Part shown: positions 1-64,000 of the stretch, one piece after another
Numbering within the stretch: position 1 is the stretch's first letter
How the letters are laid out: each line of letters opens with the position of its first letter
NCBI GenBank assembly: GCA_026003755.1
Contig: BPHV01000001.1
Location: 310,001 to 374,000 of the forward strand
DNA from: Candidatus Roseilinea sp.
GTDB lineage: Bacteria; Chloroflexota; Anaerolineae; J036; Brachytrichaceae
Direction: 5' to 3'
Length of the DNA stretch: 64,000 nucleotides
The notes under the pieces: generated by a model
What the model saw: only the letters and a program-made list of their open reading frames with translations
Told to the model about the DNA's origin: nothing
Databases searched by the model: none
Position numbers and translations under genes: made by a program

Positions 1-80
1 CGCTGGCCATCGCCGGCGGCGTGCTGGAGGCGGTGTTCAGCATGCGCGAGCGGTGGCAAACGGCGAACGGCAAACGGTAG
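1..80 (+). CDS. C-terminal fragment of an unidentified protein, cut by the window edge
   Basis: An open frame runs from the window edge (codons from base 3) to a TAG at 78-80 and gives about 25 residues that end in ERWQTANGKR. Nothing upstream is visible, so the family cannot be named. The coding-like composition and the clean stop before the convergent gene at 143 suggest the tail of a real gene. It could also be a chance open frame. Confidence 0.35.
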   Translation, partial: LAIAGGVLEAVFSMRERWQTANGKR

Positions 81-142
81 GCCAGGCGCGGCCTCGCCCG
101 TTCAACCGCCGTTGCGGTCGCAAGCCTGCGCCTCCCCCAAGG

Positions 143-1291
143 TCAGGCAGACGATGAGAAGGCCGGCATCTCCGTGTATGGCGTGAAGCACGGCGGGCCG
201 GCGGCATAGCGGATGCGCTTCGTCGTCAACTCGGCCACGCACGACCACAGCGTCGTGAGCGAGCCGGTTAGGCCACACATCGGCGCACTCCGGTCGGCCA
301 TGATCGCCCCGGCGTAATCGAGCAACGCATCAACCGACAGGTCGGCCAGGCGTAAATCGGCGTGGCGCGCCTGCGGATTCACTTGGCGCTGCAGAAAGGC
401 CAGCCGGCATTCCGAGTTCGCGAACGCGCGGTTGCCCTGCAGGGGGCGCATATCGGGATGGCGGAAGTGGTTGGTCGCCGCGCAAACGTCTTGTGCGCCC
501 GATGCAAGGTCGCGCTCGATCACCCGCACGCGGCGCGGGTCGGCCTCGATCACGAAGGCGTCGCGCGCATCGGCCAACAGGTAGTTCAGCGAGCTGAGGT
601 GCGGGATGCGCGTCAACAGGTCGCGCGCCTCGCGCGCCGTGCGGCACAGCTCCAGCGCAATGCGCGGCACCAAGTGAAACGGCACGCCAGGCTTCACCTC
701 GTCCTCAGCCGGCGTCTCGGTCATCACAACGTGGAGCGCGACGAACAGGCCATAGCTGTTCATCCCATCATACCGGCCACAGGGCACGCTGCCGCGCGCG
801 CCAACGCTGGGATAGGCGCAGCAGTCCGGCGCAAAGCGAATGCGCTGCCGGCGGGCCTGTTGTGGCAAGTAGTCATAGTTGCGGCCGACGACCACGCGGC
901 GCCCCTCTTCGCCGGCGGTCGCCGGGGAGGAGACAAACCAGACGAAAGTCGAACAGCCCTCGGCCAGCTCACAGCCGACGGCTTGCCGCGGCGACAGTCG
1001 GGCTTTCAGGTTCACTCGGCAGCACTTCCGCCACAGCTCGCGGGCCGGCAGGCGCTGCGCGTCGGCGTAGGCGCGCAGCTCATCCACCAAGTGAGGATGA
1101 ATGTCGCGCAGCACATCGTGACAGGCATCCGCGAAGCGCGCCGCCGGCGGTGGCCACCACCAGAACTGCATGCGGAAGGGCGGATCGGCTTCGCCCAGCG
1201 CGTAACCGAGTTGCGCGTGGCTGCCGTGGAGGTCGAAGAACCGGTAATCGGGCACTTCCTCCCAGGGTGGTAGACCGGCAGAAAGTTCCAT
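143..1291 (-). CDS. C45-family autoproteolytic acyltransferase/hydrolase-like protein
   Basis: This is a protein of about 382 residues resembling the peptidase C45 / acyl-CoA:6-aminopenicillanate acyltransferase family (Ntn-hydrolase fold). Members self-cleave before a Cys that becomes the N-terminal nucleophile. Visible support is a Gly-Cys pair (AEGCSTF, Cys about 113) followed about 25 residues later by VVVGRNYDY, the usual GRNxD signature, and a later CAATNHF segment. The open frame extends 13 codons upstream, but the Met at 1291 begins the conserved region better. It has no signal peptide. In bacteria such proteins hydrolyse amides or acyl-amino acids; the substrate cannot be told here. 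It converges with the fragment at 1-80 and lies downstream of the giant gene on the opposite side of a hairpin-bearing gap. Confidence 0.7.
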   Translation of the reverse strand: MELSAGLPPWEEVPDYRFFDLHGSHAQLGYALGEADPPFRMQFWWWPPPAARFADACHDVLRDIHPHLVDELRAYADAQRLPARELWRKCCRVNLKARLSPRQAVGCELAEGCSTFVWFVSSPATAGEEGRRVVVGRNYDYLPQQARRQRIRFAPDCCAYPSVGARGSVPCGRYDGMNSYGLFVALHVVMTETPAEDEVKPGVPFHLVPRIALELCRTAREARDLLTRIPHLSSLNYLLADARDAFVIEADPRRVRVIERDLASGAQDVCAATNHFRHPDMRPLQGNRAFANSECRLAFLQRQVNPQARHADLRLADLSVDALLDYAGAIMADRSAPMCGLTGSLTTLWSCVAELTTKRIRYAAGPPCFTPYTEMPAFSSSA

Positions 1292-1450
1292 CCCTGCTGC
1301 GCACAAATTATCGCACCGGCCGATGGACAAACAGAACTTCAGGGTGAAGCTTGCCCCACCGGCGCCGTGGAGCGCGTGCGCGCCATCCTGCCGGCCGACG
1401 GCAGCGCCTTCGGCCTCGCCGCCGATGGCGTGATGCTACGTAGGTGGCCC

Positions 1451-1483
1451 CGATCTCCTCCCCCAACTCGGGGGAGGAGATCG
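1451..1483 (-). terminator. Perfect 14-bp hairpin downstream of the giant gene
   Basis: Bases 1451-1464 (CGATCTCCTCCCCC) are an exact inverted copy of 1470-1483 around a 5-nt AACTC loop. The hairpin begins 12 bases past the stop of the giant secreted protein gene on the minus strand, so a transcription-ending or mRNA 3'-protecting role is likely. No U-tract follows on either strand, so it is not a textbook Rho-independent terminator. A dispersed REP-like palindrome is an alternative. Confidence 0.55.
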
Positions 1484-1495
1484 AGGTGAGGCACG

Positions 1496-4400
1496 TTAAG
1501 GTCGGATCACCACCGGCACGAAGGCAAAAGTAGAGGCCGGTTTATGCGCCACCGGCAGGAAGGCACGATACACCTCCACATCTACCGGGTCGGCATCGCG
1601 TACAAGCGGCGGCTCGCCGTCGGCGTAGCTGCTGATCACCACGCTATTGTTCACCGTCGGGTTGCTCAGCGCGTTGGTGTTCACCTGCGCCGTGACCGTC
1701 AGCTCGGTCGTGCCACCCGCCGGCACCAATACGTTCTCCCACACCAACGTCTGCCCGCTCTGCGCATACCCAGGCGTCGCGCCCACCAGCGTCAGCGCCG
1801 TCGCCAGCGTATCCGACACGCGCACCGTCACCGACACCCCGCCGCTGTTGCTCAGCACAATCGTGTAGGTCACCAGATCGCCGATGCGCACCTGCGTCGG
1901 TGTCACCTCCTTGCGCGTGTCCACGTTGTCCAGGCTCCCGCTCAGCAGATTGTTGACCACGATAAACTGCCAGCGCGCCCCGCCGTCGGCCTGCGTGGTG
2001 TCGCCATAGGCGTCCACCGCCGTCACCTGCCACCAGTACGTCCCCGGCGCCAGCCCATTCGTCGCGTGGCTCAGGCCGGCCGTCGCCGCGTTGTTCACCA
2101 CATCGCACAGGCCCCACGCCCTGCCCACGCACACATAGTAGCCGACCGCGCCACCGCTCGCCGTCCAGCTCAGCAGCGGGCTGTTGCCAACCATCGTGCC
2201 GCTGATCGGCGCAACCTTCTGGAACTCCGCCGGCCCGCCGCCCGGCCCAGAGCCGACGTTGTTGGCCGTCGTGAACGGCCACCACTGCCCGGCGTCCGCC
2301 AGCAGGAACGCCCCGTTGCCATCATGCGCCCACACCTGCCACCAGTACGTCCGCCCGGCCTGCGCGTTGGCCAGCACCAGGCTGGTGGCCGGTGCAAGCA
2401 CCTCAACGTGGTTCATCACGTCGCACAGCCCAGGCAGCGTCCCCACGCACACCGTGTAGCGCTGCGCGTTCGCCGCCGCGCTCCAGCTCAGCGTCGTGTT
2501 CGTCAGCACACCTGTCGCATTGGCCGCCGGCGCGCTCTTGCCAAACGTCCCCAGCGGCGAGGCCGGGTTGTTGCCCGTCGTGAAGCGCCACCACACCCCG
2601 CCGTCTGCCAGCGTCTGGCCGTTGGCGTTCACCGCGCGCACCTGCCACCAGTATGTCGTGTCATGCGCCAGCCCGCTCAGCGCGTAGCTCGTGCCGGCGA
2701 CGTTCACCCAGCTACCGCCGGTGGTCGAGCAGTCGCCCGGCAACGCGCCCACGCACACCGCGTAGCCCGTCGCCCCGCTCGCCGCGCCCCAGCTCAGCGT
2801 CAGGTTGGTCAGTTGGTTGGCGGCGTTGTTCGGCGGGCTGACCTTGCCGAACGGCGCCGGCGCGCTTGCCGCCGCCGCCGTGGTGAAGTACCACCACGCC
2901 CCGCCGTCGGCCTGCGCCTGCCCGCTGCCGTTCACCGCCCGCACCTGCCACCAGTAGGTCGTCGCCGGCTGCAAGCTCGGCGCGTTCCAGCTCGTAGCGC
3001 TGCCCGCGCTCACCCAGTTGCCGGTCACATCGCACAGATCGGCCTGCGTCCCCACGCACACTTCGTAGTTGCTCGCGTTCGCAGACGGCTGCCAGCTCAG
3101 CACCGCCGTCCCCGTCGGCACGCCGCTGGCACCCTGCAGCGGCTGCAACTTGCCAAAGCCCTCCGGCGCCGGCGCCGGATCGTTGGCCGTGGTGAACGCC
3201 CACCACTGCCCACCGTCTGCCTGGATGTCGAAGCCTAAGCCAGCGGCGCGCACCTGCCACCAGTACGTCGTCGCCGCCTGCAACGCCGGCGTCACCGCCC
3301 AGCTCGTCGCGTTGCCCACGTCCACCCAGCCGCCGGTCGCCTCGCACAGCCCCGGCGCGCTGCCGATGCACACCCGATACCCCGTCGCACCGCTGCTCGC
3401 CGTCCAGCTCAGCACCGCCGTCGCCGTCGGCACGCCCGTCGCCAGGTGCATCGGCAGCCTCTTGTTGAAGGCGCTGCCGGCCGCGCCCGGGTTGTTCCCC
3501 GTCGTGAAGTGCCACCACGCCCCACTGTCCGCCAACGTCTGGCCGTTGGCGTTCACCGCGCGCACCTGCCACCAATACGTCGTGTCGTAGCTCAGCCCGC
3601 TCAGCGCGTAGCTCGTGCCGGCGACGCTCACCCAGCCGCCGCTGGTCGAGCAGTCGTTCGGCAGCGCCCCCACGCACACCTCGTAGCCCGTCGCCCCGCT
3701 CGCCGCGCCCCAGCTCAGCGTCAGGTTGATCGGCTGGTTGGCGGCGTTGTTCAGCGGGCTGACCTTGCCAAACGGCGCCGGCGGGTTCGGCCCAAAGGCG
3801 GGAACTGTGGTGAAGTGCCACCACACGCTGCCGTTCGCCTGCGTACGCCCGCCGCTGCTGTTCACCGCCCGCACTTGCCACCAGTAGGTCGTCGCCGCCT
3901 GCAGCACCGGCGGATTCCACGCCGTGACGTTGCCCACGTTGAGCCATGTGCCGGTCACATCGCACAGCCAGGCCTGCGTGCCCAAGCACACCTCATAGTT
4001 GCTCGCGCCAAGCGCCGTTGTCCAGCTCAGCACCGCCGTCCCCGTCGGCACGCCGATCGCGCTCTGCAGCGGCTGCTGCTTGCTGAAGTCTGCCGGCCCA
4101 TCCGGCCGCGTGGTGAACGCCCACCACTGCCCGCCGTTTGCCTGCACGCTGAAGGTGCCGCCCAGCGCCTGCACCTGCCACCAATACGTCGTCGCCGCCT
4201 GCAACGCCGGCGTCACCACCCAACTGGTGTTGTTGCCCACGTTCACCCAGCCGCCGGTCGCCTCGCACAGCCCCGGCGCGCTGCCAATGCACACCTGATA
4301 CCCCGTCGCCCCTGTGCTCGCCGCCCAGCTCAGCGTCAGGCCGGTGGTCACCACGCCCGTCGCCAGGTGAGGCGGGGACTGCTTGGCAAATTCGGCCGGC

Positions 4401-7400
4401 GGGTGGGCGTTCTTCGTCGTGAACGTCCACCACACGCCGCCATTAGCCGGCGTCGTCCCACTGCCGTTCTTCGCCCGCACCTGCCAGAAGTACGTCGTCC
4501 CGGGGGCCAGGTTGCTCAGCGTATAGCTCAGCGCACTGCCCACGTTCAGCCAGGCGTTGCCAGGCATCGCGTCGCAACTGTTGACCGCCGTCCCGGCGCA
4601 CACCTCGTAGCTCGTCGCGCCGGCCGCCGCAAACCACTTCAGCGTCAAGCTGGCCGTTGGCAGGTTGAAGCTGCCGTTCAGCGGCGCATCCTTGCTGAAC
4701 GCCGCCGGCCCGCTGCTGCTCTGCGTCACAAAGTAGAAGTCCACCCCGTTGTCGGCAAACGTCCGCGTCGCGGTCAGCGTGCTGTAGGCGCGCACCTGCC
4801 AGTAATACGTCGTACCCGGCTGCAACGTCACGCTGAACGGCAACTGGTTGATGTAACGCGCGGTGTAAGGACCCACGTCCTGGAACCCACCGCCGCTCAG
4901 GTCGCACGCGCCCGGCACTGTGCCCATGCACACCTCATACCCATCCGATGAATCAGCAGCCGTCCACGTCAACTGCAGCACGGCCGGGTTGGTCGGCGCG
5001 CCAACCGCGCCGTTGGCCGGGTGCGTCTTCTGGAACGGACCGGGCACGGGCGGGTTGAGCGTCTTGAAGCCCCACGCCACGCTGTTGTTGGCCGCCGTGC
5101 ACCCACCGGCGTTGCACGCGCTTACCTGCCAGAAATACTGCGTCCCGTAATCCAGCCCCGTCAACGCGTAGCTGGCCACAGTCGTCGTAGTGTTGACCAG
5201 GCTGCACACGCCAATGTTGACGCCAACGCACACGCTGTAATACGTCTCGTCCGGCGTGTCCTGCCAGGTTAGATTCAAACCCAGCGGCTGGTCGGTGGCG
5301 TTGTTCGGCGGGTTGATCTTGGTGAACGCCTGCGGCGCGTTCGGCACCGTAGTGAACGGCCACCAAGCATTGCTGTCCGCGCCGGTGCTGCCGCCCGCGT
5401 TGTGCGCCGTCACCTGCCACACCAGCGTCGCCCCCGCCAGCAGCGGCCCGCTCAGCACCGCGCTGGTCGTCGTGCTGGTGACGCTGTAGCTGCAATCGCC
5501 CGCATACGCCCCCACGCACACCGTGTAGCTCACCGCGCCGGTCGCCGCCTGCCACTGGAACGTCACGTTCTGCGTCGGCACGTTGGTCGCATTGAAGCTC
5601 GGGCTGAGCTTGTTGAACGGGTCGGGCCCGTTGGGCAGCGTGGTGAACGACCAGAACGCCAGCGTGCTGCCGTTGGCCGGCGTGGTGTATGTGCCGTTGG
5701 TGGCCAGCACCTGCCAGTAATACGTCGTGTTCGGCTGCAGCGGCAGGTCGTTCAGCACCCGGAAGTAGGTGTTGCCCAGGCTCGCGAACTGCCCCGGCCC
5801 GCCGCCGACGATGTTGCAATTGTTGGGCGCCGTGCCCAGGCACAGCTTGTAGTCGTTTGCGTTGGCCGCCGCCGTCCACAGCAACTGCGCTGTGTTGGTG
5901 TTGACGTTGATCGCCCCGTTGCTCGGAGCGAACTTGTTGAAGCTGCCCACCGTCGCCGCCGTCTGGAACGACCAAAAGCTGCCGCTGTTGGCCTCGGTGC
6001 AGCCGGCGCTGTTGCACGCCCGCACCTGCCAGTAATATAGCGTCCCGGCCGCCAGGCCAACAACCGAGGCGCTGGTGTTCATGCCAACGTCCGTCCACGT
6101 GCCGCACGACGTGGTCGTGCTCACGCAGTATTCATACTTGTCCACTACACCGCCGGCTGTGCCCCAGCTCAACGTCGGATTGGTCGGCAAGTTGGTGGCG
6201 GTGTGGGCCGGGTTGAGTTTGCTGAAGCCGCTCCCGCTCGGCGCGCTGACCACCGTGAAGTTCCAGTGCCCGCCAGGGCCGTTCGCATCGGTGAACACCG
6301 TGCAGCCGACGTCCGCGCACGCCCGCACCTGCCAGTAATACGTCGCCCCGGGCGTCAGGCCGGTCAGGTTGACGCTGGTGTTCGTCCCGTTATTCGTGCT
6401 CGGCGTGCACCCGTTCGTCGTGCTGTAGCAGTAGCGGTAGTGGTTCACCCCACTCGCCGCGCCCCACTGCAACGTCACGTTGGTCGGCTGCCCCGTCGCC
6501 CCGTTGCTCGGGCTGCTCTTGCTAAACCCGCTCGGCGCGCCGACCACCGCGAAGCTCCAGTGCGTGCCGCCGTCCGCATCGGTGAACACCGTGCAGCCGC
6601 TGTCCGCGCACGCCCGCACCTGCCAGTAATACGTCGCCCCAGGCGTCAGGCCGGTCAGGTTGACGCTGGTGTTCGTCCCGTTATTCGTGCTCGGCGTGCA
6701 CCCGCTCGTCGTGCTGTAGCAGTAGCGGTAGTGGTTCACCCCCGTTGATGCGCCCCACTGCAACGTCACGTTGGCCGGCTGCCCCGTCGCCCCGTTGCTC
6801 GGTGCGGTCTTGTTGAAGCTGCTCGGCGCGTTGACTACGGTGAAGCTCCAGTGCCCGCCGCTCGCATCGGTGGACACCGTGCAGCCGCTATCCGCGCACG
6901 CCCGCACCTGCCAGTAATACGTCGCCCCAGGCGTCAGGCCGGTCAGGTTGACGCTGGTGTTCGTCCCGTTATTCGTGCTCGGCGTGCACCCGTTCGTCGT
7001 GCTGTAGCAGTAGCGGTAGTGGTTCACCCCACTCGCCGCGCCCCACTGCAACGTCACGTTGGCCGGCTGCCCCGTCGCCCCGTTACTCGGTGCGGTCTTG
7101 TTGAAGCTGCTCGGCGCGTTGAGCACCGTGAAGTTCCACCACGCCCCGTTGTTCGCCCCGCCGTTGCAGCCGGAGCTGTTGCACGCCCGCACCTGCCACT
7201 CATACGTCGCGCCGGGCGTCAAGCCGTTCAGCGTGAAGCTGCTGACGTTGCCCACGTTCTGCCAGCTCCCGTTGCACGTCCCGTTCGGATTGGTGTCGTA
7301 GCACACCTCGTAGAAGGTGGCATCGCCGACCGTCGTCCAGCTCAGGTTCAGCCCGTTGACCGGCTGGCCGCCTGCCCCGTTGGCCGGCGTGTTCTTGTTG

Positions 7401-9382
7401 AAGCCGCTCTGCGTTGGGACGTTCCCATACGTGAAGGTGATGTCCTGCAGGGCCGGGCTGGCCTCGGTGGTGCGGTCGCGCCACAGCACCACCCGATAGC
7501 GCGCGTAGCGCCCGCTCACCCCGCTCAGGCTCTGCGTCCACGCCCCGTTGCCCATCGCCCCGACCTGGACCCAGCTTGGATTGTTCAGCGCGCTCGGGTT
7601 ATCGCCGGCCGCCACGAACAGCGTGATGCCCGTGCCGGCAGCGATGTTGGTGTTGGCCTGCACCTGCGGCCAGGCCGAGCCGGCCTGCCCGCTGTCCATC
7701 AGCATGGACTCCAGCACGCCGTAATTAGGGAAGGCCGTGCCGTAGGTGGGGCGCGGCTGGCTGAACCCGTTGCCGTTGGTGCCGCGCGCGGAGCCGAAGG
7801 AAGCATACGCGCCGGGAGAGGACTGCACCGGCAGATCAAAGGCGTACATGCCATACGGCGCAGCATTGTTTGTGTTATGGAAATACACCAGCCCGTTGGT
7901 GCCGCCGGTCCAGTATAACGATAAATAGATCGGACTTATGCCCTGTCGCCCGATTAGCAGGTCGACCCGGTTATCCGCATTCAGGTCGCTCAGGCTCAGC
8001 CCGCGGAAGCCAAACCCATGGTTGTGATCCCAATAGCTGGTCGCTGTACCGCTGGTCGGCAGCGGCCCCCAAAACACGCGGGTGAATCCGCCGTGGTAAT
8101 TCAGTAGCGCCACGTCGCGCTGGCCGTCGTTGTTCAGGTCGGCCACAGAAACCTTTTGTGCGCCCACACCGGGCAGGTCGGTGCGGGCAGCGGTCGAGTA
8201 GCTCACCCCATACGTCCCGCCGGCCTGACCCCAGTATACATAACTATTGAGGTAGCGGGTGCTGTTGTTGTCGAAGTTCGCGAAGATCACCTCCGGCCGG
8301 CCGTCGCCGTTCAGGTCGGCTACGGCGACGCCGCTACCCCCGCTGGTCGGCAGGACGGTGCGAGCGGCGGTGCTGTAAGTCACCCCATACGTCCCGCCGG
8401 CCTGCCCCCAGTAGATATAACTGTTAACGTTGAAGGTGCTATCGTCGTTGGTGTTCGAAAAGATCACCTCCGGACGCCCGTCGCCGTTCAGGTCGGCTAC
8501 GGCGACGCCGCTACCCCCGCTGGTCGGCAGGACGGTGCGAGCGGCGGTGCTGTAAGTCACCCCATACGTCCCGCCGGCCTGCCCCCAGTAGATATAGCTA
8601 TCGATGAGGTGGGTGAAGCCATTGCTGTAGTTCGCGAAGATCACCTCCGGACGTCCGTCACCGTTCAGATCGGCCACCGCCACGCCAGTCGCCGAGTTCG
8701 TGGGCAGGTTGGTGACGGCCGAAGCCGAGTAGCTCACCCCATACGTCCCGCCGGCCTGCCCCCAGTAGATACTGCTATTAGTAGCGAGAAGAGAGAGGAT
8801 CACCTCCGGCCGCCCGTCGCCGTTCAGGTCGGCCACCGCGACGCTGAACCCGCTGCTCGAGGGCAGGTCGGTGCGGTCAGTAGCGCTCCAGCTTGGGTTG
8901 TTCGTAAGGCCGCCGCCCCAGTAAATCTGCCCACCAATGGTGCCTTGCCAGTTCACGAACAGCAGCTCGGAGACGCCGTCGCCGTTCAGGTCGCTGGAGT
9001 AGGGGTTGCCCTGGTCAGACTGCCAGTTGCCGGCCAGGCGCAGCGTTTGGCCGCCGGCGGCGTCGCCTGGCCCCTGGCACCAGGCGCCCGCGCCGGCGCA
9101 CACGCCAAAGGTGCCGGTCGGCACGGCAAAGCCGGCGAGCGTCGGGCGGTAGTATTGGGTCGTCCCGCTGGGTTGCACGCTCAAGCCGGTGCTTGGCGTG
9201 CTCCACTCGGTTTGCGTCCATGTGCCGCCGGTCAACGGCGCGGCCTGGGCCGGGGGCGGGTTCAGCGCCGCCCCGCCAAACAAACTCGCCACCAGCGCGA
9301 GCTGGGCTACAACATGAAGCAGCACGCTTCGCGCGCCACGTCGGCGCGCTAACGATGGGCTAAACTGGGTATCGCTTTGCAT
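1496..9382 (-). CDS. Giant secreted FG-GAP / FN3-like repeat protein (2628 aa)
   Basis: This is an extracellular or cell-surface protein. The start is set by an AAAGGAG Shine-Dalgarno 6 nt before the ATG at 9382; an earlier in-frame start at 9490 would lie inside the promoter. Order of parts: signal peptide (hydrophobic LLHVVAQLALVASLFGG, then AQAAP); a Cys-containing segment; about seven FG-GAP/VCBS blades with DLNGDGRPEV calcium-binding loops (roughly residues 130-480); a stretch resembling a carbohydrate- or coat-binding domain; 18 FN3-like modules of about 95 residues, each opening with a FxK-x-P motif and ending near TYYWQVRA; then a DUF11-type domain (TPTQVRIGDLVTYTIVLSN) and a short tail. 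Most modules hold a Cys pair spaced about 8-10 residues. No catalytic domain or sortase signal is seen. Adhesion or sheath formation is plausible but inferred. Confidence 0.85.
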   Translation of the reverse strand: MQSDTQFSPSLARRRGARSVLLHVVAQLALVASLFGGAALNPPPAQAAPLTGGTWTQTEWSTPSTGLSVQPSGTTQYYRPTLAGFAVPTGTFGVCAGAGAWCQGPGDAAGGQTLRLAGNWQSDQGNPYSSDLNGDGVSELLFVNWQGTIGGQIYWGGGLTNNPSWSATDRTDLPSSSGFSVAVADLNGDGRPEVILSLLATNSSIYWGQAGGTYGVSYSASAVTNLPTNSATGVAVADLNGDGRPEVIFANYSNGFTHLIDSYIYWGQAGGTYGVTYSTAARTVLPTSGGSGVAVADLNGDGRPEVIFSNTNDDSTFNVNSYIYWGQAGGTYGVTYSTAARTVLPTSGGSGVAVADLNGDGRPEVIFANFDNNSTRYLNSYVYWGQAGGTYGVSYSTAARTDLPGVGAQKVSVADLNNDGQRDVALLNYHGGFTRVFWGPLPTSGTATSYWDHNHGFGFRGLSLSDLNADNRVDLLIGRQGISPIYLSLYWTGGTNGLVYFHNTNNAAPYGMYAFDLPVQSSPGAYASFGSARGTNGNGFSQPRPTYGTAFPNYGVLESMLMDSGQAGSAWPQVQANTNIAAGTGITLFVAAGDNPSALNNPSWVQVGAMGNGAWTQSLSGVSGRYARYRVVLWRDRTTEASPALQDITFTYGNVPTQSGFNKNTPANGAGGQPVNGLNLSWTTVGDATFYEVCYDTNPNGTCNGSWQNVGNVSSFTLNGLTPGATYEWQVRACNSSGCNGGANNGAWWNFTVLNAPSSFNKTAPSNGATGQPANVTLQWGAASGVNHYRYCYSTTNGCTPSTNNGTNTSVNLTGLTPGATYYWQVRACADSGCTVSTDASGGHWSFTVVNAPSSFNKTAPSNGATGQPANVTLQWGASTGVNHYRYCYSTTSGCTPSTNNGTNTSVNLTGLTPGATYYWQVRACADSGCTVFTDADGGTHWSFAVVGAPSGFSKSSPSNGATGQPTNVTLQWGAASGVNHYRYCYSTTNGCTPSTNNGTNTSVNLTGLTPGATYYWQVRACADVGCTVFTDANGPGGHWNFTVVSAPSGSGFSKLNPAHTATNLPTNPTLSWGTAGGVVDKYEYCVSTTTSCGTWTDVGMNTSASVVGLAAGTLYYWQVRACNSAGCTEANSGSFWSFQTAATVGSFNKFAPSNGAINVNTNTAQLLWTAAANANDYKLCLGTAPNNCNIVGGGPGQFASLGNTYFRVLNDLPLQPNTTYYWQVLATNGTYTTPANGSTLAFWSFTTLPNGPDPFNKLSPSFNATNVPTQNVTFQWQAATGAVSYTVCVGAYAGDCSYSVTSTTTSAVLSGPLLAGATLVWQVTAHNAGGSTGADSNAWWPFTTVPNAPQAFTKINPPNNATDQPLGLNLTWQDTPDETYYSVCVGVNIGVCSLVNTTTTVASYALTGLDYGTQYFWQVSACNAGGCTAANNSVAWGFKTLNPPVPGPFQKTHPANGAVGAPTNPAVLQLTWTAADSSDGYEVCMGTVPGACDLSGGGFQDVGPYTARYINQLPFSVTLQPGTTYYWQVRAYSTLTATRTFADNGVDFYFVTQSSSGPAAFSKDAPLNGSFNLPTASLTLKWFAAAGATSYEVCAGTAVNSCDAMPGNAWLNVGSALSYTLSNLAPGTTYFWQVRAKNGSGTTPANGGVWWTFTTKNAHPPAEFAKQSPPHLATGVVTTGLTLSWAASTGATGYQVCIGSAPGLCEATGGWVNVGNNTSWVVTPALQAATTYWWQVQALGGTFSVQANGGQWWAFTTRPDGPADFSKQQPLQSAIGVPTGTAVLSWTTALGASNYEVCLGTQAWLCDVTGTWLNVGNVTAWNPPVLQAATTYWWQVRAVNSSGGRTQANGSVWWHFTTVPAFGPNPPAPFGKVSPLNNAANQPINLTLSWGAASGATGYEVCVGALPNDCSTSGGWVSVAGTSYALSGLSYDTTYWWQVRAVNANGQTLADSGAWWHFTTGNNPGAAGSAFNKRLPMHLATGVPTATAVLSWTASSGATGYRVCIGSAPGLCEATGGWVDVGNATSWAVTPALQAATTYWWQVRAAGLGFDIQADGGQWWAFTTANDPAPAPEGFGKLQPLQGASGVPTGTAVLSWQPSANASNYEVCVGTQADLCDVTGNWVSAGSATSWNAPSLQPATTYWWQVRAVNGSGQAQADGGAWWYFTTAAAASAPAPFGKVSPPNNAANQLTNLTLSWGAASGATGYAVCVGALPGDCSTTGGSWVNVAGTSYALSGLAHDTTYWWQVRAVNANGQTLADGGVWWRFTTGNNPASPLGTFGKSAPAANATGVLTNTTLSWSAAANAQRYTVCVGTLPGLCDVMNHVEVLAPATSLVLANAQAGRTYWWQVWAHDGNGAFLLADAGQWWPFTTANNVGSGPGGGPAEFQKVAPISGTMVGNSPLLSWTASGGAVGYYVCVGRAWGLCDVVNNAATAGLSHATNGLAPGTYWWQVTAVDAYGDTTQADGGARWQFIVVNNLLSGSLDNVDTRKEVTPTQVRIGDLVTYTIVLSNSGGVSVTVRVSDTLATALTLVGATPGYAQSGQTLVWENVLVPAGGTTELTVTAQVNTNALSNPTVNNSVVISSYADGEPPLVRDADPVDVEVYRAFLPVAHKPASTFAFVPVVIRP
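6240..7118 (-). repeat. Three near-identical FN3-module repeats (~290-300 bp each)
   Basis: Units of about 6240-6537, 6538-6828 and 6829-7118 share very long identical runs, including the part encoding the YRYCYSTT and GLTPGATYYWQVRACAD segments. The other modules in the gene are clearly diverged. This points to recent tandem duplication inside the gene. Confidence 0.8.
8146..8890 (-). repeat. Tandem FG-GAP blade repeats at the nucleotide level
   Basis: Blades of about 180 bp repeat here. The pair around 8290-8400 and 8470-8580 is almost identical across the DLNGDGRPEVIF loop, the YWGQAGGTYGV stretch and the intervening linker. The divergence gradient toward both ends indicates expansion by recombination. 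Confidence 0.7.
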
Positions 9383-9474
9383 CTCAGCTCCTTTCCTTGG
9401 ATCCACACGGCGCGCCGTGCGTCTCTCGGCTTCGTTGCTCGCCGCGTTCGCTACGAGAACGCCTTCAGCGTTAG

Positions 9475-9503
9475 AGCGTAAACACCGCACGGCGATTTGT
9501 CAA
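9475..9503 (-). promoter_or_regulatory. Sigma-70-type promoter of the giant gene
   Basis: On the minus strand TTGACA (9503-9498) is followed after exactly 17 nt by TACGCT (9480-9475). The predicted start of transcription falls about 85 nt before the ATG at 9382. The -35 box is perfect; the -10 box matches 3 of 6 bases. Confidence 0.6.
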
Positions 9504-9743
9504 GGGGGGTAGCCCAAGGCCCAAGCTCTTCACAAAATACGTGTTAAAGTAGGGCAAGCGTAGGGCAATCGTCAGAATAGGCTAAGTGATTTCTAAGCAA
9601 CTTTTGGAACACGCCGCTACGGGTGGCGCATATGCCCGATGCGTCGCAACGTCCACAGGCCCCACGCCGTGCGCACGCGCGCGGTATTCGCCGGCATGGG
9701 GATCGTTCCACCACCTGCCCCCGCCTGGGGGTTCTGGCCTGTC

Positions 9744-9895
9744 CTAGACAGCCTGGAGGGCTGTGCTACAACAGCCAGACAGCCTGGAGGGCTGTGCTAC
9801 AACAACCTAGACAGCCTGGAGGGCTGTGCTACAACAGCCAGACAGCCTGGGAAGGCTGTGCTACAACAACCTAGACAGCCTGGAAGGCTGTGCTA
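9744..9895. repeat. Five tandem ~31-bp palindromic repeats
   Basis: Five units, each with the core ACAGCCT-GGA-AGGCTGT or a close variant (GGAGGGCTGT) followed by GCTACAACA, repeat every 31-32 bp. Flanks alternate between CTAG and CCAG, giving a super-period of about 63 bp. Each unit can fold into a hairpin, and there is no spacer, so it is not a CRISPR array. It fills the gap between the promoter of the giant gene and the end of the MBOAT gene. Bases 9504-9743 hold no other recognisable gene. Confidence 0.85.
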
Positions 9896-9935
9896 CGCTC
9901 CCGCGCCGGCGTTGGACCGAGTCCACATCCCCCCT

Positions 9936-11190
9936 CTAAACCAGCCCCAGCCAGTACAGCGGATAGAGATATTTGGCGGACTGCGCAGCGTAGCCGTAAG
10001 GCGTGAGCGCGAGGTTGACGAACGCAACGGCGCACAGCAACAGCACGCTGCGCAGCAACGGCGGCGCATCCGACCAGCCGCGCCGGATGCGCAGACGATT
10101 CCATCCGTGCTCGGCCAGCAAGATCGCCCCCAATCCCAAGCCCCACGCGGCGCCGAACACACTCACCGAGTGCCACAGCCCGCACGCCGTCATGGTCAGC
10201 AGCACGTTGCGCAGCGGATGGCGCCGGTGGCCGCCGAGCGGTTGATACACGTAATCGTTCAACCAGCGCGTTGTGGTGATGTTCCAATTGCGCCAGAAGT
10301 CGCGCATGCGGCTGATGCGCGCCATTTTGAGCACGGGCGCAAAGTTCTCCGGCAGCGTGATGCCATACAGGCTCGCTGCGCCGATGCCCAGGTCCATGAA
10401 CGCCGAAAAGCCGAGGTAGTAGGCGATGGCCGAGACGATCGCTGCGACGAAGAGTTCGAGGAACGGCCGTCCGACGGGGCCGAGCAAGATCGCGTTCGGA
10501 TTGAACGCCGTGAAGACAAGCGCCAGGCAGGCGCCCTTGAACAGCGCCTGACCGATGCGCCAGATGCCCTTCGCGCAAGTGGGCGACCGCCAATCGCCCC
10601 GGCAGCTTCGTGAACTGCGCCGACCAGTCCTGGTAGCGGATGAGCGGCAGATGCACGAAGGTTGGAAAGAACAGACACCATGCAGCATAGGTGAGCGGAT
10701 GCGGCGGAATCGGCGGGCGCGGGGTTGCTTCACCAGGCCATGGGCCGGCGCCGTAGTCCACGCTGAAGTGCACCAACCGCAGGAAGGTGAACGCCGCCGT
10801 GAGGCCGATTGTGGGCAGCACATATTCCGGCGTCAAACCCGACCAATCCAGCCAGGGCGTGAACGTGAGCAAACCGAACACACCGTGCAGCGCGACATAG
10901 AGCGCGACGAGGCCGGCGACGACCCACGCCCGAGGCGCGCCCCGGCGAACGGCGAGATAGATCAGCGCGCAGATCGCCGCAGCGGCCACCACCAACATCA
11001 TCGGCCGTTGGTAGCCCAACAGCACGATCGAGATGCTGATGGGGATGAGCGCTCCGGGCCGGTAGGCATGCGGGACGAGCCAGTAAACAATCGCACCGAG
11101 GCCGATGGCCGCCAGCGCGCGAAACGACACCAGCGCCTGCAGCGCGCCGGCGACATAGGGCCACAACAGCTCGAATGACGCGATGTTCAT
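9936..11190 (-). pseudogene. MBOAT-family membrane O-acyltransferase, frameshifted
   Basis: The reading frame that starts at 11190 encodes several membrane segments up to FTKLPGRLAVAHLR. At about 10570-10576 the homologous sequence moves to another frame that continues KGIWRIGQALFKGA and runs to the TAG at 9936-9938. Joined, the product is about 417 residues with MBOAT hallmarks: RISRMRDFWRNWNITTTRWL, YVYQPLGG, and CGLWHS with the presumed catalytic His. MBOAT proteins move acyl groups onto lipids, polysaccharides or proteins in the membrane. One extra base in the TTGCGCGAAGG stretch would explain the shift. A sequencing error is as likely as a true inactivation, since both parts are otherwise well preserved. 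It is divergent from the gene at 11213, with 22 bp between the starts. Confidence 0.75.
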
Positions 11191-11197
11191 GGCTGCT

Positions 11198-11203
11198 TAC
11201 AAT
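11198..11203 (+). promoter_or_regulatory. -10 box placed for leaderless transcription of the ParB/SbnI-like gene
   Basis: TACAAT ends 9 nt before the ATG at 11213, and no Shine-Dalgarno sequence is present. With usual -10 to +1 spacing the transcript would begin at or next to the start codon. Confidence 0.45.
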
Positions 11204-11212
11204 CGGCAGTGT

Positions 11213-12037
11213 ATGCAACTTCCCGACCTGCGCATTTTGCCGCTCGATGTGCTCATCCCGCACGAGCGCACCGACCCGCGCCGCGTCAACCCGCTGCTCG
11301 CGCGCATCCGCGACGAAGCCATCCTGCGCAACCCCCCCATCGTCGCGCCGTTCGGCAACGGCGACCCGCGATTCGTCGTGCTCGACGGCGCCAATCGCAT
11401 CACCGCCATGCGCACCCTCGGGGCGCCGCATGCGCTCGTCCAGGTCGTGGACTATAGCCAGGTGCAGTTGTTCGTGTGGCATCATGCCATCACTCAGTGC
11501 AGCGTGGAGGCGCTGCTGGCCCAAATCCGAAGCATCCCCGGGCTGCGCATCTACGCCGGCGATCTCACCCACGCGCGCGCGATGCTGGCGCGGCGCGAGG
11601 CGCTGGCCTTCATCTCATGCGATCACACGCACAAGGCCGATATCTTGTGCGGCGGCGGCGATGTGCGCGAACGCACCGCGCTGCTCAACCAGGTGGTGGA
11701 CAGGTATGAGGGCTGCGCCAAAGTGCAGCGCACCATCAGCGACAACCTGCGCGAGGTGCGGCAGTCGTTCTCCGACGCCAGCGCGGTGGTGGTCTTCCCG
11801 CGTTACGAGCCGGCGGAGATCATCGAGCTGGCGCGCATCGGCGTGATGCTGCCCGCCGGCATCACGCGCCACGTGTTGCCGCTGCGCGCCCTGCGCGTGA
11901 ACTACCCCATGGCCATCCTGCGCAGCGACATGCCGTTGGCGCAGAAACAAGGCCACCTGAGCGAATGGCTTCACGAATGCCTGATGAATCGGCGCGTGCG
12001 AACTTACACCGAGCCGACGGTGCTGTTCGACGAGTGA
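11213..12037 (+). CDS. ParB/SbnI-like protein (free-serine-kinase family)
   Basis: A protein of 274 residues. The N-terminal part has the ParB/sulfiredoxin-like fold signature: LDVLIPHE, then NPPIV, then VLDGANRITAMRTLGAPHALVQVVDY. This arrangement is typical of SbnI/SerK proteins, which phosphorylate free L-serine, and not of chromosome-partition ParB, since no helix-turn-helix DNA-binding part follows. The C-terminal half is the family's less conserved domain. The start at 11213 leaves the conserved region intact; an in-frame ATG 10 codons upstream would overlap the MBOAT start. Enzyme activity is inferred from family resemblance only. Confidence 0.65.
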   Translation: MQLPDLRILPLDVLIPHERTDPRRVNPLLARIRDEAILRNPPIVAPFGNGDPRFVVLDGANRITAMRTLGAPHALVQVVDYSQVQLFVWHHAITQCSVEALLAQIRSIPGLRIYAGDLTHARAMLARREALAFISCDHTHKADILCGGGDVRERTALLNQVVDRYEGCAKVQRTISDNLREVRQSFSDASAVVVFPRYEPAEIIELARIGVMLPAGITRHVLPLRALRVNYPMAILRSDMPLAQKQGHLSEWLHECLMNRRVRTYTEPTVLFDE

Positions 12038-12042
12038 GGGCG

Positions 12043-13503
12043 ATGCGCATCGGCCCGTTCGCTCATCGTGGGTACAATCCGCGCGTCATCGTGTCCAACG
12101 TCCAACCTTCGTTGAACGACCTCGCCCACTGCGCCATTGCGGCGCTCCTGTCCGCAGCGCTCACGCTGCCGTCACTGCCTTTATCGTCCTCCTACGCGCA
12201 AGATCAGCCGCCGCCTGCGCCGGCCGAGGACCCATCTGCGTCGCCCACCGCCGATCCCAAGGCACCCTCTCAGCCGCCGGCCGAGGCTCAACCCGTCGAG
12301 CTGCCCACGGCGGTGATCGAGGTGATAGCGACGCCGGAGCCTACGGAGCCTCCCATCACGCTGCCGCGCAGCGACGACCCCCGGGTGCACTTCGTCCAAG
12401 TGGGCGAGACGCTGCACAGCGTCGCGTCGCAATCTGGCTTCTCGGTCGGCGACCTGGCTCAGCGCAACCGGCTCACCAGCCCCTATCTTTTGCTGGCCGG
12501 CCAGCAGATCCGCCTGCCGGCGCCGCCATCGAACAACATCCGGTTGTACCGCGCGTCGGCCGGCGACACCCTGACGAGCATCGCGGCGCAGTATGGCATC
12601 TCGCCCTATGCGCTGCGCCGCGTCAACGATCTGCCGTGTAGCACGTGCCTGGTGTTCGGCCAAATGCTGCGCGTTCCGCAGGTCGGCGCGGCAAGCAATC
12701 TACCGGAGCCGTTCGAGCGGATCGAGGTCGCGCCGATCGTGCCGCGCCAGGGCGAGGTCGTCGTCGTGCGCGTCGCCGCGCGCGCGCCGCTGCAACAGAT
12801 CACCGGCATGTTGGCCGACCAACCCATGCGCTTCGCCCAGAAAGACGGCGAATACATCGCGCTGAGCGGCGTGGCGGCGTTGCAAGAACCGGGGATCTAC
12901 CCGATCGTCATTCGCGCCATCACACAAGACGGCCTGGCCAGCGTCGCGCATGGGAGGCTGCAGGTGGGCGCCGGCCGATTCGGCTACGAGACCCTCAACC
13001 TCAGCGCCAAGTTGACGCCGCTGCTCGAACCCCAGGTCAACCAGGAAGAGCGCGCCGAACTCGACGCGATCTTCAGCGACTTTTCGGGCACGCAGTGGTG
13101 GCAGGGGCCGCTCCGGTGGCCGATCAACAGCAAGATTGTGTCGTACTACGGCACCCGGCGCAACTTCAATCGCGGCATGCTGAACACCTTCCACAGCGGC
13201 ATAGACCTCTTGGCGCGCATCGGCACGCCGGTCAAGGCTGCCGCGCCTGGGCGGGTTGTCGCCGCGCGGACCTTCCCGATTCGCGGCAACGTCATCATCC
13301 TGGATCACGGGCGCGGCGTGTTCACCGTGTATTGTCACCTGTCGAAGTTCGAGGTCGAAGTCAACCAGATCGTCAACGCCGGCGATGTGATCGGCTATAC
13401 CGGCAACACCGGCCGCAGCCTGGGCCCACACCTGCACTTCGAGCTGGCCGTCGGCGGCGTGACCGTCAATCCCCTCGCGTGGCTGGAGCGCGAGTTGCCC
13501 TGA
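12043..13503 (+). CDS. Secreted LysM-LysM-M23 peptidoglycan endopeptidase
   Basis: An envelope protein of about 486 residues. After a hydrophobic secretion segment (CAIAALLSAALTLPSLPL) and a Pro-rich linker come two LysM domains (HFVQVGETLHSVA and LYRASAGDTLTSIA). A middle beta-rich part follows, then a complete M23 metallopeptidase domain with zinc ligands in HSGIDLL and HLHFE and the HLS motif. M23 enzymes cut peptide cross-links in cell wall; the LysM parts bind glycan. All catalytic residues look present, so it should be active. The gene starts 5 bp after the preceding stop. A GTG at 12091, 12 nt after TACAAT (12073-12078), is an alternative start that still keeps the signal peptide. It is followed after one base by the prolyl-tRNA synthetase gene. 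Confidence 0.85.
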   Translation: MRIGPFAHRGYNPRVIVSNVQPSLNDLAHCAIAALLSAALTLPSLPLSSSYAQDQPPPAPAEDPSASPTADPKAPSQPPAEAQPVELPTAVIEVIATPEPTEPPITLPRSDDPRVHFVQVGETLHSVASQSGFSVGDLAQRNRLTSPYLLLAGQQIRLPAPPSNNIRLYRASAGDTLTSIAAQYGISPYALRRVNDLPCSTCLVFGQMLRVPQVGAASNLPEPFERIEVAPIVPRQGEVVVVRVAARAPLQQITGMLADQPMRFAQKDGEYIALSGVAALQEPGIYPIVIRAITQDGLASVAHGRLQVGAGRFGYETLNLSAKLTPLLEPQVNQEERAELDAIFSDFSGTQWWQGPLRWPINSKIVSYYGTRRNFNRGMLNTFHSGIDLLARIGTPVKAAAPGRVVAARTFPIRGNVIILDHGRGVFTVYCHLSKFEVEVNQIVNAGDVIGYTGNTGRSLGPHLHFELAVGGVTVNPLAWLERELP

Positions 13504-13504
13504 G

Positions 13505-15271
13505 ATGCGCCTCTCCTCACTGCTCGGCACCACGTCGCGCGAGGCGCCCGCGGGCGCAGAACCGGCCGGCCAACGGCTGCTGTTGCGCGCCGGCTTCATC
13601 CGTCCGCTCGGCGCAGGCTTGTTCGCCTACCTGCCGCTCGCCCATCGCACGCTGACCCGGATCGAAGGTGTGCTGCGGGAAGCGTTGGCCGCCATCGGCG
13701 GACAAGAGATGCGCGTGTCGGCGGCGCTGCCGGCCGAGATGATCCACACCACGGACGGCGAGGCGGCGCGCTTCTCAGACCGCAAGGCGCGCGACCTAGC
13801 GCTGGGGACATCCTGGGAAGCCGCCGTCGTCGAGGTAGTCAGGAAGGAGATTCGCTCGCACCGCCAACTGCCGCAATGGCTCTTCCGCATCCAGCCGCAA
13901 TTTCGCGATGCGCCGCGCCCGCGCGCCGGCCTGCTCGACGCGCGCGAGTTCACCGCGCTGGAGGCGTTGGGCGTGTGCGCAGACGAAGCCAGCGCGCAAG
14001 CGCAAGAAGACGCGCTACGCGAAGCTTGGCAGCGCGCCTTCCGACGTTGCGCGCTGCCGGTGCGCCTCGTCGAGGCGGGCGCGGGCGGCGCAATCGCGCA
14101 TCGCTTCGTCTATCTCACGCCGGCGGGCGAAGACGAGATCGTCGCGTGCGACGGATGCGGTTACGCCGCCGACCGCCGCACGGCGACCTTTCGCAAGCCG
14201 CCGGCGGAGGCCGAGCCGCTCCGACCGATGGAGAAAGTCGCCACGCCCGACGCCAAGACGATCGAGGCGCTGGCGCGCTGCCTCAACATCCCCAAGCGCA
14301 GGACGGCCAAGGCAGTCTTCCTGGTGGCGACGCACCGGGCGGCCGAGGGCCAACACACCCGCTTCGTCTTCGTCGTCATTCGCGGCGATTTGGAGGTGAG
14401 CGCCGATAAGCTGGCCGCCGCGCTGGGCGCGGCCGAGCTGCGACCGGCGACCGAGGACGAGATCCGCGCCATCGGCGCAGCGCCGGGATACGCTTCGCCG
14501 ATCGGCCTGGCGGAGCGCATCAGACGCGCGCCGTGGCCGGCGGTCGTCGTCGTGGACGATAGCGTGCCGGCCTCGCCGAACCTGGTCGCCGGCGCGAACG
14601 AAGTCGGCTATCACCTGCTCAATACCAACTACGGCCGAGACTATGTTGCGGACATCGTGGCCGACATCGCCGCCCCCGGCGCGGGCGACGCCTGTCCGCG
14701 CTGCGGCGCGCCGCTGCATCTCACCCCCGGCGTCTCGGTTGGCCACGTGCGCCGGCTCGGCGCGCAGCGCGCAGAAGCATCCCCGACGCACCTGGCGAGC
14801 GACGGCGGATCGCGGCCGATCCTGATGCTGAGCGCCGGCGTCAACATCAGCCGATTGATGGCGTGCATCGCCGAGCAGCATCACGACGACCGCGGGCTGA
14901 TCTGGCCGCCGAGCGTCGCGCCGTATTCGGTGCATCTCGTCGCGTTGGCCGGCCGCGATGGCGACGCCCTGACCCAAGCGGAGGCGCTCTATCAGGCGCT
15001 GCAGCGCGCCGGGGTCGAGACGCTCTTCGACGACCGCCCCGAATCGCCCGGCGTGAAGTTCGCCGACGCCGACCTGATCGGGCTTCCGCTGCGCGTCACC
15101 GTCGCGCCGAAGTCGTTGGCCGCCGGCGGCGCCGAGTTCAAGCGCCGCGACGCCGACGTGCGCGAGATCGCGCCGCTCGGCGAGGTGGTTCAACGCGCGC
15201 AGGCCATGCTCCACCGCATGGCCGCCGAAGTCCAGGCCGGCGCATGGCGCGCTCAGACAAATGCCGAATAG
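13505..15271 (+). CDS. proS: Prolyl-tRNA synthetase (bacterial type, divergent active site)
   Basis: 588 residues, the usual length for bacterial-type ProRS with an inserted YbaK-like editing domain. It attaches proline to tRNA-Pro in the cytoplasm. Seen: class II motif 1 (LLRAGFIRPLGAGLFAYLPL), the editing domain around residues 230-380, motif 3 (ISRLMACIAEQHHDDRGLIWP) and a C-terminal anticodon-binding domain. Two CxxC pairs (CDGCG, CPRCG) flank the editing domain. Motif 2 is odd: it reads RDAPRPRAGLLDAREF and then lacks the usual MKDAYSF, and the GIGV of motif 3 is replaced by AGVN. It may be a divergent but working enzyme or a paralogue with altered activity. Its last 19 bp overlap the convergent acyl-CoA dehydrogenase gene. 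Confidence 0.75.
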   Translation: MRLSSLLGTTSREAPAGAEPAGQRLLLRAGFIRPLGAGLFAYLPLAHRTLTRIEGVLREALAAIGGQEMRVSAALPAEMIHTTDGEAARFSDRKARDLALGTSWEAAVVEVVRKEIRSHRQLPQWLFRIQPQFRDAPRPRAGLLDAREFTALEALGVCADEASAQAQEDALREAWQRAFRRCALPVRLVEAGAGGAIAHRFVYLTPAGEDEIVACDGCGYAADRRTATFRKPPAEAEPLRPMEKVATPDAKTIEALARCLNIPKRRTAKAVFLVATHRAAEGQHTRFVFVVIRGDLEVSADKLAAALGAAELRPATEDEIRAIGAAPGYASPIGLAERIRRAPWPAVVVVDDSVPASPNLVAGANEVGYHLLNTNYGRDYVADIVADIAAPGAGDACPRCGAPLHLTPGVSVGHVRRLGAQRAEASPTHLASDGGSRPILMLSAGVNISRLMACIAEQHHDDRGLIWPPSVAPYSVHLVALAGRDGDALTQAEALYQALQRAGVETLFDDRPESPGVKFADADLIGLPLRVTVAPKSLAAGGAEFKRRDADVREIAPLGEVVQRAQAMLHRMAAEVQAGAWRAQTNAE

Positions 15272-16452
15272 CCGGTGATGGCCTTGCCCACGATCAGGCT
15301 GTTGATCTCGTATGAGCCTTCATAGGAATACACCGCCTCGGCGTCGGCGAACAGGCGCGCAACGTCATGCTCCAGCAGAATGCCGTTGCCGCCCAGCATG
15401 GCGCGGGCGATGGCAACCGTCTCCCGCATCTTCTCGGTGCACCAGGCCTTGGCCAGCGAGGATCGCTCCGGCGAGATGCTCCCTTCGCGCTGCATCAACT
15501 TGGCCAACTGCGCCATCATGCTTTGCATGGCCGTGACGTTGCCGAGCATCTTGGCCAGGTGAAGCTGCTGAATTTGGAAAGCGGCGATCGCGCGCCCGAA
15601 TTGCTCCCGCTGCAGCGCGTAGGCCAGCGCGCGCTCGTACGCCCCGCGGGCGATGCCGACGGCTTCCCAGGCCACATCGGCGCGCGCGTTCGTCAACTGG
15701 CGCGCCACATCGTCGAAGGCCCGCGCGCCCGGCAGGCGGTTGGCCTCCGGCACGCGACAGCCCTCCAGCCGGATCATCGCGTTCTGCACCACGCGCTTGC
15801 TGATCTTGTCGTGGATCTTCTCGACGTGATACCCGGGCGCGCCGCGCTCCACCAAAAAGCCGTTGACGGCGCCGGTCTCGGCGTGCTTGGCCCAGATGCA
15901 GTTGACGTCGGCAAATGTGGCGTTGCCGCTCCACTTCTTCGCGCCGTCGAGCACCCAGAAGTCGCCCTCGCGGCGAGCGGTGGTGAGCAGGCCGCGCGCC
16001 GCCCCGCTGCCGACCAACGGCTCGGTCAACACCCACGAGCCGATGATCTCGAAGCGCAGCATGGGGGGCAGCCAGCGGTCTTTCTGTTCCTGCGAGCCAA
16101 ACAGCCAGATCGAAGTCATGCACAGCCGGCGGTGCACGCCGATAAACGAGCACAGCGACGGGTCTACCCGCGCGATCTCGGCAGTGAGCATGCCGGACAG
16201 CAACGGCGACATGCGCGGGTAGTGCGTCTGGCCTTTGCCGATGGTCTCCATCGTTAGCGCGCCGATCTTCGGGATGAGCTGCAGGGGGAATTCGCCGCGT
16301 TCCCAGTAATCGTTGATGATCGGCGCCACCTCGTCGCGCATGAATGCGCGCCAGCGCAGCAGGATGGCGCGTTCGTCGTCGCTCAGCTCCGACTCAATGT
16401 CGTACAAATCGCCGTTGATCGGCGGCGGTGGTTTCAGGGATGATTGAGACAT
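15253..16452 (-). CDS. Acyl-CoA dehydrogenase (glutaryl-CoA dehydrogenase-like)
   Basis: 399 residues, full length for the family. These FAD flavoproteins put a double bond into acyl-CoA thioesters. Seen: an N-terminal helical domain, the middle beta domain (WVLTEPLVGSGAARGL and WVLDGAKKWSGNATFADV), and the C-terminal helical domain with ALQREQFGRAIAAFQ and AMLGGNGI. The Glu in YEGSYEINSLIVGKAITG occupies the catalytic-base position of the glutaryl-CoA dehydrogenase branch, whose members read YEGTHDI at this point. The substrate is not certain; short-chain or dicarboxyl-CoA is likely. It is convergent with and slightly overlaps proS. The Fsr-like transporter follows upstream on the same strand with a 28-bp gap. 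Confidence 0.85.
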   Translation of the reverse strand: MSQSSLKPPPPINGDLYDIESELSDDERAILLRWRAFMRDEVAPIINDYWERGEFPLQLIPKIGALTMETIGKGQTHYPRMSPLLSGMLTAEIARVDPSLCSFIGVHRRLCMTSIWLFGSQEQKDRWLPPMLRFEIIGSWVLTEPLVGSGAARGLLTTARREGDFWVLDGAKKWSGNATFADVNCIWAKHAETGAVNGFLVERGAPGYHVEKIHDKISKRVVQNAMIRLEGCRVPEANRLPGARAFDDVARQLTNARADVAWEAVGIARGAYERALAYALQREQFGRAIAAFQIQQLHLAKMLGNVTAMQSMMAQLAKLMQREGSISPERSSLAKAWCTEKMRETVAIARAMLGGNGILLEHDVARLFADAEAVYSYEGSYEINSLIVGKAITGYSAFV

Positions 16453-16480
16453 GGACCCTTCCTCGCCGGCGGCGCTCAGC

Positions 16481-17704
16481 TTACTTGCGCCGCGCCCCCG
16501 GCCGTTCCGGCACGCACAAGCTCATGAAGAAAACCAGGATGGGCAGCAAGGTGATCAGCGTCATCACCGCAGGCAAACCGACCATATCGGCGATTCCACC
16601 GAGCAAGCTGACGCCCAGCCCGCTGGCGCCGTAGGCCAAGCCAAGCGTGAGGCCGCCGGCCAAGCCGACGTGGTCGGGCATGGCCTCCTGCACCATCACC
16701 ACGCTGATCGGCCACGGCATCGTGATGAACGCGCCGGCGATGCTGATCGCAATCAGTTGAGCCAGGCCCTCGCTGCGCAGGAAGATGAACAGCGCGGCCA
16801 GCACGATCAGCATCGCCAGGCAGAGGGTGTTGCGCCGGCCGATGCGTTCGCTGAGCGGGCCGCCGAGGAGCGTGCCGAACGCGCCGCTGAAGATCAGCGC
16901 CGATACCATCGCGCCGATGCGTTCCTTCGGCAAGTCGCTGTAGCCGGTGAAATAGAGCGGGATGAACGTCTGCAGGCCGCTCAGGATCAGCGAGCGGACG
17001 GCGATCAACGCAAGCAGGAAGACGACCCACCAAAACACGCGCCGGACGTTCGCCGGCGTCGCTGCGCCGGCCCGCCGGCTGCCGGCCACGCCGGCGCGCG
17101 CGCCAAACGCCCGCCGCTGCGCGAACAATGCGCCCGTCGCCAGCAGGGTCGGCGCGATCATGCCCAACGCGCCGGGCGCGCCGTAGGCGGCGATCAGCAG
17201 CGTGGCCAGAAAAGGGCCGAGGGCAAAGCCCAGATTGCCGCCGAAGAAGAAGAACGACGTGCCGCTGGCCGACTTCTCCCCGCTCACTGCGCGGACGGCG
17301 GATAGCGCTTCGGGGTGGAAGGCCGCCGAGCCAAGCCCACTCAGCACGACGGCGACCAGCACCAGCTCGTAGCTGGGCAGCAGCGTCACGCTCACCATCG
17401 CCGCGCCGCACAACAGCGCGCCCGCAAACATCAACCAGCGCATCGGCTTGCGATCGCCAACGATGCCGAACAGCGGCTGCGCCACGGCGATCACCAGGTT
17501 GTTCACACTGACGATCAGCGCGGCCAGGCTGTAGTTGAGGCCGAACGCGGCGAGCAGCAACGGCAACAGCACGGTCAACGAACTGGTCTGCATGTCCACG
17601 CTGATATGCGTCAGGAAGATGGAAAACAGCGGGAGCCTTTTGACCGCAGAGGCCGACGATGCGACCGAATAGGGTTGGGCTGGGGCAGAGGCTGAGGTGG
17701 CCAT
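16481..17704 (-). CDS. MFS transporter, fosmidomycin-resistance (Fsr)-like
   Basis: A 12-helix major facilitator of about 407 residues. The Fsr group is recognised by THISVDMQTSSLTVLLPLL near the N-terminus, QPLFGIVGDR in the 2-3 loop and GLGSAAFHPEALS. These are drug/proton antiporters, and the physiological substrate here is unknown. The frame is open for a further 56 codons upstream, but that stretch is not transporter-like and no membrane segment lies in it, so the Met at 17704 is preferred. It lies back-to-back with the ThuA gene (105 bp between the starts). Confidence 0.75.
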   Translation of the reverse strand: MATSASAPAQPYSVASSASAVKRLPLFSIFLTHISVDMQTSSLTVLLPLLLAAFGLNYSLAALIVSVNNLVIAVAQPLFGIVGDRKPMRWLMFAGALLCGAAMVSVTLLPSYELVLVAVVLSGLGSAAFHPEALSAVRAVSGEKSASGTSFFFFGGNLGFALGPFLATLLIAAYGAPGALGMIAPTLLATGALFAQRRAFGARAGVAGSRRAGAATPANVRRVFWWVVFLLALIAVRSLILSGLQTFIPLYFTGYSDLPKERIGAMVSALIFSGAFGTLLGGPLSERIGRRNTLCLAMLIVLAALFIFLRSEGLAQLIAISIAGAFITMPWPISVVMVQEAMPDHVGLAGGLTLGLAYGASGLGVSLLGGIADMVGLPAVMTLITLLPILVFFMSLCVPERPGARRK

Positions 17705-17797
17705 GGGGTCATGAAGAAATGAATACAACGATTGCCCGCCTACTTTACCGCACCTGACGTTCGACGCGCGCTGAGCGCCAAGCGCGAAAATCTGTTC

Positions 17798-17803
17798 TAG
17801 AAT
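17798..17803 (+). promoter_or_regulatory. -10 box for leaderless transcription of the ThuA-like gene
   Basis: TAGAAT ends 6 nt before the ATG at 17810, and no Shine-Dalgarno lies between. The spacing matches transcription starting at the ATG. Confidence 0.5.
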
Positions 17804-17809
17804 CCTCGC

Positions 17810-18601
17810 ATGTCTACCTCCAACGCGATCAACGTTACGATTTGGCACGAGTACCGCCACGAAAGGACGCACCAGGTCGTCGCCGATCTATATCCCCACG
17901 GCATGCACCAGGCGATCGCCGAAGGGTTGCGTCAGCATGATCGCGGCGGCGAATTCACCATCCGCATCGCCACGTTGGACGAGCCGGAGCACGGCCTGCC
18001 GCCGGCCGTGCTGGACGCCACCGACGTGTTGATCTGGTGGGGCCACGCGGCGCACAGCGAAGTGCGTGACGAAGTGGTCGAGCGGGTCGTCCGGCGCGTG
18101 TGGGACGGCATGGGGTTGATCGTGCTGCACAGCGGACATTTCTCCAAACCGTTCAAGCGACTGATGGGCACAGATTGCGCGCTGCGTTGGCGCGAGGCGA
18201 ACGACAAGGAGCGCCTCTGGGTTGTTAACCCCGCGCATCCCATCGCCCAAGGCCTGCCGGATTACTTCGAGTTGGATGCCGAGGAGATGTACGGCGAGTT
18301 CTTCGGCGTCCCACAGCCGGACGAGCTGGTGCTCATCAGTTGGTTCACCGGCGGCGAGGTGTTCCGCAGCGGCTGCTGTTGGCATCGCGGCATGGGCAAG
18401 GTGTTCTACTTCCGCCCCGGCCACGAAACCTATCCCACCTACTTCAATCCGCTGGTCCGACAGGTCATCGCCAACGGCGTGCGCTGGGCTGCGCCGACGC
18501 GCGTCGCCTCGTTCACGCGCGATGTGTCACGGCCATCGAAGCCGCTCGAAGACCTGGGCGTCGGCGAGCTGACCAAAGACCCATCGCTGCACGGCCGTTG
18601 A
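17810..18601 (+). CDS. ThuA-like (trehalose utilisation) domain protein
   Basis: 263 residues, a single ThuA domain with a glutamine-amidotransferase-like flavodoxin fold. Characteristic parts are [11 protein letters not shown] at the start, [28 protein letters not shown], and [21 protein letters not shown] near the end. ThuA proteins are linked to disaccharide (trehalose/sucrose) use in rhizobia, but their reaction is poorly known. No sugar genes adjoin this copy, so no substrate is proposed. It converges with the membrane protein gene ending at 18669. Confidence 0.8.
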
Positions 18602-18668
18602 GGCCGAACGCACGCCGACGGCCCGCGAGCCGCGGCGTGAGGCGGACGCATCGCCGCGTGATGCGCGG

Positions 18669-20180
18669 CTAGTTGCAGGGCTGCGCCGGCTCGCAAATGC
18701 GATAGCTTTGCCCGAACAACGTAAAAACGACCGGTTGTGAGGTCTGCGGCCTGGCAAAGGAGAGCTGGAACACCAGCGTCTCGCCCGGTGTGATATTCCA
18801 GGGGAAGGCCGGCAGGCTGGAGTTGAGCGGGTAGAGCTGTCCGTCCGGCCCGCTCAACGATACATCGCGCAACGAGCCGGGAAGGAACTGACCGGTCAGA
18901 TTGCGCACGTTGCCGACGATGCGCAGCTCATTGCCCTCGGGCGAGATTTGCGCGTTGAGAATCGTGACTTCGGCCACGGGGGCGCGGGTGGGCGCCGGCG
19001 TCGGCGGGAGGGCGATCGGGCGATACGGGATGGCAACCTTGGCAATGTAGGGGCTTGTCTTATCCAACGAGAAGCGCCACTCCAAGTTGGGGCCGGACAG
19101 TGCGTCCGGCACTTCAAATCCGGCAGTCGCCGTGATCGTCTGGCCGGGCTGCAACGCCCCCTGAGGAAAGCCCCGACCGCCGGCGGCGGCAGAGGCCTGG
19201 CGCGAGAACGGGATGACGATGCCGGCGACGTCGGCAATCTCGCTGAAGAACTGACTGGCGTCCAGGATTCGCGTGACCACGTTCGTCACCTCGAAGTCCA
19301 CCTGCACGTAGCTCTTGCCCGCCGGCAAACCGACCGCCGAACCCGGCAGCAGCCGTTGGTTGATCACGCGGACGCGCACATCGCCCAAGTTGATCGGCGT
19401 GCCGATCGCGGTGAGCTGGTTGGGGGTGCTTTCGTCGGTGAACGTTGCAATCACGATCCGGCGTTGGTCGCCGCCCTCGCCCAACAGCACCAGCGTGAGC
19501 CGTGGGCTGTTCTGCGCGAGCAGCGTCTCCACGTCGTCGCTGCGGATGGTTTGCTTCTGCGCGACGCGATAGCGCTGCGTGCCCAGGTTGGTGTCCAGCA
19601 GGATCAAATCGCCCGCGCTGAGCGACTCTATGACTTCACGATTTTCCGGCGACGCGTGCAAGCCGACCACGTAGTTCACAAGCGTGCCGGGCACCCAGAA
19701 CGCCGTCTTCTGCGCGCCTGGGTCATACTGCCACCGCGCGCCCTGCACGTTCATCGGCGCAAGGCGGTACGTGCTGACGCCGATGGTGAGGCGACTCGGG
19801 ACCGGAGCCGGCTGGATCACGTCGTTGACGCGGATAACGAGCGCGTCGGAGGCGCGAGCGGTAGGCTCACCGGTCACCGATGGCCGCGTTGCTTCGGCAA
19901 TTTCCGGGCCGGGGAGGAAGGGGCCTGGGCGCTCGGAGAGCAACACCAGGCTGAGGATGAAGCACGACAGCGCACAGATGCCCAGTAACGCCAGGCCGCT
20001 GACCAACAGCAGCGGACGTCCGCGCGGGTCATTCCACAGCGGGCCGAAAACGGCATTGAGCGCGCCGGACCATCGCTTGCGCGCGCTGCTTGCGTCCTCG
20101 CCGTCTTCCCACCGACCGGGGGCACGCTCGGGCGTCCCCCAATCGTCTGGGTCTTCCGGCGGCGTCGTAGGGGGTGCCAT
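18669..20180 (-). CDS. Membrane-anchored protein of unknown function
   Basis: 503 residues. A charged, Pro-rich cytoplasmic N-terminus is followed by one membrane helix (LLLVSGLALLGICALSCFIL, about residues 72-97) and a long extracytoplasmic beta-rich part with YVQVDFEVTNVV and a C-terminal FxLYD/DUF4352-like module (VAEVTILNAQISPEGNELRIVGNVRNLTG in segments). No enzyme motif is visible. The start at 20180 is chosen over 20249 because TAAAAT sits 7 nt upstream of it and the earlier stretch overlaps the end of the preceding gene. It is downstream of the aspartase/fumarase gene on the same strand but probably has its own promoter. Confidence 0.6.
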   Translation of the reverse strand: MAPPTTPPEDPDDWGTPERAPGRWEDGEDASSARKRWSGALNAVFGPLWNDPRGRPLLLVSGLALLGICALSCFILSLVLLSERPGPFLPGPEIAEATRPSVTGEPTARASDALVIRVNDVIQPAPVPSRLTIGVSTYRLAPMNVQGARWQYDPGAQKTAFWVPGTLVNYVVGLHASPENREVIESLSAGDLILLDTNLGTQRYRVAQKQTIRSDDVETLLAQNSPRLTLVLLGEGGDQRRIVIATFTDESTPNQLTAIGTPINLGDVRVRVINQRLLPGSAVGLPAGKSYVQVDFEVTNVVTRILDASQFFSEIADVAGIVIPFSRQASAAAGGRGFPQGALQPGQTITATAGFEVPDALSGPNLEWRFSLDKTSPYIAKVAIPYRPIALPPTPAPTRAPVAEVTILNAQISPEGNELRIVGNVRNLTGQFLPGSLRDVSLSGPDGQLYPLNSSLPAFPWNITPGETLVFQLSFARPQTSQPVVFTLFGQSYRICEPAQPCN

Positions 20181-20187
20181 ACCGAAG

Positions 20188-20193
20188 ATTTTA
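20188..20193 (-). promoter_or_regulatory. -10 box for leaderless transcription of the membrane protein gene
   Basis: On the minus strand TAAAAT (20193-20188) is followed by 7 nt and then the ATG at 20180, with no Shine-Dalgarno. This is the same geometry as at 11198, 17798 and 32558. Confidence 0.45.
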
Positions 20194-20245
20194 TCCGGCG
20201 CGGGCATCGCAAACGCCGCGGATGAACGGCGCTTGCCTGCGCCGT

Positions 20246-21697
20246 TCATCCGCCGCCGGCAGGCCCGCCCAACCCGCCTTCCGTCAAGCGGCGCAGGTCA
20301 GATAGAACCGCGTCCACTTCCTCAAGCGTGAGCGGCGAGCCGTCCTTTTTGGTCAACGCGCCGCTGGCGATGCGCTCCGCAGCCACCTCGCGAATGGTGA
20401 CATTGCGCCTCATGGCTTCCTTCACCAGCTCGGCGCCGGCCAGATAGCCGATGAGGGGGTTGAGCGCGGTGACCACGATGGCGTTCTTCGCCAACCAGCC
20501 GGTCGCCTTCTCCGGCTGCGCCACAATGCCCACGACGCAGAACTTGACGAAGGCGTTGATCGAGCCAATCGCCACTTGCATCATCTCGTTCAAGTTGTGG
20601 GCGATGATGGGCATCATGACGTTCAGCTCAAGCTGGCCGGCCTGCGCCGCCAACGCCACGGTGTGATCGCAGCCCTGGATGTGGAACATGGCCATGTTCA
20701 ACATCTCGGCCAGCACTGGGTTGACCTTGCCCGGCATGATGGACGAGCCGGGTTGCACGGCAGGCAGCCGAATTTCATCCAGGCCGGTGGTGGGGCCGGA
20801 GCTGAGCAAGCGTAGATCGTTGGCGATCCGGGTGAGCGTGATCGCCAGCGTGCGCATACTGGCGCTGAAGTCCGCCGGATCGGCCATGCTTTGCATGCCC
20901 TCGAACAGATTGTCGCTTTCGTAGAGCGGCTGGCCGAGCAGGCGCGAGAGCGTCTGGACCATGCGCCGATGGTATTCGGGATGCGCATTCAGGCCGGTGC
21001 CGACGGCCGTGCCGCCGATCGGCATGCGCCGCAGCGCCTCGGCAGCGCGATGGATGCGCTCCAGGTCGCGCTCCACCGCGCGCGCATAGCCGCTGAATTC
21101 CTGGCCCAGCCGGATGGGCACGGCGTCTTGCAGGTGGGTGCGGCCGGACTTCACGATGGGATCGAACTCCTTCGCCTTGGCCCACAGCGCGTCAATCAGC
21201 CCTTGCACCGCAGCTTGCAACTCCGGCAAACGCCACAACACGCCCAGGCGGATCGCCGTGGGAGTGGTGTCGTTGGTGGACTGCGCCATGTTCACGTGGT
21301 CGTTGGGGCTGACCGGCTTCTTTTCGCTGCTGTTCAGCGGCACGCCGAGGATCTCGCTGGCGCGGTTGGCGATGACCTCGTTGGTGTTCATGTTGTGGCT
21401 GGTGCCCGCGCCGGCTTGAAATGGATCGACGACAAAATGTTCGTTGAACTTACCGGCCATCACTTCCTCGGCGGCCTGAATGATGGCGTCGGCGATGCGC
21501 GGCTCCAGTAAGCCCAGGTCGCGATTCACCTCGGCCGCGGCGCGCTTGATGGCCGCCATGCTCCACACGAACGCGAAGTAGGGTTTGCGTCCTGTAACGG
21601 GGAAGTTGTTCACCGCGCGCTGTGTCTGGGCGCCGTAATAGGCGTGAGCGGGCACGCGGACTTCACCCAGCGAATCTTTCTCGATGCGATACTCCAT
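20246..21697 (-). CDS. Aspartate ammonia-lyase / class II fumarase family enzyme
   Basis: 483 residues. The superfamily signature GSSIMPGKVNP is present, as are the catalytic HNMNTNEVIANRA and NDHVNMAQSTND regions. The second region is nearer to aspartase (PNDHVNxxQSTND) than to fumarase C (PNDDVNxSQSSND), and QAGAGTS also leans to aspartase. The GKVNP loop carries Gly as in fumarase, so the substrate call (aspartate to fumarate plus ammonia, or fumarate to malate) stays open. Both products feed the citrate cycle. It lies 45 bp after upp on the same strand and may be cotranscribed with it. Confidence 0.8.
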   Translation of the reverse strand: MEYRIEKDSLGEVRVPAHAYYGAQTQRAVNNFPVTGRKPYFAFVWSMAAIKRAAAEVNRDLGLLEPRIADAIIQAAEEVMAGKFNEHFVVDPFQAGAGTSHNMNTNEVIANRASEILGVPLNSSEKKPVSPNDHVNMAQSTNDTTPTAIRLGVLWRLPELQAAVQGLIDALWAKAKEFDPIVKSGRTHLQDAVPIRLGQEFSGYARAVERDLERIHRAAEALRRMPIGGTAVGTGLNAHPEYHRRMVQTLSRLLGQPLYESDNLFEGMQSMADPADFSASMRTLAITLTRIANDLRLLSSGPTTGLDEIRLPAVQPGSSIMPGKVNPVLAEMLNMAMFHIQGCDHTVALAAQAGQLELNVMMPIIAHNLNEMMQVAIGSINAFVKFCVVGIVAQPEKATGWLAKNAIVVTALNPLIGYLAGAELVKEAMRRNVTIREVAAERIASGALTKKDGSPLTLEEVDAVLSDLRRLTEGGLGGPAGGG

Positions 21698-21742
21698 ACG
21701 ATGTCGGCCTGGTGGGATGGTGCAAACGCGGAGAATGATTGC

Positions 21743-22372
21743 TCAAGCCGTGCCGAACTGCCGGTCGCCGGCGTCGCCTAGGCCGGGCACGATGTAGCCA
21801 ATGTCATTCAGGTGATCGTCCAGCGCCGCCAGGTAGATCTGCACGTCGGGGTGCGCTTCACTGAGCTTCTTCACCCCTTCCGGCGCGCCGATCAGGCCGA
21901 CGAACTTGATGCGCTGCGTTCCCCAACGTTTCAGGATGTCCACGGTCGCCACAGCGCTGCCGCCGGTCGCCAGCATCGGATCCAGCACCAGACACACTTG
22001 AACTGTCGGGCTGACCGGCAGCTTGTTGTAATACTCCACCGGCCGCAAGGTGCGCTCGTCGCGATAGAGGCCGATATGCCACACCTCGGCGAACGGCAAC
22101 ATGGCCAGCGCGCCCTCGACCATGCCCAGGCCGGCGCGCAAGATCGGAATCAGGCCCACGTTTTCGGCCAGCTTGTGGCCGGTCGTCGCGCCCATTGGCG
22201 TCGTGACCGGCAGCGCTGTCAACGGCAAGTCGGATGTCGCCTCGATGACGAGCATCATCGCCAGCTCGCGCACGACTTCGCGGAACTTCTTCGGTTCGGT
22301 CTTCTGGTCTCGAAGGATGGTGAGCTTATGCAGTGCGAGGGGATGGTGGCAAATGTGCAGTTGTGTCGTCAC
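21743..22372 (-). CDS. upp: Uracil phosphoribosyltransferase
   Basis: 209 residues, full length. It makes UMP from uracil and PRPP in pyrimidine salvage. Seen: the N-terminal [13 protein letters not shown], the [13 protein letters not shown] strand-loop, and the PRPP-binding loop [20 protein letters not shown]. The C-terminal [10 protein letters not shown] is the uracil-binding end. The start is GTG at 22372 with GAGGCG about 8 nt upstream. A TAGAAT box at 22408-22403 would give a leader of about 25 nt. Confidence 0.95.
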
Positions 22373-22580
22373 GATCGTCGCCTCAGATTTTTGATTCGTT
22401 CAATTCTACCGGAGGCGACCGACGCAGCACGAGACGATTCGAATAGAGGCTGATGCCTCCAGCCGGCCTCGGGCGCAGCCAGACGCGATGGATGACGCGG
22501 CAGGGGCGAAGGACGGGTGCGGGGGCGCGCTGTGGGGCGATCCCGTCACGCAACACAGCGCGTCCCCGCCGTCTGACAAG

Positions 22581-22742
22581 CTAACGAGCAGCTTGCTCGT
22601 CGCGCTTCTCGGTGGCATGCTGTGGCAACTTGCTCTCCTCGACGGCGTTTCGATCGGTCGCCAGAAAGAGCGCAAACAGCCCGACGGAGCCGAGCAGCAG
22701 CAGCACCACACACAACAGCGCTTCGGTACTTGGGATGAGCAT
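22581..22742 (-). CDS. Small single-span membrane protein (53 aa) behind the PucC-like gene
   Basis: A short gene with a good GGGAGG Shine-Dalgarno 6 nt before its ATG. The product begins MLIPSTEALL, has one hydrophobic segment (CVVLLLLGSVGLFALFLAT) and a charged C-terminus ending DEQAAR. It lies 80 bp after the PucC-like gene on the same strand and is probably the last gene of the puf transcript. No family is recognised. The size and single span resemble accessory peptides of pigment-protein complexes, but a function is inference only. Confidence 0.6.
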   Translation of the reverse strand: MLIPSTEALLCVVLLLLGSVGLFALFLATDRNAVEESKLPQHATEKRDEQAAR

Positions 22743-22821
22743 GTTCAACCTCCCGCTTCGGCGATTAGTTGCGGGTCGTCAGGCGCCTACCGCCGCTAAT
22801 TGCCGTCCATGAGTCATACAC

Positions 22822-24147
22822 CTACGCGCCAGGCACATCCGTCAACCCAGCGAACGCCGATCGGCCCTTCTCGTGGGCGACGAACGCCTCGCGCGGCATC
22901 GCGATCAACAGCGCCAGCGCCACGGCGATCAACACCATCTCGACCGCGTACACGGTCGTATAGCCTCGCGCCAGATCGCCGGTGATGCGCGAGACGACAT
23001 CGCGCAGGTTGCTGCCGGCCAGCGCAGCCAGCCCGGCCGCCGACGTCTGCGCCAATCCCCACATGCCGACGTACATGCCGGCCGTCTTGATGTCTGCCAG
23101 GGAAACGACCAGCGAAAGCGTGGAGATCAGGAATAAGCCGCCGGCGAGGCCGATCACGCCGGTCCCGCTGATGAACATCGCCACCGAGTGGTTCGCGCTG
23201 GCCATGGTGATCAGGCCAAAGCCAGCCAAGCCCACCAGGCAGGCAGCAAACGTGACCGGGATCGGCGAATTCAAGCGCGGAATGACCTGCCAGGCGATCA
23301 GCATGGCGATCAGCATACCGATGCCCCACATGGCCGTGAGCCGAGTCGTCTCTGCGACGCTCATGCCGAGCACCTGCCCGCCGTACGGTTCGAGCAGCAC
23401 GTCCTGCGCCGTCAGCCCCAGCGTGCCAAAGAAGAGGATGGCGAAGAACAAGCGCATCTTGTGCGTCCCCAGCATCGTCCAGATTCGGCTGGAGAAGTCC
23501 TCCGCGTCATCCTCTAGCTCCACGGGCTGATCCTGCTTCCAGATGGCTGCGACGGCCAGCACCAGGAAGATCACCGAGGCCGACTGCATCACCTGGATCA
23601 GCTTCATCGGGTGGAAGTCCTGCAGGAAGAAGCCGATCACAAACGAGCTGATGATCTGGCCGGTGATCAACGCGATCCACAGCAGCGCCATAGCGCGGCT
23701 GCGCTCGTGCTTGGGGGTGAGGTCGGTCACCAGCGCCAGGTAGCCGGTCTGCCCGACGTGCGTCCCGATGGCATACAGCAGGAAGATCAGCGTGCAGAAG
23801 AAGACGGCGACGGGGAAAGGCACGTCGCTGTTCAACTGGGACGCTTTGCTCAGCAGCAACAACGAGAACGGGGCGGCAGACAGGCCGCAGAACACGAGCA
23901 TTGTGCCGTACCAGGCGTAAGGCAGGCGTCGGTAGCCGAAGGTCTTCTTCTCCTTGTCGGATCGGAAGCCCATCAACGCGCGCACAGGCGCGACGAACAG
24001 CCCGAGGCTGAGCAGCCAACCGACGATGCCGGCCGGAATGCCCTCTTCTGCAATCAGCACACGGTTCAGCGCGCCGTTAAACACGACCACGCTGAACCCC
24101 AGGCCAAGTTGGAAGAGGCTGAGTCGCAGGAGCCGCTTGTTGATCAC
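22822..24147 (-). CDS. PucC/LhaA-type (BCH2) light-harvesting assembly protein
   Basis: 441 residues with 12 predicted membrane helices, MFS-derived PUCC family. Seen: the loop RALMGFRSDKEKK after helix 2, GYRRLPYAWYGTMLVFCG, LTDLTPKHERSRAMALLW and LEPYGGQVLGMSVAETTRLTAMWG, which match PucC/LhaA proteins. These help insert or assemble antenna complexes and may handle bacteriochlorophyll. The likely start is GTG at 24147; an in-frame TTG at 24195 lies inside the 7-bp repeat array and is not believable. The array ends just upstream and supplies GGAG units as Shine-Dalgarno. It directly follows pufC, so it belongs to the puf operon. Confidence 0.85.
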   Translation of the reverse strand: MINKRLLRLSLFQLGLGFSVVVFNGALNRVLIAEEGIPAGIVGWLLSLGLFVAPVRALMGFRSDKEKKTFGYRRLPYAWYGTMLVFCGLSAAPFSLLLLSKASQLNSDVPFPVAVFFCTLIFLLYAIGTHVGQTGYLALVTDLTPKHERSRAMALLWIALITGQIISSFVIGFFLQDFHPMKLIQVMQSASVIFLVLAVAAIWKQDQPVELEDDAEDFSSRIWTMLGTHKMRLFFAILFFGTLGLTAQDVLLEPYGGQVLGMSVAETTRLTAMWGIGMLIAMLIAWQVIPRLNSPIPVTFAACLVGLAGFGLITMASANHSVAMFISGTGVIGLAGGLFLISTLSLVVSLADIKTAGMYVGMWGLAQTSAAGLAALAGSNLRDVVSRITGDLARGYTTVYAVEMVLIAVALALLIAMPREAFVAHEKGRSAFAGLTDVPGA

Positions 24148-24158
24148 GATGCTTTCCG

Positions 24159-24214
24159 AATCTCCAATCTCCAATCTCCAATCTCCAATCTCCAATCTCC
24201 AATCTCCAATCTCC
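24159..24214 (-). repeat. Eight perfect 7-bp tandem repeats between pufC and the PucC-like gene
   Basis: AATCTCC (GGAGATT on the coding strand) is repeated eight times without error in the gap of about 70 bp. The coding-strand unit carries GGAG, so the last copies can act as Shine-Dalgarno for the GTG at 24147. The copy number is likely to be unstable by slippage. Confidence 0.9.
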
Positions 24215-24216
24215 CA

Positions 24217-25440
24217 CTACTGCGACGGCAGCTTGGGCGCAGGCACCGGCAGATCCACCAACGGTTTGATCTGCGGATCGCTCACCTTCTGCGGCACTTC
24301 GCCCTCGCCAGGCAGGTAGGCGCCAGGCGGCACGACGTTGCCGCGGTGGCACATCCAGCAGTTCGGCTGGGCCAGGTTGCCGCGCGCCGGGTCGGCCTTG
24401 GGCATCTGCGGGAACCAGTTGATGGCGATGTCCTGCACCATGCCGAGCATGTGGCGAGACTGCGACTTGGGCCACTTGAACGTGCCGTCTTCAAGCACAT
24501 ACGACTTGAAGTAGCCGCCGTAGTGGCAGAAGTCACAGCCGACGCCCAGCGCCGTGTTCATGTGGTACATCGCGGCCTGGTTGCGGTAGGTGTCGTTCAG
24601 GCCGGCCGGCGTATCCTTGTTGGCAGTCACCTGGAAGTAGTTGACATTGCCTTGCGCGTCGGGCCGCGCAGCCAGCAGCTTATCGTCCACGATCTCGTAG
24701 CTGGCAGGCGGCTTGCCGTTCAGCGTGATGCCGTAGTGCTTCATGTCGTACTGCGTCGGATTGCCGCCGCCGGCGATGCCGAACATCGCCAGGTTCTCGA
24801 GTGTGGGCACGTTCTTCTGGTCGGTGTTCCAGAACTGCGCCTTGCCATAGTGACAGGTCGCGCACTGCAGTTGATACAGCGGCTGACCCTCTGGCCGCGG
24901 AATGCTGCTGATCCACTTGTTCTGTAGTTCGAACTGCATGATCAGCATCGCCTTGGCGACGGTCTTCTGCGGCTTGTCGTAGGCGGCGAAGTTCTGCAGG
25001 TTGTGGCAGTACTCGCAGCTCTGGCCCACGCCCGGCGTGAAGTACTTGCTCATGTACTCGAACACCTTGGCCGTGGTGTTGTATTGCGGTCCGAGATACT
25101 GGGTGAGCACCTGCACGTTGACCGTCCGCGGATTTTGCTGTTGCCAGACGTTGTACGCTTGAAGCGCCTCGGCGCTCGGCTGCGCAATCGGCTGCTTTAG
25201 CCGGTTGAGGTATTCGACGTAGTCAATCCGCTGCACGCCGGCGTAGTTGTAGGTGCTCTCGGCGCGATAGCCCTGGAACTCGCGCCAGTCGGTGAGCGCC
25301 ATGGAGAGGGCGATCACGCCGCCCAGGGCGAGGATGGTCATGGCAACCAGGCCAACCAACTCGCCACGCAGAATTTGGCGTTGTCTTTCGTCGTAAACGG
25401 CGATTGCGCCGGGAGGAGCGGGGTCATTCTCGAAGGACAT
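24217..25440 (-). CDS. pufC: Reaction-centre tetraheme cytochrome c subunit
   Basis: 407 residues. PufC re-reduces the photo-oxidised special pair on the outer face of the membrane. One N-terminal membrane helix (about 28-50) anchors it; there is no lipobox. Four CxxCH heme sites are present at about 142-146 (CEYCH), 193-197 (CATCH), 302-306 (CDFCH) and 361-365 (CWMCH), as expected for the tetraheme form. Met residues before the sites, for example in KAMLIMQ and AAMYHMN, are candidate axial ligands. AGGAGG lies 6 nt before the ATG. It follows pufM by 9 bp in the puf operon. Confidence 0.95.
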   Translation of the reverse strand: MSFENDPAPPGAIAVYDERQRQILRGELVGLVAMTILALGGVIALSMALTDWREFQGYRAESTYNYAGVQRIDYVEYLNRLKQPIAQPSAEALQAYNVWQQQNPRTVNVQVLTQYLGPQYNTTAKVFEYMSKYFTPGVGQSCEYCHNLQNFAAYDKPQKTVAKAMLIMQFELQNKWISSIPRPEGQPLYQLQCATCHYGKAQFWNTDQKNVPTLENLAMFGIAGGGNPTQYDMKHYGITLNGKPPASYEIVDDKLLAARPDAQGNVNYFQVTANKDTPAGLNDTYRNQAAMYHMNTALGVGCDFCHYGGYFKSYVLEDGTFKWPKSQSRHMLGMVQDIAINWFPQMPKADPARGNLAQPNCWMCHRGNVVPPGAYLPGEGEVPQKVSDPQIKPLVDLPVPAPKLPSQ

Positions 25441-25449
25441 GATAGCCTC

Positions 25450-26340
25450 CTATGGCGCGCAGGCTTTTTGCAAGCCTGGCACGATACCCGCGCGGCAGCC
25501 CCAATCGAACCAGTTGGGTTCAACCGGCCCGCTCAGCAACACGCCGATGGCGCCGGCCACGGCGACCAGCGTGGCGAAGCCCAGCGCCCACTGGTGAATG
25601 GTGTAGGCCGTCGCGTTGAAACCCATGACCCAGCGCCACAGCAACTGTGCGCGGTGTGTACCCTCGTCGCTGTCCTCAATCTCGTCAATCTCGCGATGCG
25701 CGTTGTAGGACAGCGTAGCCAGGATCGTGGCGCCGTGCATGGCCAGAATCACCGTGCTGCCCAGCAGCGCGAAGATCGAAACCATGTGGAACGGGTTGTA
25801 GTAGAAGTTGCCATACTTGACGCTGAAGTGGTTGGTCCACAACAGGATGCCGCGCAGGCCATGTGGCGGCGCTTCGTTCCACGAGTTCACCCAGATCGGA
25901 TGGATGATGTAGATGGCCGCGTAGAGAAACAGCGCCGCGCTGAAGGCGATCGGCACCATCGGGCGCAGGCCATTGGCCACGGCGCGCGTCCAGATGCGGA
26001 TCGTCCAGAACACCAGCGTCAACGAGAGGAACAACGTGGCGAGCTGCCAGTAGCCGCCCTCCTGCAGCGGCGCCATCCGCAAGCCGGCTGATGGCGGCGG
26101 CGGGTAGAGCGTGAGCACGGGCAGTTCGCGCAGGAAGCGAATTGGGTTGTAGCCCACCTGCTCGCCAAAGCCAATGGCGGTGATGAACACACACAGCAGG
26201 TAGGAGAAGAACGCTAGCGCACCCCACATCCCCAGGTAAATCGGGCCCACTTGCGTGTCGGCCAGACCCTCCAGGAAGCGGAGATACCTCACGGTTTTGG
26301 TGCGCCGCTCGAAGCTCTCGCGATACACTTCTGTAGCCAT
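25450..26340 (-). CDS. pufM: Photosynthetic reaction-centre M subunit
   Basis: 296 residues, five membrane helices. The special-pair ligand His185 (NPFHM) and the iron ligands His202 (MHGAT), Glu217 and His249 (IHQWA) line up with H202, H219, E234 and H266 of Rhodobacter M at a constant offset of 17. Ile165 stands where Rhodobacter has His182, the ligand of the accessory bacteriochlorophyll, and Leu193 stands in place of Tyr210. The first change is the one associated with a third bacteriopheophytin in Chloroflexus. GGAG is 6 nt before the ATG. The gene is separated from pufL by a 207-bp gap full of 7-bp repeats; it is not fused to pufL. Confidence 0.95.
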   Translation of the reverse strand: MATEVYRESFERRTKTVRYLRFLEGLADTQVGPIYLGMWGALAFFSYLLCVFITAIGFGEQVGYNPIRFLRELPVLTLYPPPPSAGLRMAPLQEGGYWQLATLFLSLTLVFWTIRIWTRAVANGLRPMVPIAFSAALFLYAAIYIIHPIWVNSWNEAPPHGLRGILLWTNHFSVKYGNFYYNPFHMVSIFALLGSTVILAMHGATILATLSYNAHREIDEIEDSDEGTHRAQLLWRWVMGFNATAYTIHQWALGFATLVAVAGAIGVLLSGPVEPNWFDWGCRAGIVPGLQKACAP

Positions 26341-26370
26341 AGTTTCTCCAGAAGGTCAGACGGCAGAGTT

Positions 26371-26515
26371 CAGAAGCCAGAAGCCAGAGACCAGAGGCCA
26401 GAAGCCAGAGGCCAGAGGCCAGAAGCCAGAAGCCAGAGGCCAGAGGCCAGAAGCCAGAAGCCAGAGGCCAGAGGCCAGAAGCCAGAAGCCAGAGGCTAGA
26501 GGCCAGAGGCCAGAG
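26371..26515. repeat. Twenty 7-bp tandem repeats between pufL and pufM
   Basis: Units CAGAAGC and CAGAGGC (one CAGAGAC, one TAGAGGC) run for 20 full copies plus five bases. The order shows a higher pattern of two AAGC units then two AGGC units. The array fills most of the intercistronic gap and keeps no open frame linking L to M on the coding strand. Confidence 0.9.
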
Positions 26516-26547
26516 CTGGAATCCGGATCAGAATTCCGCCATCTGAG

Positions 26548-27405
26548 CTAGTTGAAGGGGAAGGACTTCCAAAACGGCGCGTAGTCCCAGAAGTCCCAGA
26601 AAGCGCTCCAGTCTTGGACCACCGTGCCGGACAGCACGAAGCACAGGTTGCTCATCAGCACGCACATCACCGCCGCCCAGAAGGCCAGGCGATGGATGCC
26701 GATTTCGCCGATGCTGTAGCCGAAGAAGTCCCAGTAGAAGCGGTTGACGTTCTCCTCCGTCACGCCCTCGCTCTTCTTGCGCGCAGCGCTGAGGATGGTG
26801 GCGCCATGCAAGGAGAGCACGAACGCGCTGCCGAACAACAGGGTGATGCCGATGGCGTGGAAGGGGTTGTAGAAGAAGTTGTAATAGCGATAGCCGAAGG
26901 CCGAGAGCCAGTCTAGATGAGCCATCACACCCAGCGGGAAGCCCTCGGACCAACTGCCGAGCAGGATTGGGCGCACGATCTGTATCGTCACCCAAGAGGA
27001 CAACACCGCCCCAAAGGCAATCGGCACCTGATACCCGATCTTCAGCAGGCGCGAGATGTCTATCTGCCGCATCATCCACGCGAAGAACGTGACGGTCGCG
27101 CAGAAGACTACGAAGAGCCACCAGAAGCCTTTGTTTGGGTCGAAGGTGATGGCCAGGCCGACGCTCGGCGGCGGCGGCGCAATTTGCCCGCGGATGAAAT
27201 TCAGCAGCGGGTTGTTCGTCCGATTGGGGTCAACGAACAACACCTGCCAGAACCATACGCCCGATCCGAGGATGCCGAAGAACAGCGCCACCACGCCCCA
27301 GAAACCGAGGTAGAAGCGGCCGATCCAGATCTTCAGCAGGCCGAATGAGGCGCGCGCGGGGACGGCCATCGCCTCTTGGCGATATTTCGCCTCGAACGAC
27401 AACAT
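26548..27405 (-). CDS. pufL: Photosynthetic reaction-centre L subunit
   Basis: 285 residues, five membrane helices. Ligands present: His163 (AHLDW, accessory bacteriochlorophyll), His183 (NPFHA, special pair), and His200 (LHGAT) and His238 (IHRLA) for the non-heme iron. Positions correspond to H153, H173, H190 and H230 of Rhodobacter L. Phe178 replaces L-His168, which hydrogen-bonds the special pair in purple bacteria, and Phe191 is at the L-Phe181 position. AAGGAG lies 9 nt before the ATG. It is the third gene of the puf operon, after an intercistronic hairpin. Confidence 0.95.
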   Translation of the reverse strand: MLSFEAKYRQEAMAVPARASFGLLKIWIGRFYLGFWGVVALFFGILGSGVWFWQVLFVDPNRTNNPLLNFIRGQIAPPPPSVGLAITFDPNKGFWWLFVVFCATVTFFAWMMRQIDISRLLKIGYQVPIAFGAVLSSWVTIQIVRPILLGSWSEGFPLGVMAHLDWLSAFGYRYYNFFYNPFHAIGITLLFGSAFVLSLHGATILSAARKKSEGVTEENVNRFYWDFFGYSIGEIGIHRLAFWAAVMCVLMSNLCFVLSGTVVQDWSAFWDFWDYAPFWKSFPFN

Positions 27406-27608
27406 AAGCCTGTCTCCTTAAGAGTCCAGGCCGAGGGCGCTTGGGATTGTCTCACTGATGCGGTCGTCCGTGCAGAGGCGGGCGAATGATGAAATAAAGA
27501 TGATGAAAACACTCGCAACGTCGCTAAACCGAACACGGCCCACCGCGCTCGTAAGACTTCTCAACGACCCAACAGCCCAGACTCAATCATATTGACTCGA
27601 TTAAGAAA

Positions 27609-27685
27609 CCGGCGGAGGGTGCATCGCCGCGCTATCCAACTGGTCTCGCTCGTTCAGCCTCTCCAGCGCTGCAGCCCTCCACCGG
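27609..27685 (-). promoter_or_regulatory. Intercistronic hairpin between pufA and pufL
   Basis: On the transcript, CCGGUGGAGGG (27685-27675) can pair over 11 bp with CCCUCCGCCGG (27619-27609), with one U-G wobble, around a loop of about 55 nt. A stem in this place in purple-bacterial puf operons protects the pufBA part from 3' decay and raises antenna over reaction-centre expression. The same role is inferred here. The rest of the 298-bp gap holds no gene. Confidence 0.5.
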
Positions 27686-27703
27686 AGAATGATGACTAAC
27701 GCT

Positions 27704-27832
27704 TCACTTCAGCCAGAACGTGTTCCAGCTTGAGCTCAGTAGCACAAAGTGGATCAACAGCGTCGTCAGCACCGCCGTTACGACGTAGATCCCCAGTGCC
27801 GTCTTGAAGTCTATGAACTTCGGATCTCTCAT
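27704..27832 (-). CDS. pufA: Light-harvesting antenna alpha polypeptide
   Basis: 42 residues: a polar N-terminus (MRDPKFIDFK), one membrane helix and a short C-terminus ending WNTFWLK. His28 in TTLLIHFVLLSS is the bacteriochlorophyll ligand; LIHFxxLSS is shared with the Chloroflexus alpha subunit, which is of similar length. A strong AGGAGGTG Shine-Dalgarno is 7 nt upstream of the ATG. It lies 38 bp after pufB and before the intercistronic hairpin. Confidence 0.93.
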   Translation of the reverse strand: MRDPKFIDFKTALGIYVVTAVLTTLLIHFVLLSSSWNTFWLK

Positions 27833-27870
27833 GTCTGCTCACCTCCTGTTGTTGAGAGCATAGGTTGCAA

Positions 27871-28032
27871 TTACGGATTCGGCGAGATCCAGGGCTTATA
27901 CATCGCGATGATGATGTGAATCAGCCCGGCCAGGATGAAGAAGATCCACGAACCCAGCACGACGAGTTGGTGCTGCAACCACTCCTCGTTGGTGAACAGT
28001 GGCCTCCATCGCTCTGGAACCTTGTCGTTCAT
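27871..28032 (-). CDS. pufB: Light-harvesting antenna beta polypeptide
   Basis: 53 residues. The beta-type layout is clear: an acidic N-terminus (NEEWLQHQLVV) with His21, a helix containing the bacteriochlorophyll ligand His39 (ILAGLIHIIIA) and the C-terminal aromatic box MYKPWISP. AAAGGAGGTGA is placed 7 nt before the ATG. As first gene of the puf operon it sits about 80 nt downstream of the promoter at 28118-28145. Confidence 0.93.
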   Translation of the reverse strand: MNDKVPERWRPLFTNEEWLQHQLVVLGSWIFFILAGLIHIIIAMYKPWISPNP

Positions 28033-28117
28033 CTGTTCTGTCACCTCCTTTTGTTTCAGAGATGGCGCCTGGCTGCAGCCACGCGCCTCGAGCGAGCAGA
28101 TGGATATTGCATCTACT

Positions 28118-28145
28118 ATTGTATGACGGGTCGCCTCTATGTCAA
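28118..28145 (-). promoter_or_regulatory. puf operon promoter, near-consensus sigma-70 type
   Basis: On the minus strand TTGACA (28145-28140) and TACAAT (28123-28118) are 16 nt apart. The expected start at about 28111 leaves a leader of about 79 nt before pufB. It is one of the two best promoters in the window. No clear oxygen- or light-regulator palindrome was recognised beside it. Confidence 0.7.
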
Positions 28146-28224
28146 CTGGTCATTTGGGCGGGTGTAGCGCAGAAATGTGGGCGACTTTTCCTGCAGCGGG
28201 AGCAACATAGGGGACATGAAACCA

Positions 28225-28458
28225 TCAACCGTATCCAGCCACGCGCAGCGGCGCGAACAGCTCCCGGCCGACTGGCAGCGGCGTGGTGGAGAGCATCTGC
28301 ATGACAGTGATACGGCGACGTTTGTGTCGGGGCCGGGAACGGCGGTGGCATGCTGCGGCCATGCTCGCCGCCCGTTGTGGACTGCACAGCAAAAGGGAGA
28401 CGAGCGCCGCCGTCGCGACGAGCGACGACGGGCCAATCAACCTGCGCGACACGTTCAT
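28225..28458 (-). CDS. Possible small secreted or membrane peptide (77 aa) upstream of the puf promoter
   Basis: An open frame begins MNVSRRLIGPSSLVATAALVS and has one hydrophobic segment followed by a very basic stretch. There is no Shine-Dalgarno, no known family, and other frames in this GC-rich gap are also open. The rest of 28146-28520 shows no gene. It is kept only as a weak candidate. Confidence 0.2.
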   Translation of the reverse strand: MNVSRRLIGPSSLVATAALVSLLLCSPQRAASMAAACHRRSRPRHKRRRITVMQMLSTTPLPVGRELFAPLRVAGYG

Positions 28459-28520
28459 ATGCGCGGTAATCTGCCAGCCTCATCCCTGCGCATGCGCGCT
28501 GCGCGTCATCCACTTGCCGG

Positions 28521-31500
28521 TCAAGCATCGGGCGTTGCCGACGGCGCTGCCAAATCGGATAGCAGTTGCGCCACGCGGTATCCGGCGGCCGTTGCCGCTT
28601 CGATCAGCGCCTGCGCCTGTGCGCGCGCGTCGTCGGCGCCGTTGAGCGTCGCTGCTGCCTCCAGCGCCGCGACGAGCGACTCGAACGCTTCCTTGCTGAA
28701 ATAGGTGATGCCGTTGTACACATTCACCTGAAGCAGCGCCTGAGCTTCGGGATCGGCAAACAGCGCGCGAAGCGCAGCGATGCGCGGGCTGGAGTTGGGC
28801 GCGAGGGCCACAGCATCCGACGCAGGAGGGCGAGCCTGCGCAGGCAGCATGAGCAGATCGCTGTGCGTCATGATCAGCTTGACCTGCGCCACAGCGGCGT
28901 AGGCTCGCGGGTCGTCCATGCCGAGTTCGCGCAGGGCGCTATGCAGCGCCTCGCCCAAGCGCCAGCGGGTGAGCCAGGTGCGGCCGGTCTGTGCAGGATC
29001 AGCCGTGGATCGCGGCGTTCCATCCTGGACTGGGCGCATTGCTCCCAACGGCGTTTGCGCTGCTTCGCCCATGCGACGCGAGAGCAGCCAGCCGAGCGTC
29101 GTCGCCAGCGTGGCCTCATCATCCGGCAAACGGCCCAGTGTGCGCAATGCCACGAAGCGGCGCGCATCCTCACGGGTGGCGCGGGCGACCGCACGGCCGG
29201 CTTCGGCGTCCACGGCATCCTCGCCGCGTGTGTGACGCTGAATCGCTTCGAGCACGGCCTGCATGCGCGCTTCGAGGTCGTCGAGCGCCTGTTCACGTTC
29301 GGCCTCGGCTAGCGTCGCCGCGCCCATCAAACGCTTCATCAGATCGGCATCTACCAGCCGCCGGTATGCGCGCGCGACCGGCGTCAACCGCACAATCTCC
29401 AGCTCTTCCGCGATGCTCGCGACCCAGCGCCCTTGCAGCCGGGCGTCCAGCTCGGCGTAAGGATGCGCGGCGTCCTCCCGAACTTCCTTGATGCGGTCGA
29501 AGACGTGATACTCATAGGCGCGCAACGCCATGTGTAGGCCGCGCGCGCATAGTTCGCGACTGCTGCGAATAAACTCAAGCCCGCTGACGGCGTCGTGGAA
29601 CACGACGAAGTGCTCCGCATCGTCGTGCAAACCCAGCGCCTCACCCAACGTGGACCGGACAAGCACTTTCTTGTCGGCCTGTTTGACAGCGTAGGCTGCC
29701 GACGTATGGATCCACCCGCGCGTTTCGGCGAACTTGTTGTGATATATCACCAGCGCCTTCTCGTCGCCGTAGGCGTTCGAGTAGGCGAACACGTCCTCGT
29801 TGACGCTGCCGTCCGCTGTGTAGAAGTCGAACAGCCGAAACCGATCTACGCCGGCGAACAAGTAGCGTTTCTTCAACAGCGGGAAGATCTCGCGCTCATG
29901 CCGGGCGACCAGCGCCTGATCGGGCCATTCCCACAGCTTGGGATAGCGAAAATCCATGCCGTACTTTTCGGTGTAGCCCTCGATCTGGCCGTGCCCGAAC
30001 ATCGGCAAACCGGGCATGGTGCACATCAACACGCATACGCCGAAGTACTTGTCGCCTTTGCCGAATTGTTCGACCGCCGTCTTCTCGTCGGGGTTATTCT
30101 GGAAGTTGACGTAGCGGCGCAGGATTTCGGGGTCGAACTCGATGGTGTTCTTGATGAGCTGGCGATACTCGGCGTTCTTTTCGTCGCGCAGCATATTCAT
30201 GAACGCGCTGTTGTAAACGCGGTGCATGCCCAGCGTGCGGACGAAGTAGCCTTCCAGCATCCAAAATGCCTCGGCCAACAGAAGCGTGTCGGGCGCTTCG
30301 ACGGCCGCGCGATCCACGACCTCGCGCCAGAACTCGTTCGGCATCAGCGCGTCGAACTCCGCGGCCGTCAAGCCGTGGCCGGCGCGCGACGGAATCGCCC
30401 CACCCGCCCCCGGCTCGGGAAACCATAGCCGGCGGATGTGCCGCTTGGCTAGCGTCATGGCCGCGTCGAAGCGGATGATGGGGAACTGTCGCGCTACGTG
30501 CAAGATGGTCTGAATCACGGCTTCGCGCGCTTCCGGGTTGAGGTAGTTGATCTGTGCCGTGTCGTTCCACGGGAAGGCGGTGCCATCATTGCCGTGATAG
30601 ATATAGCGCACGTCACCCGTCTGGCGGTCGAGGCGCTTGAAGACTACCGCAGCGTCGGTGCGCGTGTAGTAATGATCTTCGAGGAAGATGCCGACGCGCG
30701 GGTCGCTGGAGAGGTCGGGGCCATCGAACGTGTAGGACGGGAAAGGCGGGTGATCGAGCGAGAGGAAGTAGTCGGGGCGCTCGATCACCCACTTCGAGTC
30801 AATGCCCATGTGGTTGGGCACCATGTCGCTGGCGAGGCGGATGCCGTAGCGCCAGGCCTGCGCCTTAAGGTGGTTCAGCGCCGCTTCGCCGCCCAGGTCC
30901 TCGGCAATCGCGTAGTCGTAGAGTGAATAGGCCGAGGCCACGGCATCGTGCGCGCCCATGAGCCGCTTGATGCGCTGCGACGCTTTGCTACGCTCCCACA
31001 GGCCGATCAACCATAGGCCGGTGATGCCCCATTCCGCCATCTGCGCCAACTCCTCGTCCGGCACCTGGTCGAGCCGGGTGATGGCGCGCTGATATTTGCG
31101 CGAGAGTTGATCGAGCCACACGTAGGTATTTTTGGCCAACAACACCAGCCGCGGCATCCAGTCCGTATCGGGCGTAAACGCCTCGTGCTCGATCACAGTG
31201 ATGTCACCCGACGGCGCAGCGTTGATGCCGCGCAGGTCTTCGATGGTCGGCGCTAGCGAGGGCCCCGGCCCGCCGAACCCGAACGCCGCCTTTTCATCTT
31301 CGCGGATCAAGTCGAAGCTGGTCAGCAAGCGGGTGAGGAAGCGGCTGAACGCCTCCCCGAAGTACGGCGCCCAGCGCTGCCGGATGAACTCCAACTGTCC
31401 TTGCAACGAATCCGGCGCAGCGCGCGCCGGCGCCTGGAGCATTTCGATCAACGTTTGATCGTCCGGGCCGAAGCGCGGCTGCTGATCGAAGAATTCTCGA

Positions 31501-32054
31501 ATCGCGGCGATCACCTGGTGGTAAGCCGTGCCGTCGGCGATCGGGGCGTCGTCGAACAATTCGGCAAATGGCCGGAAGGCCGGATTCTCGTTCTCCAGCC
31601 ACAGCATCATCAGCTCCTCAAGCGCGTCCGTGCTATATGCGACCAGATATGTCGCCGGATTCATCTCGCGGCGATACACGGGGAGCGGGGGGAAGTGCTC
31701 GGTGAAGCGCGCTAACGTTGCATACACGGCCTCGCGACCGAGCTTTTGGCTGGCATAGTCCAGCGCATCGCTGAAGCTGCGCCGATGGGATGGCATTTGC
31801 CCACGTTGGCGCAAGGCTTCATCATAGAGGCGCACGACCAGGTGCAATAGCTCGTCAATCAGCCCCATCGCGTTCAGGTCGCCGGCGCGGACGGCGCGGT
31901 CCGGATTGCGCGCGGCGTCACGCCGGTCGTTCATGCGCTGCGCAAACTCGCGCACGGCGCGTAGATTGGCGAACACGGCGTTGCCGGTGAATTGATAGAT
32001 GGACTGATCGAAATCGTAGCGCTCGCGGGCGGCGCGAGAGATGTGGAATTCCAT
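28521..32054 (-). CDS. Large GH13 (alpha-amylase family) protein, 1177 aa
   Basis: A long N-terminal helical domain (about 1-330) precedes a GH13 catalytic barrel. Barrel motifs: ASDMVPNHMG (region I), IIRFDAAMTL (region II, nucleophile Asp near 528), LLLAEAFWM (region III, acid Glu near 592) and VNFQNNPDEKTA (region IV, near 656, with NPDE where most members have NHD). About 400 further residues, mostly helical, form a C-terminal extension. There is no signal peptide, so it is cytoplasmic. GH13 enzymes act on alpha-glucans; with such extensions a glycogen- or maltosyl-transfer role is possible, but the exact reaction cannot be read from sequence. The Met at 32054 is chosen because the upstream open frame overlaps the next gene. 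Confidence 0.8.
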   Translation of the reverse strand: MEFHISRAARERYDFDQSIYQFTGNAVFANLRAVREFAQRMNDRRDAARNPDRAVRAGDLNAMGLIDELLHLVVRLYDEALRQRGQMPSHRRSFSDALDYASQKLGREAVYATLARFTEHFPPLPVYRREMNPATYLVAYSTDALEELMMLWLENENPAFRPFAELFDDAPIADGTAYHQVIAAIREFFDQQPRFGPDDQTLIEMLQAPARAAPDSLQGQLEFIRQRWAPYFGEAFSRFLTRLLTSFDLIREDEKAAFGFGGPGPSLAPTIEDLRGINAAPSGDITVIEHEAFTPDTDWMPRLVLLAKNTYVWLDQLSRKYQRAITRLDQVPDEELAQMAEWGITGLWLIGLWERSKASQRIKRLMGAHDAVASAYSLYDYAIAEDLGGEAALNHLKAQAWRYGIRLASDMVPNHMGIDSKWVIERPDYFLSLDHPPFPSYTFDGPDLSSDPRVGIFLEDHYYTRTDAAVVFKRLDRQTGDVRYIYHGNDGTAFPWNDTAQINYLNPEAREAVIQTILHVARQFPIIRFDAAMTLAKRHIRRLWFPEPGAGGAIPSRAGHGLTAAEFDALMPNEFWREVVDRAAVEAPDTLLLAEAFWMLEGYFVRTLGMHRVYNSAFMNMLRDEKNAEYRQLIKNTIEFDPEILRRYVNFQNNPDEKTAVEQFGKGDKYFGVCVLMCTMPGLPMFGHGQIEGYTEKYGMDFRYPKLWEWPDQALVARHEREIFPLLKKRYLFAGVDRFRLFDFYTADGSVNEDVFAYSNAYGDEKALVIYHNKFAETRGWIHTSAAYAVKQADKKVLVRSTLGEALGLHDDAEHFVVFHDAVSGLEFIRSSRELCARGLHMALRAYEYHVFDRIKEVREDAAHPYAELDARLQGRWVASIAEELEIVRLTPVARAYRRLVDADLMKRLMGAATLAEAEREQALDDLEARMQAVLEAIQRHTRGEDAVDAEAGRAVARATREDARRFVALRTLGRLPDDEATLATTLGWLLSRRMGEAAQTPLGAMRPVQDGTPRSTADPAQTGRTWLTRWRLGEALHSALRELGMDDPRAYAAVAQVKLIMTHSDLLMLPAQARPPASDAVALAPNSSPRIAALRALFADPEAQALLQVNVYNGITYFSKEAFESLVAALEAAATLNGADDARAQAQALIEAATAAGYRVAQLLSDLAAPSATPDA

Positions 32055-32065
32055 GCTCGATGAAG

Positions 32066-32551
32066 TCACTGCAATTGCCGCATCATCTCGGCCATGTCGA
32101 AATACACCTTCTCGCCGTCGAACTTCTGGGCAGCGCGGTTCCATGGGAAGTAGATGATAATTTTGACGCTGACCGCTCGACCGGTGGCTTCCAGGCCGGC
32201 CCACGGGCCGAGGTGCGTGCCGGTCATGTCGGCGAACTCGGCAACGCCCTGTGGGCCGATGACGACGTCGTAGACCGCGAAATGCACGTCGGGGAACGCA
32301 CCGAGGAAGGTGAGGTAGAAATCGCGTGCGCCGTCATGCCCCTCCCAGCGCTGGCCGGTAGGGATCAGCTCGTACACGCACGACTCCGACAACGTGGCGA
32401 TTAGGCCGGGGATATCGCGCGCATCTTCGGCGCGCGAATGATCAATCCATAGCTTGCGGATGCGCTTGTATTCCTGCGGATCAACATCCTGGATGATGCG
32501 CCGGCGGATGCTGGGTTGACCAGACTGAACCAACGAGGGCTGCTGATGCAT
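32066..32551 (-). CDS. SnoaL-like / NTF2-fold ester cyclase-like protein
   Basis: 161 residues of the SnoaL-like polyketide-cyclase group of the NTF2-like fold. Indicators are an N-terminal helix (YKRIRKLWIDHSRAEDARDIPGLIATLSESC), CVYELIPTGQRWEGHDGARDFY, a central FPDVHFAVYDVVIG strand and GPWAGLEATGRAVSVKI. Many such proteins are small-molecule hydrolases or isomerases; the substrate is unknown. It ends 11 bp before the GH13 start and may be cotranscribed with it. Confidence 0.75.
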   Translation of the reverse strand: MHQQPSLVQSGQPSIRRRIIQDVDPQEYKRIRKLWIDHSRAEDARDIPGLIATLSESCVYELIPTGQRWEGHDGARDFYLTFLGAFPDVHFAVYDVVIGPQGVAEFADMTGTHLGPWAGLEATGRAVSVKIIIYFPWNRAAQKFDGEKVYFDMAEMMRQLQ

Positions 32552-32557
32552 GGCTGC

Positions 32558-32563
32558 ATTTTA
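32558..32563 (-). promoter_or_regulatory. -10 box for leaderless transcription of the SnoaL-like gene
   Basis: On the minus strand TAAAAT (32563-32558) is followed by 6 nt and then the ATG at 32551. There is no Shine-Dalgarno sequence. The -35 region is weak. Confidence 0.5.
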
Positions 32564-32607
32564 GGTTCTTTCCGAAGTTGCGCTCAGCTTGCGAAGGGCG
32601 TCACGGC

Positions 32608-33381
32608 TTAGCGCTCAAACTCGATCTCGACCTGCTCGAACCCGGCTTGGCGTAGGAACTCGGCCAGTTGCAGTCGGGTCAACGTCTCGGTGATCTCCAG
32701 CATTGCGGCGTTGCGCTCGGCCTCCGCGCGCAGTTTGCGCCGCGCTTCGTCCATGGCCGCCAATTCCAGGCCCTCGTATTCCGAGAACAGCCAACTCCGT
32801 TGGCTGTCGAACACACGGGATGCCTCGGGCAACAGCTCGACGGTGAGCACCTGGGCCCGCGGCACCTTGATCTTGATGCTCCGGCCGTTGATCTGCACGT
32901 CGGACGGCTTGATCCGGCTCAAATCCACGCCGGCGCGGATCCGACCCACAGCCATGAGCACGACGCGATCGGCGCCGAGCAGCACGCCGCCAATCCCCTG
33001 ACGTGTCCGCGACAGTTCGACCACGGTGGAGGCGGTGTATTCTAAGGTGCTCAGGTCGCTGAGCGCGTTCCACTTCGGCGGCGGCAGCGGAGTCGGCGTA
33101 GGGGTAAGTGTCGGCGTGGGCTCCGGCGTCGGCGTGGCAGTAGGTGGAGCAGTTGGCGTCGGCGGTTCGGTGGGCGTCGGCGTAGCCGTGATGATGATGA
33201 GCTTCTCGACCGTCTGCACGACGATGGGCAGCTCAGCGGCCGGTGTAGGCGGCGATGCCGGCCGTGATGCGATGGCCAGCGCGGCGATGACGCCGATCGC
33301 CACGATAGCGAAGGCAGCCGCTGCCGCGAGCACCACCAAAGCATATGGACGCAACCAGAACGGGCTCTTGTTCGATTGCAT
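32608..33381 (-). CDS. DUF4230 membrane protein
   Basis: 257 residues. After a short cytoplasmic N-terminus come one membrane helix (YALVVLAAAAAFAIVAIGVI), a Pro/Thr-rich spacer and a DUF4230 domain: LEYTASTVVELSRTR, a VDLSRIKPSDVQINGRSIKIKVPRAQVL strand set (quoted in parts) and a C-terminal helix with many Ala/Glu. DUF4230 proteins are envelope proteins without a known activity. An ATG 11 codons upstream (33414) is an alternative start. Confidence 0.7.
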   Translation of the reverse strand: MQSNKSPFWLRPYALVVLAAAAAFAIVAIGVIAALAIASRPASPPTPAAELPIVVQTVEKLIIITATPTPTEPPTPTAPPTATPTPEPTPTLTPTPTPLPPPKWNALSDLSTLEYTASTVVELSRTRQGIGGVLLGADRVVLMAVGRIRAGVDLSRIKPSDVQINGRSIKIKVPRAQVLTVELLPEASRVFDSQRSWLFSEYEGLELAAMDEARRKLRAEAERNAAMLEITETLTRLQLAEFLRQAGFEQVEIEFER

Positions 33382-33430
33382 GGCTTCCTTGCATGCGCGC
33401 GCATCCCGTTCCACGCCATCGCGTTGCGCG

Positions 33431-34144
33431 TCACTCTTTCACGAGATGGGCGTCCTCTGGGCGGATGATGGCCGGTGCGGTCGGGTCGAAGCACACGAAC
33501 TCGAAGTAGCGCAGCGGCGTTGCGCCGAGGTTGATGATGCGATGATGGTGCGTAGCCGGCACATGTTGGTAATCGTTCGGTCGCATCGCGCCGCTCAGCC
33601 GCTCGATCTCGATGCGCGCCTCGCCGTCGAGGATGTAGATCATCTTTTCTTTGACGCTCTCCACCATCACGTCCGTTGCTTCACCGGCCGGCAGCACGCG
33701 GACATGCGTCGCGATCCGCTCGTCGGATGGCATGGACTCGGTCGCATCGGGCGCGAAGGCGCTCTTCAGCGGTGCATGACCCTCAAACGCGCCCGGCTTG
33801 AAGTCCTTGTAGCGCCAGCGCGCGTGCTTGTGGTTGGGCGTCACCAGGACGTAGAGGCACACCGTCTCATCGCCCACCAGCCAGTAATTGTGATAGCGGT
33901 CCGGCGGCATGAACAGCAATTCGCCCGGGCCGACGCGCTGCTTGCTTGCGCCAACCTGAATGTCCATCTGGCCGGCAGCGATGTAGATGACCTCAGATGC
34001 ATCATCGTGAGCATGCGGCAGCGGGCCAAGCGGGTCGTTGATAAACCAATGCGCATCCGGCGTCCACACCAGCGCACGCGAGCGGATCCGCTCCGTCCAG
34101 ATGAGCGGTTGCTTCATCCATTCTTTCCAGTCCGGCTTATGCAT
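33431..34144 (-). CDS. Double-cupin protein
   Basis: 237 residues with two cupin barrels. The first has PHAHDDASEVIYIAAGQ and GELLFMPPDRYHNY, with His and Glu in metal-ligand positions. The second has KEKMIYILDGEARIEIE and YQHVPATHHHRIIN. Bicupins include dioxygenases, decarboxylases and sugar isomerases; no closer call is possible. The Met at 34144 is preferred over 34162 because AATATA (TATATT on the coding strand, 34159-34154) ends 9 nt before it, as in other leaderless genes here. Confidence 0.75.
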   Translation of the reverse strand: MHKPDWKEWMKQPLIWTERIRSRALVWTPDAHWFINDPLGPLPHAHDDASEVIYIAAGQMDIQVGASKQRVGPGELLFMPPDRYHNYWLVGDETVCLYVLVTPNHKHARWRYKDFKPGAFEGHAPLKSAFAPDATESMPSDERIATHVRVLPAGEATDVMVESVKEKMIYILDGEARIEIERLSGAMRPNDYQHVPATHHHRIINLGATPLRYFEFVCFDPTAPAIIRPEDAHLVKE

Positions 34145-34287
34145 GACAAGGTGAATATACATGCAACCCTACCGCTTGTCATTCAGGGTACATTGCCGGC
34201 GAGGGATGAGCGCAACATGCAGGGCAGGCGCAGGTATTGCCTGCGCCTGCCCGATGTCCTGCCCTTGCCGAAAGGTGCGCCCGTCGC

Positions 34288-35025
34288 TCACGCCAACCGG
34301 ATGCCATAGTCGCGCGAGGCGTAGTCATAGAACTCGCGCACGGGCGCGGCGCTTTCGCCTTTGAGGCCCTTGTATTCCGGTTTGATCTGGCTGAGCTGGA
34401 TCATGAAGCGAATGCCGCCCAGCTCAATCGTGCCGTAGAGCGACAGCCGTTCGGCGCGCTCCAGCAGTGTGAAGTCGCTAACGTATTCCGGGCAAGTCGC
34501 CTTTAAGTGCGCATACGCCGCTTCTAGATCGTCCACCACAAAGCCGATGTGGTGAACGCGCGACGGCAACCCATCGCTCAAAGGCTGACCCGGCTCGGCC
34601 TTGAAGAAGAACAACGCGTTCACGCCCGTGGTGAGCACCAACAAGTGCTCGTCGTCGCGCACGTTCTTCATCTTCAGGCCATCCTGAAAGAAACGCCGGC
34701 ACGCTTCGCGATCGGTGGTGGCCAGCGCGAGATGGTCGAAGCCGAAGTTGGTGAACTCGGCCTTATGCTCCTTCAGCGGCGTAGCCTCCAGCAAGAAGCG
34801 ACAGTGGCCGTAGTGATCGTGGATTTCGTACAGCCACATGTCCGGGAAGATCAACTCGCCGGTCGGCAGCGTGATGCGCAAGCGATGCCGATGCATCACG
34901 TCTTCAGGGAGAAAGGCATGCAGCGCCTGATGAACCACCTTCTCGCGCGGCATCGGACCGCCGAACGAACGGCCGTCGGGCAGGGTAAAGGAGACTTCGA
35001 TCATGGGCGCAATGGACATTTGCAT
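34288..35025 (-). CDS. VOC-family (glyoxalase/dioxygenase fold) protein
   Basis: 245 residues. An N-terminal part (MIEVSFTLPDGRSFGG) precedes a vicinal-oxygen-chelate module with FGFDHLALATTDREACRRFF, DEHLLVLTTGVNALFFF, RVHHIGFVVDDLEAAYAHL and GTIELGGIRFMIQL. The His in FDHLA and VHHIG and the Glu in IELGG could bind a metal. The reaction is unknown. The start ATG at 35025 overlaps the stop of the upstream hydrolase gene by one base (TGATG), which suggests translational coupling and a shared pathway. Confidence 0.75.
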   Translation of the reverse strand: MQMSIAPMIEVSFTLPDGRSFGGPMPREKVVHQALHAFLPEDVMHRHRLRITLPTGELIFPDMWLYEIHDHYGHCRFLLEATPLKEHKAEFTNFGFDHLALATTDREACRRFFQDGLKMKNVRDDEHLLVLTTGVNALFFFKAEPGQPLSDGLPSRVHHIGFVVDDLEAAYAHLKATCPEYVSDFTLLERAERLSLYGTIELGGIRFMIQLSQIKPEYKGLKGESAAPVREFYDYASRDYGIRLA

Positions 35026-35882
35026 CACGCGCGCGCCGCCTGCGCTGCCACGAACCCGCGCGCAATACCCGCAGTTACGGCCGCTTGCTGAATGTGGATG
35101 AAGTGGGCGCAATCCGACACGGTGATGTAGCGCGCGTTCGGAATGCGATTGACGACGGCCGCCATCATGAAGTCCTTGACGAGAAACGGCTCGTGCTGAC
35201 CGCCGATCACGATGGTGGGCGCCGTGATGCGCGCGAGGCGCTCCGGGAAGTTGACGCCGGTCGTCCACGTGTTGAAAACGCCGACGAACGCTTCCCTGCT
35301 CCACGTCAGCGCGCCGGGCAAAAGCTCATCTAGCACTTCCTGGGGCATATCCCCATACCAGCCCAACTGCAGGATGCGCGCGCGCCCTTGGGCCTTGCCG
35401 TCTCCGTCTGCGCCTTGCAAGAATAGATTGCGCGCTGCCTCGTTCACCGGCACGCCGGTCGCCGGCACCGGGCCGATCAGCACCAGCGCTTTGACCGCCT
35501 CACCTAGCTCAGAGGCGAGCCATTGGGCAATGGCGCCGCCGGTTGAGTGGCCGAGCACGGTGAAATCGCGGAGTGCTTCGGCGCGGATGACGGCCAACGC
35601 ATCTTGAGTCAGATGATCAAAGGTGTATGCGCCCTCATCGGCCGGCTTGTCGGAGTTCCCACAGCCGCGCAAATCGGGCGCGACGATGCGATACTCATCT
35701 GCAGGAAAGAACGACAACATGCGTTCCCAGTGCGCTGCATCGGAGTTAAAACCATGCTGCCAAAACATCACTTCGGGGCCATTGCCGTATACGTAGTACG
35801 CGATTCGCACCCCATCTGCGCCAATGGCATAGCAGGGTTCACGGAACGTCGCCGCAATCCCTCCACTGCGTTTGACTTTCAT
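35025..35882 (-). CDS. Alpha/beta-hydrolase
   Basis: 285 residues with an alpha/beta-hydrolase fold. Seen: the oxyanion region WQHGFNSDAAHW, DLRGCGNSDKP, the nucleophile elbow GHSTGG with its Ser, an acid candidate in VIGGQHEPFLVKD and the C-terminal His in DCAHFIHI. The substrate is not known. AAAGGAGA stands about 10 nt before the ATG. It forms a two-gene operon with the VOC protein downstream, so the pair may act on the same small molecule. Confidence 0.85.
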   Translation of the reverse strand: MKVKRSGGIAATFREPCYAIGADGVRIAYYVYGNGPEVMFWQHGFNSDAAHWERMLSFFPADEYRIVAPDLRGCGNSDKPADEGAYTFDHLTQDALAVIRAEALRDFTVLGHSTGGAIAQWLASELGEAVKALVLIGPVPATGVPVNEAARNLFLQGADGDGKAQGRARILQLGWYGDMPQEVLDELLPGALTWSREAFVGVFNTWTTGVNFPERLARITAPTIVIGGQHEPFLVKDFMMAAVVNRIPNARYITVSDCAHFIHIQQAAVTAGIARGFVAAQAARA

Positions 35883-35999
35883 ATTTCACATCTCTCCTTT
35901 CACAACCCCAACTCAAACGACTCAAGCCGGGCGAGAATAATTCTGGAAAGTGAGAGAAGACTGAGATGCATGCGGAGGGGGTGCGCTTGTGTGGAGTAG

Positions 36000-36393
36000 T
36001 GGAGATGCCGGGAATCGAACCCGGGTCCGAAATGCGCCTGCCGCGAGTGACTACGAGCGTAGTTGCCGTTTTAATCTCGCGCCCGGCATCCCCGGCAACG
36101 GGGTTATCCAGACGCCAGTTCGTTGATTCGGCGATCAGCCCGCGTTAGCTCACCTACGAACCTCGGTGAAACGCGCGCCGGCTTTATCACACCGTTACGC
36201 CCCCCACCGGCGCGAGGAGACGAACGATGCCGCAGACGCTATGCTGCGGATGCAGCCCTTTGGCTTACGCAGCCATCGGGACGGCATTCCAGTTGATCTT
36301 CTTCGCACTTACTGTGCTGCGCGCTGTTTAACGAGAGTCGCTTCTCGGCTCGCCACTCGGACACGACACAATCCGTCGAAACCTGTCATCCCC
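36000..36393 (-). ncRNA. ssrA: Transfer-messenger RNA (tmRNA)
   Basis: The tRNA-like ends pair: 5' GGGGATG (36393-36387) with 3' CATCTCC (36007-36001), discriminator A at 36000, and the CCA is not encoded. The T-arm reads GGACCCGGGTTCGATTCCCG, and GACAGGTTTCGACGG follows the 5' end, as is typical of ssrA. The tag frame lies at 36306-36265. tmRNA frees ribosomes stalled on broken messages and tags the product for proteolysis. Length is about 394 nt. Confidence 0.93.
36265..36306 (-). other. tmRNA proteolysis-tag reading frame
   Basis: The resume codon is probably GCG at 36306, giving the 13-residue tag AKKINWNAVPMAA and then TAA. The terminal Ala-Ala fits recognition by ClpXP-type proteases. 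The middle is unlike the common ANDENYALAA tag. Confidence 0.7.
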
Positions 36394-36406
36394 GTGTGCG
36401 CCCAAG

Positions 36407-36412
36407 ATTATA
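36407..36412 (-). promoter_or_regulatory. tmRNA promoter -10 box
   Basis: A perfect TATAAT on the minus strand (36412-36407) lies 13 nt before the mature 5' end. This leaves a short 5' leader that RNase P would remove. The divergent gene at 36454 has its own TACAAT at 36427-36432. Confidence 0.6.
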
Positions 36413-36453
36413 CCGTAGGGTTGCTTTACAATATACCCAGTGAATAAGCCGAC

Positions 36454-37314
36454 ATGAACAAGGCCGAGATGACCCAACGCCTGGAGCGCGCCTTCCCAAC
36501 AGAGCAGGCCGGCGTGCTGGCCGAGGTGATTTATGACGCCTATGACGCGCTGGTCAAGGCTAGCGACTTCAGCGAGTTGAAAGCGACGGTCACCGAGCTG
36601 GTCGAGGCGCAGAAGCGCACCGAGCAGCGCGTCGCCGAGTTGGCCGAGGCGCAGAAGCGCACCGAGCAGCGCGTCGCCGAGTTGGCCGAGGCGCAGAAGC
36701 ACACCGACCAGCGCGTCGCCGAGTTGGCCGAGGCACAGAAGCACACCGACCAGCGCGTCGCCGAGTTGGCCGAGGCGCAGAAGCACACCGACCAGCGCGT
36801 CGCCGAGTTGGCCGAGGCGCAGAAGCACACCGACCAGCGCGTCGCCGAGTTGGCCGAGGCGCAGCGACAAACTTCGGATCAGCTCCGCGACTTGATCGGG
36901 ATTGTGCGAGGGCTGGCTACTGAAGTCGGTAGCCTTTCGCGCACCATGAGTTATTCCCTCGAAAACGAGGCCTATCGCCTGTTGCCCGATTTGCTCAGGC
37001 GAAATTTCGGCCTTGAGATCGAGCAGAAGATCGTGCGCACCGAGATCAACGGCGAAGAGATCAATCTGTTCGGCCGGGCGCGCCGGAACGGCCAGACCGT
37101 GCTGATCGTCGGCGAGTCGAAGCTCCGGCTGGATATGCGTTCTGACGAGCGGCAGGAAGTGTTTGAGCAGCTCAAACGCAAAGTGGCAGCCGTGCGCGAG
37201 GCCTACCCGGGCCAGGAAATCATGCCGGTGCTGATCACGCACTATGCGCGGCCGGCCTTCCTGCAAGAGGCGCAGGCGCGCGGCGTGCATGTGTTTCAGA
37301 GCTTCGAGTGGTAA
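36454..37314 (+). CDS. Coiled-coil protein with C-terminal PD-(D/E)XK-like domain
   Basis: 286 residues. An N-terminal helix leads into a heptad coiled coil made of 14-residue units [14 protein letters not shown] (about residues 46-145). The second half (about 175-286) has an alpha-beta pattern with [23 protein letters not shown], where the Glu-Ser-Lys fits the ExK end of a PD-(D/E)XK nuclease-like core, and ends [15 protein letters not shown]. Related proteins are common in Chloroflexota and cyanobacteria (DUF3782-like) without known function. TACAAT is 21 nt upstream of the ATG. Confidence 0.7.
36631..36840 (+). repeat. Five 42-bp tandem repeats encoding coiled-coil units
   Basis: Units start at 36631, 36673, 36715, 36757 and 36799, are nearly identical, and degenerate copies flank them. 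Each encodes 14 residues, two heptads, so gain or loss of a unit keeps frame and coiled-coil register. Confidence 0.9.
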
Positions 37315-37316
37315 GG

Positions 37317-37982
37317 ATGAGCGTTCCTCGCAAACAACTACCACTACCACGCGTCACGGGGCCGATTGCACTTGTGCTAACGCTAACGCTTGTGGAGGGA
37401 TCGCTTGCCGTCGCGCAGCCTGGCGAGTCGCTTGCCCGCATCATCACACCGGTGCGCGACCAGACGTTGCGCGGCAGCGTGACCATCCAAGGCAGCGCCA
37501 CTTCGCCGGTCTTCTTGCGCTACGAGCTGGCTTACGCTCAGGAGCCAGACCTAGCCAACTGGATCGTGATCGGCGGCGGGGTGCAGCCAGTGCCATCGGG
37601 CATGCTGGGCGCATGGAACACCCGTCCACTGCCCGACGGCAAATACGCGCTGCGCCTGCAGGTCTTCGGCGCAGATGGCAGCCTGAACGAGGCGATCGTG
37701 CGCAACCTTACCCTGGCGAATGCGACTGCCGAACCTACGCCGGCGGCCTCGGCCGTGATCACCGACGCGGCTGGGCCAGGCGTCATTGCTGAAGTGCAAA
37801 CTGCGCGCGACCTGTTGCAAGTGGCTATCGCCACCGCCGCACAATTGCCGGATGCCTTCGCGCGCGGCGCGCGCCTGGCCATCCTCGGCTTCCTCGCCTT
37901 CGGCGCCTATTTGGCGCTGAAGAAAGTCGTGCTGTTCGCCCTCCAACGCCTGACGCACCAACCGGTGGACTACGGCAAATAG
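37317..37982 (+). CDS. Secreted, C-terminally membrane-anchored protein of unknown function
   Basis: 221 residues. An N-terminal signal segment (ITGPIALVLTLTLVEGSLAVA-like, start near residue 14) precedes an Ig-like beta domain: IITPVRDQTLRGSVTIQGSA, FLRYELAYAQEPDLANW and LPDGKYALRLQVFGADG. A second hydrophobic segment (LAILGFLAFGAYLALKKVVLF) lies near the C-terminus. The beta domain resembles modules found next to penicillin-binding-like or sortase-related proteins, but no firm family is recognised. It starts 2 bp after the preceding stop and ends 18 bp before pth, so the three genes form a likely operon. Confidence 0.6.
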   Translation: MSVPRKQLPLPRVTGPIALVLTLTLVEGSLAVAQPGESLARIITPVRDQTLRGSVTIQGSATSPVFLRYELAYAQEPDLANWIVIGGGVQPVPSGMLGAWNTRPLPDGKYALRLQVFGADGSLNEAIVRNLTLANATAEPTPAASAVITDAAGPGVIAEVQTARDLLQVAIATAAQLPDAFARGARLAILGFLAFGAYLALKKVVLFALQRLTHQPVDYGK

Positions 37983-38000
37983 CCCCGGCCGAAGCCAATC

Positions 38001-38588
38001 ATGGACGAACGTCGTCGCATCATCGTCGGCCTGGGCAACCCCGGCAAGCAGTATGCCAACAACCGCCACAATGCCGGCTTCATGGTCGTAGACCGGCTGG
38101 CCGAACGGCACGGCTTGAAATTCACGCGGATGATGCACAAGGGCATCGTCGCGCTGGGCGAGATCGAAGGGCACAAGGTGGCGCTGGTGAAGCCGCAGAC
38201 GTTCATGAACCTGAGCGGCGAATCGGTCGCGCCCATCGTTCAGTTCTACAAGTCTGAACCGAGCGACTTACTGGTGGTGTATGACGAACTCGACTTGCCG
38301 GCGGGCCAACTGCGCATGCGACCCAAGGGCGGCTCCGGCGGCCACAACGGTATGAAGTCCGTCATCGCCCGTCTCGGCAGTGAAGACTTTCCCCGCCTGC
38401 GCATCGGCGTAGGCCGGCCCCCGGGCCGCCGCGACCCGAAAGACTTTTTGCTGGACGACTTCACGCGCGACGAATTGACCGCGCTCGAACCCGCCTTCGA
38501 CCGCGCTGTCGAAGGCATCCGGCGCTGGCTCCGCGATGGGATTGACAACGCCATGAACTTCGTGAACAAGCCATCTGACGTTGGGTAG
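38001..38588 (+). CDS. pth: Peptidyl-tRNA hydrolase
   Basis: 195 residues, full length. It releases peptides from prematurely dropped peptidyl-tRNA. Family motifs: IVGLGNPGKQYANNRHNAGF with the catalytic His, KPQTFMNLSGESV, VVYDELDLPAG with its Asp, and GGSGGHNGMKSVI. All key residues are present. It is the last gene of the run that starts at 36454. Confidence 0.95.
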   Translation: MDERRRIIVGLGNPGKQYANNRHNAGFMVVDRLAERHGLKFTRMMHKGIVALGEIEGHKVALVKPQTFMNLSGESVAPIVQFYKSEPSDLLVVYDELDLPAGQLRMRPKGGSGGHNGMKSVIARLGSEDFPRLRIGVGRPPGRRDPKDFLLDDFTRDELTALEPAFDRAVEGIRRWLRDGIDNAMNFVNKPSDVG

Positions 38589-38783
38589 AGACGCGCCAGG
38601 GTTTACGCATCAGAAGTTGCTCAGTTGAAAACCTGCCGATGCGAGGACGCACACAGCGGTGCGCGTTGTAGATTAAAAGACTTGACACGACCTTCGCAAT
38701 TATGGCAAAGTGCGCGCAGCGCAAATTGACGCCTGATAATTAGCAAAGGACTAACGCACACTGCTAAGAATGCAGGGGGAAAG

Positions 38784-39689
38784 ATGAGCAGAAGAATTCT
38801 GATTGTTCTGCCTGGAATTCTCTCGTTGGCCTGCAGCTTTACCGTCAACCTTCCCTCTCCTGCTGAGCCAGCGCTTCCCACTGGGACGCCTGCGCCGGCC
38901 CAATCAACGCCGCTATCTTCTGGCGCAGCAGTCCTGCCAACTGCAACGATTGCGCTTGAACCGACGGCGGCACCTTCTTCGGCGGCATTGCCTGCACCGA
39001 ATGTGACCTGCAACGAGATCGCCCTGTACCTGGAGTCCTCGCTGGGCAGCGCCTTCTCGTGCGACACGAAAGCGGCATCCGAAGGGCCTGATGTCTACCC
39101 CGAACACACCCTGCTCACCCTGAAGGGGTACCCGCTGAGCGGCGACGCTCTCGACCAGCCAGTAGTGCACGCTTTCCCGATCGCGGCGTATCAATCTCTC
39201 GCCGAAGCAGCGACAGAGCGCTTGAACACGTTGCAAAACCTGTTGGCAAGTGAAAGCGTTCCCGTGTATGCGTTTGGGGCTTCATTGGAAGGCTTGCCTT
39301 TCCTGCCCCTTTACAACGCCGGCCAGGTCTTTTACGCCCAATATCAGAAATTGCCCTTTCAGAATGGGAAGGGCATTCGCTATCTGACCGCTTTTGCTCA
39401 GGATGTGTTCCCTGTAAGCAATAGGCAGTTGCTGTATACCTACCAGGGGATCACGCAAGATGGGAAGTACTGGGTTGCAGTGATTTTGCCCGTCAGGCAT
39501 CCACTTTTGCCGGACGATGTCGCTGCCGAGAATCTTCCCGGTGGTCTCTCCTGGGAGCAGTTCGAAGCCAACTATCCCGCTTACATCAATCAAATCGCTG
39601 CGATGCTGAATGCCCAGCCCGCAAATTCGTTTGTCCCATCGCTGGAGGCGCTAGATTCGTTGGTGACGCGCATGCAGATTTCGCCGTGA
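38784..39689 (+). CDS. Predicted lipoprotein of unknown function
   Basis: 301 residues. The signal MSRRILIVLPGILSLAC has a lipobox with Cys17, followed by a Pro/Thr/Ala-rich linker and a folded part (about 70-301) with no recognised domain. Tyr and Phe are frequent near YAQYQKLPF and RYLTAFAQDVF. Codon use is less GC-biased than in the neighbours. GGGGGAAAG precedes the ATG. A TTGACA at 38682-38687 may be the -35 of its promoter, but the -10 is weak. A small hairpin (39694-39709, GCCAGG/CCTGGC) follows the stop. Confidence 0.6.
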   Translation: MSRRILIVLPGILSLACSFTVNLPSPAEPALPTGTPAPAQSTPLSSGAAVLPTATIALEPTAAPSSAALPAPNVTCNEIALYLESSLGSAFSCDTKAASEGPDVYPEHTLLTLKGYPLSGDALDQPVVHAFPIAAYQSLAEAATERLNTLQNLLASESVPVYAFGASLEGLPFLPLYNAGQVFYAQYQKLPFQNGKGIRYLTAFAQDVFPVSNRQLLYTYQGITQDGKYWVAVILPVRHPLLPDDVAAENLPGGLSWEQFEANYPAYINQIAAMLNAQPANSFVPSLEALDSLVTRMQISP

Positions 39690-40245
39690 GCAGGCCAGGC
39701 TCGCCTGGCAAGAGGCGTTGCAGCGGAATGGCACCCACAGCGCGGCCGATCGGACAGCCATGACGGCATGGCACCGTGAGGCGTTGCGCGCAGTTGCTGT
39801 AATGGCCGTTGCGCGTGGCCACAGCGGACAACTGTTGCCATGTAAACACAGGTTGCAGGACCGCGGCGGGTGCCAACAAGCCCAGCATCGTTGCTCTAGC
39901 GCTTCGACAAGTGCCATCCGCGGCTGCCGGAGAAGCACGACGTGTAGAAGAATAGCCACCTGCGTTTGAGCGCTCCCGTTACGGTGCACCGTCCGCTTCT
40001 TCCGCCGATTGGGGTTCGGCACAGCACAAGGCGCTATATTGGCTCCCTATCGCGCGCGAAGAGAAAGGCTGCCTACGAACGTCGTCAATATCATCGGGCT
40101 CGCGGTGATTATCCCCTTGTGTGATGCGTAAGCCATGAGGGATGCACTGTTGAGAGTTGCGCGTACGCCACACATACAAGACAATTCGGAGCATATCCGC
40201 GACGATATTCTTGTGTCATCCAATTTCAACCGAGGAGGATCAAGT
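39690..40245. other. 556-bp gap without a convincing gene
   Basis: Open frames in both strands are short, mutually overlapping and lack Shine-Dalgarno sites or familiar protein motifs. The only structure seen is the hairpin just after the lipoprotein stop. Near 40150-40185 TTGCGC and GACAAT with 17 nt between them could be the promoter of the BMP transporter operon. No riboswitch was recognised. Confidence 0.5.
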
Positions 40246-41484
40246 ATGAAGACCAATCACCACAAACTCCACAAAAGCCTGGCGGCGTTGCTGCTGATTG
40301 GCGCTTTGGCGAGCGCATGCGCTGCGCCACCCCCATCCGCTGCGCCAGCGCAACCCGCCGCGCCGGCTGCCGGCGAACCCTTCATCGTCGGCATGGTCAT
40401 CGTCGGCCCGATGAACGACAAGGGCTGGAACGAGGCCCACGTCGAGGGCACCAAGTACGTGATGGAGAAGATGCCCAACGTCAAGTTCGAATATGTGGAC
40501 AAGGTCAACCCCGCTGACCGGCCCAACGTTAAGGGCTCGCAGGTAGCCGATGAGCTGATTGCCAAAGGCGCCAAGGTCGTCATCTTCAACTCGGACGACT
40601 TCAAGGACGACGCCCTAGAGACGGCCAAAAAGCATCCTAATGTCGTCGTGATCCACGCTTCGGGCGACTATGCGTGGAAGGAGGGTAAGAACTACAAGGA
40701 TCAGCCCAACCTCGGCAACTTGATGTCGAAGATGGAGCCCGGTTGGATGATCGCCGGCTGCGCCTCGGCGCTGGGCAGCGAGAACGGCAAGATCGGCACG
40801 GTCGGCCCGCTGATCAACGAGGAGACGCGCCGCTACGCCAGCGCCGCCTACCTGGGCGCGAAGTATTGCTGGGAGAATTACAAGAAGCGCGATCCAAAGG
40901 AGCTTCAGTTCAAGATTACGTGGATCGGCTTCTGGTTCAACATCCCCGGCGTCACGCTCGACCCGACGAAAGTCGCCGACGACTTCTACAACGGCGGCTT
41001 CGACGTGGTGATGAGCGCGATAGACACGCCGGAAGTCGCCGTGCAAGGCAAGAAAGCCGCCGAGGCCGGCAAGCGGGTGAAGTACCACCACTACGACTAC
41101 AAGGGCGGCTGCGATCTTGCGCCGGACATCTGCCTGGGCGTGCACTATTACAACTGGGGGCCGGGCTACCTGAAGATCATCCAAGAGGCCATGGCCGGCA
41201 CCTACAAGGGCACGTGGACTTGGGCCGAAGCCGATTGGAAGGACCTGAACAACCCCGACACTTCGGCGTTCGGCTACATTAAGGGCAAGGCGCTGGGCGC
41301 GGAGAACGAAAAGCTCCTCGATGAGTTCATCAAGGGCTTGGGCGACGGCAGCATCGATCTATGGAAAGGCCCGCTGAACTTCCAGGATGGCACCGTCTTC
41401 CTGAAAGACGGCGAGCGCGCCACCGACCAGCAGATCTGGTATCTGCCACAACTGTTGGAGGGCATGGAAGGGCCAAGCCAATAG
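40246..41484 (+). CDS. BMP-family substrate-binding lipoprotein of a nucleoside-type ABC transporter
   Basis: 412 residues. GAGGAGG lies 7 nt before the ATG. The lipobox LASAC gives lipidated Cys25. The mature part is a BMP/PnrA-like periplasmic-binding protein: FIVGMVIVGPMNDKGWNEAH, ADELIAKGAKVVIFNSDDF, VVVIHASGDYAW, ASALGSENGKIGTVGPL and a long C-terminal lobe. BMP proteins bind nucleosides or related compounds. The three following genes supply ATPase and two permeases, making a complete importer. Confidence 0.88.
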   Translation: MKTNHHKLHKSLAALLLIGALASACAAPPPSAAPAQPAAPAAGEPFIVGMVIVGPMNDKGWNEAHVEGTKYVMEKMPNVKFEYVDKVNPADRPNVKGSQVADELIAKGAKVVIFNSDDFKDDALETAKKHPNVVVIHASGDYAWKEGKNYKDQPNLGNLMSKMEPGWMIAGCASALGSENGKIGTVGPLINEETRRYASAAYLGAKYCWENYKKRDPKELQFKITWIGFWFNIPGVTLDPTKVADDFYNGGFDVVMSAIDTPEVAVQGKKAAEAGKRVKYHHYDYKGGCDLAPDICLGVHYYNWGPGYLKIIQEAMAGTYKGTWTWAEADWKDLNNPDTSAFGYIKGKALGAENEKLLDEFIKGLGDGSIDLWKGPLNFQDGTVFLKDGERATDQQIWYLPQLLEGMEGPSQ

Positions 41485-41563
41485 GGCTATCACTTTTGCT
41501 GGCCGGTGCGTCCGCCACGATGCGCGCATCGGCCATGCATGCACGCGCGAACAACGCTCAGCA

Positions 41564-43078
41564 GTGAACGTCGAACTGCGCCACATCCACAAGCACTTCG
41601 GCAGCGTCCACGCCAATGACGATGTCTCGCTCACGGTCGCGGCCGGGACGATCCACGGGCTGCTGGGCGAGAACGGCGCCGGCAAGAGCACGCTGGTCAA
41701 AATCCTCAGCGGCTTCATCACCCGCGACAGCGGTGAGATCGTGCTCGGCGGACAGCCGGCGCACATTCAGTCGCCGGCCGATGCGCTGCGCTACGGCATC
41801 GGCATGTTGCATCAAGACCCGCTGGACTTTCCGCCGCTCACTGTGATCGAGAATTTCATGGCCGGCTCGCCGGCGACGCCGGCGCTGCTGAACGCGCGCG
41901 CCGCCGAGCGAAACTTCCGCGCCTTGTGTCGCCAGTTCCATTTCGACCTCGACCCACACGCGCGCGTGAGCGACCTGACCGTGGGCGAGCGCCAGCAACT
42001 GGAAATCGTGCGCCTATTGGCCAACGGCGCCAGCACCCTCATCCTCGACGAGCCGACCACCGGCATCTCAGCAACACAAAAAACGCTGCTCTTCGATGCG
42101 CTGCGCCAACTGGCGCAGGAGGGCAAATCCATCATCTTCGTCTCGCACAAGCTCGAAGACGTGGAAGCGCTGTGCGATTGCGTCACCGTGATGCGCCGGG
42201 GACGGGTGGTGGGCGAGCTGAACCTGCGCCCTTACCGCGCGAACGGTCAAGACGCGCACGGGTCAACCGATCAGCATTTTGAAGTCACGGCGCGCATCGT
42301 CGAGATGATGTTCGGCAAAGAGTTGGCCATGCCCGTCAAGCCGGCGACGCACCAGGACGACGTCATCCTCCGGTTGGATGGCCTCCTCTTGCGCAGCGAC
42401 CGGCTGGAGATGCGCATCGAACATTTGGCCGTGCGACGCGGCGAGGTGATCGGCATCGCCGGCCTGGAGGGCAGCGGACAGCAACTCTTCTTGCTGACTT
42501 GCGCCGGCCTCGAACATCCGGCCGCCGGTTCAATCCACGTTGACGGGCGCGACTTGACGCGCAAGCCCTACAGCGCATTTTTGAAGGCCGGCGTGTGTTA
42601 TCTACCCGCCGACCGGCTGCGCGAGGGGTTGATCAACGGCCTGAGCATCCAAGAGCACGTCGCGCTGCGCATGTCGAACAAGGGCATTTTCATTGATCGC
42701 GCGGCTGCGGCGCAGGAAGCCGAGCGCGCCATCGCCACGTTCAACATCCGCGGCCGGCCGGACACGGCCGTCGAGCGGCTCTCCGGCGGCAACCAGCAGC
42801 GCACCCAACTGGCGCTGATGCCCTCTCCGCTCAACGTGCTGCTCATGGAGCATCCCACGCGCGGCCTGGACATCGAATCCACGCTGTGGGTGTGGCAGCA
42901 GCTCATTGCACGCTGCAACCAAGGCACGGCGATCTTGTTCGCATCGTCCGACCTGGACGAGATCGTGCAATACAGCGACCGCGTCATCGTGTTCAGCGGC
43001 GGACGCATCTCGCCGCCGATCGCCGCCGCAGAGCTAACCGCCGACTCGCTAGGCCAGATGATCGGCGGCCGATTCTGA
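41564..43078 (+). CDS. ABC transporter ATPase (two-domain, BMP/sugar type)
   Basis: 504 residues with two ABC domains as in RbsA/YufO-type proteins. Domain 1 has Walker A GENGAGKST, signature LTVGERQQLEIVRLL and Walker B LILDEPTTG. Domain 2 has a degenerate Walker A (GLEGSGQQ, without the Lys), signature LSGGNQQRTQLAL and MEHPTRGLD. One working and one degenerate site is usual in this group. The start is GTG at 41564. It belongs to the operon 40246-45181. Confidence 0.88.
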   Translation: MNVELRHIHKHFGSVHANDDVSLTVAAGTIHGLLGENGAGKSTLVKILSGFITRDSGEIVLGGQPAHIQSPADALRYGIGMLHQDPLDFPPLTVIENFMAGSPATPALLNARAAERNFRALCRQFHFDLDPHARVSDLTVGERQQLEIVRLLANGASTLILDEPTTGISATQKTLLFDALRQLAQEGKSIIFVSHKLEDVEALCDCVTVMRRGRVVGELNLRPYRANGQDAHGSTDQHFEVTARIVEMMFGKELAMPVKPATHQDDVILRLDGLLLRSDRLEMRIEHLAVRRGEVIGIAGLEGSGQQLFLLTCAGLEHPAAGSIHVDGRDLTRKPYSAFLKAGVCYLPADRLREGLINGLSIQEHVALRMSNKGIFIDRAAAAQEAERAIATFNIRGRPDTAVERLSGGNQQRTQLALMPSPLNVLLMEHPTRGLDIESTLWVWQQLIARCNQGTAILFASSDLDEIVQYSDRVIVFSGGRISPPIAAAELTADSLGQMIGGRF

Positions 43079-43085
43079 TTCGTCC

Positions 43086-44195
43086 GTGAGAACTCTGATG
43101 GAAGGCACCGCAGCGCCCCAGACGATGAACCCGCCGGCGCCTATTGCCGGCCTGCCGCCGACCGTCTACCGCATCGGCGCATTCGTCATATCGCTTATCC
43201 TCGTTGCGCTGGTCATCTTCATCTCCGGCGCATCGCCCGCGACGGTAATCGGCCGCATGGTCGGCGGCGCGTTTGGCACCGCCGACCAGATCGGGCGCGT
43301 CATCGCCACGCTATCGCCTTTGCTGCTCTGCGCCGCCGGCCTGGTCTACACGTTCAACGCCGGCCTGTACAACCTGGGCGTTGAGGGACAGATCACCTTC
43401 GGCGCCATTGCGGCGACTTGGACGCTCCGCCTGCTGTATCCCGAAGGCGCGACGGCCAGCCTGCTGCCGCCGCCGGCGGCGATTGCGCTCGCCATCCTCG
43501 TCGGCGGCGTCGGCGGCATCGCTTGGGGGCTGCTAGCCGGCGCGCTGCACGTGTACGGCCGCATCAGTGAGATCTTCGCCGGACTCGGCCTGAACTTCGC
43601 CGCCACCGGCATCGCCATCTACCTGATCTTCGGCCCGTGGAAGCGGCCGGGCGTCGCCTCGCTCAGCGGCACCCAGCCGTTTGATGAGTCGCTGTGGCTG
43701 GGCACCTTCGGCAGAACCGAGGCCACGCCCGTGGCGCTGGCGCTGGGCTTGATTGCGCTCATCATCACCATCGTCGTCATGCGCAACACCTACTTCGGGC
43801 TGCGCCTGCGCGCAGTGGGTCGCAACCTGCGCGCAGCATACGTGTTGGGCGTGCCGGCGCGCCGCCAGTTGCTCAGCGCGTTCCTCATCTGCGGACTGTT
43901 CGCCGGCGTCGCCGGCGCGCTGCAGGTGGTGGGAGTGTTCCATCGGCTCATCCCCAACATCTCCAGCAATCTGGGCTTCTTGGGATTGCTGGTGGTGATG
44001 CTGGTGAACTTCGACCCGCTGTGGATCCTGCCGGTGGCGTTCTTCTTCAGCGCGCTGAACATCGGCAGCCTGCAACTGCCGCTCTCCCTGGGGTTGGAAT
44101 CTTCGCTTTCCGGCGTGATCCAGGGGTTGCTGGTGCTCTTTGCGCTGCTCGGCCGAGGCCTGGCGCAGAAATACGGCCGCAAGCCCGAAGGATGA
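43086..44195 (+). CDS. ABC transporter permease 1 (BMP/nucleoside type)
   Basis: 369 residues, about 8-10 membrane helices. Family marks are FNAGLYNLGVEGQITFGAIAA, RISEIFAGLGLNFAATGIAI and RAVGRNLRAAYVLGVPARR, the last being the coupling region that contacts the ATPase. It begins 7 bp after the ATPase gene (GTG at 43086, or ATG at 43098) and its stop overlaps the start of permease 2 by ATGA. Confidence 0.87.
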   Translation: MRTLMEGTAAPQTMNPPAPIAGLPPTVYRIGAFVISLILVALVIFISGASPATVIGRMVGGAFGTADQIGRVIATLSPLLLCAAGLVYTFNAGLYNLGVEGQITFGAIAATWTLRLLYPEGATASLLPPPAAIALAILVGGVGGIAWGLLAGALHVYGRISEIFAGLGLNFAATGIAIYLIFGPWKRPGVASLSGTQPFDESLWLGTFGRTEATPVALALGLIALIITIVVMRNTYFGLRLRAVGRNLRAAYVLGVPARRQLLSAFLICGLFAGVAGALQVVGVFHRLIPNISSNLGFLGLLVVMLVNFDPLWILPVAFFFSALNIGSLQLPLSLGLESSLSGVIQGLLVLFALLGRGLAQKYGRKPEG

Positions 44196-45181
44196 ACGCC
44201 ATGGAGTCCGGTCAACTGCTCATCATCCTTGCCACGGCCATCGCCTCTGCCACGCCGCTGGTGTTCGCGTGCATTGGCGAGACGCTCACCGAGCGCGCCG
44301 GCGTGATCAACCTCTCCGCCGAGGGCACGATCATGCTGTGCGCCATGGTCGGGTTCGTGGCTGCCAAGACCGCCGATAACGTATGGCTCGGCTTCCTGGC
44401 CGCGGCCATCGTCGGCGCGCTGATCGCGTTGGTGGTCGCCTATGGTGCCATCACGCTCAAACAATCACAAATCGCCATCGGCTTTGTGCTGGCGCTCTTG
44501 TGCAGCGACCTCTCCGCCTATCTGGGCAATCCCTACGTGCGCATCCCCGGCCCGACGGTGCCGCCGCGCTTTCCCATGCCTGTGTTGCAGGACATTCCGT
44601 TCATCGGGCCGCTGTTCTTCCGCGAGGGCGACATCCTGGTGTATGCCGGCTACGCGCTGATCGTCGTCGCCTGGTTCTATTTCTATCGCACGCGCGGCGG
44701 GCTGACGCTGCGGGCGATCGGCGAACAGCCGGCGGCTGCATTTGCGCGCGGGCACAACGTGATCGCGCTCCGCTATGCCTACACGCTGATCGGCGGCGCA
44801 CTGATGGGCATCGCCGGCGCGGCCTTCTCACTGGATTTCAAGGCCGGCTGGAGCTACCGCCACACCGCCGGCTATGGCTGGATCGCGCTGGCCATCGTCA
44901 TCTTCGGGGGATGGAATCCGCTGCGCGCTGCGCTGGGCGCGTATCTGTTCGGCGTGCTGCAATCGCTGGCCGGCGTCGCACAAAGCGCCATCCCAGATGT
45001 GCCGACGCAAGTGTTCACCGTTGCGCCGTTCGTGCTGATGATCCTGGCGCTCGTGCTCACTTCGGGCGACTGGCTGGACCGCCTGCTGAGCTACTTGCCG
45101 GTGAATGTGCGGCGCTCGCTCGCGCGCGCCATTCACACGGCGCCGCCGGCGGCGCTGGGCCGGCCGTTCGAGCAAGATTAG
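44192..45181 (+). CDS. ABC transporter permease 2 (BMP/nucleoside type)
   Basis: 329 residues. It has the second-permease marks PLVFACIGETLTERAGVINLS, AEGTIMLCAMVGFVAA, LTLRAIGEQPAAAFARG and YGWIALAIVIFGGWNPLRAA. Together with permease 1 it forms the heterodimeric channel. The start is fixed by the 4-bp ATGA overlap with permease 1. The gene converges with the NitT/TauT-type ATPase at 45209. Confidence 0.87.
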   Translation: MNAMESGQLLIILATAIASATPLVFACIGETLTERAGVINLSAEGTIMLCAMVGFVAAKTADNVWLGFLAAAIVGALIALVVAYGAITLKQSQIAIGFVLALLCSDLSAYLGNPYVRIPGPTVPPRFPMPVLQDIPFIGPLFFREGDILVYAGYALIVVAWFYFYRTRGGLTLRAIGEQPAAAFARGHNVIALRYAYTLIGGALMGIAGAAFSLDFKAGWSYRHTAGYGWIALAIVIFGGWNPLRAALGAYLFGVLQSLAGVAQSAIPDVPTQVFTVAPFVLMILALVLTSGDWLDRLLSYLPVNVRRSLARAIHTAPPAALGRPFEQD

Positions 45182-45208
45182 GACGCAGCAGCGCAGCGCG
45201 CCCCTGCC

Positions 45209-45955
45209 CTACTTCAGGGACAGCCAGAGTTCATAGGCCAGCTCGCCAAATCGCGGGTCGCGCTTGAGCTGGATCGCATCGCGCGGGCGCGGGAAGGGCA
45301 CGCGCACTTCCTTGACGATGCGGCCGGGCGCTGCCGACATCACCAACACGCGGTCGCCCAATGCCAACGCCTCGTCAATGGCGTGGGTGACGAACAGCAC
45401 CGTTCTGCGCGTGTGAGGCGCTCCCGGCGGGCCTTCCCACAGCCGCAGCAGCTCCTGTTGCAGCGCCATGCGCGTCTGCTCGTCGAGCGCGCCGAACGGC
45501 TCATCCATCAACAGGATCTCCGGATCGGCGGCCCACGCCCGCGCCAGCGCGACGCGCTGCTTCATGCCGCCGGAGAGTTGATAGGGATACGCCTCGGCGA
45601 ACCCGGAAAGGCCCACCAGGCTGAGCTTGTGCATCACGGCAGCCTCGCGTTCCCTTTCGGGCACGCCGCGCAACCGCAGCGGATACTCAACGTTGCCGTA
45701 AACGGTAAGCCAGGGGAAGGTGGAGTCGCCCTGAAAAACGAGCGTGGGCGTCGGGCTGCCGACGCGCAACGCACCCCCGGTCGGCCGATCCAGTCCGGCG
45801 ATCAAGCGCAGCAGCGTGCTCTTACCGCAGCCGCTTGGCCCAACGATGCACACAAATTCGCCGGACTCAATGCGCAGGTCAAGCGGGCCAAGGGCGCGGA
45901 TGGTCACACCCTCGGGTCCAGGAAAGTCCTTCGTAAGCTGCCGTGCAACAATCAC
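45209..45955 (-). CDS. ABC transporter ATPase, NitT/TauT (SsuB) type
   Basis: 248 residues, single ABC domain: Walker A GPSGCGKST, Q-loop TLVFQGDSTFPWLTVYGNVEYPL (in parts), signature LSGGMKQRVALARAWAADP, Walker B ILLMDEPFGALD and H-loop VTHAIDEAL. This group energises uptake of nitrate, sulfonates, taurine or thiamine precursors. The start is GTG at 45955, which overlaps the stop of the binding-protein gene (GTGA). No permease gene is next to it. Confidence 0.88.
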   Translation of the reverse strand: MIVARQLTKDFPGPEGVTIRALGPLDLRIESGEFVCIVGPSGCGKSTLLRLIAGLDRPTGGALRVGSPTPTLVFQGDSTFPWLTVYGNVEYPLRLRGVPEREREAAVMHKLSLVGLSGFAEAYPYQLSGGMKQRVALARAWAADPEILLMDEPFGALDEQTRMALQQELLRLWEGPPGAPHTRRTVLFVTHAIDEALALGDRVLVMSAAPGRIVKEVRVPFPRPRDAIQLKRDPRFGELAYELWLSLK

Positions 45956-46989
45956 TTGTATTCCACCGGGCCGCCTAGTGCCCTCAGCGCGTCATCCAAA
46001 TACTTCGTGTTCACGAATTTGGACATGTCCAGGTCTTGCGCGTAGTTGAGCAGGCCCTGCTTGCGATAGAACTGCTGTAGCGTCTGGATGTCCTCAAGCG
46101 ATACTGCCCCGTTCGGGTCAAAATGCGGCCGCCGCGCGCGCCGAATCACATTCGGCTCGACCTTGGTGTACTTGGAGATGGCAGCGACGTTGGCGTCGTC
46201 GAAGTAGGCGTCGCCCTGCAAGTCGCGCGCGCCACGCAGATACGCCTTGATAAAGCGCGTCGCCAGGTCGGGGTTGGCCGTCACCCAGCCCTTGTTGAAG
46301 TAGATGTAGGTCGGCTTGAAGCCATCCACGAAATCCTCTGTCAAGCGCACAATCAGCCCTTTGTCCTCGGCGGCCGTGGCGAACGGCTCGGTGAGGATCG
46401 CACCGTCCAACGTGCCGCTCTCCAGGGCCGGCGCGACCTGCGGGAAGGGCAGGCCGAGCACCTCGACCTCGGTGATATCCACCCCACCCTGCCGCAGCGC
46501 CTCCGACAGCCACCACTCGGTTGCGGTGCCGCGGTTGTTGGTGGCGACCCGCTTGCCCTTCAAGTCGCTCATCTGGGTCAACTCGCCGCTCACGTAGCGC
46601 TTCTTGCTCACCACGAACGGGCTGGCCAGCGGCGGGCGCTCGGTGTGCAGCGACGCGGCGATCTCGAACTCGATGCCGCGCGCGACGGCGTTCAACATGC
46701 TGGCCGAGATGCCGCCGCCGGCCACATCGAAGTTGCCGGAGGCGACCTGCACCACCGCATCCGAGCCGCCCTCGATGGGCAGAAACTCCACCTTCAACCC
46801 TTCTTCGGCAAAGTAGCCCTTTTCGGCCGCGACATAGACTGGGCCATTGATGGCAACCGGCACGAAGCCGAACCTCACCGTCTTGAGCGAGGCGTCAGGC
46901 TGCGACGGCGCTGTCGGGCGCGCCGTCGGCGGCGCGGCGCAGGCCACCAACAGCGCAGCCGTCACTAGTGTGAAAACGCGTTGATTCAT
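45952..46989 (-). CDS. NitT/TauT (SsuA/THI5-like) substrate-binding lipoprotein
   Basis: 345 residues. The ATG at 46989 has GAGGAAG upstream and directly opens a signal with lipobox LVAC (Cys17). The mature part is a type-2 periplasmic-binding protein with the SsuA/THI5 features VRFGFVPVAINGPVYVAAEKGYF (in parts), EGGSDAVVQVASGNFDVA, LKGKRVATNNRGTATEWWL and GTLDGAILTEPFATAAE. The ligand could be a sulfonate, taurine, nitrate or pyrimidine precursor. It is the first gene of a two-gene operon with the ATPase. Confidence 0.87.
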   Translation of the reverse strand: MNQRVFTLVTAALLVACAAPPTARPTAPSQPDASLKTVRFGFVPVAINGPVYVAAEKGYFAEEGLKVEFLPIEGGSDAVVQVASGNFDVAGGGISASMLNAVARGIEFEIAASLHTERPPLASPFVVSKKRYVSGELTQMSDLKGKRVATNNRGTATEWWLSEALRQGGVDITEVEVLGLPFPQVAPALESGTLDGAILTEPFATAAEDKGLIVRLTEDFVDGFKPTYIYFNKGWVTANPDLATRFIKAYLRGARDLQGDAYFDDANVAAISKYTKVEPNVIRRARRPHFDPNGAVSLEDIQTLQQFYRKQGLLNYAQDLDMSKFVNTKYLDDALRALGGPVEYK

Positions 46990-47070
46990 GACGAACTTCC
47001 TCGATAGCGTGATCCTCGCCAGGGCCATCTGGCGCGGCGATGCAGGCTACAATGTGAGGCTGAGGAAACG

Positions 47071-47589
47071 ATGAGCAGCGCATCCACCCAACAACACCGC
47101 GAAATCGCCGCCCGGCAAGGCGCCATCTCCGTCGCTATCGTCACCGTGAGCGACACGCGCACGCGCGAAAATGACACCGGCGGTGACTTCATCGAGGCGC
47201 GCGTGACATCCGCCGGGCACCGCGTGGTCTTTCGCGCGATCGTCAAGGATGAGCCAGAGCAAATCGGCGCGTTGCTGGATCGCATCGTTGCCGAGACCGA
47301 CGCGCGCGTGATCCTGTTCACCGGCGGCACCGGCATTGCCCCGCGCGATACGACCTACGACGTGGTCTCGCGCAAGCTGGAGAAAGTGATGCCGGGCTTC
47401 GGCGAGCTGTTCCGCATGCTCAGCTATCAGGAGGTGGGCGCAGCCGCCATGCTCTCGCGCGCGACGGCCGGCGTGTATCGCGGGCGTGTGGTGATCTCTA
47501 TGCCCGGCTCGCCCAACGCTGTGCAGGTCGCCATGGACAAGTTAATCATGCCGGAGATCCAGCACTTGGCCTGGGAAGTGGCGCGATAA
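47071..47589 (+). CDS. Molybdopterin adenylyltransferase-family protein (MogA/MoaB)
   Basis: 172 residues. MoCF-like fold: [41 protein letters not shown] and [22 protein letters not shown]. Such proteins activate molybdopterin with AMP before metal insertion; MoaB homologues may do this or be inactive. A TACAAT box (47048-47053) lies 17 nt before the ATG and GAGGAAACG provides the ribosome site. It is convergent with tRNA-Thr, with a shared hairpin between them. Confidence 0.85.
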
Positions 47590-47595
47590 AAACGG

Positions 47596-47622
47596 AACTC
47601 GGCTTCTTCCAGAAGCCGAGTT
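47596..47622 (-). terminator. Rho-independent terminator of tRNA-Thr, shared with mogA/moaB
   Basis: A perfect 12-bp stem (AACTCGGCTTCT, 3-nt loop, AGAAGCCGAGTT). On the minus strand it is followed by CCGTTTTTA, a U-tract, 10 nt after the tRNA 3' end. On the plus strand it starts 7 bp after the mogA/moaB stop and can slow the polymerase there too. Confidence 0.8.
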
Positions 47623-47631
47623 CTCACTCAA

Positions 47632-47704
47632 AGCTACCTTCGGGAGTCGAACCCGAAACCCATCGCTTACGAAGCGATTGCTCTGCCGATTGAGCTAAGG
47701 TAGC
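47632..47704 (-). tRNA. tRNA-Thr (anticodon CGU)
   Basis: 73 nt folding into a full cloverleaf: acceptor GCTACCT/AGGTAGC, D-stem GCTC/GAGC, anticodon stem ATCGC/GCGAT with loop TTCGTAA, and T-arm TCGGG-TTCGACT-CCCGA. The anticodon CGT is at 47671-47669 and reads ACG. The discriminator is U, and CCA is not encoded. Confidence 0.95.
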
Positions 47705-48175
47705 GCATCCGCTGTGCCCCAAATCATACCCCATCCACCGCCAATGCGTCAATCGTGAGCCGGAGCGCGGACAAGATTCGGTGAGATCGCGGCCAAGGCC
47801 CGCGCAACGGGCGCTGATGGGACGAGGATTCGGAGGCGCTCCTCGCGCTGCCTGTTCTGGAAACAACCGCCAAAGGGCTTGCCGAGGAGCGACTGGCCGG
47901 ATAAACTGTTGGACGTGTCTGTAACCGGTATCGCTGCCGCCGGGCTGGCGTGTCGCGATGTCGGCCGCCCGGTTGACCTGACCGGCGGGCCGCGAGGTCC
48001 ATCCGGCGCAAGGGAAGCGCAGCAGCGCCGCCCCGATTGCAGCGGCCTGCCTAGCAGTTGCGCCATCGTCGAGGCGCCTCTGCAAAAACGGGGCATTCTG
48101 ATAGACTTGCTCATGCGAATCTCCCGACGGTGTTGTTTAAGCTTTGCCTGATTTTGGGAGTTCCCTTTGGGCGCG
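47705..48175. other. Gap upstream of bchX with no firm gene
   Basis: Several overlapping open frames exist on the minus strand. One of about 120 codons begins at an ATG near 48115 after GGGAG, but its sequence resembles no family and all three frames are open in this GC-rich stretch. The region probably holds the promoter of bchX and the tRNA-Thr promoter. Nothing else was recognised. Confidence 0.45.
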
Positions 48176-48197
48176 TGTCCAAACTCATGTCCAAACT
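48176..48197 (+). promoter_or_regulatory. Pair of 10-bp direct repeats upstream of bchX
   Basis: TGTCCAAACT occurs at 48176-48185 and again at 48188-48197, 12 bp apart from start to start. The second copy ends 25 bp before the bchX ATG. This could be an operator for a dimeric regulator, but no such factor is known to bind it. Confidence 0.4.
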
Positions 48198-48222
48198 TCA
48201 GATAAGCGTGTAACGGAGAACT

Positions 48223-49389
48223 ATGACCCCACGGATGATCGCAATCTACGGCAAAGGCGGCATCGGCAAGAGCTTCTTCACCGCCAATCTCAGCGCCAAG
48301 ATGGCACTCAAAGGTCTGCGCGTGTTGCAGCTTGGTTGTGACCCCAAGCACGACAGTTGCAACGCGTTGTTCGAGGGGCGTAGCTTGCCGACCATCGGCG
48401 ATCAGTGGCGGCTTTTCAAAGACGCCGGCCGTGAGAAGGAGCTGGACGTGCGTCACTTGATCTTCAAAGCCGACCTGGGGCGCGGCGCGCAGCTCTTCGG
48501 CGCGGAGTTAGGCGGGCCGGAGGTTGGCCGTGGCTGCGGCGGGCGCGGCATCTCCTTCGGCTTCGGCCTGCTCGAAGAACGCGGCATGGCCAACTGGGCG
48601 TTGGATTACATCATCATGGACTTCCTCGGCGATGTGGTGTGCGGCGGCTTTGCGACGCCCATCGCTAAGAGCCTGGCCGAGGAGATCATCATCGTCGCCA
48701 GCCATGACCGCATGAGCTTGTATGCGGCGAACAACATCGCCCGCGCCGTCAACTACTTCCAGGCCATGGGCGGCAGCACGCGCCTGATCGGCATGGTGCT
48801 CAACCGCGACGACGGCAGCGGCGTGGCCGAGCGCTTCGCCGAGCGCATCGGCCTGCCCATCTTGGCCAAGATTCCCTTTAGTCCGGCTGCGCGCGCGCTC
48901 AGCGACCGCTGCAAGTTGCTCTTCGAGCTGCCGGAGATGGATGCCATCTTCGACGCCTTCGTCAATAAGATTCACCATCGCGAATACACGGCGCCGGAGA
49001 AGGTCACGCCTCTGGAATACGACGAGTTCCTGGCCGTGTTCGGCGCAAGTGAGCCGCCGGACCTGCCCGAAGGCGCCACGCTCGACGAGCTGATGGGACG
49101 CGACAGCCAATCCGTGGTCGGCATTGACCTGAACAGCCCAGACTACAGCCAGGACAGCAAAGTCCTGGTGCGGCGCATCATGCAAGAGATGGGGCTGAAG
49201 GTCATTCGGCTGGTCGAAGAGCCGGAACGCGGCGTGGTGGTGACGACCGAGGCCGGCTGGGAAGCGATCTTCGGCGACCCGTGCAAAGACATGGATGCCA
49301 AGATCGCGATTTTGTCTGCGCTCGGCCACAGCGGCGAAAAGTTCCGCCTGGCCGACCTGCGCTATACGGCTGCGCCGTTCTATGAATGA
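48223..49389 (+). CDS. bchX: Chlorophyllide a reductase, iron protein subunit
   Basis: 388 residues, NifH/BchL-like. The dimer hydrolyses ATP and passes electrons from a shared 4Fe-4S cluster to BchYZ, which reduces ring B on the way to bacteriochlorophyll a. Seen: P-loop GKGGIGKS (10-17), cluster ligands Cys105 (GRGCGGRG) and Cys140 (VVCGGFATP), and switch-type VLQLGCDPKHDS. It reads as BchX, not BchL, because of the LQLGCDPKHDSCNALFEG form and the long C-terminal part (about 285-388). GGAG is 5-8 nt before the ATG. It heads the bch gene run. Confidence 0.92.
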   Translation: MTPRMIAIYGKGGIGKSFFTANLSAKMALKGLRVLQLGCDPKHDSCNALFEGRSLPTIGDQWRLFKDAGREKELDVRHLIFKADLGRGAQLFGAELGGPEVGRGCGGRGISFGFGLLEERGMANWALDYIIMDFLGDVVCGGFATPIAKSLAEEIIIVASHDRMSLYAANNIARAVNYFQAMGGSTRLIGMVLNRDDGSGVAERFAERIGLPILAKIPFSPAARALSDRCKLLFELPEMDAIFDAFVNKIHHREYTAPEKVTPLEYDEFLAVFGASEPPDLPEGATLDELMGRDSQSVVGIDLNSPDYSQDSKVLVRRIMQEMGLKVIRLVEEPERGVVVTTEAGWEAIFGDPCKDMDAKIAILSALGHSGEKFRLADLRYTAAPFYE

Positions 49390-49395
49390 GAAGTC

Positions 49396-49465
49396 GGAGA
49401 TTGGAGATTGAGATTGAGATTGAGATTGAGATTGAGATTGAGATTGGAGATCGGAGATTGGAGAG
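49396..49465 (+). repeat. GGAGATT/GAGATT tandem array before the 7-TM gene
   Basis: Two GGAGATT units, six GAGATT units, then GGAGATC, GGAGATT and GGAGAG run directly into the ATG at 49466. It is the same unit as in the array before the PucC-like gene, here on the plus strand. The GGAG at 49453-49456 is 9 nt from the ATG and can serve as its Shine-Dalgarno. Confidence 0.9.
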
Positions 49466-50164
49466 ATGGTAGCGCATCCCGACTTTCCCCTCGTGATGGC
49501 GCTCCAGAACTACATGCCGGTGGCGCTCTCGGCGCTGGGGCTGTTCTGGATCGCGCAACAGGTTCGCGCGGCGCACGCAGAGGCCGGACGACTTGCCTTC
49601 GTAGGCGTGGCGCTGATCATTGTGGCCGGGACGCTGAAAGCAACCTGGAAGTTGGTCATGTCCATCAGCCGCGTGGATGTGCCACTGTTCAGCCAGTCGC
49701 TCTTCCCGCTCATCGCGCCGGGGTTCACGTTTGTCGCCTGGACGCTCTTCGTGAGCAAGAGCAAGCGCATGCGCACCCAGGATGGCAACAGCACCTTGGT
49801 ATGGCTTCCGCCGGCGCTGGGCAGCGTCGCTACGCTCGTGTTCGCGCTCGCGCTGGCGCTCACCCGGCCGGATCGCACTTGGGTCTTCGTGCTGATCGGC
49901 GTCTCGACCGTGGCCAACGTGGCCCTGGCGGCGTTGCTGATCCACAGCGCGCTCGGGCAACGCAATCGCCTGGCCGCCGGTCTATTCGCCCTCAACCTGA
50001 TCATCACATTTGTCCTCAGCGGCATTGCCGGCATGCCGAACAAGCCGCTGGAGGTGCACTGGGGCGAGCAGATCATCAGCACCATCTCCAACGCCGGCTT
50101 TGCCTGGGCGGCCTGGATGCTCGCACATTCCCAAACTGCCGCGCTTCAACCCCGCCCGACCTGA
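49466..50164 (+). CDS. Seven-helix membrane protein of unknown function in the bchX-bchY gap
   Basis: 232 residues. Seven hydrophobic segments are evident, for example YMPVALSALGLFWIA, LAFVGVALIIVAGTL, LFPLIAPGFTFVAWTLFV, WLPPALGSVATLVFALALAL, TWVFVLIGVSTVANVALAAL, GLFALNLIITFVLSGIAG and a last one ending AGFAWAAWMLA. There is no signature of a known transporter or enzyme, and no conserved Lys of a rhodopsin in the last helix. It sits between bchX and bchY in the same direction, so a role in pigment synthesis or photosystem assembly is a reasonable guess and no more. Confidence 0.75.
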   Translation: MVAHPDFPLVMALQNYMPVALSALGLFWIAQQVRAAHAEAGRLAFVGVALIIVAGTLKATWKLVMSISRVDVPLFSQSLFPLIAPGFTFVAWTLFVSKSKRMRTQDGNSTLVWLPPALGSVATLVFALALALTRPDRTWVFVLIGVSTVANVALAALLIHSALGQRNRLAAGLFALNLIITFVLSGIAGMPNKPLEVHWGEQIISTISNAGFAWAAWMLAHSQTAALQPRPT

Positions 50165-50213
50165 TCGCCGATGCTCAACACTCTAGTGACCGCTCAACAA
50201 GAGGAGACACTTC

Positions 50214-51659
50214 ATGGCAAGCCTGACCGTTCCAGAAGGCAATTTGATCACTCCTGAGATTATCCAGACGCGGAGCAAATCTTCGGTCTCCGACCTTCAA
50301 TCTCGAACGGGCCACTCGGTCTCGCCCGACTACAACCTCACCCCACAGACGATGTGTCCGGCCTTCGGCAGCCTGCGCGTGCTCACCCGCATTGATGGCG
50401 TGCAGACGGCGATGGTGACCGATACCGGCTGTCTGTATGGGTTGACTTTCGTCACGCACTTCTACGCCGCGCGCAAGAGCATCGCTGCGCCCGCCTTCGG
50501 CACGAAAGAATTGGTGGCCGGCAACGTGGCCGAGGCGGCCATCGCGGCGTGCATCGAGGCGAGCAAGATGCCCGGCACCAAGCTGGTGGCAGCCATCTCG
50601 CTGTGCGTGGCCGAGACGGCCGGCCTGACCGAGGAGATGCTGCCCAAGCAGATCAACGGCGTGGACGTGATCCTCGTACGGGTGCCGGCCTACGCGATTC
50701 ACTCACATCCCGAGGCAAAAGATGTCGCCATCAACGCCCTCCTCAAACGATACGCCCCGGCCCAAACAGAAATCACGGCAGATGGCGTGGAGCGGCCGCT
50801 GACTTACGATGGAAGCAACGAGGAGGAAGAGGCGCTGCGCCGGAAGGTCATCATGCTCGGAGAAGTCTTCCCTGCCGATCCGATCTCCGTGGATGCGGTG
50901 CTCAAGCGGCTGGGGAGCGGCCTGGCAGCCACGTTACCTTCGCGCAACCTCGATGACTACAAGCTGGCGCGTCGCGTAGGCGCGATTGCTGCTGTGCATC
51001 CGTTCTATGGCGGGAGCGTCGCCACGTTGCGCGCGGCCGGCGTGCCGATCATCAGCGGCGCGCCCGTTGGCCCCGAGGCGACTTACAACTGGATCAAGGC
51101 CGTCGCCGCAGCGCTCAAACTGGATGGCGAACTGGCGGAGCAAGTGGCCGCCGAAGAGCGCGACAAGTGCAAGGCCATCATCAGCCAATTCCCGCTGCGG
51201 GGCAGAGTGATGGTATGCGGCTACGAAGGCAACGAGCTGCTCTACGCGCGCTTGCTGGTGGAAGCCGGCGCCGAAGTGCCTTACATCAGCACCAGCATTC
51301 AAAAATCGCTCTACACCGCCGCCGACGAGGCGTGGCTGAAAGCGCGCGGCACGCGTGAGATCATCTACCAAAAAACACTGGAGCAAGACGTGCGCGCGCT
51401 CGACCGCTACCAACCCGATCTGGTGCTCGGCACCACGCCGCTCAGCGCCGAAGCGAAGCAACGCGGCATTCCCGGCATGTACTACACTAACATGTTGAGC
51501 GTGCGACCGCTCTTCCTCAGCGCGGGCCTGGCCGGCACCATCCAACTGATTCGCGACGCGCTCGAACGCGCCCCGCGCTACGCGTGGATGCGCGAGTTCT
51601 TTGAAGGCCCGCGCCCACCCGCGCCTGCCGGGCCGGCGCCGATCAACACGATGGACTAG
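50214..51659 (+). CDS. bchY: Chlorophyllide a reductase subunit Y
   Basis: 481 residues, BchN/NifD-like. With BchZ it forms the catalytic heterotetramer that reduces the C7-C8 bond of chlorophyllide a. Candidate 4Fe-4S ligands are the Cys residues in MCPAFGS, DTGCLYG and ISLCVAE. Further BchY-like parts are LLYARLLVEAGAEVPYIS and VLGTTPLSAEAKQRGIP. GAGGAG is 9 nt before the ATG. It is followed by bchZ after 33 bp. Confidence 0.92.
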   Translation: MASLTVPEGNLITPEIIQTRSKSSVSDLQSRTGHSVSPDYNLTPQTMCPAFGSLRVLTRIDGVQTAMVTDTGCLYGLTFVTHFYAARKSIAAPAFGTKELVAGNVAEAAIAACIEASKMPGTKLVAAISLCVAETAGLTEEMLPKQINGVDVILVRVPAYAIHSHPEAKDVAINALLKRYAPAQTEITADGVERPLTYDGSNEEEEALRRKVIMLGEVFPADPISVDAVLKRLGSGLAATLPSRNLDDYKLARRVGAIAAVHPFYGGSVATLRAAGVPIISGAPVGPEATYNWIKAVAAALKLDGELAEQVAAEERDKCKAIISQFPLRGRVMVCGYEGNELLYARLLVEAGAEVPYISTSIQKSLYTAADEAWLKARGTREIIYQKTLEQDVRALDRYQPDLVLGTTPLSAEAKQRGIPGMYYTNMLSVRPLFLSAGLAGTIQLIRDALERAPRYAWMREFFEGPRPPAPAGPAPINTMD

Positions 51660-51692
51660 CCCCGGCTTTCCGGCGTATAGACTGCCTCTGCG

Positions 51693-53234
51693 ATGACCGC
51701 CTTGAATGACCTGCCCAATCGCGCGCCGGCCGCCGATCAGTCGCGCGCGCCCATCGAGCTCATCCGCGACTTGGAGAGCACCAGCGGCTACTGGGCCGCC
51801 GTGTGGACGATGTGCACCCTGCCCGACGTGCACCTCATCTGCGATGCGCCCATCGGCTGCTTCAACCTCGTCGCCACGGCTGTGCCCGATTACACCGATG
51901 CCATCCCGCATATTCACAACATCACGCCCAGCGTGATGCGCGAGCAAGAGGTGACCCTGCTCGGCACGGCCGGCGCCGTGCGCAGAGCGGTTGAGGCGCT
52001 GCGGTCACTTCACCCCGATAAAACGCTCATCGTGGTCAGCACCGCCGAGAGCGAGATGATCTCGTCGGATCACAGCGATTGGCTGAGCAAGCTCGATCCA
52101 CCTGTGCCATTCTTCTGGAGCCAGTCACTAGAGGGCGACGAGTGGGAAGGCCGCGACCGCGCGCTGCTTTGGCTGTGGGATCGCTTCGGGCGCAAGCGCG
52201 CTGCGCCGCTATCGGCGAACGACGCGCAAATGGTGAACATCATCGGCCCGACCTACGGCTGCTTCAATTCACCTGCCGACCTGCACGAGGTCAAGCGGTT
52301 GATCGAGGGCGCCGGCGGCAAGGTGAACTTGGTCTATCCGTTCGAGGCGACCCTGGAAGATACGCCGCGCCTATCGCGCGGCGCAGTGAACGTGGTGATG
52401 TACCGCGAGTTTGGCGAGGCGCTGGCCAAGGAGCTGGGCAGACCGTATCTGTTCGCGCCGCTGGGCATCCGCGAGACGACGGAGTTCATCCAGCAGCTCG
52501 GCGACTTGCTCGGCACGCGCGCGCAGGCCGATGCGTTCATCGCCCGCGAGAAGCAGACCACGCTCGCGCCGTTGTGGGACCTCTGGCGCGGCCCCCAGGG
52601 CGACTGGTTCGCCACAACCGAGTTTGCCGTTGTGGCCGGCCGCAGCTACACCGAGGGCCTGGTGCGCCTGTTGGCCGACGAGCTGGGGATGAAACTGCAC
52701 TTCGCCAGCGGCCGGCCGCGTCGCCTCGGCGAGATGGACAACATCCAAATCCGCGAGACGCTCCACAAGAAGCAGCCGGCCTTTTTGTTCGGCAGCTTGA
52801 ACGAGAAGATCTACTTGACCGAAGCACAGGCCAAAGCTACGCACTTCATCCCTGCCGCGTTCCCCGGCGCAGTAGTGCGCCGCGCGCTGGGCACACCGTT
52901 CATGGGCTACAGCGGCGTCGTCTACATCGTGCAAGAGATGGTGAACCGCTATTACGACCTGGTGTTCAACTTCCTGCCTTTCGACAACGTGGCGGCCGCC
53001 GGCCAGCCCAAAGCGGCAGACAACCCGCTGACGGCAGCGAGCCGGCTGGTGTGGAGCGAAGCAGCGCGGGCGCAGCTCGACCGACATCTCGAAGGCATCC
53101 CGTGGATCAGCCGCATCAGCGCCAGCCGCGAGCTGCGCGCGCAGGTCGAGGTCTATGCCATCAAGCACAACCTGCGCGAAGTCACGCCGGACATCGTAGA
53201 GCAAGCGCTGGCGGCGACGGCCACGCAGCGGTGA
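51693..53234 (+). CDS. bchZ: Chlorophyllide a reductase subunit Z
   Basis: 513 residues, BchB/NifK-like. It partners BchY. Seen: CDAPIGCFNLVATAVPDYTDAIPHIHNITPS (in parts), with the cluster Cys in PIGCFN; NIIGPTYGCFNSPADLHEVKRLI; a central PYLFAPLGIRETTEFI; and the C-terminal PAFPGAVVRRALGTPFMGYSGVVYIVQEMVN. The C-terminal tail (WSEAARAQLDRHLEGIPWISRISASRELR) is the helix-rich end found in BchB/BchZ. The ATG has no strong Shine-Dalgarno; coupling to bchY is possible. Confidence 0.92.
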   Translation: MTALNDLPNRAPAADQSRAPIELIRDLESTSGYWAAVWTMCTLPDVHLICDAPIGCFNLVATAVPDYTDAIPHIHNITPSVMREQEVTLLGTAGAVRRAVEALRSLHPDKTLIVVSTAESEMISSDHSDWLSKLDPPVPFFWSQSLEGDEWEGRDRALLWLWDRFGRKRAAPLSANDAQMVNIIGPTYGCFNSPADLHEVKRLIEGAGGKVNLVYPFEATLEDTPRLSRGAVNVVMYREFGEALAKELGRPYLFAPLGIRETTEFIQQLGDLLGTRAQADAFIAREKQTTLAPLWDLWRGPQGDWFATTEFAVVAGRSYTEGLVRLLADELGMKLHFASGRPRRLGEMDNIQIRETLHKKQPAFLFGSLNEKIYLTEAQAKATHFIPAAFPGAVVRRALGTPFMGYSGVVYIVQEMVNRYYDLVFNFLPFDNVAAAGQPKAADNPLTAASRLVWSEAARAQLDRHLEGIPWISRISASRELRAQVEVYAIKHNLREVTPDIVEQALAATATQR

Positions 53235-53242
53235 GCTGAGCT

Positions 53243-53860
53243 ATGGTGGATGATCCTCTCTACGCCTATTTCATCGGCCCAGATGGGGTCTTCCCATCTG
53301 TGGGGTTGGCCGCCCTGTTTGCGCTGATGCAGTTCGGCTTTATGGCCACCGAATCGCGGCGCAAGCGGACGGCCGGCGCTGCGACGTCGCGCGTGCAAGG
53401 CCTATTTCCGCCTTTGGGGTTGGCGCTGCTGATCGGACTGACTGCGCGTTTGACGTGCGGCTTTTTGAAGATCGGCGTCGTCCGTGGCGAGATGCGCGAT
53501 GCCATCGTGTGGGCCGGCGTGCTCATGGTAGCGCTGGGATGGGGGACGCGCCTGTGGGCGCAGCGCGCGCTGGGAGGCTACTTCGTGGGCGAGGTGGCCG
53601 TGCAGCCGGGGCATGCGGTGGTGCGCGATGGCCCATATCGCTGGGTGCGCCATCCGGCCTACACGGGCGGCTTTTTAAGCAGCGTCGGTTTTGCCCTGAT
53701 GCTGAGCACATGGCTCGGAGCACTCATCAGCGCAGTCATGCTCATTTGGGCGTATGCCGTGCGCGTGCCGCGCGAAGAAGCGCTGCTCGCGCGCGCATTG
53801 GGCGAAGCCTATCGCGATTACATGGCGCGCACCAAGCGTTTTGTGCCGTTCGTGTTTTGA
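53243..53860 (+). CDS. Isoprenylcysteine methyltransferase-like (ICMT/PEMT) membrane protein
   Basis: 205 residues with about five hydrophobic segments and the ICMT-type SAM-binding end: GHAVVRDGPYRWVRHPAYTGGFL, then VPREEALLARALGEAYRDYMARTKRFVPFVF (in parts). Bacterial members methylate lipids or unknown acceptors. It starts 8 bp after bchZ, so it is probably cotranscribed with it. Whether its acceptor relates to bacteriochlorophyll or quinone chemistry is not visible. Confidence 0.78.
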   Translation: MVDDPLYAYFIGPDGVFPSVGLAALFALMQFGFMATESRRKRTAGAATSRVQGLFPPLGLALLIGLTARLTCGFLKIGVVRGEMRDAIVWAGVLMVALGWGTRLWAQRALGGYFVGEVAVQPGHAVVRDGPYRWVRHPAYTGGFLSSVGFALMLSTWLGALISAVMLIWAYAVRVPREEALLARALGEAYRDYMARTKRFVPFVF

Positions 53861-53920
53861 GTTCGACGGGGCAGCCGCGATGATCGCGCTTTTGTTTCTG
53901 GACAGACACAGACACAGACT

Positions 53921-54691
53921 ATGAACCTGCGCGAATGGCGTTCCCTCTCCGCCGGCCGGCCGGTAGACCGCGCCCGGCTGTATGACATCCTGATGAACCA
54001 AGTGCGACTCAAGCGCGAGCCGGTCGCCGTGACGTACTGTGATGCCGCGCCGCCGCCCGGCTACCAGCCCGCGCGCGTGCCCGTGTGCAGCATTCTGCAT
54101 CACGCCGAACAGGGCAAGAAGATCTACGTGGATGCGCAGCAGCACGATTGCTACGTCGGCCAATATCACCTCGGCTTTTTGCCGCACGAGGAGGCCGGCA
54201 GCCTGATCTGCGATGGCGAATACCTGACGATGGCCCAGGGCTTCTTCACGCCGGTCGCCGCCAAGCGCAACAAGCAGCAGAGCTACACGCTGCCGGTTGG
54301 AGCAATTGCTGCCATCGCCGCTGCGCCGTTGCGCGACCTCGACGCGGACGCGCCGATGGACTTACTGTGCATCATCACCGACGCGCAGCGCGCCATGCAG
54401 ATCGCTGGCGCGGCCAGCGTGCGCGAAGGGACGTTGCCTCACGGCGAGTTGGGGCCATCATCGTGTTCGTCGCTGTTCGCCGCGCCGTGGCACACGCAGA
54501 ACACGGTGTTCGCCCTGGGCGAGGGCGGCGGGCGGGGCTTCAATCACGTCGCCAGCGGCGAGATGTTCGTGGCGCTGCCGGCGCATCATATCGCCTACGT
54601 GATCGAGATGTTCGATCACTTCTGGTTCAAGCCCGACGAGATGCGCCGGCTGATGTTCCCCAGCCACGCGGCTGGAAGCGCGCCACGCTAA
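53921..54691 (+). CDS. DUF169-domain protein
   Basis: 256 residues. DUF169 marks: an N-terminal LYDILMNQVRLKREPVAV, VPVCSILHHAEQGKKIYVDAQQHDCYVG, with several Cys/His, CDGEYLTMAQGFF, and the C-terminal FDHFWFKPDEMRRLMFP. The Cys and His cluster could bind metal or a cofactor. The domain has no agreed function. It follows the ICMT-like gene by 60 bp and ends the bch gene run before a terminator. Confidence 0.75.
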   Translation: MNLREWRSLSAGRPVDRARLYDILMNQVRLKREPVAVTYCDAAPPPGYQPARVPVCSILHHAEQGKKIYVDAQQHDCYVGQYHLGFLPHEEAGSLICDGEYLTMAQGFFTPVAAKRNKQQSYTLPVGAIAAIAAAPLRDLDADAPMDLLCIITDAQRAMQIAGAASVREGTLPHGELGPSSCSSLFAAPWHTQNTVFALGEGGGRGFNHVASGEMFVALPAHHIAYVIEMFDHFWFKPDEMRRLMFPSHAAGSAPR

Positions 54692-54700
54692 AAACAGACG

Positions 54701-54723
54701 GGGCGGATGTAAATCATCCGCCC
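54701..54723 (-). terminator. Bidirectional terminator between the DUF169 and YugP-like genes
   Basis: GGGCGGATG and CATCCGCCC form a perfect 9-bp stem with loop TAAAT. On the minus strand CGTCTGTTTTTAG follows, a U-tract ending the YugP-like gene. On the plus strand it lies 9 bp after the DUF169 stop and is followed by CTGTTGCATTT. Confidence 0.75.
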
Positions 54724-54753
54724 TGTTGCATTTCGGCATCAGCCCCGATCTCC

Positions 54754-55434
54754 TCAATCGCGCTGGCGACCCATGAGTGTGATGTAGTAGAGCAACGTGG
54801 TGAGCGCCTGCGCGGCCGCAGCGACATAGGTCAGCGCAGCAGCGTCGAGCACCTGCTTCGCGCCTCGCAACTCTTGGTCGGTGAGCAGATAGTTGGTTTG
54901 CAGCATGGCCAGCGCCCGGCGGCTTGCATCGAATTCCACCGGCAGGGTGACAATGGCGAACAGTGCGGCCAGGCCGAAGCCGATGATACCGACCCACATC
55001 AGCGGCTCGGACGCCAGCATTAGGCCGAGGATGAACATGATCGGACCGACCCACCCGCCGAGCTGCACGGCCGGCACGATCGCCCCGCGCAGCTTGAGCG
55101 GGGCGTAGTTTTCTTTGTCTTGCATAGCGTGGCCCAACTCGTGAGCGACGACGGCGACGGACGCGATGGAGTTTTGCTGCGAACTCTGCGACAACGCCAC
55201 CGTCTTGCTGCGTGGATCGTAGTGGTCGGTAAGGTGGCCGGGGACGCTCGTCACGCCGACGCTCAGCCCATTCCGGTTGATGAGCACCTGGGCTGTCTGA
55301 ATGCCATTCACGCCGGAGCGGGTCGGCACGCGTGCATATTTGGCGAAGGTGCTTTGAACCTTCCACTGCGCCCACATCGCCAACAGCAACGGTGGGATCG
55401 CGAACACGAAATAGAGCGGATCGAAGTAGAACAC
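54754..55434 (-). CDS. YugP-like zinc metallopeptidase, membrane-bound
   Basis: 226 residues. The zinc site is HELGH in SVAVVAHELGHAMQ, with a later Glu (VEFDASRRALAML) as probable third ligand. Hydrophobic segments lie at the N-terminus (YFVFAIPPLLLAMWA), in the middle (GPIMFILGLMLA, WVGIIGFGLAALFAIV) and at the end. These fit the YugP/neutral zinc metallopeptidase family, whose targets are unknown. The start is GTG at 55434 with AAGGAGG upstream. Confidence 0.88.
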   Translation of the reverse strand: MFYFDPLYFVFAIPPLLLAMWAQWKVQSTFAKYARVPTRSGVNGIQTAQVLINRNGLSVGVTSVPGHLTDHYDPRSKTVALSQSSQQNSIASVAVVAHELGHAMQDKENYAPLKLRGAIVPAVQLGGWVGPIMFILGLMLASEPLMWVGIIGFGLAALFAIVTLPVEFDASRRALAMLQTNYLLTDQELRGAKQVLDAAALTYVAAAAQALTTLLYYITLMGRQRD

Positions 55435-55543
55435 TCGTCAACCTCCTTGTGGGTTTACCCTGATCTTTCTGGCACTATCCTCAACACGCGTCTGATCTAA
55501 AAAAATTGTACTAGACCGGCATTTTCAAATCCTTGAGCGAAGC

Positions 55544-56353
55544 TTAGAGCTGGGTGATCCAGCATCCCGATTCATCGCTCGAAACGGTGGCGGGCTGCGC
55601 CAGCTTGTAAGCAATGCCGCGCTGCTGCAGGCCGGCGATGAAGTCCGCCGGCGCGTGCGCATCGGTAATCAGCAACTTGATGTCTTCCAGCCGGGCGTAG
55701 TTAGCCAACACCCCGCGCCCGAGTTTGGACGAATCGGTGAGCACATAGCTTTCGTCGGCGGCGCGCATCATGGCCTGTTTCAGTTGTGCATCCAGTGGGT
55801 TGGGAGTGCTGTAGCCCTCGTGCAGCGTGACGCCCGTGGCGCCCAGAAAGGCTTTGTCCACGTGAAAGCCGGCCAAGGCACTCACGGCCGTTGGTCCGAT
55901 GAGCGCCAGGCTATGCCCACGCACGTGCCCACCGGTCAGGATCAGGTCCCAGCCGGCTTGCGCCAACTCCAGCGCGATGGGCACCGAACTCGTGATCACC
56001 GTCAGGTGCCGGAAGCGCCCGAGCATCGCTCGGGCCAGCGCCAGCGTGGTGCTGCCGGCGTCAAGGATCAGGGCGTCGCCCTCGCGGATGTATTCGAGCG
56101 CAGCATGGGCGATGGCGCGTTTCTCTGCTGCGTGCAGCGCGAGCTTTTCGAGGAAGGAGGGGTTGAAGCGGCTTTTATGCGCCGGCACTGCGCCGCCATG
56201 GGTGCGCTGCAACAGGCCGCGCGCCTCAAGCTCGGTCAGGTCTTTGCGGATGGTGACTGCGCTGACGTCGAAGCGCCGGGCCAGGTCGGTTACGCGCACG
56301 CGCCGCTCGCTTTCGAGCAGCGCGACGATTGCACGGCGACGTTCTTCGGACAT
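55544..56353 (-). CDS. DeoR-family transcriptional regulator
   Basis: 269 residues. The N-terminal winged helix (RRAIVALLESERRVRVTDLARRFDVSAVTIRKDL, in parts) with RTHGGAV is followed by a DeoR sensor domain: DALILDAGSTTLALARAM, VITSSVPIALEL, GGHVRGHSLALIGPTA and YVLTDSSKLGRG. DeoR regulators sense sugar phosphates or related metabolites. As last gene of the inositol-type operon (16 bp after the second dehydrogenase) it is the likely repressor of that operon, playing the part of IolR. Confidence 0.88.
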   Translation of the reverse strand: MSEERRRAIVALLESERRVRVTDLARRFDVSAVTIRKDLTELEARGLLQRTHGGAVPAHKSRFNPSFLEKLALHAAEKRAIAHAALEYIREGDALILDAGSTTLALARAMLGRFRHLTVITSSVPIALELAQAGWDLILTGGHVRGHSLALIGPTAVSALAGFHVDKAFLGATGVTLHEGYSTPNPLDAQLKQAMMRAADESYVLTDSSKLGRGVLANYARLEDIKLLITDAHAPADFIAGLQQRGIAYKLAQPATVSSDESGCWITQL

Positions 56354-56369
56354 GGGGTTGGGTTGGGCG

Positions 56370-57377
56370 TCAATGCGTCAGTTGGATCTCCGCCACACGC
56401 ACCGGCCGGCCTTCGCGCCAACTGTGCGTCGCTGCCAGCGCCAGGCGCTGTGTCTCCAGCGCGTCTGCCGGGCCTGGGCTGGGCGGAAGTCCGGCGCGCA
56501 GCGCCGCGAAGAACGCTTCTATCTCTAGCCGATAGGCTGCCGCGAAGCGGTCTGGGAAGTTCTCGAAATGGTCACCCTCGTAGCCAAAACGGCGCGAGAA
56601 GGTCATCGGCGTCTTTTGCACCGCTTCGACTACGATCTTGCCGTCCGATCCGGCGACCTCGGTGCGGATGTCGTAGCCCCAGGCCGACCGGCGCGCAGTC
56701 TCCACCACGCCCAGGGCGCCGTTAGCGAAGCGCAGCAGCGTGATCGCCGTGTCGGCGTCGCCGGCTTCGCGGAAACGCTCGTCAATCAACGTCGCACCCC
56801 AGGCCTGCACTGCCTCAACTTCGCCGACGAGATATCGCGCCAGGTCAAAGTCGTGCACCGCCATGTCTAGGAAGATGCCGCCGCTGCCTTGCAGAAACTG
56901 AAGCGGCGGCGGGTAGGTGTCTCGGCTGAGTGCGCGGAAGGTCTCGATGCGTCCCAGCTCGCCGGCCTCGATCTTGCGTTTGGCGGCTTGATAGCCCGGA
57001 TCGAACCGGCGCATGAATCCGATCTGTAGCGGCACACATTTCGCGTTCACCAGCGCGACGATGCGCTGGGTCTCACCAAGCTCGAGCGCGATCGGCTTCT
57101 CGCACCAGATGGCCTTGCCGGCGTTGGCAGCCACTTCGATCAAGTGGGCGTGGGTTGCCGTGGGCGTGGCGATCAACACGGCATCCACTGCCGGGTCGGT
57201 GATTGCACTTTCGATGTCATCGGTGGCCCGTTCGGCGCGGGCGATGGCCTTGCCTTGTTCGGCGGCTTCGCGCCTGGCGTCGGCCACGACCACGACGCGC
57301 ACGTCCGGCATGGCGGCTAAGTGGCGCAGATGCGTGAGGCCCATCCGGCCGACGCCGATGAACGCGACGCCGATCAT
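56370..57377 (-). CDS. Gfo/Idh/MocA-family dehydrogenase (second copy)
   Basis: 335 residues. NAD-binding GVGRMGLTHLRHLAAM, then CEKPIALEL with the catalytic Lys, IGFMRRFDPGYQAAKRKIE, and the HDFDLARYL segment with Asp and His of the active site. It is similar to the inositol 2-dehydrogenase upstream but has its own details. It may oxidise another inositol isomer (scyllo or chiro) or a keto-inositol. It overlaps the preceding gene by ATGA. Confidence 0.85.
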   Translation of the reverse strand: MIGVAFIGVGRMGLTHLRHLAAMPDVRVVVVADARREAAEQGKAIARAERATDDIESAITDPAVDAVLIATPTATHAHLIEVAANAGKAIWCEKPIALELGETQRIVALVNAKCVPLQIGFMRRFDPGYQAAKRKIEAGELGRIETFRALSRDTYPPPLQFLQGSGGIFLDMAVHDFDLARYLVGEVEAVQAWGATLIDERFREAGDADTAITLLRFANGALGVVETARRSAWGYDIRTEVAGSDGKIVVEAVQKTPMTFSRRFGYEGDHFENFPDRFAAAYRLEIEAFFAALRAGLPPSPGPADALETQRLALAATHSWREGRPVRVAEIQLTH

Positions 57378-58390
57378 GCAATCTCCTTGACTTTCACGGG
57401 TCGCCCCTCAATCAGCGAACGCTGGGCGGCCAGCCCGATGACGACGGCGATGCGTCCATCTGCACCGTCCACTGCGGTCGGCTCGTCCTCAACGACTGCC
57501 TGCACAAAGGCTTCGATCTCGCGCTGGTAGCTCTCGATGTAGCGCTGCATGAAGAAGTTCAGCGGCAAGTCGCGGCGCACGGCGCATGCATCGCTGATGA
57601 TGACGTTGTTCGGATAATTGTTGTCGGCAACGATTGCGCCGCGGCTGCCGAACACCTCGGCGCGCTGGTCGTAGCCATAGACGGCGCGCCGGCTGTTGTT
57701 TATTGTGCCCAGCGCGCCGTTGGCGAAGCGCAGCAGCGTCACCGCCGTGTCCACGTCGCCGGCGGCGCCGATCGCGGGGTCCACGCGCACCGCGCCCAGG
57801 GCACACACCTCCTCGATCTCGCTGCCGATCAGAAAGCGCGCCATGTCGAAATCGTGGATGGCCATGTCCAGGAATAAACCGCCGGAGACCTTCACGTATT
57901 CGATCGGCGGCGGCGCCGGATCGCGGCTGACGATGTGCAGCGTATGGGGTTCGCCGATCTCGCCGCTCTCCACGGCGTGGCGAATGCGCTGAAAGTTAGC
58001 ATCGAAGCGCCGGTTGAAACCGATCTGTAGCTTGACGCCGGCTTTCTCGACGGCGCACAGCGCGCGGTCAATCGCCGCTAGATCGAGCGCGATTGGCTTC
58101 TCGCAGAAGATGTGCTTGCCGGCCTGCGCAGCCGCCTCGATCAACACCGCGTGCGTATCGGTGGATGAGCAGATCAGCACGGCATGGATGGACGGATCGT
58201 TGATCAGCGCGCTCGGGTCGCACGTTGCGTGGGGGATGCCGTTCTGAGCTGCGCAGGCGCGCGCTGCAACTTCGTTCACGTCGGCTACGGCAACCAGCGT
58301 TGCATCTTTGACACGGCGTGTGATAGTTTCAGCGTGCACCTGGCCGATGCGTCCGGCGCCGATGAGACCGATGCGCAAAGGAGCGGGCAT
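57374..58390 (-). CDS. iolG: Inositol 2-dehydrogenase-like (Gfo/Idh/MocA)
   Basis: 338 residues. The NAD-binding GLIGAGRIGQVHAETI, FCEKPIALDL with the catalytic Lys, LQIGFNRRFDANFQRI and LDMAIHDFDMARFL, with the Asp and His pair, match IolG-type enzymes. They oxidise myo-inositol to 2-keto-myo-inositol with NAD. Its place between the ABC transporter and regulator, and with iolE- and iolD-like genes in the same operon, supports this function. The gene symbol rests on family plus context. Confidence 0.8.
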   Translation of the reverse strand: MPAPLRIGLIGAGRIGQVHAETITRRVKDATLVAVADVNEVAARACAAQNGIPHATCDPSALINDPSIHAVLICSSTDTHAVLIEAAAQAGKHIFCEKPIALDLAAIDRALCAVEKAGVKLQIGFNRRFDANFQRIRHAVESGEIGEPHTLHIVSRDPAPPPIEYVKVSGGLFLDMAIHDFDMARFLIGSEIEEVCALGAVRVDPAIGAAGDVDTAVTLLRFANGALGTINNSRRAVYGYDQRAEVFGSRGAIVADNNYPNNVIISDACAVRRDLPLNFFMQRYIESYQREIEAFVQAVVEDEPTAVDGADGRIAVVIGLAAQRSLIEGRPVKVKEIA

Positions 58391-58480
58391 AGTGTGGTCT
58401 GTGGCGTCTGCGTCGGGTATCGCATACCGCGTGACACCGCACGCGATATGCGATACCGACTACCCGATGGGGGATTGCCT

Positions 58481-60343
58481 CTACTTGTACCGGTCCGCGT
58501 TCTCCTTGGTGACGAGTTCGGTGCCGGTGTCAATGTTCTCCGGGATGGATTCGCCCCTGACCAGCTTGAGGGCGTTCTCGACGCCAAGCGCGCCCATGTT
58601 GTAGGGGTTCTGGGCGACGGTCGCTTCCATCTCGCCGGCAAGGATGGCTGCCGCAGCATCTGGGTTTGCATCGAAGCCGACGACGACGACCTTGTCGTTG
58701 ACGCCGGCGTTCTTAAGCGCCTCGACGGCGCCAAGGGCCATGTTGTCATTGGAAGCAAAGAGGCCCTGGAGGTCGGGGTTTCTGGTGAGGATGTCCTCCA
58801 TGACCGAGGTGGCTTTGGCGCGGTCCCACTCGGCGGAGAGTTCGGCGACGATGTTCATGCCGCACTCGGTGAGGCCGGCCTTCGCGCCATCGGCGCGGGC
58901 TTTGCCGGTGGACTGGGTGATGATGCCCTGGAGGATGGCGACCTTGCTGCCCTTCTCAAGGTTCTTGCAGAGGTAGTCCACGCCAAGCTTGGCGCCGAGT
59001 TCGTTGTTGGTGCCGATGAAGGTCGCGCCGGGAAGATCGCCCTTGGTGTCAATGAAGAGCACCTTGACGCCTTGAGCCTGCGCCTTCTCGAGCACGGGGC
59101 GCAGCGCGGCGGGGTCGGTGGGGGCGATGGCAATGGCGTTGACGCCCTTGGCGAGCTGGTCTTCCACCTGGGCGATTTGGGCCTGAACGTCGCTCTCGGC
59201 GGGCGGGGCGAGGACGATGACCTCGACGCCGAGCTCCTTGCCCTTCTCGACCGCGCCCTTCTCGACCGCGGCCCAGAATGGATTGCCGCCGCCCGGCCCC
59301 TTCATCGAGACCAGGATGCGCACGTCCTTTGCCTCCACAGCGGGCGCAGCGCCAGCCGGCGCGTAGTTCGCCGCGTTCTCCTTGGTGACGAGTTCGGTGC
59401 CGGTGTCAATGTTCTCCGGGATGGATTCGCCCCTGACCAGCTTGAGGGCGTTCTCGACGCCAAGCGCGCCCATGTTGTAGGGGTTCTGGGCGACGGTCGC
59501 TTCCATCTCGCCGGCAAGGATGGCTGCCGCAGCATCTGGGTTTGCATCGAAGCCGACGACGACGACCTTGTCGTTGACGCCGGCGTTCTTAAGCGCCTCG
59601 ACGGCGCCAAGGGCCATGTTGTCGTTGGAAGCAAAGAGGCCCTGGAGGTCAGGGTTCTTGGTGAGGATGTCCTCCATGACTGAGGTGGCTTTGGCGCGGT
59701 CCCACTCGGCGGAGAGTTCGGCGACGATGTTCATGCCGCACTCGGTGAGGCCGGCCTTCGCGCCATCGGCGCGGGCTTTGCCGGTGGACTGGGTGATGAT
59801 GCCCTGGAGGATGGCGACCTTGCTGCCCTTCTCAAGGTTCTTGCAGAGGTAGTCCACGCCAAGCTTGGCGCCGAGTTCGTTGTTGGTGCCGATGAAGGTC
59901 GCGCCGGGAAGATCGCCCTTGGTGTCAATGAAGAGCACCTTGACGCCTTGAGCCTGCGCCTTCTCGAGCACGGGGCGCAGCGCGGCGGGGTCGGTGGGGG
60001 CGATGGCAATGGCGTTGACGCCCTTGGCGAGCTGGTCTTCCACCTGGGCGATTTGGGCCTGAACGTCGCTCTCGGCGGGCGGGGCGAGGACGATGACCTC
60101 GACGCCGAGCTCCTTGCCCTTCTCGACCGCGCCCTTCTCGACCGCGGCCCAGAATGGATTACCGCCGCCCGGCCCTTTCATCGAGACCAGGATGCGCACG
60201 TCCTTTGTCTCCGGCGCAGCCGGTGCAGCCGGCGCTTGCGCAGCCGGGGGCTGGGCGGGGGGTTGTGCCGGCATAGCGCACGCCGACATCACCACAGCCA
60301 CAGCAGCCGACAATCCAACGAGCAATTTCGTTCTTCGATACAT
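58481..60343 (-). CDS. Sugar-type ABC binding lipoprotein with two tandem binding domains (fused duplicate)
   Basis: 620 residues, about twice the usual length. Signal and lipobox MSAC (Cys22), then two RbsB-like domains (about 45-335 and 336-620) that are nearly the same. Each has VRILVSMKGPGGGNPFWAAV, IAIAPTDPAALRPVL, VLFIDTKGD, FASNDNMALGAVEALK and VVVGFDANPDAAAAI. The link reads YAPAGAAPAVEA. RbsB-like proteins bind pentoses or inositol; the operon suggests inositol. GGAGGA lies 6 nt before the ATG at 60343; an earlier in-frame start is not supported. Whether the double protein works, or reflects a recent duplication or an assembly error, is open. Confidence 0.85.
   Translation of the reverse strand: MYRRTKLLVGLSAAVAVVMSACAMPAQPPAQPPAAQAPAAPAAPETKDVRILVSMKGPGGGNPFWAAVEKGAVEKGKELGVEVIVLAPPAESDVQAQIAQVEDQLAKGVNAIAIAPTDPAALRPVLEKAQAQGVKVLFIDTKGDLPGATFIGTNNELGAKLGVDYLCKNLEKGSKVAILQGIITQSTGKARADGAKAGLTECGMNIVAELSAEWDRAKATSVMEDILTKNPDLQGLFASNDNMALGAVEALKNAGVNDKVVVVGFDANPDAAAAILAGEMEATVAQNPYNMGALGVENALKLVRGESIPENIDTGTELVTKENAANYAPAGAAPAVEAKDVRILVSMKGPGGGNPFWAAVEKGAVEKGKELGVEVIVLAPPAESDVQAQIAQVEDQLAKGVNAIAIAPTDPAALRPVLEKAQAQGVKVLFIDTKGDLPGATFIGTNNELGAKLGVDYLCKNLEKGSKVAILQGIITQSTGKARADGAKAGLTECGMNIVAELSAEWDRAKATSVMEDILTRNPDLQGLFASNDNMALGAVEALKNAGVNDKVVVVGFDANPDAAAAILAGEMEATVAQNPYNMGALGVENALKLVRGESIPENIDTGTELVTKENADRYK
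58494..60222 (-). repeat. 876-bp in-frame tandem duplication inside the binding-protein gene
   Basis: Sequence at about 58494-59346 matches 59370-60222 at a constant offset of 876 bp (292 codons). By eye only about seven single-base differences appear, for example at 58734-58735 and near 58788. The two copies are therefore over 99% alike. Confidence 0.9.
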
Positions 60344-60382
60344 GTTCTTCCTCCTTCTTGGGATGTGGTTGGTTTTACGTGT

Positions 60383-60401
60383 CCGGAGCACTCCGCTCCG
60401 G
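60383..60401 (-). promoter_or_regulatory. Intercistronic hairpin before the binding-protein gene
   Basis: CCGGAGC and GCTCCGG form a 7-bp stem around ACTCC in the 96-bp gap between permease and binding protein. Such stems often sit before highly translated binding-protein genes and adjust message stability. That role here is inference. Confidence 0.4.
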
Positions 60402-60439
60402 TAAACACCGACTTGATAACCTCGCGACCTGATAGCGGT

Positions 60440-61456
60440 CTACTCACTCGCGCTGCCGGCGCGCCGGCGCAGCACATCCAGGAACACAGCAAAGATGATG
60501 ACGACGCCGATTAGAACTTGCTGCCAGAACACCTGCACGTTGTTCAGGTTCAGGATGTTGCGCATCAGGCCGATGACGAGCACGCCGGCCAACACACCCA
60601 GCACGGAGCCGCGTCCGCCGAAGAAACTCGCCCCACCGATGATCACAGCAGAGATGGCGTCGAGTTCGGCGCCGATGCCGGCGTTGGGGAAGCCGGAGTT
60701 GGTGCGGCCGGCGACCAGCAACCCGGCCAACCCGGCCATCGCGCCACACAGGGCGTAGACCAGCACGAGCGTGCGGTCTACGTTGATGCCGCTCACCCGC
60801 GCTGCTTGCGGGTTACCGCCGATAGCGTAGATGTGCCGGCCGGTGCGCGTGTATTGCAGGAAGACCAAGAAGCCGACGTACAACACGGCGACGATGATGA
60901 GGCTGACCGGCAGTTGTATGTTGCCCAGCGCGATGTTGCCGGCGCCCCAGAAGCGCACGACCTCCGGCAGACCGCTCACCGGCACACCGCCCGATACCAG
61001 GTTGGCCAGGCCGCGCGCGATGTTAAGCGTGCCCAGCGTGACGATGAAGGGATGCGGCAGGCGCATCTTGGTCAACCCAAAGCCGTTGACCAAGCCCACC
61101 GCCATGCCGATCAGGATCGGCAACGGCACGAGCAACGCTGGCGGGAACCCATCGCGCGCCAGCACGGCTGTGGTCATCATCGCCAGCGCCAGCACCGAGC
61201 CGACCGAGAGGTCAATGCCGGCGGTCAAGATCACTACGAACATGCCGATGGCCAGGACGGCGTTGGCGGCGTTTTGCCCCGGCAGGTTCGATAGGTTGCG
61301 CCAGGTGAGAAAGATGCCCGGCTGTGTGATTGCGCCGATCAAGACCATCAGCAGCACCAGGAACAGGATGCCAAAGCGATCAATGTAGGGGATCAGTCGC
61401 ACGCGCAAGCTGCGCTCGCGGGCGGTGAGTTGGGCATCGGTGGTCGTCGGGGTCAT
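60440..61456 (-). CDS. Sugar ABC transporter permease (RbsC-like)
   Basis: 338 residues, about nine membrane helices, RbsC/AraH-type. Seen: FVVILTAGIDLSVGSVLALAMM, GLVNGFGLTKMRLPHPFIVTLGTLNIARGLA (in parts), IYAIGGNPQAARVSGINVDR (the coupling loop region) and LGVLAGVLVIGLMRNILNLNN. It forms the membrane pore with the ATPase that ends 1 bp before its start, for import of the inositol- or pentose-type substrate bound by the duplicated lipoprotein. Confidence 0.9.
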   Translation of the reverse strand: MTPTTTDAQLTARERSLRVRLIPYIDRFGILFLVLLMVLIGAITQPGIFLTWRNLSNLPGQNAANAVLAIGMFVVILTAGIDLSVGSVLALAMMTTAVLARDGFPPALLVPLPILIGMAVGLVNGFGLTKMRLPHPFIVTLGTLNIARGLANLVSGGVPVSGLPEVVRFWGAGNIALGNIQLPVSLIIVAVLYVGFLVFLQYTRTGRHIYAIGGNPQAARVSGINVDRTLVLVYALCGAMAGLAGLLVAGRTNSGFPNAGIGAELDAISAVIIGGASFFGGRGSVLGVLAGVLVIGLMRNILNLNNVQVFWQQVLIGVVIIFAVFLDVLRRRAGSASE

Positions 61457-61457
61457 G

Positions 61458-62267
61458 TCAGTTCAGGTCCAGGATTTTGGTGGCTTGTGCCACCGGCGAT
61501 TTGTTGCCCATGATCCAGCCGATCACCTCGTTGCGGCTGGTCTCGGCCAGCGGCGCTTCGGCAAAGTTGCGCCCGTGAAACAGCGCCATCACTCGGTCGC
61601 AGACGTAGAAGATGTCGTCCAGGCGGTGGCTGATGAGGATCACGCCGATGCCATGGTTCCGCAAATCTTTGATCAGGTCGAGCACCTTGCGCACTTCTTT
61701 GATGGCCAGCGCAGCCGTTGGCTCGTCCATGATGACGACTTTGGCGTCGAAGGCGGTGGCGCGCGCAATCGCGACTGCCTGGCGTTGGCCGCCGGATAGC
61801 TCTTCGACGCGCTGCCGGACGCTCTTCACCTCAATCTTGAGCTTCTCCAGATGCTCCTGGGCCAGGCGCATGCTTTCGGCGTTGTCCACCAGCTTGAATG
61901 GGCCGAAGCGGCGCACGCGCTCGCGGCCGAGGAAGATGTTTTCGTCAATGCGCAGGTTGCCGGCCAGCGCCAGGTCTTGATACACCATCTCGATGCCTCG
62001 GTCGCGCGCCTCCTTTGGGCTGGCAAAGTGCGCCGGTTGACCATCCACGTACAACTGGCCTGCGCTGGGTGGATAGAGTCCGGCGAGGATCTTCATGAGC
62101 GTGGATTTGCCGGCGCCGTTATCACCGACCACGCCCAGCACCTCTCCGCGGTAAAGCTTCAGGTATACGTCTTCCAGAGCCGTCACCGCGCCGAAGTACT
62201 TGCAAATGCCGCGCGCTTCGATGACCGGCGTTCGTTCCGCTTCCGATGGACTTGTCGCTTGCGTCAT
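61458..62267 (-). CDS. Sugar ABC transporter ATPase (single domain)
   Basis: 269 residues, one ABC domain: Walker A GDNGAGKST, signature LSGGQRQAVAIARA, Walker B VVIMDEPTAAL and H-loop ISHRLDDIF. Most RbsA-type ATPases have two domains; the single-domain form occurs in a subgroup of sugar importers, and a dimer would do the job. AGGAGGAGG lies just before the ATG. Confidence 0.88.
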   Translation of the reverse strand: MTQATSPSEAERTPVIEARGICKYFGAVTALEDVYLKLYRGEVLGVVGDNGAGKSTLMKILAGLYPPSAGQLYVDGQPAHFASPKEARDRGIEMVYQDLALAGNLRIDENIFLGRERVRRFGPFKLVDNAESMRLAQEHLEKLKIEVKSVRQRVEELSGGQRQAVAIARATAFDAKVVIMDEPTAALAIKEVRKVLDLIKDLRNHGIGVILISHRLDDIFYVCDRVMALFHGRNFAEAPLAETSRNEVIGWIMGNKSPVAQATKILDLN

Positions 62268-62322
62268 AGCCTCCTCCTATTCTCAACTCAAGAGCGCCTC
62301 GGACGATCATCATCCTCGCCCT

Positions 62323-63252
62323 TTATATGCCTAAGCCTCTCAGGTAAGCGCGATTGCGCCGGGCGCTTTCTTTGGGCGTTCCCATCCCCGGCAGTACATC
62401 TTGTTCGACGGTCACATAGCCCCGGTAGCCATGTTGCTTCAGCCACGCAACCACGCGGTCGAACGGCACACATCCGTGTCCTAACTCACAGAACACCCCG
62501 CGGCGCACGGCGGTGTGATAGTCCCAGCCTTCGTCGGCAGCGCGTCGGGCCGTATCGGGCGCGCAATCTTTAAGATGGACATACGCAATGCGCGCCCAAA
62601 ATCGCTCCAGCCCACGCATCACCTCATCGGCGGTAGGGCGTCCGCTGCCCAAGGCATAGTGGCCGGTGTCGAAGACCAGCCCGACGCGCTGCGGATCGGT
62701 CAGCGTCAGCAGGCGGGCGATCTCCTCTGGCGTCTCGACGAAGCCGGCGCAGTGATGATGGAAGACGACGCGCAGACCCGTGGCCTCGGTCACGGCGCGG
62801 GCGACCTGGTTCACGCCTTCGGCGAAGATGCGCCATTGGGCTTCGCTCAACGACATCGCCGGCGTGACGCGGCCGGCATGGCGGGCCCGCACCGGATCGC
62901 TGGCGTTGTCATCGCTCAGGACGAGGAAGGGAGGATATTCCGGGTTGGCAACGGCCGCCAGCAATTGCGCGGTGCGCAGCGCGCGCGCTGCGCCCTCCAC
63001 ATGCGCAGCGCGGTCGGCGAAGCGCACCGGCACGAATGCCCCGGTCATCGTCAACCCGCGCCGCTCGAGTTCGTCGCGCAGCGCCGCCGGCTCGGTGGGC
63101 ATGAAGCCCCAATCGCCCAGCTCGACCCCGGTATAGCCGGTCTCAACGACTTCGTCGAGCATCTGAGCGTAGCCAATGCGACCGACCTGCGCGCCTTCAA
63201 ACTCCAATGTGCCCCAGGAACAGGGGGCGTTGCCGACACGGATCATGGTCAA
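62323..63252 (-). CDS. Sugar phosphate isomerase/epimerase, inosose dehydratase (IolE)-like
   Basis: 309 residues, AP-endonuclease/xylose-isomerase-type TIM barrel. APCSWGTLEFEG at the N-terminus is a mark of IolE. Metal-site candidates are the Glu in GVELGDWGF, His in VFHHHCAGF, Asp/His in VFDTGHY, His in YVHLKDC and Glu in VEQDVLPG. IolE removes water from 2-keto-myo-inositol to give the dione that IolD cleaves. IolD is encoded just upstream and IolG downstream, which supports the call. Confidence 0.75.
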   Translation of the reverse strand: MTMIRVGNAPCSWGTLEFEGAQVGRIGYAQMLDEVVETGYTGVELGDWGFMPTEPAALRDELERRGLTMTGAFVPVRFADRAAHVEGAARALRTAQLLAAVANPEYPPFLVLSDDNASDPVRARHAGRVTPAMSLSEAQWRIFAEGVNQVARAVTEATGLRVVFHHHCAGFVETPEEIARLLTLTDPQRVGLVFDTGHYALGSGRPTADEVMRGLERFWARIAYVHLKDCAPDTARRAADEGWDYHTAVRRGVFCELGHGCVPFDRVVAWLKQHGYRGYVTVEQDVLPGMGTPKESARRNRAYLRGLGI

Positions 63253-63314
63253 TCGTTCGTCGTTGAACTTTCGATCACCCGCGTAAGACGAGCGACGGTC
63301 AATGGAGGATCGGT

Positions 63315-64000
63315 TTAGAACAACCGCTCCTCAGCGCGCTTCCTCTCCCACTCGCGGCGTGCTTCTCGCACCGCGGGCATTTCGCTGACTTCTGCGACCG
63401 GCACATCCCACCAGCTCTCGTAGCTGGGCACGCCTTCGTAGCGATCCACCTGCACGTAGACGACGGTAGTGACCTCGGTATGCTTGGCCGCCTGATAAGC
63501 CTGCACGAACTCATCGTAGGTGTGCGCCTTGAACACGGCTGCGCCCAGGCTTCGCGCGTTCGCGGCCAGGTCCACAGGCAGCGCTTCCACGTCGTCCTTC
63601 AATTCGTCGCCGGGCAGCCGGCCGTGGACTGGATAGACATAGCGCGTGCCGAAGCCGTCTTGGCCCAGCGAACGGCTGAGGCTGCCGATGCTCTTGAAGC
63701 CCTGGTTATCCACCAGCACGATGATGAGCTTATAGCCCTCTTGCACCGAAGTGACGATCTCCTGTGCCATCATCAGGTAACTGCCATCGCCCACCAACAC
63801 CGTCACTTCGCGCTCCGGCGCGGCCATCTTCACGCCGAGCCCGCCCGCGATCTCGTATCCCATGGTGCTATAGCCATATTCGAGGTGATAGTGCTTGGGG
63901 TGATGGGCGCGCCAAAGTTTGTGCAGGTCGCCCGGCATGCTGCCGGCGGCGTTGACGATCACGCCGTTCGGGTCGCTCAGCGCATTGATCGCGCCGATGA
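63315..64000 (-). CDS. iolD: 3D-(3,5/4)-trihydroxycyclohexane-1,2-dione hydrolase, C-terminal part
   Basis: About 228 residues up to the window edge; the N-terminal two thirds lie outside. It is a thiamine-diphosphate enzyme that opens the ring in inositol breakdown. Seen: HLEYGYSTMGYEIAGGLGVKMA, VLVGDGSYLMM with the Gly-Asp-Gly cofactor motif, and VLVDNQGFKSIGSLSRSLG. The HLEYGYSxMGYEIAG form is specific for IolD among the family. It is the first visible gene of the operon. Confidence 0.88.
   Translation of the reverse strand, partial: IGAINALSDPNGVIVNAAGSMPGDLHKLWRAHHPKHYHLEYGYSTMGYEIAGGLGVKMAAPEREVTVLVGDGSYLMMAQEIVTSVQEGYKLIIVLVDNQGFKSIGSLSRSLGQDGFGTRYVYPVHGRLPGDELKDDVEALPVDLAANARSLGAAVFKAHTYDEFVQAYQAAKHTEVTTVVYVQVDRYEGVPSYESWWDVPVAEVSEMPAVREARREWERKRAEERLF

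Follow-up and report, generated by a model that had tools for sequence, protein, structure and literature searches.

In the genome of Candidatus Roseilinea sp. analysed here, the gap between the reaction-centre gene pufC and the pucC-like gene appears to have lost a predicted RNA hairpin that all 15 relatives examined carry at the same place, and holds instead a single-armed array of a heptamer repeat. The array lies in the window, i.e., the whole stretch of 64,000 nucleotides that was analysed, together with a second array in the bch genes. Our best explanation, which we consider probable when taken as a whole, is that both arrays come from a degenerate heptamer family (approximately NGAGATT) that is dispersed in the genus of this hot-spring phototroph, Candidatus Roseilinea; that the pufC–pucC gap is a hairpin slot kept in the relatives and lost in this genome, with an altered puf:pucC ratio; and that the array in the bch genes is a one-armed member of the family, whose GGAG stands at ribosome-site distance from the next gene by happenstance.

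Arrays in the puf and bch genes

The features of the window are listed in Table 1; the window's genome is referred to as G000 and its congeners as G001–G008, which are working labels for the compared genomes. The identity of the puf operon is backed by Pfam matches to two reaction-centre proteins (PF00124), a cytochrome (PF02276), and PUCC (PF03209), and the two PF00124 genes are presumably pufM and pufL in the order given, a naming that we take from the gene order. The nearest PucC in named genomes (97%) is that of Candidatus Roseilinea sp. NK_OTU-006, and the PucC relatives in named genomes belong to Candidatus Roseilinea and other Thermoflexales/Anaerolineae MAGs. Array A was described in the initial annotation as a minus-strand run of eight perfect GGAGATT copies ahead of the PucC-like gene, which is borne out by the sequence and by TRF. 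It takes up most of the 72-nt gap from the pufC stop codon TAG (24219–24217) to the pucC start codon GTG (24147). The units had been thought to reach the start codon in both gene clusters; they do so at the bch site, whereas 11 nt separate the last unit from the GTG at the puf site. The spacer between pufL and pufM, occupied by a second heptamer family, is 210 nt long in G000, 54–108 nt in G001–G008, and 14–18 nt in six other relatives.

Array B directly adjoins the start of the 232-aa gene at 49466, named the 7-TM gene in the initial annotation, but it is not composed of GGAGATT throughout, as had been assumed: TRF reports a period of 6, the core consists of six GAGATT hexamers, and the ATG follows directly after a final GGAGAG. 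This hexamer run may be what slippage leaves after a unit has lost one G and has then been copied; (GAGATT)3 was not found elsewhere in the G000 genome. The array B spacer folds with −14.7 kcal/mol. The gene before array B is the one we take to be bchX, from gene order and length, and the one after the 7-TM gene is presumably bchY. When compared to other species, the gap between bchX and the 7-TM gene varies in its repeat unit, with GGAGATT/GAGATT in G000 and a CAGAAGT-like unit in G007, while G004 has a GC-rich hairpin and G001 an insertion of 659 nt, the frames of which resemble, by eye, a small antitoxin and a PIN-domain protein. The 7-TM gene between bchX and bchY is 5′-truncated and broken in G002 (G002:C16, about 106900–107450) and present in the other congeners.

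Table 1. Positions in the window of the arrays, their neighbouring genes, and other repeats and RNA genes.
Feature	Position	Strand	Basis or remark
Long tandem repeats, 288 bp and 177 bp	6233..7231 and 8172..8771		
32-bp tandem unit, 4.8 copies	9743..9896		Looks partly palindromic
pucC-like gene, GTG start	22822..24147	-	ORF; PF03209, E 3.6e-104; start region conserved among orthologues
pufC–pucC spacer, TAG to the base before GTG	24148..24219	-	Hairpin slot in 15/15 relatives examined
Array A, eight perfect GGAGATT, without inverted partner	24159..24214	-	Sequence, TRF
pufC, reaction-centre cytochrome c subunit	24217..25440	-	ORF; PF02276, E 2e-19
pufM	25450..26340	-	ORF; PF00124, E 1.3e-76
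Second heptamer family in the pufL–pufM spacer, ~24 copies of CCAGAGG/CCAGAAG (plus-strand writing)	26348..26515	-	TRF
pufL	26548..27405	-	ORF; PF00124, E 7.6e-74
tmRNA	35997..36393	-	Rfam
42-bp tandem repeat, 6.6 copies	36589..36864		97% matches
tRNA gene	47632..47704	-	Rfam
bchX-like gene, NifH/frxC family	48223..49389	+	ORF; PF00142, E 1.6e-69
Array B, GGAGATT x2, GAGATT x6, GGAGATC, GGAGATT, GGAGAG; weakly structured	49396..49465	+	Sequence, TRF
232-aa gene (7-TM gene), without Pfam match	49466..50164	+	ORF; matches in 8/8 congeners
bchY-like gene, nitrogenase component 1 type	50214..51659	+	ORF; PF00148, E 1.1e-45

A dispersed heptamer family with inverted pairs

Chance is excluded as the source of the window arrays, because the 14-mer (at most one mismatch) has nine matches in the window, with 0.01 expected from shuffles. 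The initial annotation had tied the unit to the phototrophy clusters, to which it is not special: (GGAGATT)2 has 28 matches at 15 places of the G000 genome, and GAGATTNGAGATT has 82 matches there, with 24 for the reversed-pattern control. Among relatives, (GGAGATT)3 was present in 9 of the 60 genomes searched (reversed-pattern control, 0); a phylum-wide draw of 400 genomes had 11 with this array (control, 1). Within the genus, its matches range from none (G005, G006, G008) to more than 20 (G001, G002).

As the sequences show, a frequent form of the family is an inverted pair in which the GGAGATT arm comes first and the AATCTCC arm second, able to give an RNA hairpin that spans the distance from a stop codon to the next start. 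The pattern GAGATTNGAGATTN{3,33}AATCTC had 462 matches, in 9 of 12 genomes, and the opposite arm order had 4 across the 12 genomes, all in G026; these matches overlap, and neither figure is a number of loci. The loops of the listed pairs look mutually unrelated. Pairable inverted heptamer arms, the mark of cyanobacterial STRR-type hairpins, are found in the family and not in the two window arrays. Pairing is not inherent in the GGAGATT unit, because G426, from another family of the phylum, has 260 matches of (GGAGATT)3 and no inverted pairs. In the same genome, one contig ends inside an array and has AGGAAGC-type heptamers as well.

A second heptamer family (CAGAAGT/CCAGAAG/CCAGAGG) is equally visible, with three arrays in 300 kb of G000 picked without regard to arrays. 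In this sample, period 7 was the commonest single TRF period in non-coding DNA (4/16 rows). A general seven-base period of non-coding DNA was rejected, the lag-7 autocorrelation being 0.271 versus 0.267 in shuffled sequence. Additionally, heptamer arrays of other kinds end at or shortly before start codons, namely repeated AATTCTC in G007 and ACTCACA-type units in G000 and G007.

Position of the arrays relative to genes

The site set comprised 76 sites, 32 from G000 and 44 from G007, the latter taken from the first 100 of 180 matches with five listed clusters left out. Duplicate sites were removed, and two sites at the ends of stretches were unclassed, which left 74 classed sites. Genes were called with a codon-likelihood caller, whose stops are surer than its starts. 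Among the matches listed for both genomes, 51 of the 74 classed sites were intergenic and 23 lay in called coding sequence, compared with about 15% non-coding bases (p = 1e-25) in stretches that were selected for holding arrays and whose base shares are not a random sample. The intergenic sites, among the matches listed, fell into 42 co-directional, 6 divergent, and 3 convergent gaps, the divergent class being under-represented by base share (p = 0.005). Sense GGAGATT was found at 29 of the 37 co-directional one-strand sites listed and antisense at 8 (p = 7.5e-4), with sense shares of 14/15 in G000 and, among the matches listed, 15/22 in G007 (p = 0.13). Of the sense arrays, 23 of 29 stood nearer to the preceding stop than to the following start, as against 3 of 8 for the antisense orientation (Fisher p = 0.035; among the matches listed). 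This is the expected trace of a hairpin with GGAGATT as the 5′ arm after the stop and AATCTCC as the 3′ arm before the start.

The relation to gene boundaries proposed in the initial annotation thus stands as far as intergenic and co-directional placement is concerned, but the sense arrays favour stops. The preference expected for positions 5–60 nt before starts did not bear out ribosome-site tuning as a rule: among the matches listed, 11 of 29 sense arrays were so placed versus 7 of 8 antisense arrays, which carry no GGAG on the mRNA. An inverted partner (score at least 11) was present at 16 of the 51 intergenic and 18 of the 23 coding sites listed, versus 5 of 120 random pieces. With a clear partner at only 16 of 51, a large share of the intergenic sites has a single arm, which counts against a uniform hairpin role. 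That the unit has no stops in any of the six frames was rejected as an explanation of its insertion into coding sequence, since half of the possible heptamers are equally stop-free.

The hairpin between pufC and pucC

The relatives examined were the 15 with a PucC identity of at least 60%, R. mizusawaensis and G015 being one record; they share ancestry, and only about seven of their stem sequences are independent. A strong hairpin was predicted in 14 folded pufC–pucC spacers (−27 to −43 kcal/mol, z −3.2 to −8.2), and the fifteenth relative, G014, has a perfect 11-pair stem, recognised by sequence and not by z. As a baseline, z values below −3 occurred in 5 of 91 co-directional gaps of 40–200 nt and in 1 of 120 coding pieces of G000. 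In the seven congeners G001–G007, the stems are formed by GGAGATT-like heptamers paired with AATCTCC-like ones, and other stems occupy the slot in G008, G013, G014, G010/G017, SKYG95, and CALBEF/R. mizusawaensis, amounting to about seven unrelated sequences in all. The exception is G000 alone, where one assembly has one arm of eight copies and the spacer folds with −8.3 kcal/mol (z −1.05). The main stem starts no more than 28 nt past the stop codon, in G001 at the stop codon itself, and ends 12–25 nt before the aligned coding start (14 relatives). Covariation in the G001–G007 stem is weak (both sides changed in 1 of 12 pairs, covariation term 0.21), so that the case for the slot is built on the replacement of whole stems and not on compensating changes.

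A hairpin in every puf gap was ruled out, since the pufM–pufC gap has a stable fold in 0 of 15 genomes and the pufL–pufM gap is very short in the six relatives mentioned above. A rho-independent terminator was likewise rejected: the 10 nt after the stem contain at most 3 T in 11 of the 14 relatives and 4–5 in the remaining three, and a terminator scan of 23900–24500 returned 0 terminator-like sites. The Rfam scan of the window returned the tmRNA and one tRNA only, with no known RNA family at the arrays.

Probable gain, loss, and exchange of units

Both the copy number and the type of unit at the same site differ between species. A probable example of exchange concerns a gene encoding an FAD/Fe-S oxidase of 1000 residues, which in G000 contains an in-frame heptamer hairpin in a linker (G000:C1, about 694926–695006). 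This hairpin is present in G000, G007, and G001; G005 has a hairpin made of a different unit in its place, and G002, G003, G004, G006, and G008 lack it. Per 60-nt bin, the G000 gene is mostly 90–100% identical to that of G002 and mostly 75–90% to that of G007. A run of 173 nt, exactly over the hairpin, is identical in G000 and G007, while the nearer relative G002 has no hairpin. This tract within an otherwise diverged gene suggests that recombination carried the hairpin between lineages, and the hairpins thus seem to spread by local recombination. No comparable identity tract was seen at the puf or bch arrays.

Proposed mechanism and alternative explanations

In the explanation that we favour, units would be gained and lost through replication slippage, as the copy patterns suggest, and whole hairpins would be swapped between lineages by short-tract recombination, of which one tract is clear. 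At the pufC–pucC gap, every relative examined has kept a hairpin though the sequence was repeatedly replaced, and in G000 slippage or a deletion may have left only the 5′ arm, which then expanded to eight copies; in the assembly only this arm remains, and the hairpin is gone. The hairpin would normally determine how much product the reaction-centre genes give compared with pucC. It would do so by shielding the 3′ end of pufLMC, by helping ribosomes to re-initiate at a start codon that has no Shine-Dalgarno site, or by both routes, and G000 would have a changed pufLMC:pucC ratio. A bolder reading, which we offer tentatively, is that selection at the slot acts on the presence of a hairpin regardless of its sequence, that active heptamer families overwrite the stems via recombination tracts of ~170 nt, and that the species of the window has naturally lost a regulatory hairpin, slippage having produced the one-armed array and altered the reaction-centre:pucC ratio.

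For most sites, neutral persistence is a serious rival, and as a complete account we judge it rather unlikely. Slippage would amplify the units and recombination would spread them, and they would persist where they are nearly harmless (after stops, in co-directional gaps, in protein linkers) and have no regulatory role. The sporadic presence of the family among relatives and in the phylum fits this reading, as do the differing heptamers at one slot (GGAGATT or CAGAAGT at bchX–7-TM, another unit in the G005 coding linker), the location of 23 of the 74 sites classed among the matches listed within called coding sequence, and a unit that is stop-free in six frames, as are half of all heptamers. 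It leaves unexplained the pufC–pucC hairpins of 15 out of 15 relatives, including lineages with non-heptamer stems, and the near-strict arm polarity of the inverted pairs. An artefact of assembly or polishing at 24148–24219, with a true locus that has a hairpin as in the relatives, is improbable: the one-armed state comes from one assembly, and arrays can end contigs, as in G426, but the spacer flanks align to the relatives without a break and the G000 genome is in 5 contigs. An array of 56 nt is also well below usual read lengths.

The tuning of ribosome sites, in which the GGAG of the unit would act as a Shine-Dalgarno sequence and copy number would alter downstream translation, was proposed in the initial annotation and is very unlikely as a general explanation. 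At 49466, the GGAG ends 9 nt before the ATG, and the excess of sense over antisense orientation among the matches listed (29 versus 8) is in its favour. However, the sense arrays listed lie close to stops, and a Shine-Dalgarno site at the usual spacing is supplied by the array in 1 of 32 array gaps, that of the bch site; the GGAG nearest to pucC begins 18 nt upstream of the GTG, and the pucC of most of the 14 relatives compared has no Shine-Dalgarno 4-mer at the usual spacing. Tuning is hence a possibility at the bch site but improbable at the other sites. When Shine-Dalgarno-like 4-mers were counted by the definition of PMC4679880, they occurred in 5 of 32 array gaps versus 56 of 247 gaps without arrays (p = 0.50); a genome-wide replacement of Shine-Dalgarno sites by hairpins was rejected on this non-significant difference. 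Genes after arrays are thus not short of such sites compared to others, and a general coupling role is therefore not favoured. Just as little credence is given to the arrays being sites at which a regulator binds RNA or DNA, a role suggested for the TAACTGA repeats of Beggiatoaceae (PMC4679880). The resemblance to that case lies in direct repeats that are dispersed, stand near gene boundaries, and occur sporadically among genomes, but the sense arrays listed here lie mainly after stops, and inverted pairs with a fixed arm order are common.

Comparison with known systems

A hairpin in a puf operon, between pufBA and pufLM, reportedly acts on the stability of segments of the transcript (attributed to Klug et al. 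1987). The slot described here is likewise in a puf operon gap, at pufC–pucC instead, and the two are likened by position and not by homology.

Heptamer repeats with inverted pairing are already in print for other phyla. In PMC4692102, the GGGNATC and GGGGA(C/T)T heptamers of Xanthomonas and Nostoc are mostly intergenic and lie between aligned ORFs, with few between divergent ones; their G-rich strand is the coding strand up to 50 bp after stops and the non-coding strand up to 50 bp before starts, and convergently oriented inverted pairs are described for Xanthomonas, inverted pairing being rare in Nostoc. The Roseilinea arrays share the tandem unit of 7 nt (with a hexamer core in array B), the enrichment in non-coding DNA, the location mostly between aligned ORFs with under-representation between divergent ones, and, among the matches listed, a purine-rich strand that is coding near stops and non-coding near starts (Fisher p = 0.035). 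In contrast to the heptamers of that paper, GGAGATT has GG tracts only and misses the G3 quadruplex pattern, which places it outside the quadruplex class and within the wider heptamer kind; the host belongs to the Chloroflexota, and inverted pairs are frequent here, in contrast to Nostoc.

PMC2670836 describes cyanobacterial heptanucleotide STRR, including a hupS–hupL hairpin, for which roles in transcript stability or translational coupling are suggested. The Roseilinea repeats resemble them in forming intergenic hairpins from 7-bp units and in having the same two candidate roles, and differ from what is described there in units and phylum and in a slot where a hairpin persists through changes of stem sequence. 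Likewise, the P6b stem of the Nostoc tRNA-Leu(UAA) intron, described in PMC4476775, is composed of degenerate repeat classes (TDNGATT, NNTGAGT). It is similar in building a stem from degenerate repeats ending in GATT and in the repeated replacement of the repeat class at one site, but is a single locus in a group I intron, whereas the Roseilinea family is dispersed and mostly intercistronic. The TAACTGA direct repeats of Beggiatoaceae, situated just upstream of starts and proposed as protein sites in PMC4679880, are also dispersed, lineage-sporadic heptamer direct repeats at gene boundaries; unlike them, the Roseilinea arrays follow stops and are often inverted pairs.

A literature search with little coverage of subscription journals returned no description of these repeats in Chloroflexota, nor of an operon slot with a hairpin rebuilt from differing stems and lost in one species. 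Heptamer repeats are on record for cyanobacteria, xanthomonads, and Beggiatoaceae, and Roseilinea adds a lineage of Chloroflexota phototrophs to them. The local recombination tract around a hairpin gives a lead on how such repeats spread, and the pufC–pucC gap offers a comparative test case in which one operon gap carries a hairpin throughout the 15 relatives examined and seems to have lost it in the window's genome.

Follow-up and report, generated by a model that had tools for sequence, protein, structure and literature searches.

The window, a 64,000-nucleotide stretch of Candidatus Roseilinea DNA from a hot-spring phototroph, carries the chlorophyllide reductase genes bchX, bchY and bchZ on its forward strand, each scoring above the cut-off of its family model (Table 1). 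Between bchX, 76 bases upstream, and bchY, 49 bases downstream, lies a same-strand gene for a seven-helix membrane protein. The first-pass annotation had described this gene as well formed, as pointing in the same direction as the reductase genes and as belonging to no recognisable family, and our results bear out this description. Indeed, the open reading frame runs from an ATG to a stop and is confirmed as a real gene, beyond a chance ORF; its conserved slot and its dN/dS (see below) rule out a chance or shadow frame. A 272-aa ORF with a TTG start (49408-50226) overlaps it in another frame and, together with the minus-strand ORFs over the gene, is read as a shadow frame; blastp matches between such frames in other loci arise because the real gene is conserved. 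Note that a simple repeat with a GAGATT unit fills positions 49390-49465 between bchX and the seven-helix gene and is absent from the copy of one related genome, NK_OTU-006 (G002).

Table 1. Features of the bch locus, conserved motifs of the seven-helix protein and loci of the related gene cluster
Feature	Position	Strand	Details
bchX, chlorophyllide a reductase iron protein	48223..49389	+	TIGR02016 365.8 bits, cut-off 331.2
Seven-helix protein gene	49466..50164	+	ATG start, stop ends at 50164, 232 aa; undescribed family, bch-linked clade
TM1 start motif A-L-Q-N-Y-M-P-V, residues 12-19	49499..49522	+	A12 and P18 invariant across the 33 aligned sequences
TM2 motif GTLKATWKL, residues 55-63	49628..49654	+	K58 and K62 invariant across the 33 aligned sequences; outer half of helix
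TM7 start motif H-W-G-E-Q, residues 198-202	50057..50071	+	H198 fixed only in the bch-linked clade
bchY	50214..51659	+	TIGR02015 460.5 bits, cut-off 425.15
bchZ	51693..53234	+	TIGR02014 557.5 bits, cut-off 529
ICMT/PEMT-type membrane methyltransferase, after bchZ	53243..53860	+	
DUF169 protein	53921..54691	+	
Recurrent RCCR/Rieske-type cluster	L025, L037-L040, L063-L074, L079, L080, L121, L122, L125		

The AlphaFold2 model, built on an alignment of 33 sequences, predicts seven long helices (residues 16-36, 38-68, 79-102, 114-133, 138-164, 168-188 and 195-226) with a mean pLDDT of 92.8 and a pTM of 0.88. The K/R counts place loops 1, 3 and 5 and the C-terminus inside, and the predicted topology is therefore N-out/C-in. 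No Pfam or NCBIfam model reached its cut-off for the protein, either alone or via its 32 relatives, no family of these two collections was common to the relatives, and no transporter family was matched. In addition, the family profile gave a single match among the sequences of solved structures (E 0.7), a BFVD search with the protein returned nothing significant, and the family is undescribed in the open-licence papers searched. Several names came up below threshold, namely DUF2569 (E 0.026), DUF6796 (three members, E 1e-4), sideroflexin and some more; none extended across the family, and they were set aside. Membership was defined by the invariant residues A12, P18, G55, K58, K62 and G86 and the nearly invariant W61 and W199, all of which the window protein carries.

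Foldseek and VIA-align ranked GPCRs and the alkaline ceramidase ACER3 at the top for the model (Foldseek E above 0.004; VIA Z 9 to 10.5), the GPCR-like fold comparison giving a Z of about 10, which is within the range common for helical bundles. The general helix arrangement of GPCR/rhodopsin-type and ACER3 bundles is alike, but no significant sequence relation was found and the TM7 lysine for retinal is missing from the window protein; such an arrangement is common among helical bundles and indicates no function. A microbial rhodopsin was ruled out on the same helix (195-226), which holds no Schiff-base lysine. The photosynthetic complex assembly protein PuhE/DUF3623 (PF12291) is likewise an integral membrane protein of photosynthesis gene clusters and, in the sister phototroph G014, occupies the bchX-bchY slot itself (L046:5166-6044, PF12291 E 2.8e-99); however, PF12291 matches neither the window protein nor its 32 relatives in Pfam, and a relation was rejected on this ground. 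The 3-vinyl hydratase BchF was rejected in the same manner (no PF07284 match for the protein or its relatives), and a replacement of BchF is ruled out by a separate bchF in the same genome (G000:C5:164777-165181). PucC/LhaA-type and other MFS transporters were discarded, with no Pfam match and seven helices instead of 12. A possible likeness to the fungal membrane terpene cyclases Pyr4/PaxB was also considered. Finally, a heme b membrane protein or a thiol redox sensor was rejected, as the window protein contains no cysteine and no bis-His site, only one histidine being invariant within the bch-linked clade; the redox sensing role put forward by the first-pass annotation falls on the same two observations.

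An orthologue fills the bchX-bchY slot in all nine genomes of the Roseilinea genus, one copy being broken. The same holds for another genus of the family, represented by three genomes, except that in one of them (G022) the contig ends inside the gene and only the bchY side is visible. Between species, the intact copies display dN/dS values of 0.11-0.33, with 0.09-0.12 for bchY, and are under purifying selection. The comparison of the window with its nearest intact relative (G007) gave 0.40, and selection on the window copy may therefore be weaker. The NK_OTU-006 copy (L033 7917-8463) has lost about 225 bases at its 5′ end, start codon included, and a 7-base duplication near its end shifts the frame; against the window, its dN/dS is 0.83, while that of bchY is 0.065. 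Several independent lesions and this neutral-like rate argue for decay, so that the copy is regarded as a pseudogene, with an assembly fault possible since the genome is a MAG. In addition, no match to the protein was found in five same-family phototrophs of other genera that carry bchY (G013, G014, G015, G020 and G024). Because one copy is broken and five sister phototrophs are without the gene, the gene is conserved but dispensable and any role of the protein must be dispensable or replaceable; a part in bacteriochlorophyll synthesis had been proposed from the position of the gene, and an essential one is unlikely on these grounds. Note that dS differs strongly between neighbours in 48223-53234 (0.095 for the seven-helix gene vs 0.42 for bchY between the window and G007, and 0.56 vs 0.36 between the window and G003), which suggests recombination inside the bch block.

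The wider family was surveyed by scanning the genome contigs and 400 Chloroflexota genomes. In the resulting tree, which is unrooted and contains no outgroup, the bch-linked sequences form one clade with a support of 100/100, beside a catabolic-cluster clade that includes a 40% paralogue from the same genome. Homologues in catabolic-looking clusters were found in Anaerolineae-type genomes, in Caldilineales and in actinobacteria (Nonomuraea, Actinocorallia), while a divergent Herpetosiphon-like group has lost K58, W199 and E201, and the gut Bacillota are represented by Oscillospiraceae and Erysipelotrichaceae. Two divergent family copies lie within about 9 kb in gut Oscillospiraceae (L082, L087-L090). 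The company with bchXYZ, which the first-pass annotation had named as a check on homologues, is kept in the bchX-bchY slot of two genera, but not in Chloroflexaceae-like phototrophs (G174 and G290 among them), where the homologue stands alone, far from bchY and with changing neighbours. By hand count, bchY is present in 22 of the 32 family-bearing genomes among the 400 Chloroflexota, most of which belong to one lineage and are not independent. Phototrophy is thus no common trait of the wider family; the changing settings and the occurrence in non-phototrophs, actinobacteria and gut Bacillota go part of the way towards what the first-pass annotation had named as refuting its reading.

The same-genome paralogue (G000:C1:408362-409021, 39-40% identity) adjoins a gene for a protein like red chlorophyll catabolite reductase (RCCR), and the closest relatives lie in a recurrent, catabolic-looking cluster (Table 1) of RCCR-like, Rieske oxygenase, FAD monooxygenase, maleate-isomerase-like and amidase genes, with nitrilase, alpha/beta hydrolase, NicF-like amidase and CaiB as further members and a gene set that differs between loci. 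The seven-helix proteins of this cluster share 40% identity, equal length and the same invariant residues with the window protein, but they sit in another operon and carry D15, Q198 and N205 instead of N15, H198 and S205. The RCCR-like protein matches Arabidopsis RCCR (phmmer 5e-8) and Pfam PF06405, and the closest solved structures of one Rieske protein (L074:4415-5542) are SxtDIOX/SxtT, NdmA and dicamba demethylase. The RCCR-like and Rieske neighbours recall the plant RCCR pathway; however, the bacterial RCCR-like proteins are distant from plant RCCR, and the Rieske protein need not be PAO. To our knowledge, the seven-helix protein has no plant counterpart. Of the 400 Chloroflexota genomes, 3 carry RCCR, and each of these also belongs to the 32 that have the seven-helix family, a co-occurrence with a probability of about 5e-4 (hypergeometric, calculated by hand and ignoring the kinship of genomes); in two of the three, the RCCR and seven-helix genes are not neighbours.

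The order of enzymes would suit the opening of pyrrole rings to substituted maleates that enter central metabolism, and the recurrent cluster may be an undescribed bacterial route of tetrapyrrole breakdown; no RCCR-like catabolic cluster in Chloroflexota was described in the open-licence papers searched. In many of these clusters, a second seven-helix protein precedes the first, whereas in Roseilinea the two are not adjacent. There, the second protein, which carries a GLxYDN motif, lies in a second part of the cluster near position 998 kb of G000:C1 (L141; also L142) beside amidohydrolase, CaiB, aconitase-type hydratase, HMG-CoA-lyase-like and acyl-CoA dehydrogenase genes, and, among the genomes scanned, it is restricted to the five of the genus that also have the RCCR cluster. 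Both seven-helix models appear GPCR-like to Foldseek, and homology of the second protein to the first was rejected, as hhalign found none (probability 0.4%).

In the predicted topology, conserved residues cluster in the outer helix halves (P18, K58, W61, K62, G86, W199 and E201; permutation p 0.0005), E201 of TM7 being nearly invariant. All ten bch-linked sequences share N15, A54, R69, K193, H198 and S205, while the catabolic-cluster relatives have D15, G54, mostly G69, Q or R193, Q198 (one E) and N205 at these sites. Residue 15 of the TM1 motif is thus asparagine throughout the bch-linked clade and aspartate in nearly all relatives, and H198, the sole invariant histidine of the clade, is present in 10 of its 10 sequences and absent from every other group checked.

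Altogether, we tentatively regard the seven-helix protein as a putative tetrapyrrole-binding or transfer protein that aids chlorophyllide reductase, a reading to which we give somewhat less than an even chance. It is suggested by the slot kept in two genera, purifying selection, the fully supported clade and the RCCR-like neighbours of the relatives, as well as by the RCCR co-occurrence, the outer-half conservation and the clade-specific N15, H198 and S205. The integral N-out/C-in bundle would most likely bind a tetrapyrrole intermediate in an outer-side pocket made up of the outer half of TM2 together with the beginnings of TM1 and TM7 (P18, K58, W61, K62, W199 and E201), and would hold or pass on a chlorophyllide-type pigment beside BchXYZ, with H198 as a possible axial ligand of the magnesium of the chlorin. 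The protein would share an ancestor with the membrane proteins of the RCCR/Rieske-type clusters and would have entered the bch operon by recruitment in the common ancestor of the two genera of phototrophic Thermoflexales-type Anaerolineae, the pocket changes D15 to N, Q198 to H and N205 to S being fixed thereafter; we infer that its nesting in the unrooted tree is more simply read as recruitment from a catabolic-type ancestor. Most likely, the protein is a dispensable helper of chlorophyllide reductase and performs no essential step. The pigment role of the first-pass annotation survives in part, since relatives sit with RCCR-like genes and a pigment-type ligand is putative, but the link to bch genes does not extend to the whole family. 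Against the tetrapyrrole reading, the substrate of the catabolic clusters may not be chlorophyll, as their RCCR-like proteins are distant from the plant enzyme, and the stand-alone Chloroflexaceae-like homologue would be equally explained by a general function. What is new here is a conserved extra protein of the bch cluster with a candidate pigment site, whose closest relatives belong to the recurrent cluster described above.

The setting of this protein includes several gaps in the pathway. A scan of 29 genomes, among them the majority of the phototrophs of this family (G020, G022 and G024 lie outside), gave no BchM, BchE or BchN above cut-off in any of them, consistent with phototrophic Anaerolineae lacking BchM, BchE and BchLNB (PMC8446752, PMC5826079). 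How bacteriochlorophyll a is made in these organisms is a question of the literature (PMC8446752, PMC5826079, PMC7842958). The ICMT/PEMT-type gene follows bchZ in every family phototroph whose downstream flank is covered; it is not beside bchYZ in the two Chloroflexus-like genomes, the Roseiflexus-like genome and the one further genome checked. Since ICMT, like BchM, methylates a carboxyl group, the ICMT-like gene is a candidate for the missing BchM, and a better one than the seven-helix protein; this pointer is also new. A non-orthologous replacement for BchM, BchE or BchLNB by the seven-helix protein itself, as its place among bch genes and the missing steps could suggest, is extremely improbable: besides the better candidate, the protein offers no cofactor site, its NK_OTU-006 copy is broken, and it is absent from the five sister phototrophs, three of which (G013, G014 and G015) show the same BchM, BchE and BchLNB gaps.

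The same gaps would make the uptake of a later intermediate useful, and a small transporter or permease for a hydrophobic or anionic metabolite, although rather unlikely, has to be weighed. It would carry tetrapyrrole or breakdown acids in the catabolic clusters and take up mat-cyanobacterial chlorophyll(ide) in the bch-linked clade, in keeping with the family's place as the membrane component of a catabolic cluster across many lineages and with an outward-facing conserved site that includes the invariant TM2 lysine and the nearly invariant TM7 glutamate. However, the seven helices show no visible repeat, transporter families gave no match, some clusters (L070) already contain MFS proteins, and sister phototrophs with the same gaps do without the protein. 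Moreover, D15, the sole acidic residue of the TM1 motif, is replaced by asparagine in the bch-linked clade, which also counts against an unlikely membrane enzyme whose target would be a side group of some hydrophobic substrate, tetrapyrrole or other, and whose catalytic residues would be K58, K62 and E201 (and D15 outside the bch-linked clade). Charged invariant residues within helices, catabolic enzymes as gene neighbours and the rank of ACER3, a seven-helix enzyme, among the top VIA-align rows (Z 10.3) speak for such an activity, but a Z near 10 is, by the tool's own remark, common for helical bundles, no metal-site pattern is present, and we know of no orphan reaction at the chlorophyllide reductase step that requires an enzyme.

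It is decidedly unlikely that the protein serves the membrane or the stress response in a general way, is unconnected with pigments and merely happens to be fixed in the bch operon. Such a role would account for the loss in NK_OTU-006, for the stand-alone homologues with changing neighbours in Chloroflexaceae-like genomes and for those of Herpetosiphon-like, actinobacterial and gut genomes, but not for a gene kept between bchX and bchY across two genera, for the clade's own fixed changes at the conserved site or for Anaerolineae relatives gathered in one recurrent cluster. Returning to tetrapyrrole binding or transfer, a narrower version in which the bch-linked clade is an acceptor is very improbable: H198 would receive exogenous chlorophyllide a and present it to BchXYZ, Roseilinea and its relatives would be without BchM, BchE and BchLNB because they take the chlorophyll breakdown products of mat cyanobacteria, and the protein would have been recruited from a pigment-degradation system. 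Chlorophyll salvage by Roseilinea was not described in the open-licence papers searched.

Two further observations concern the surroundings of the locus. The DUF169 protein lies near bchZ across the family's phototrophs, and in one Roseiflexus-like genome (L146) a homologue adjoins bchX. Elsewhere in the window, the minus strand of 22822-27405 encodes PufL and PufM in separate genes, along with a PufC-like cytochrome and what may be a pigment-protein transporter.
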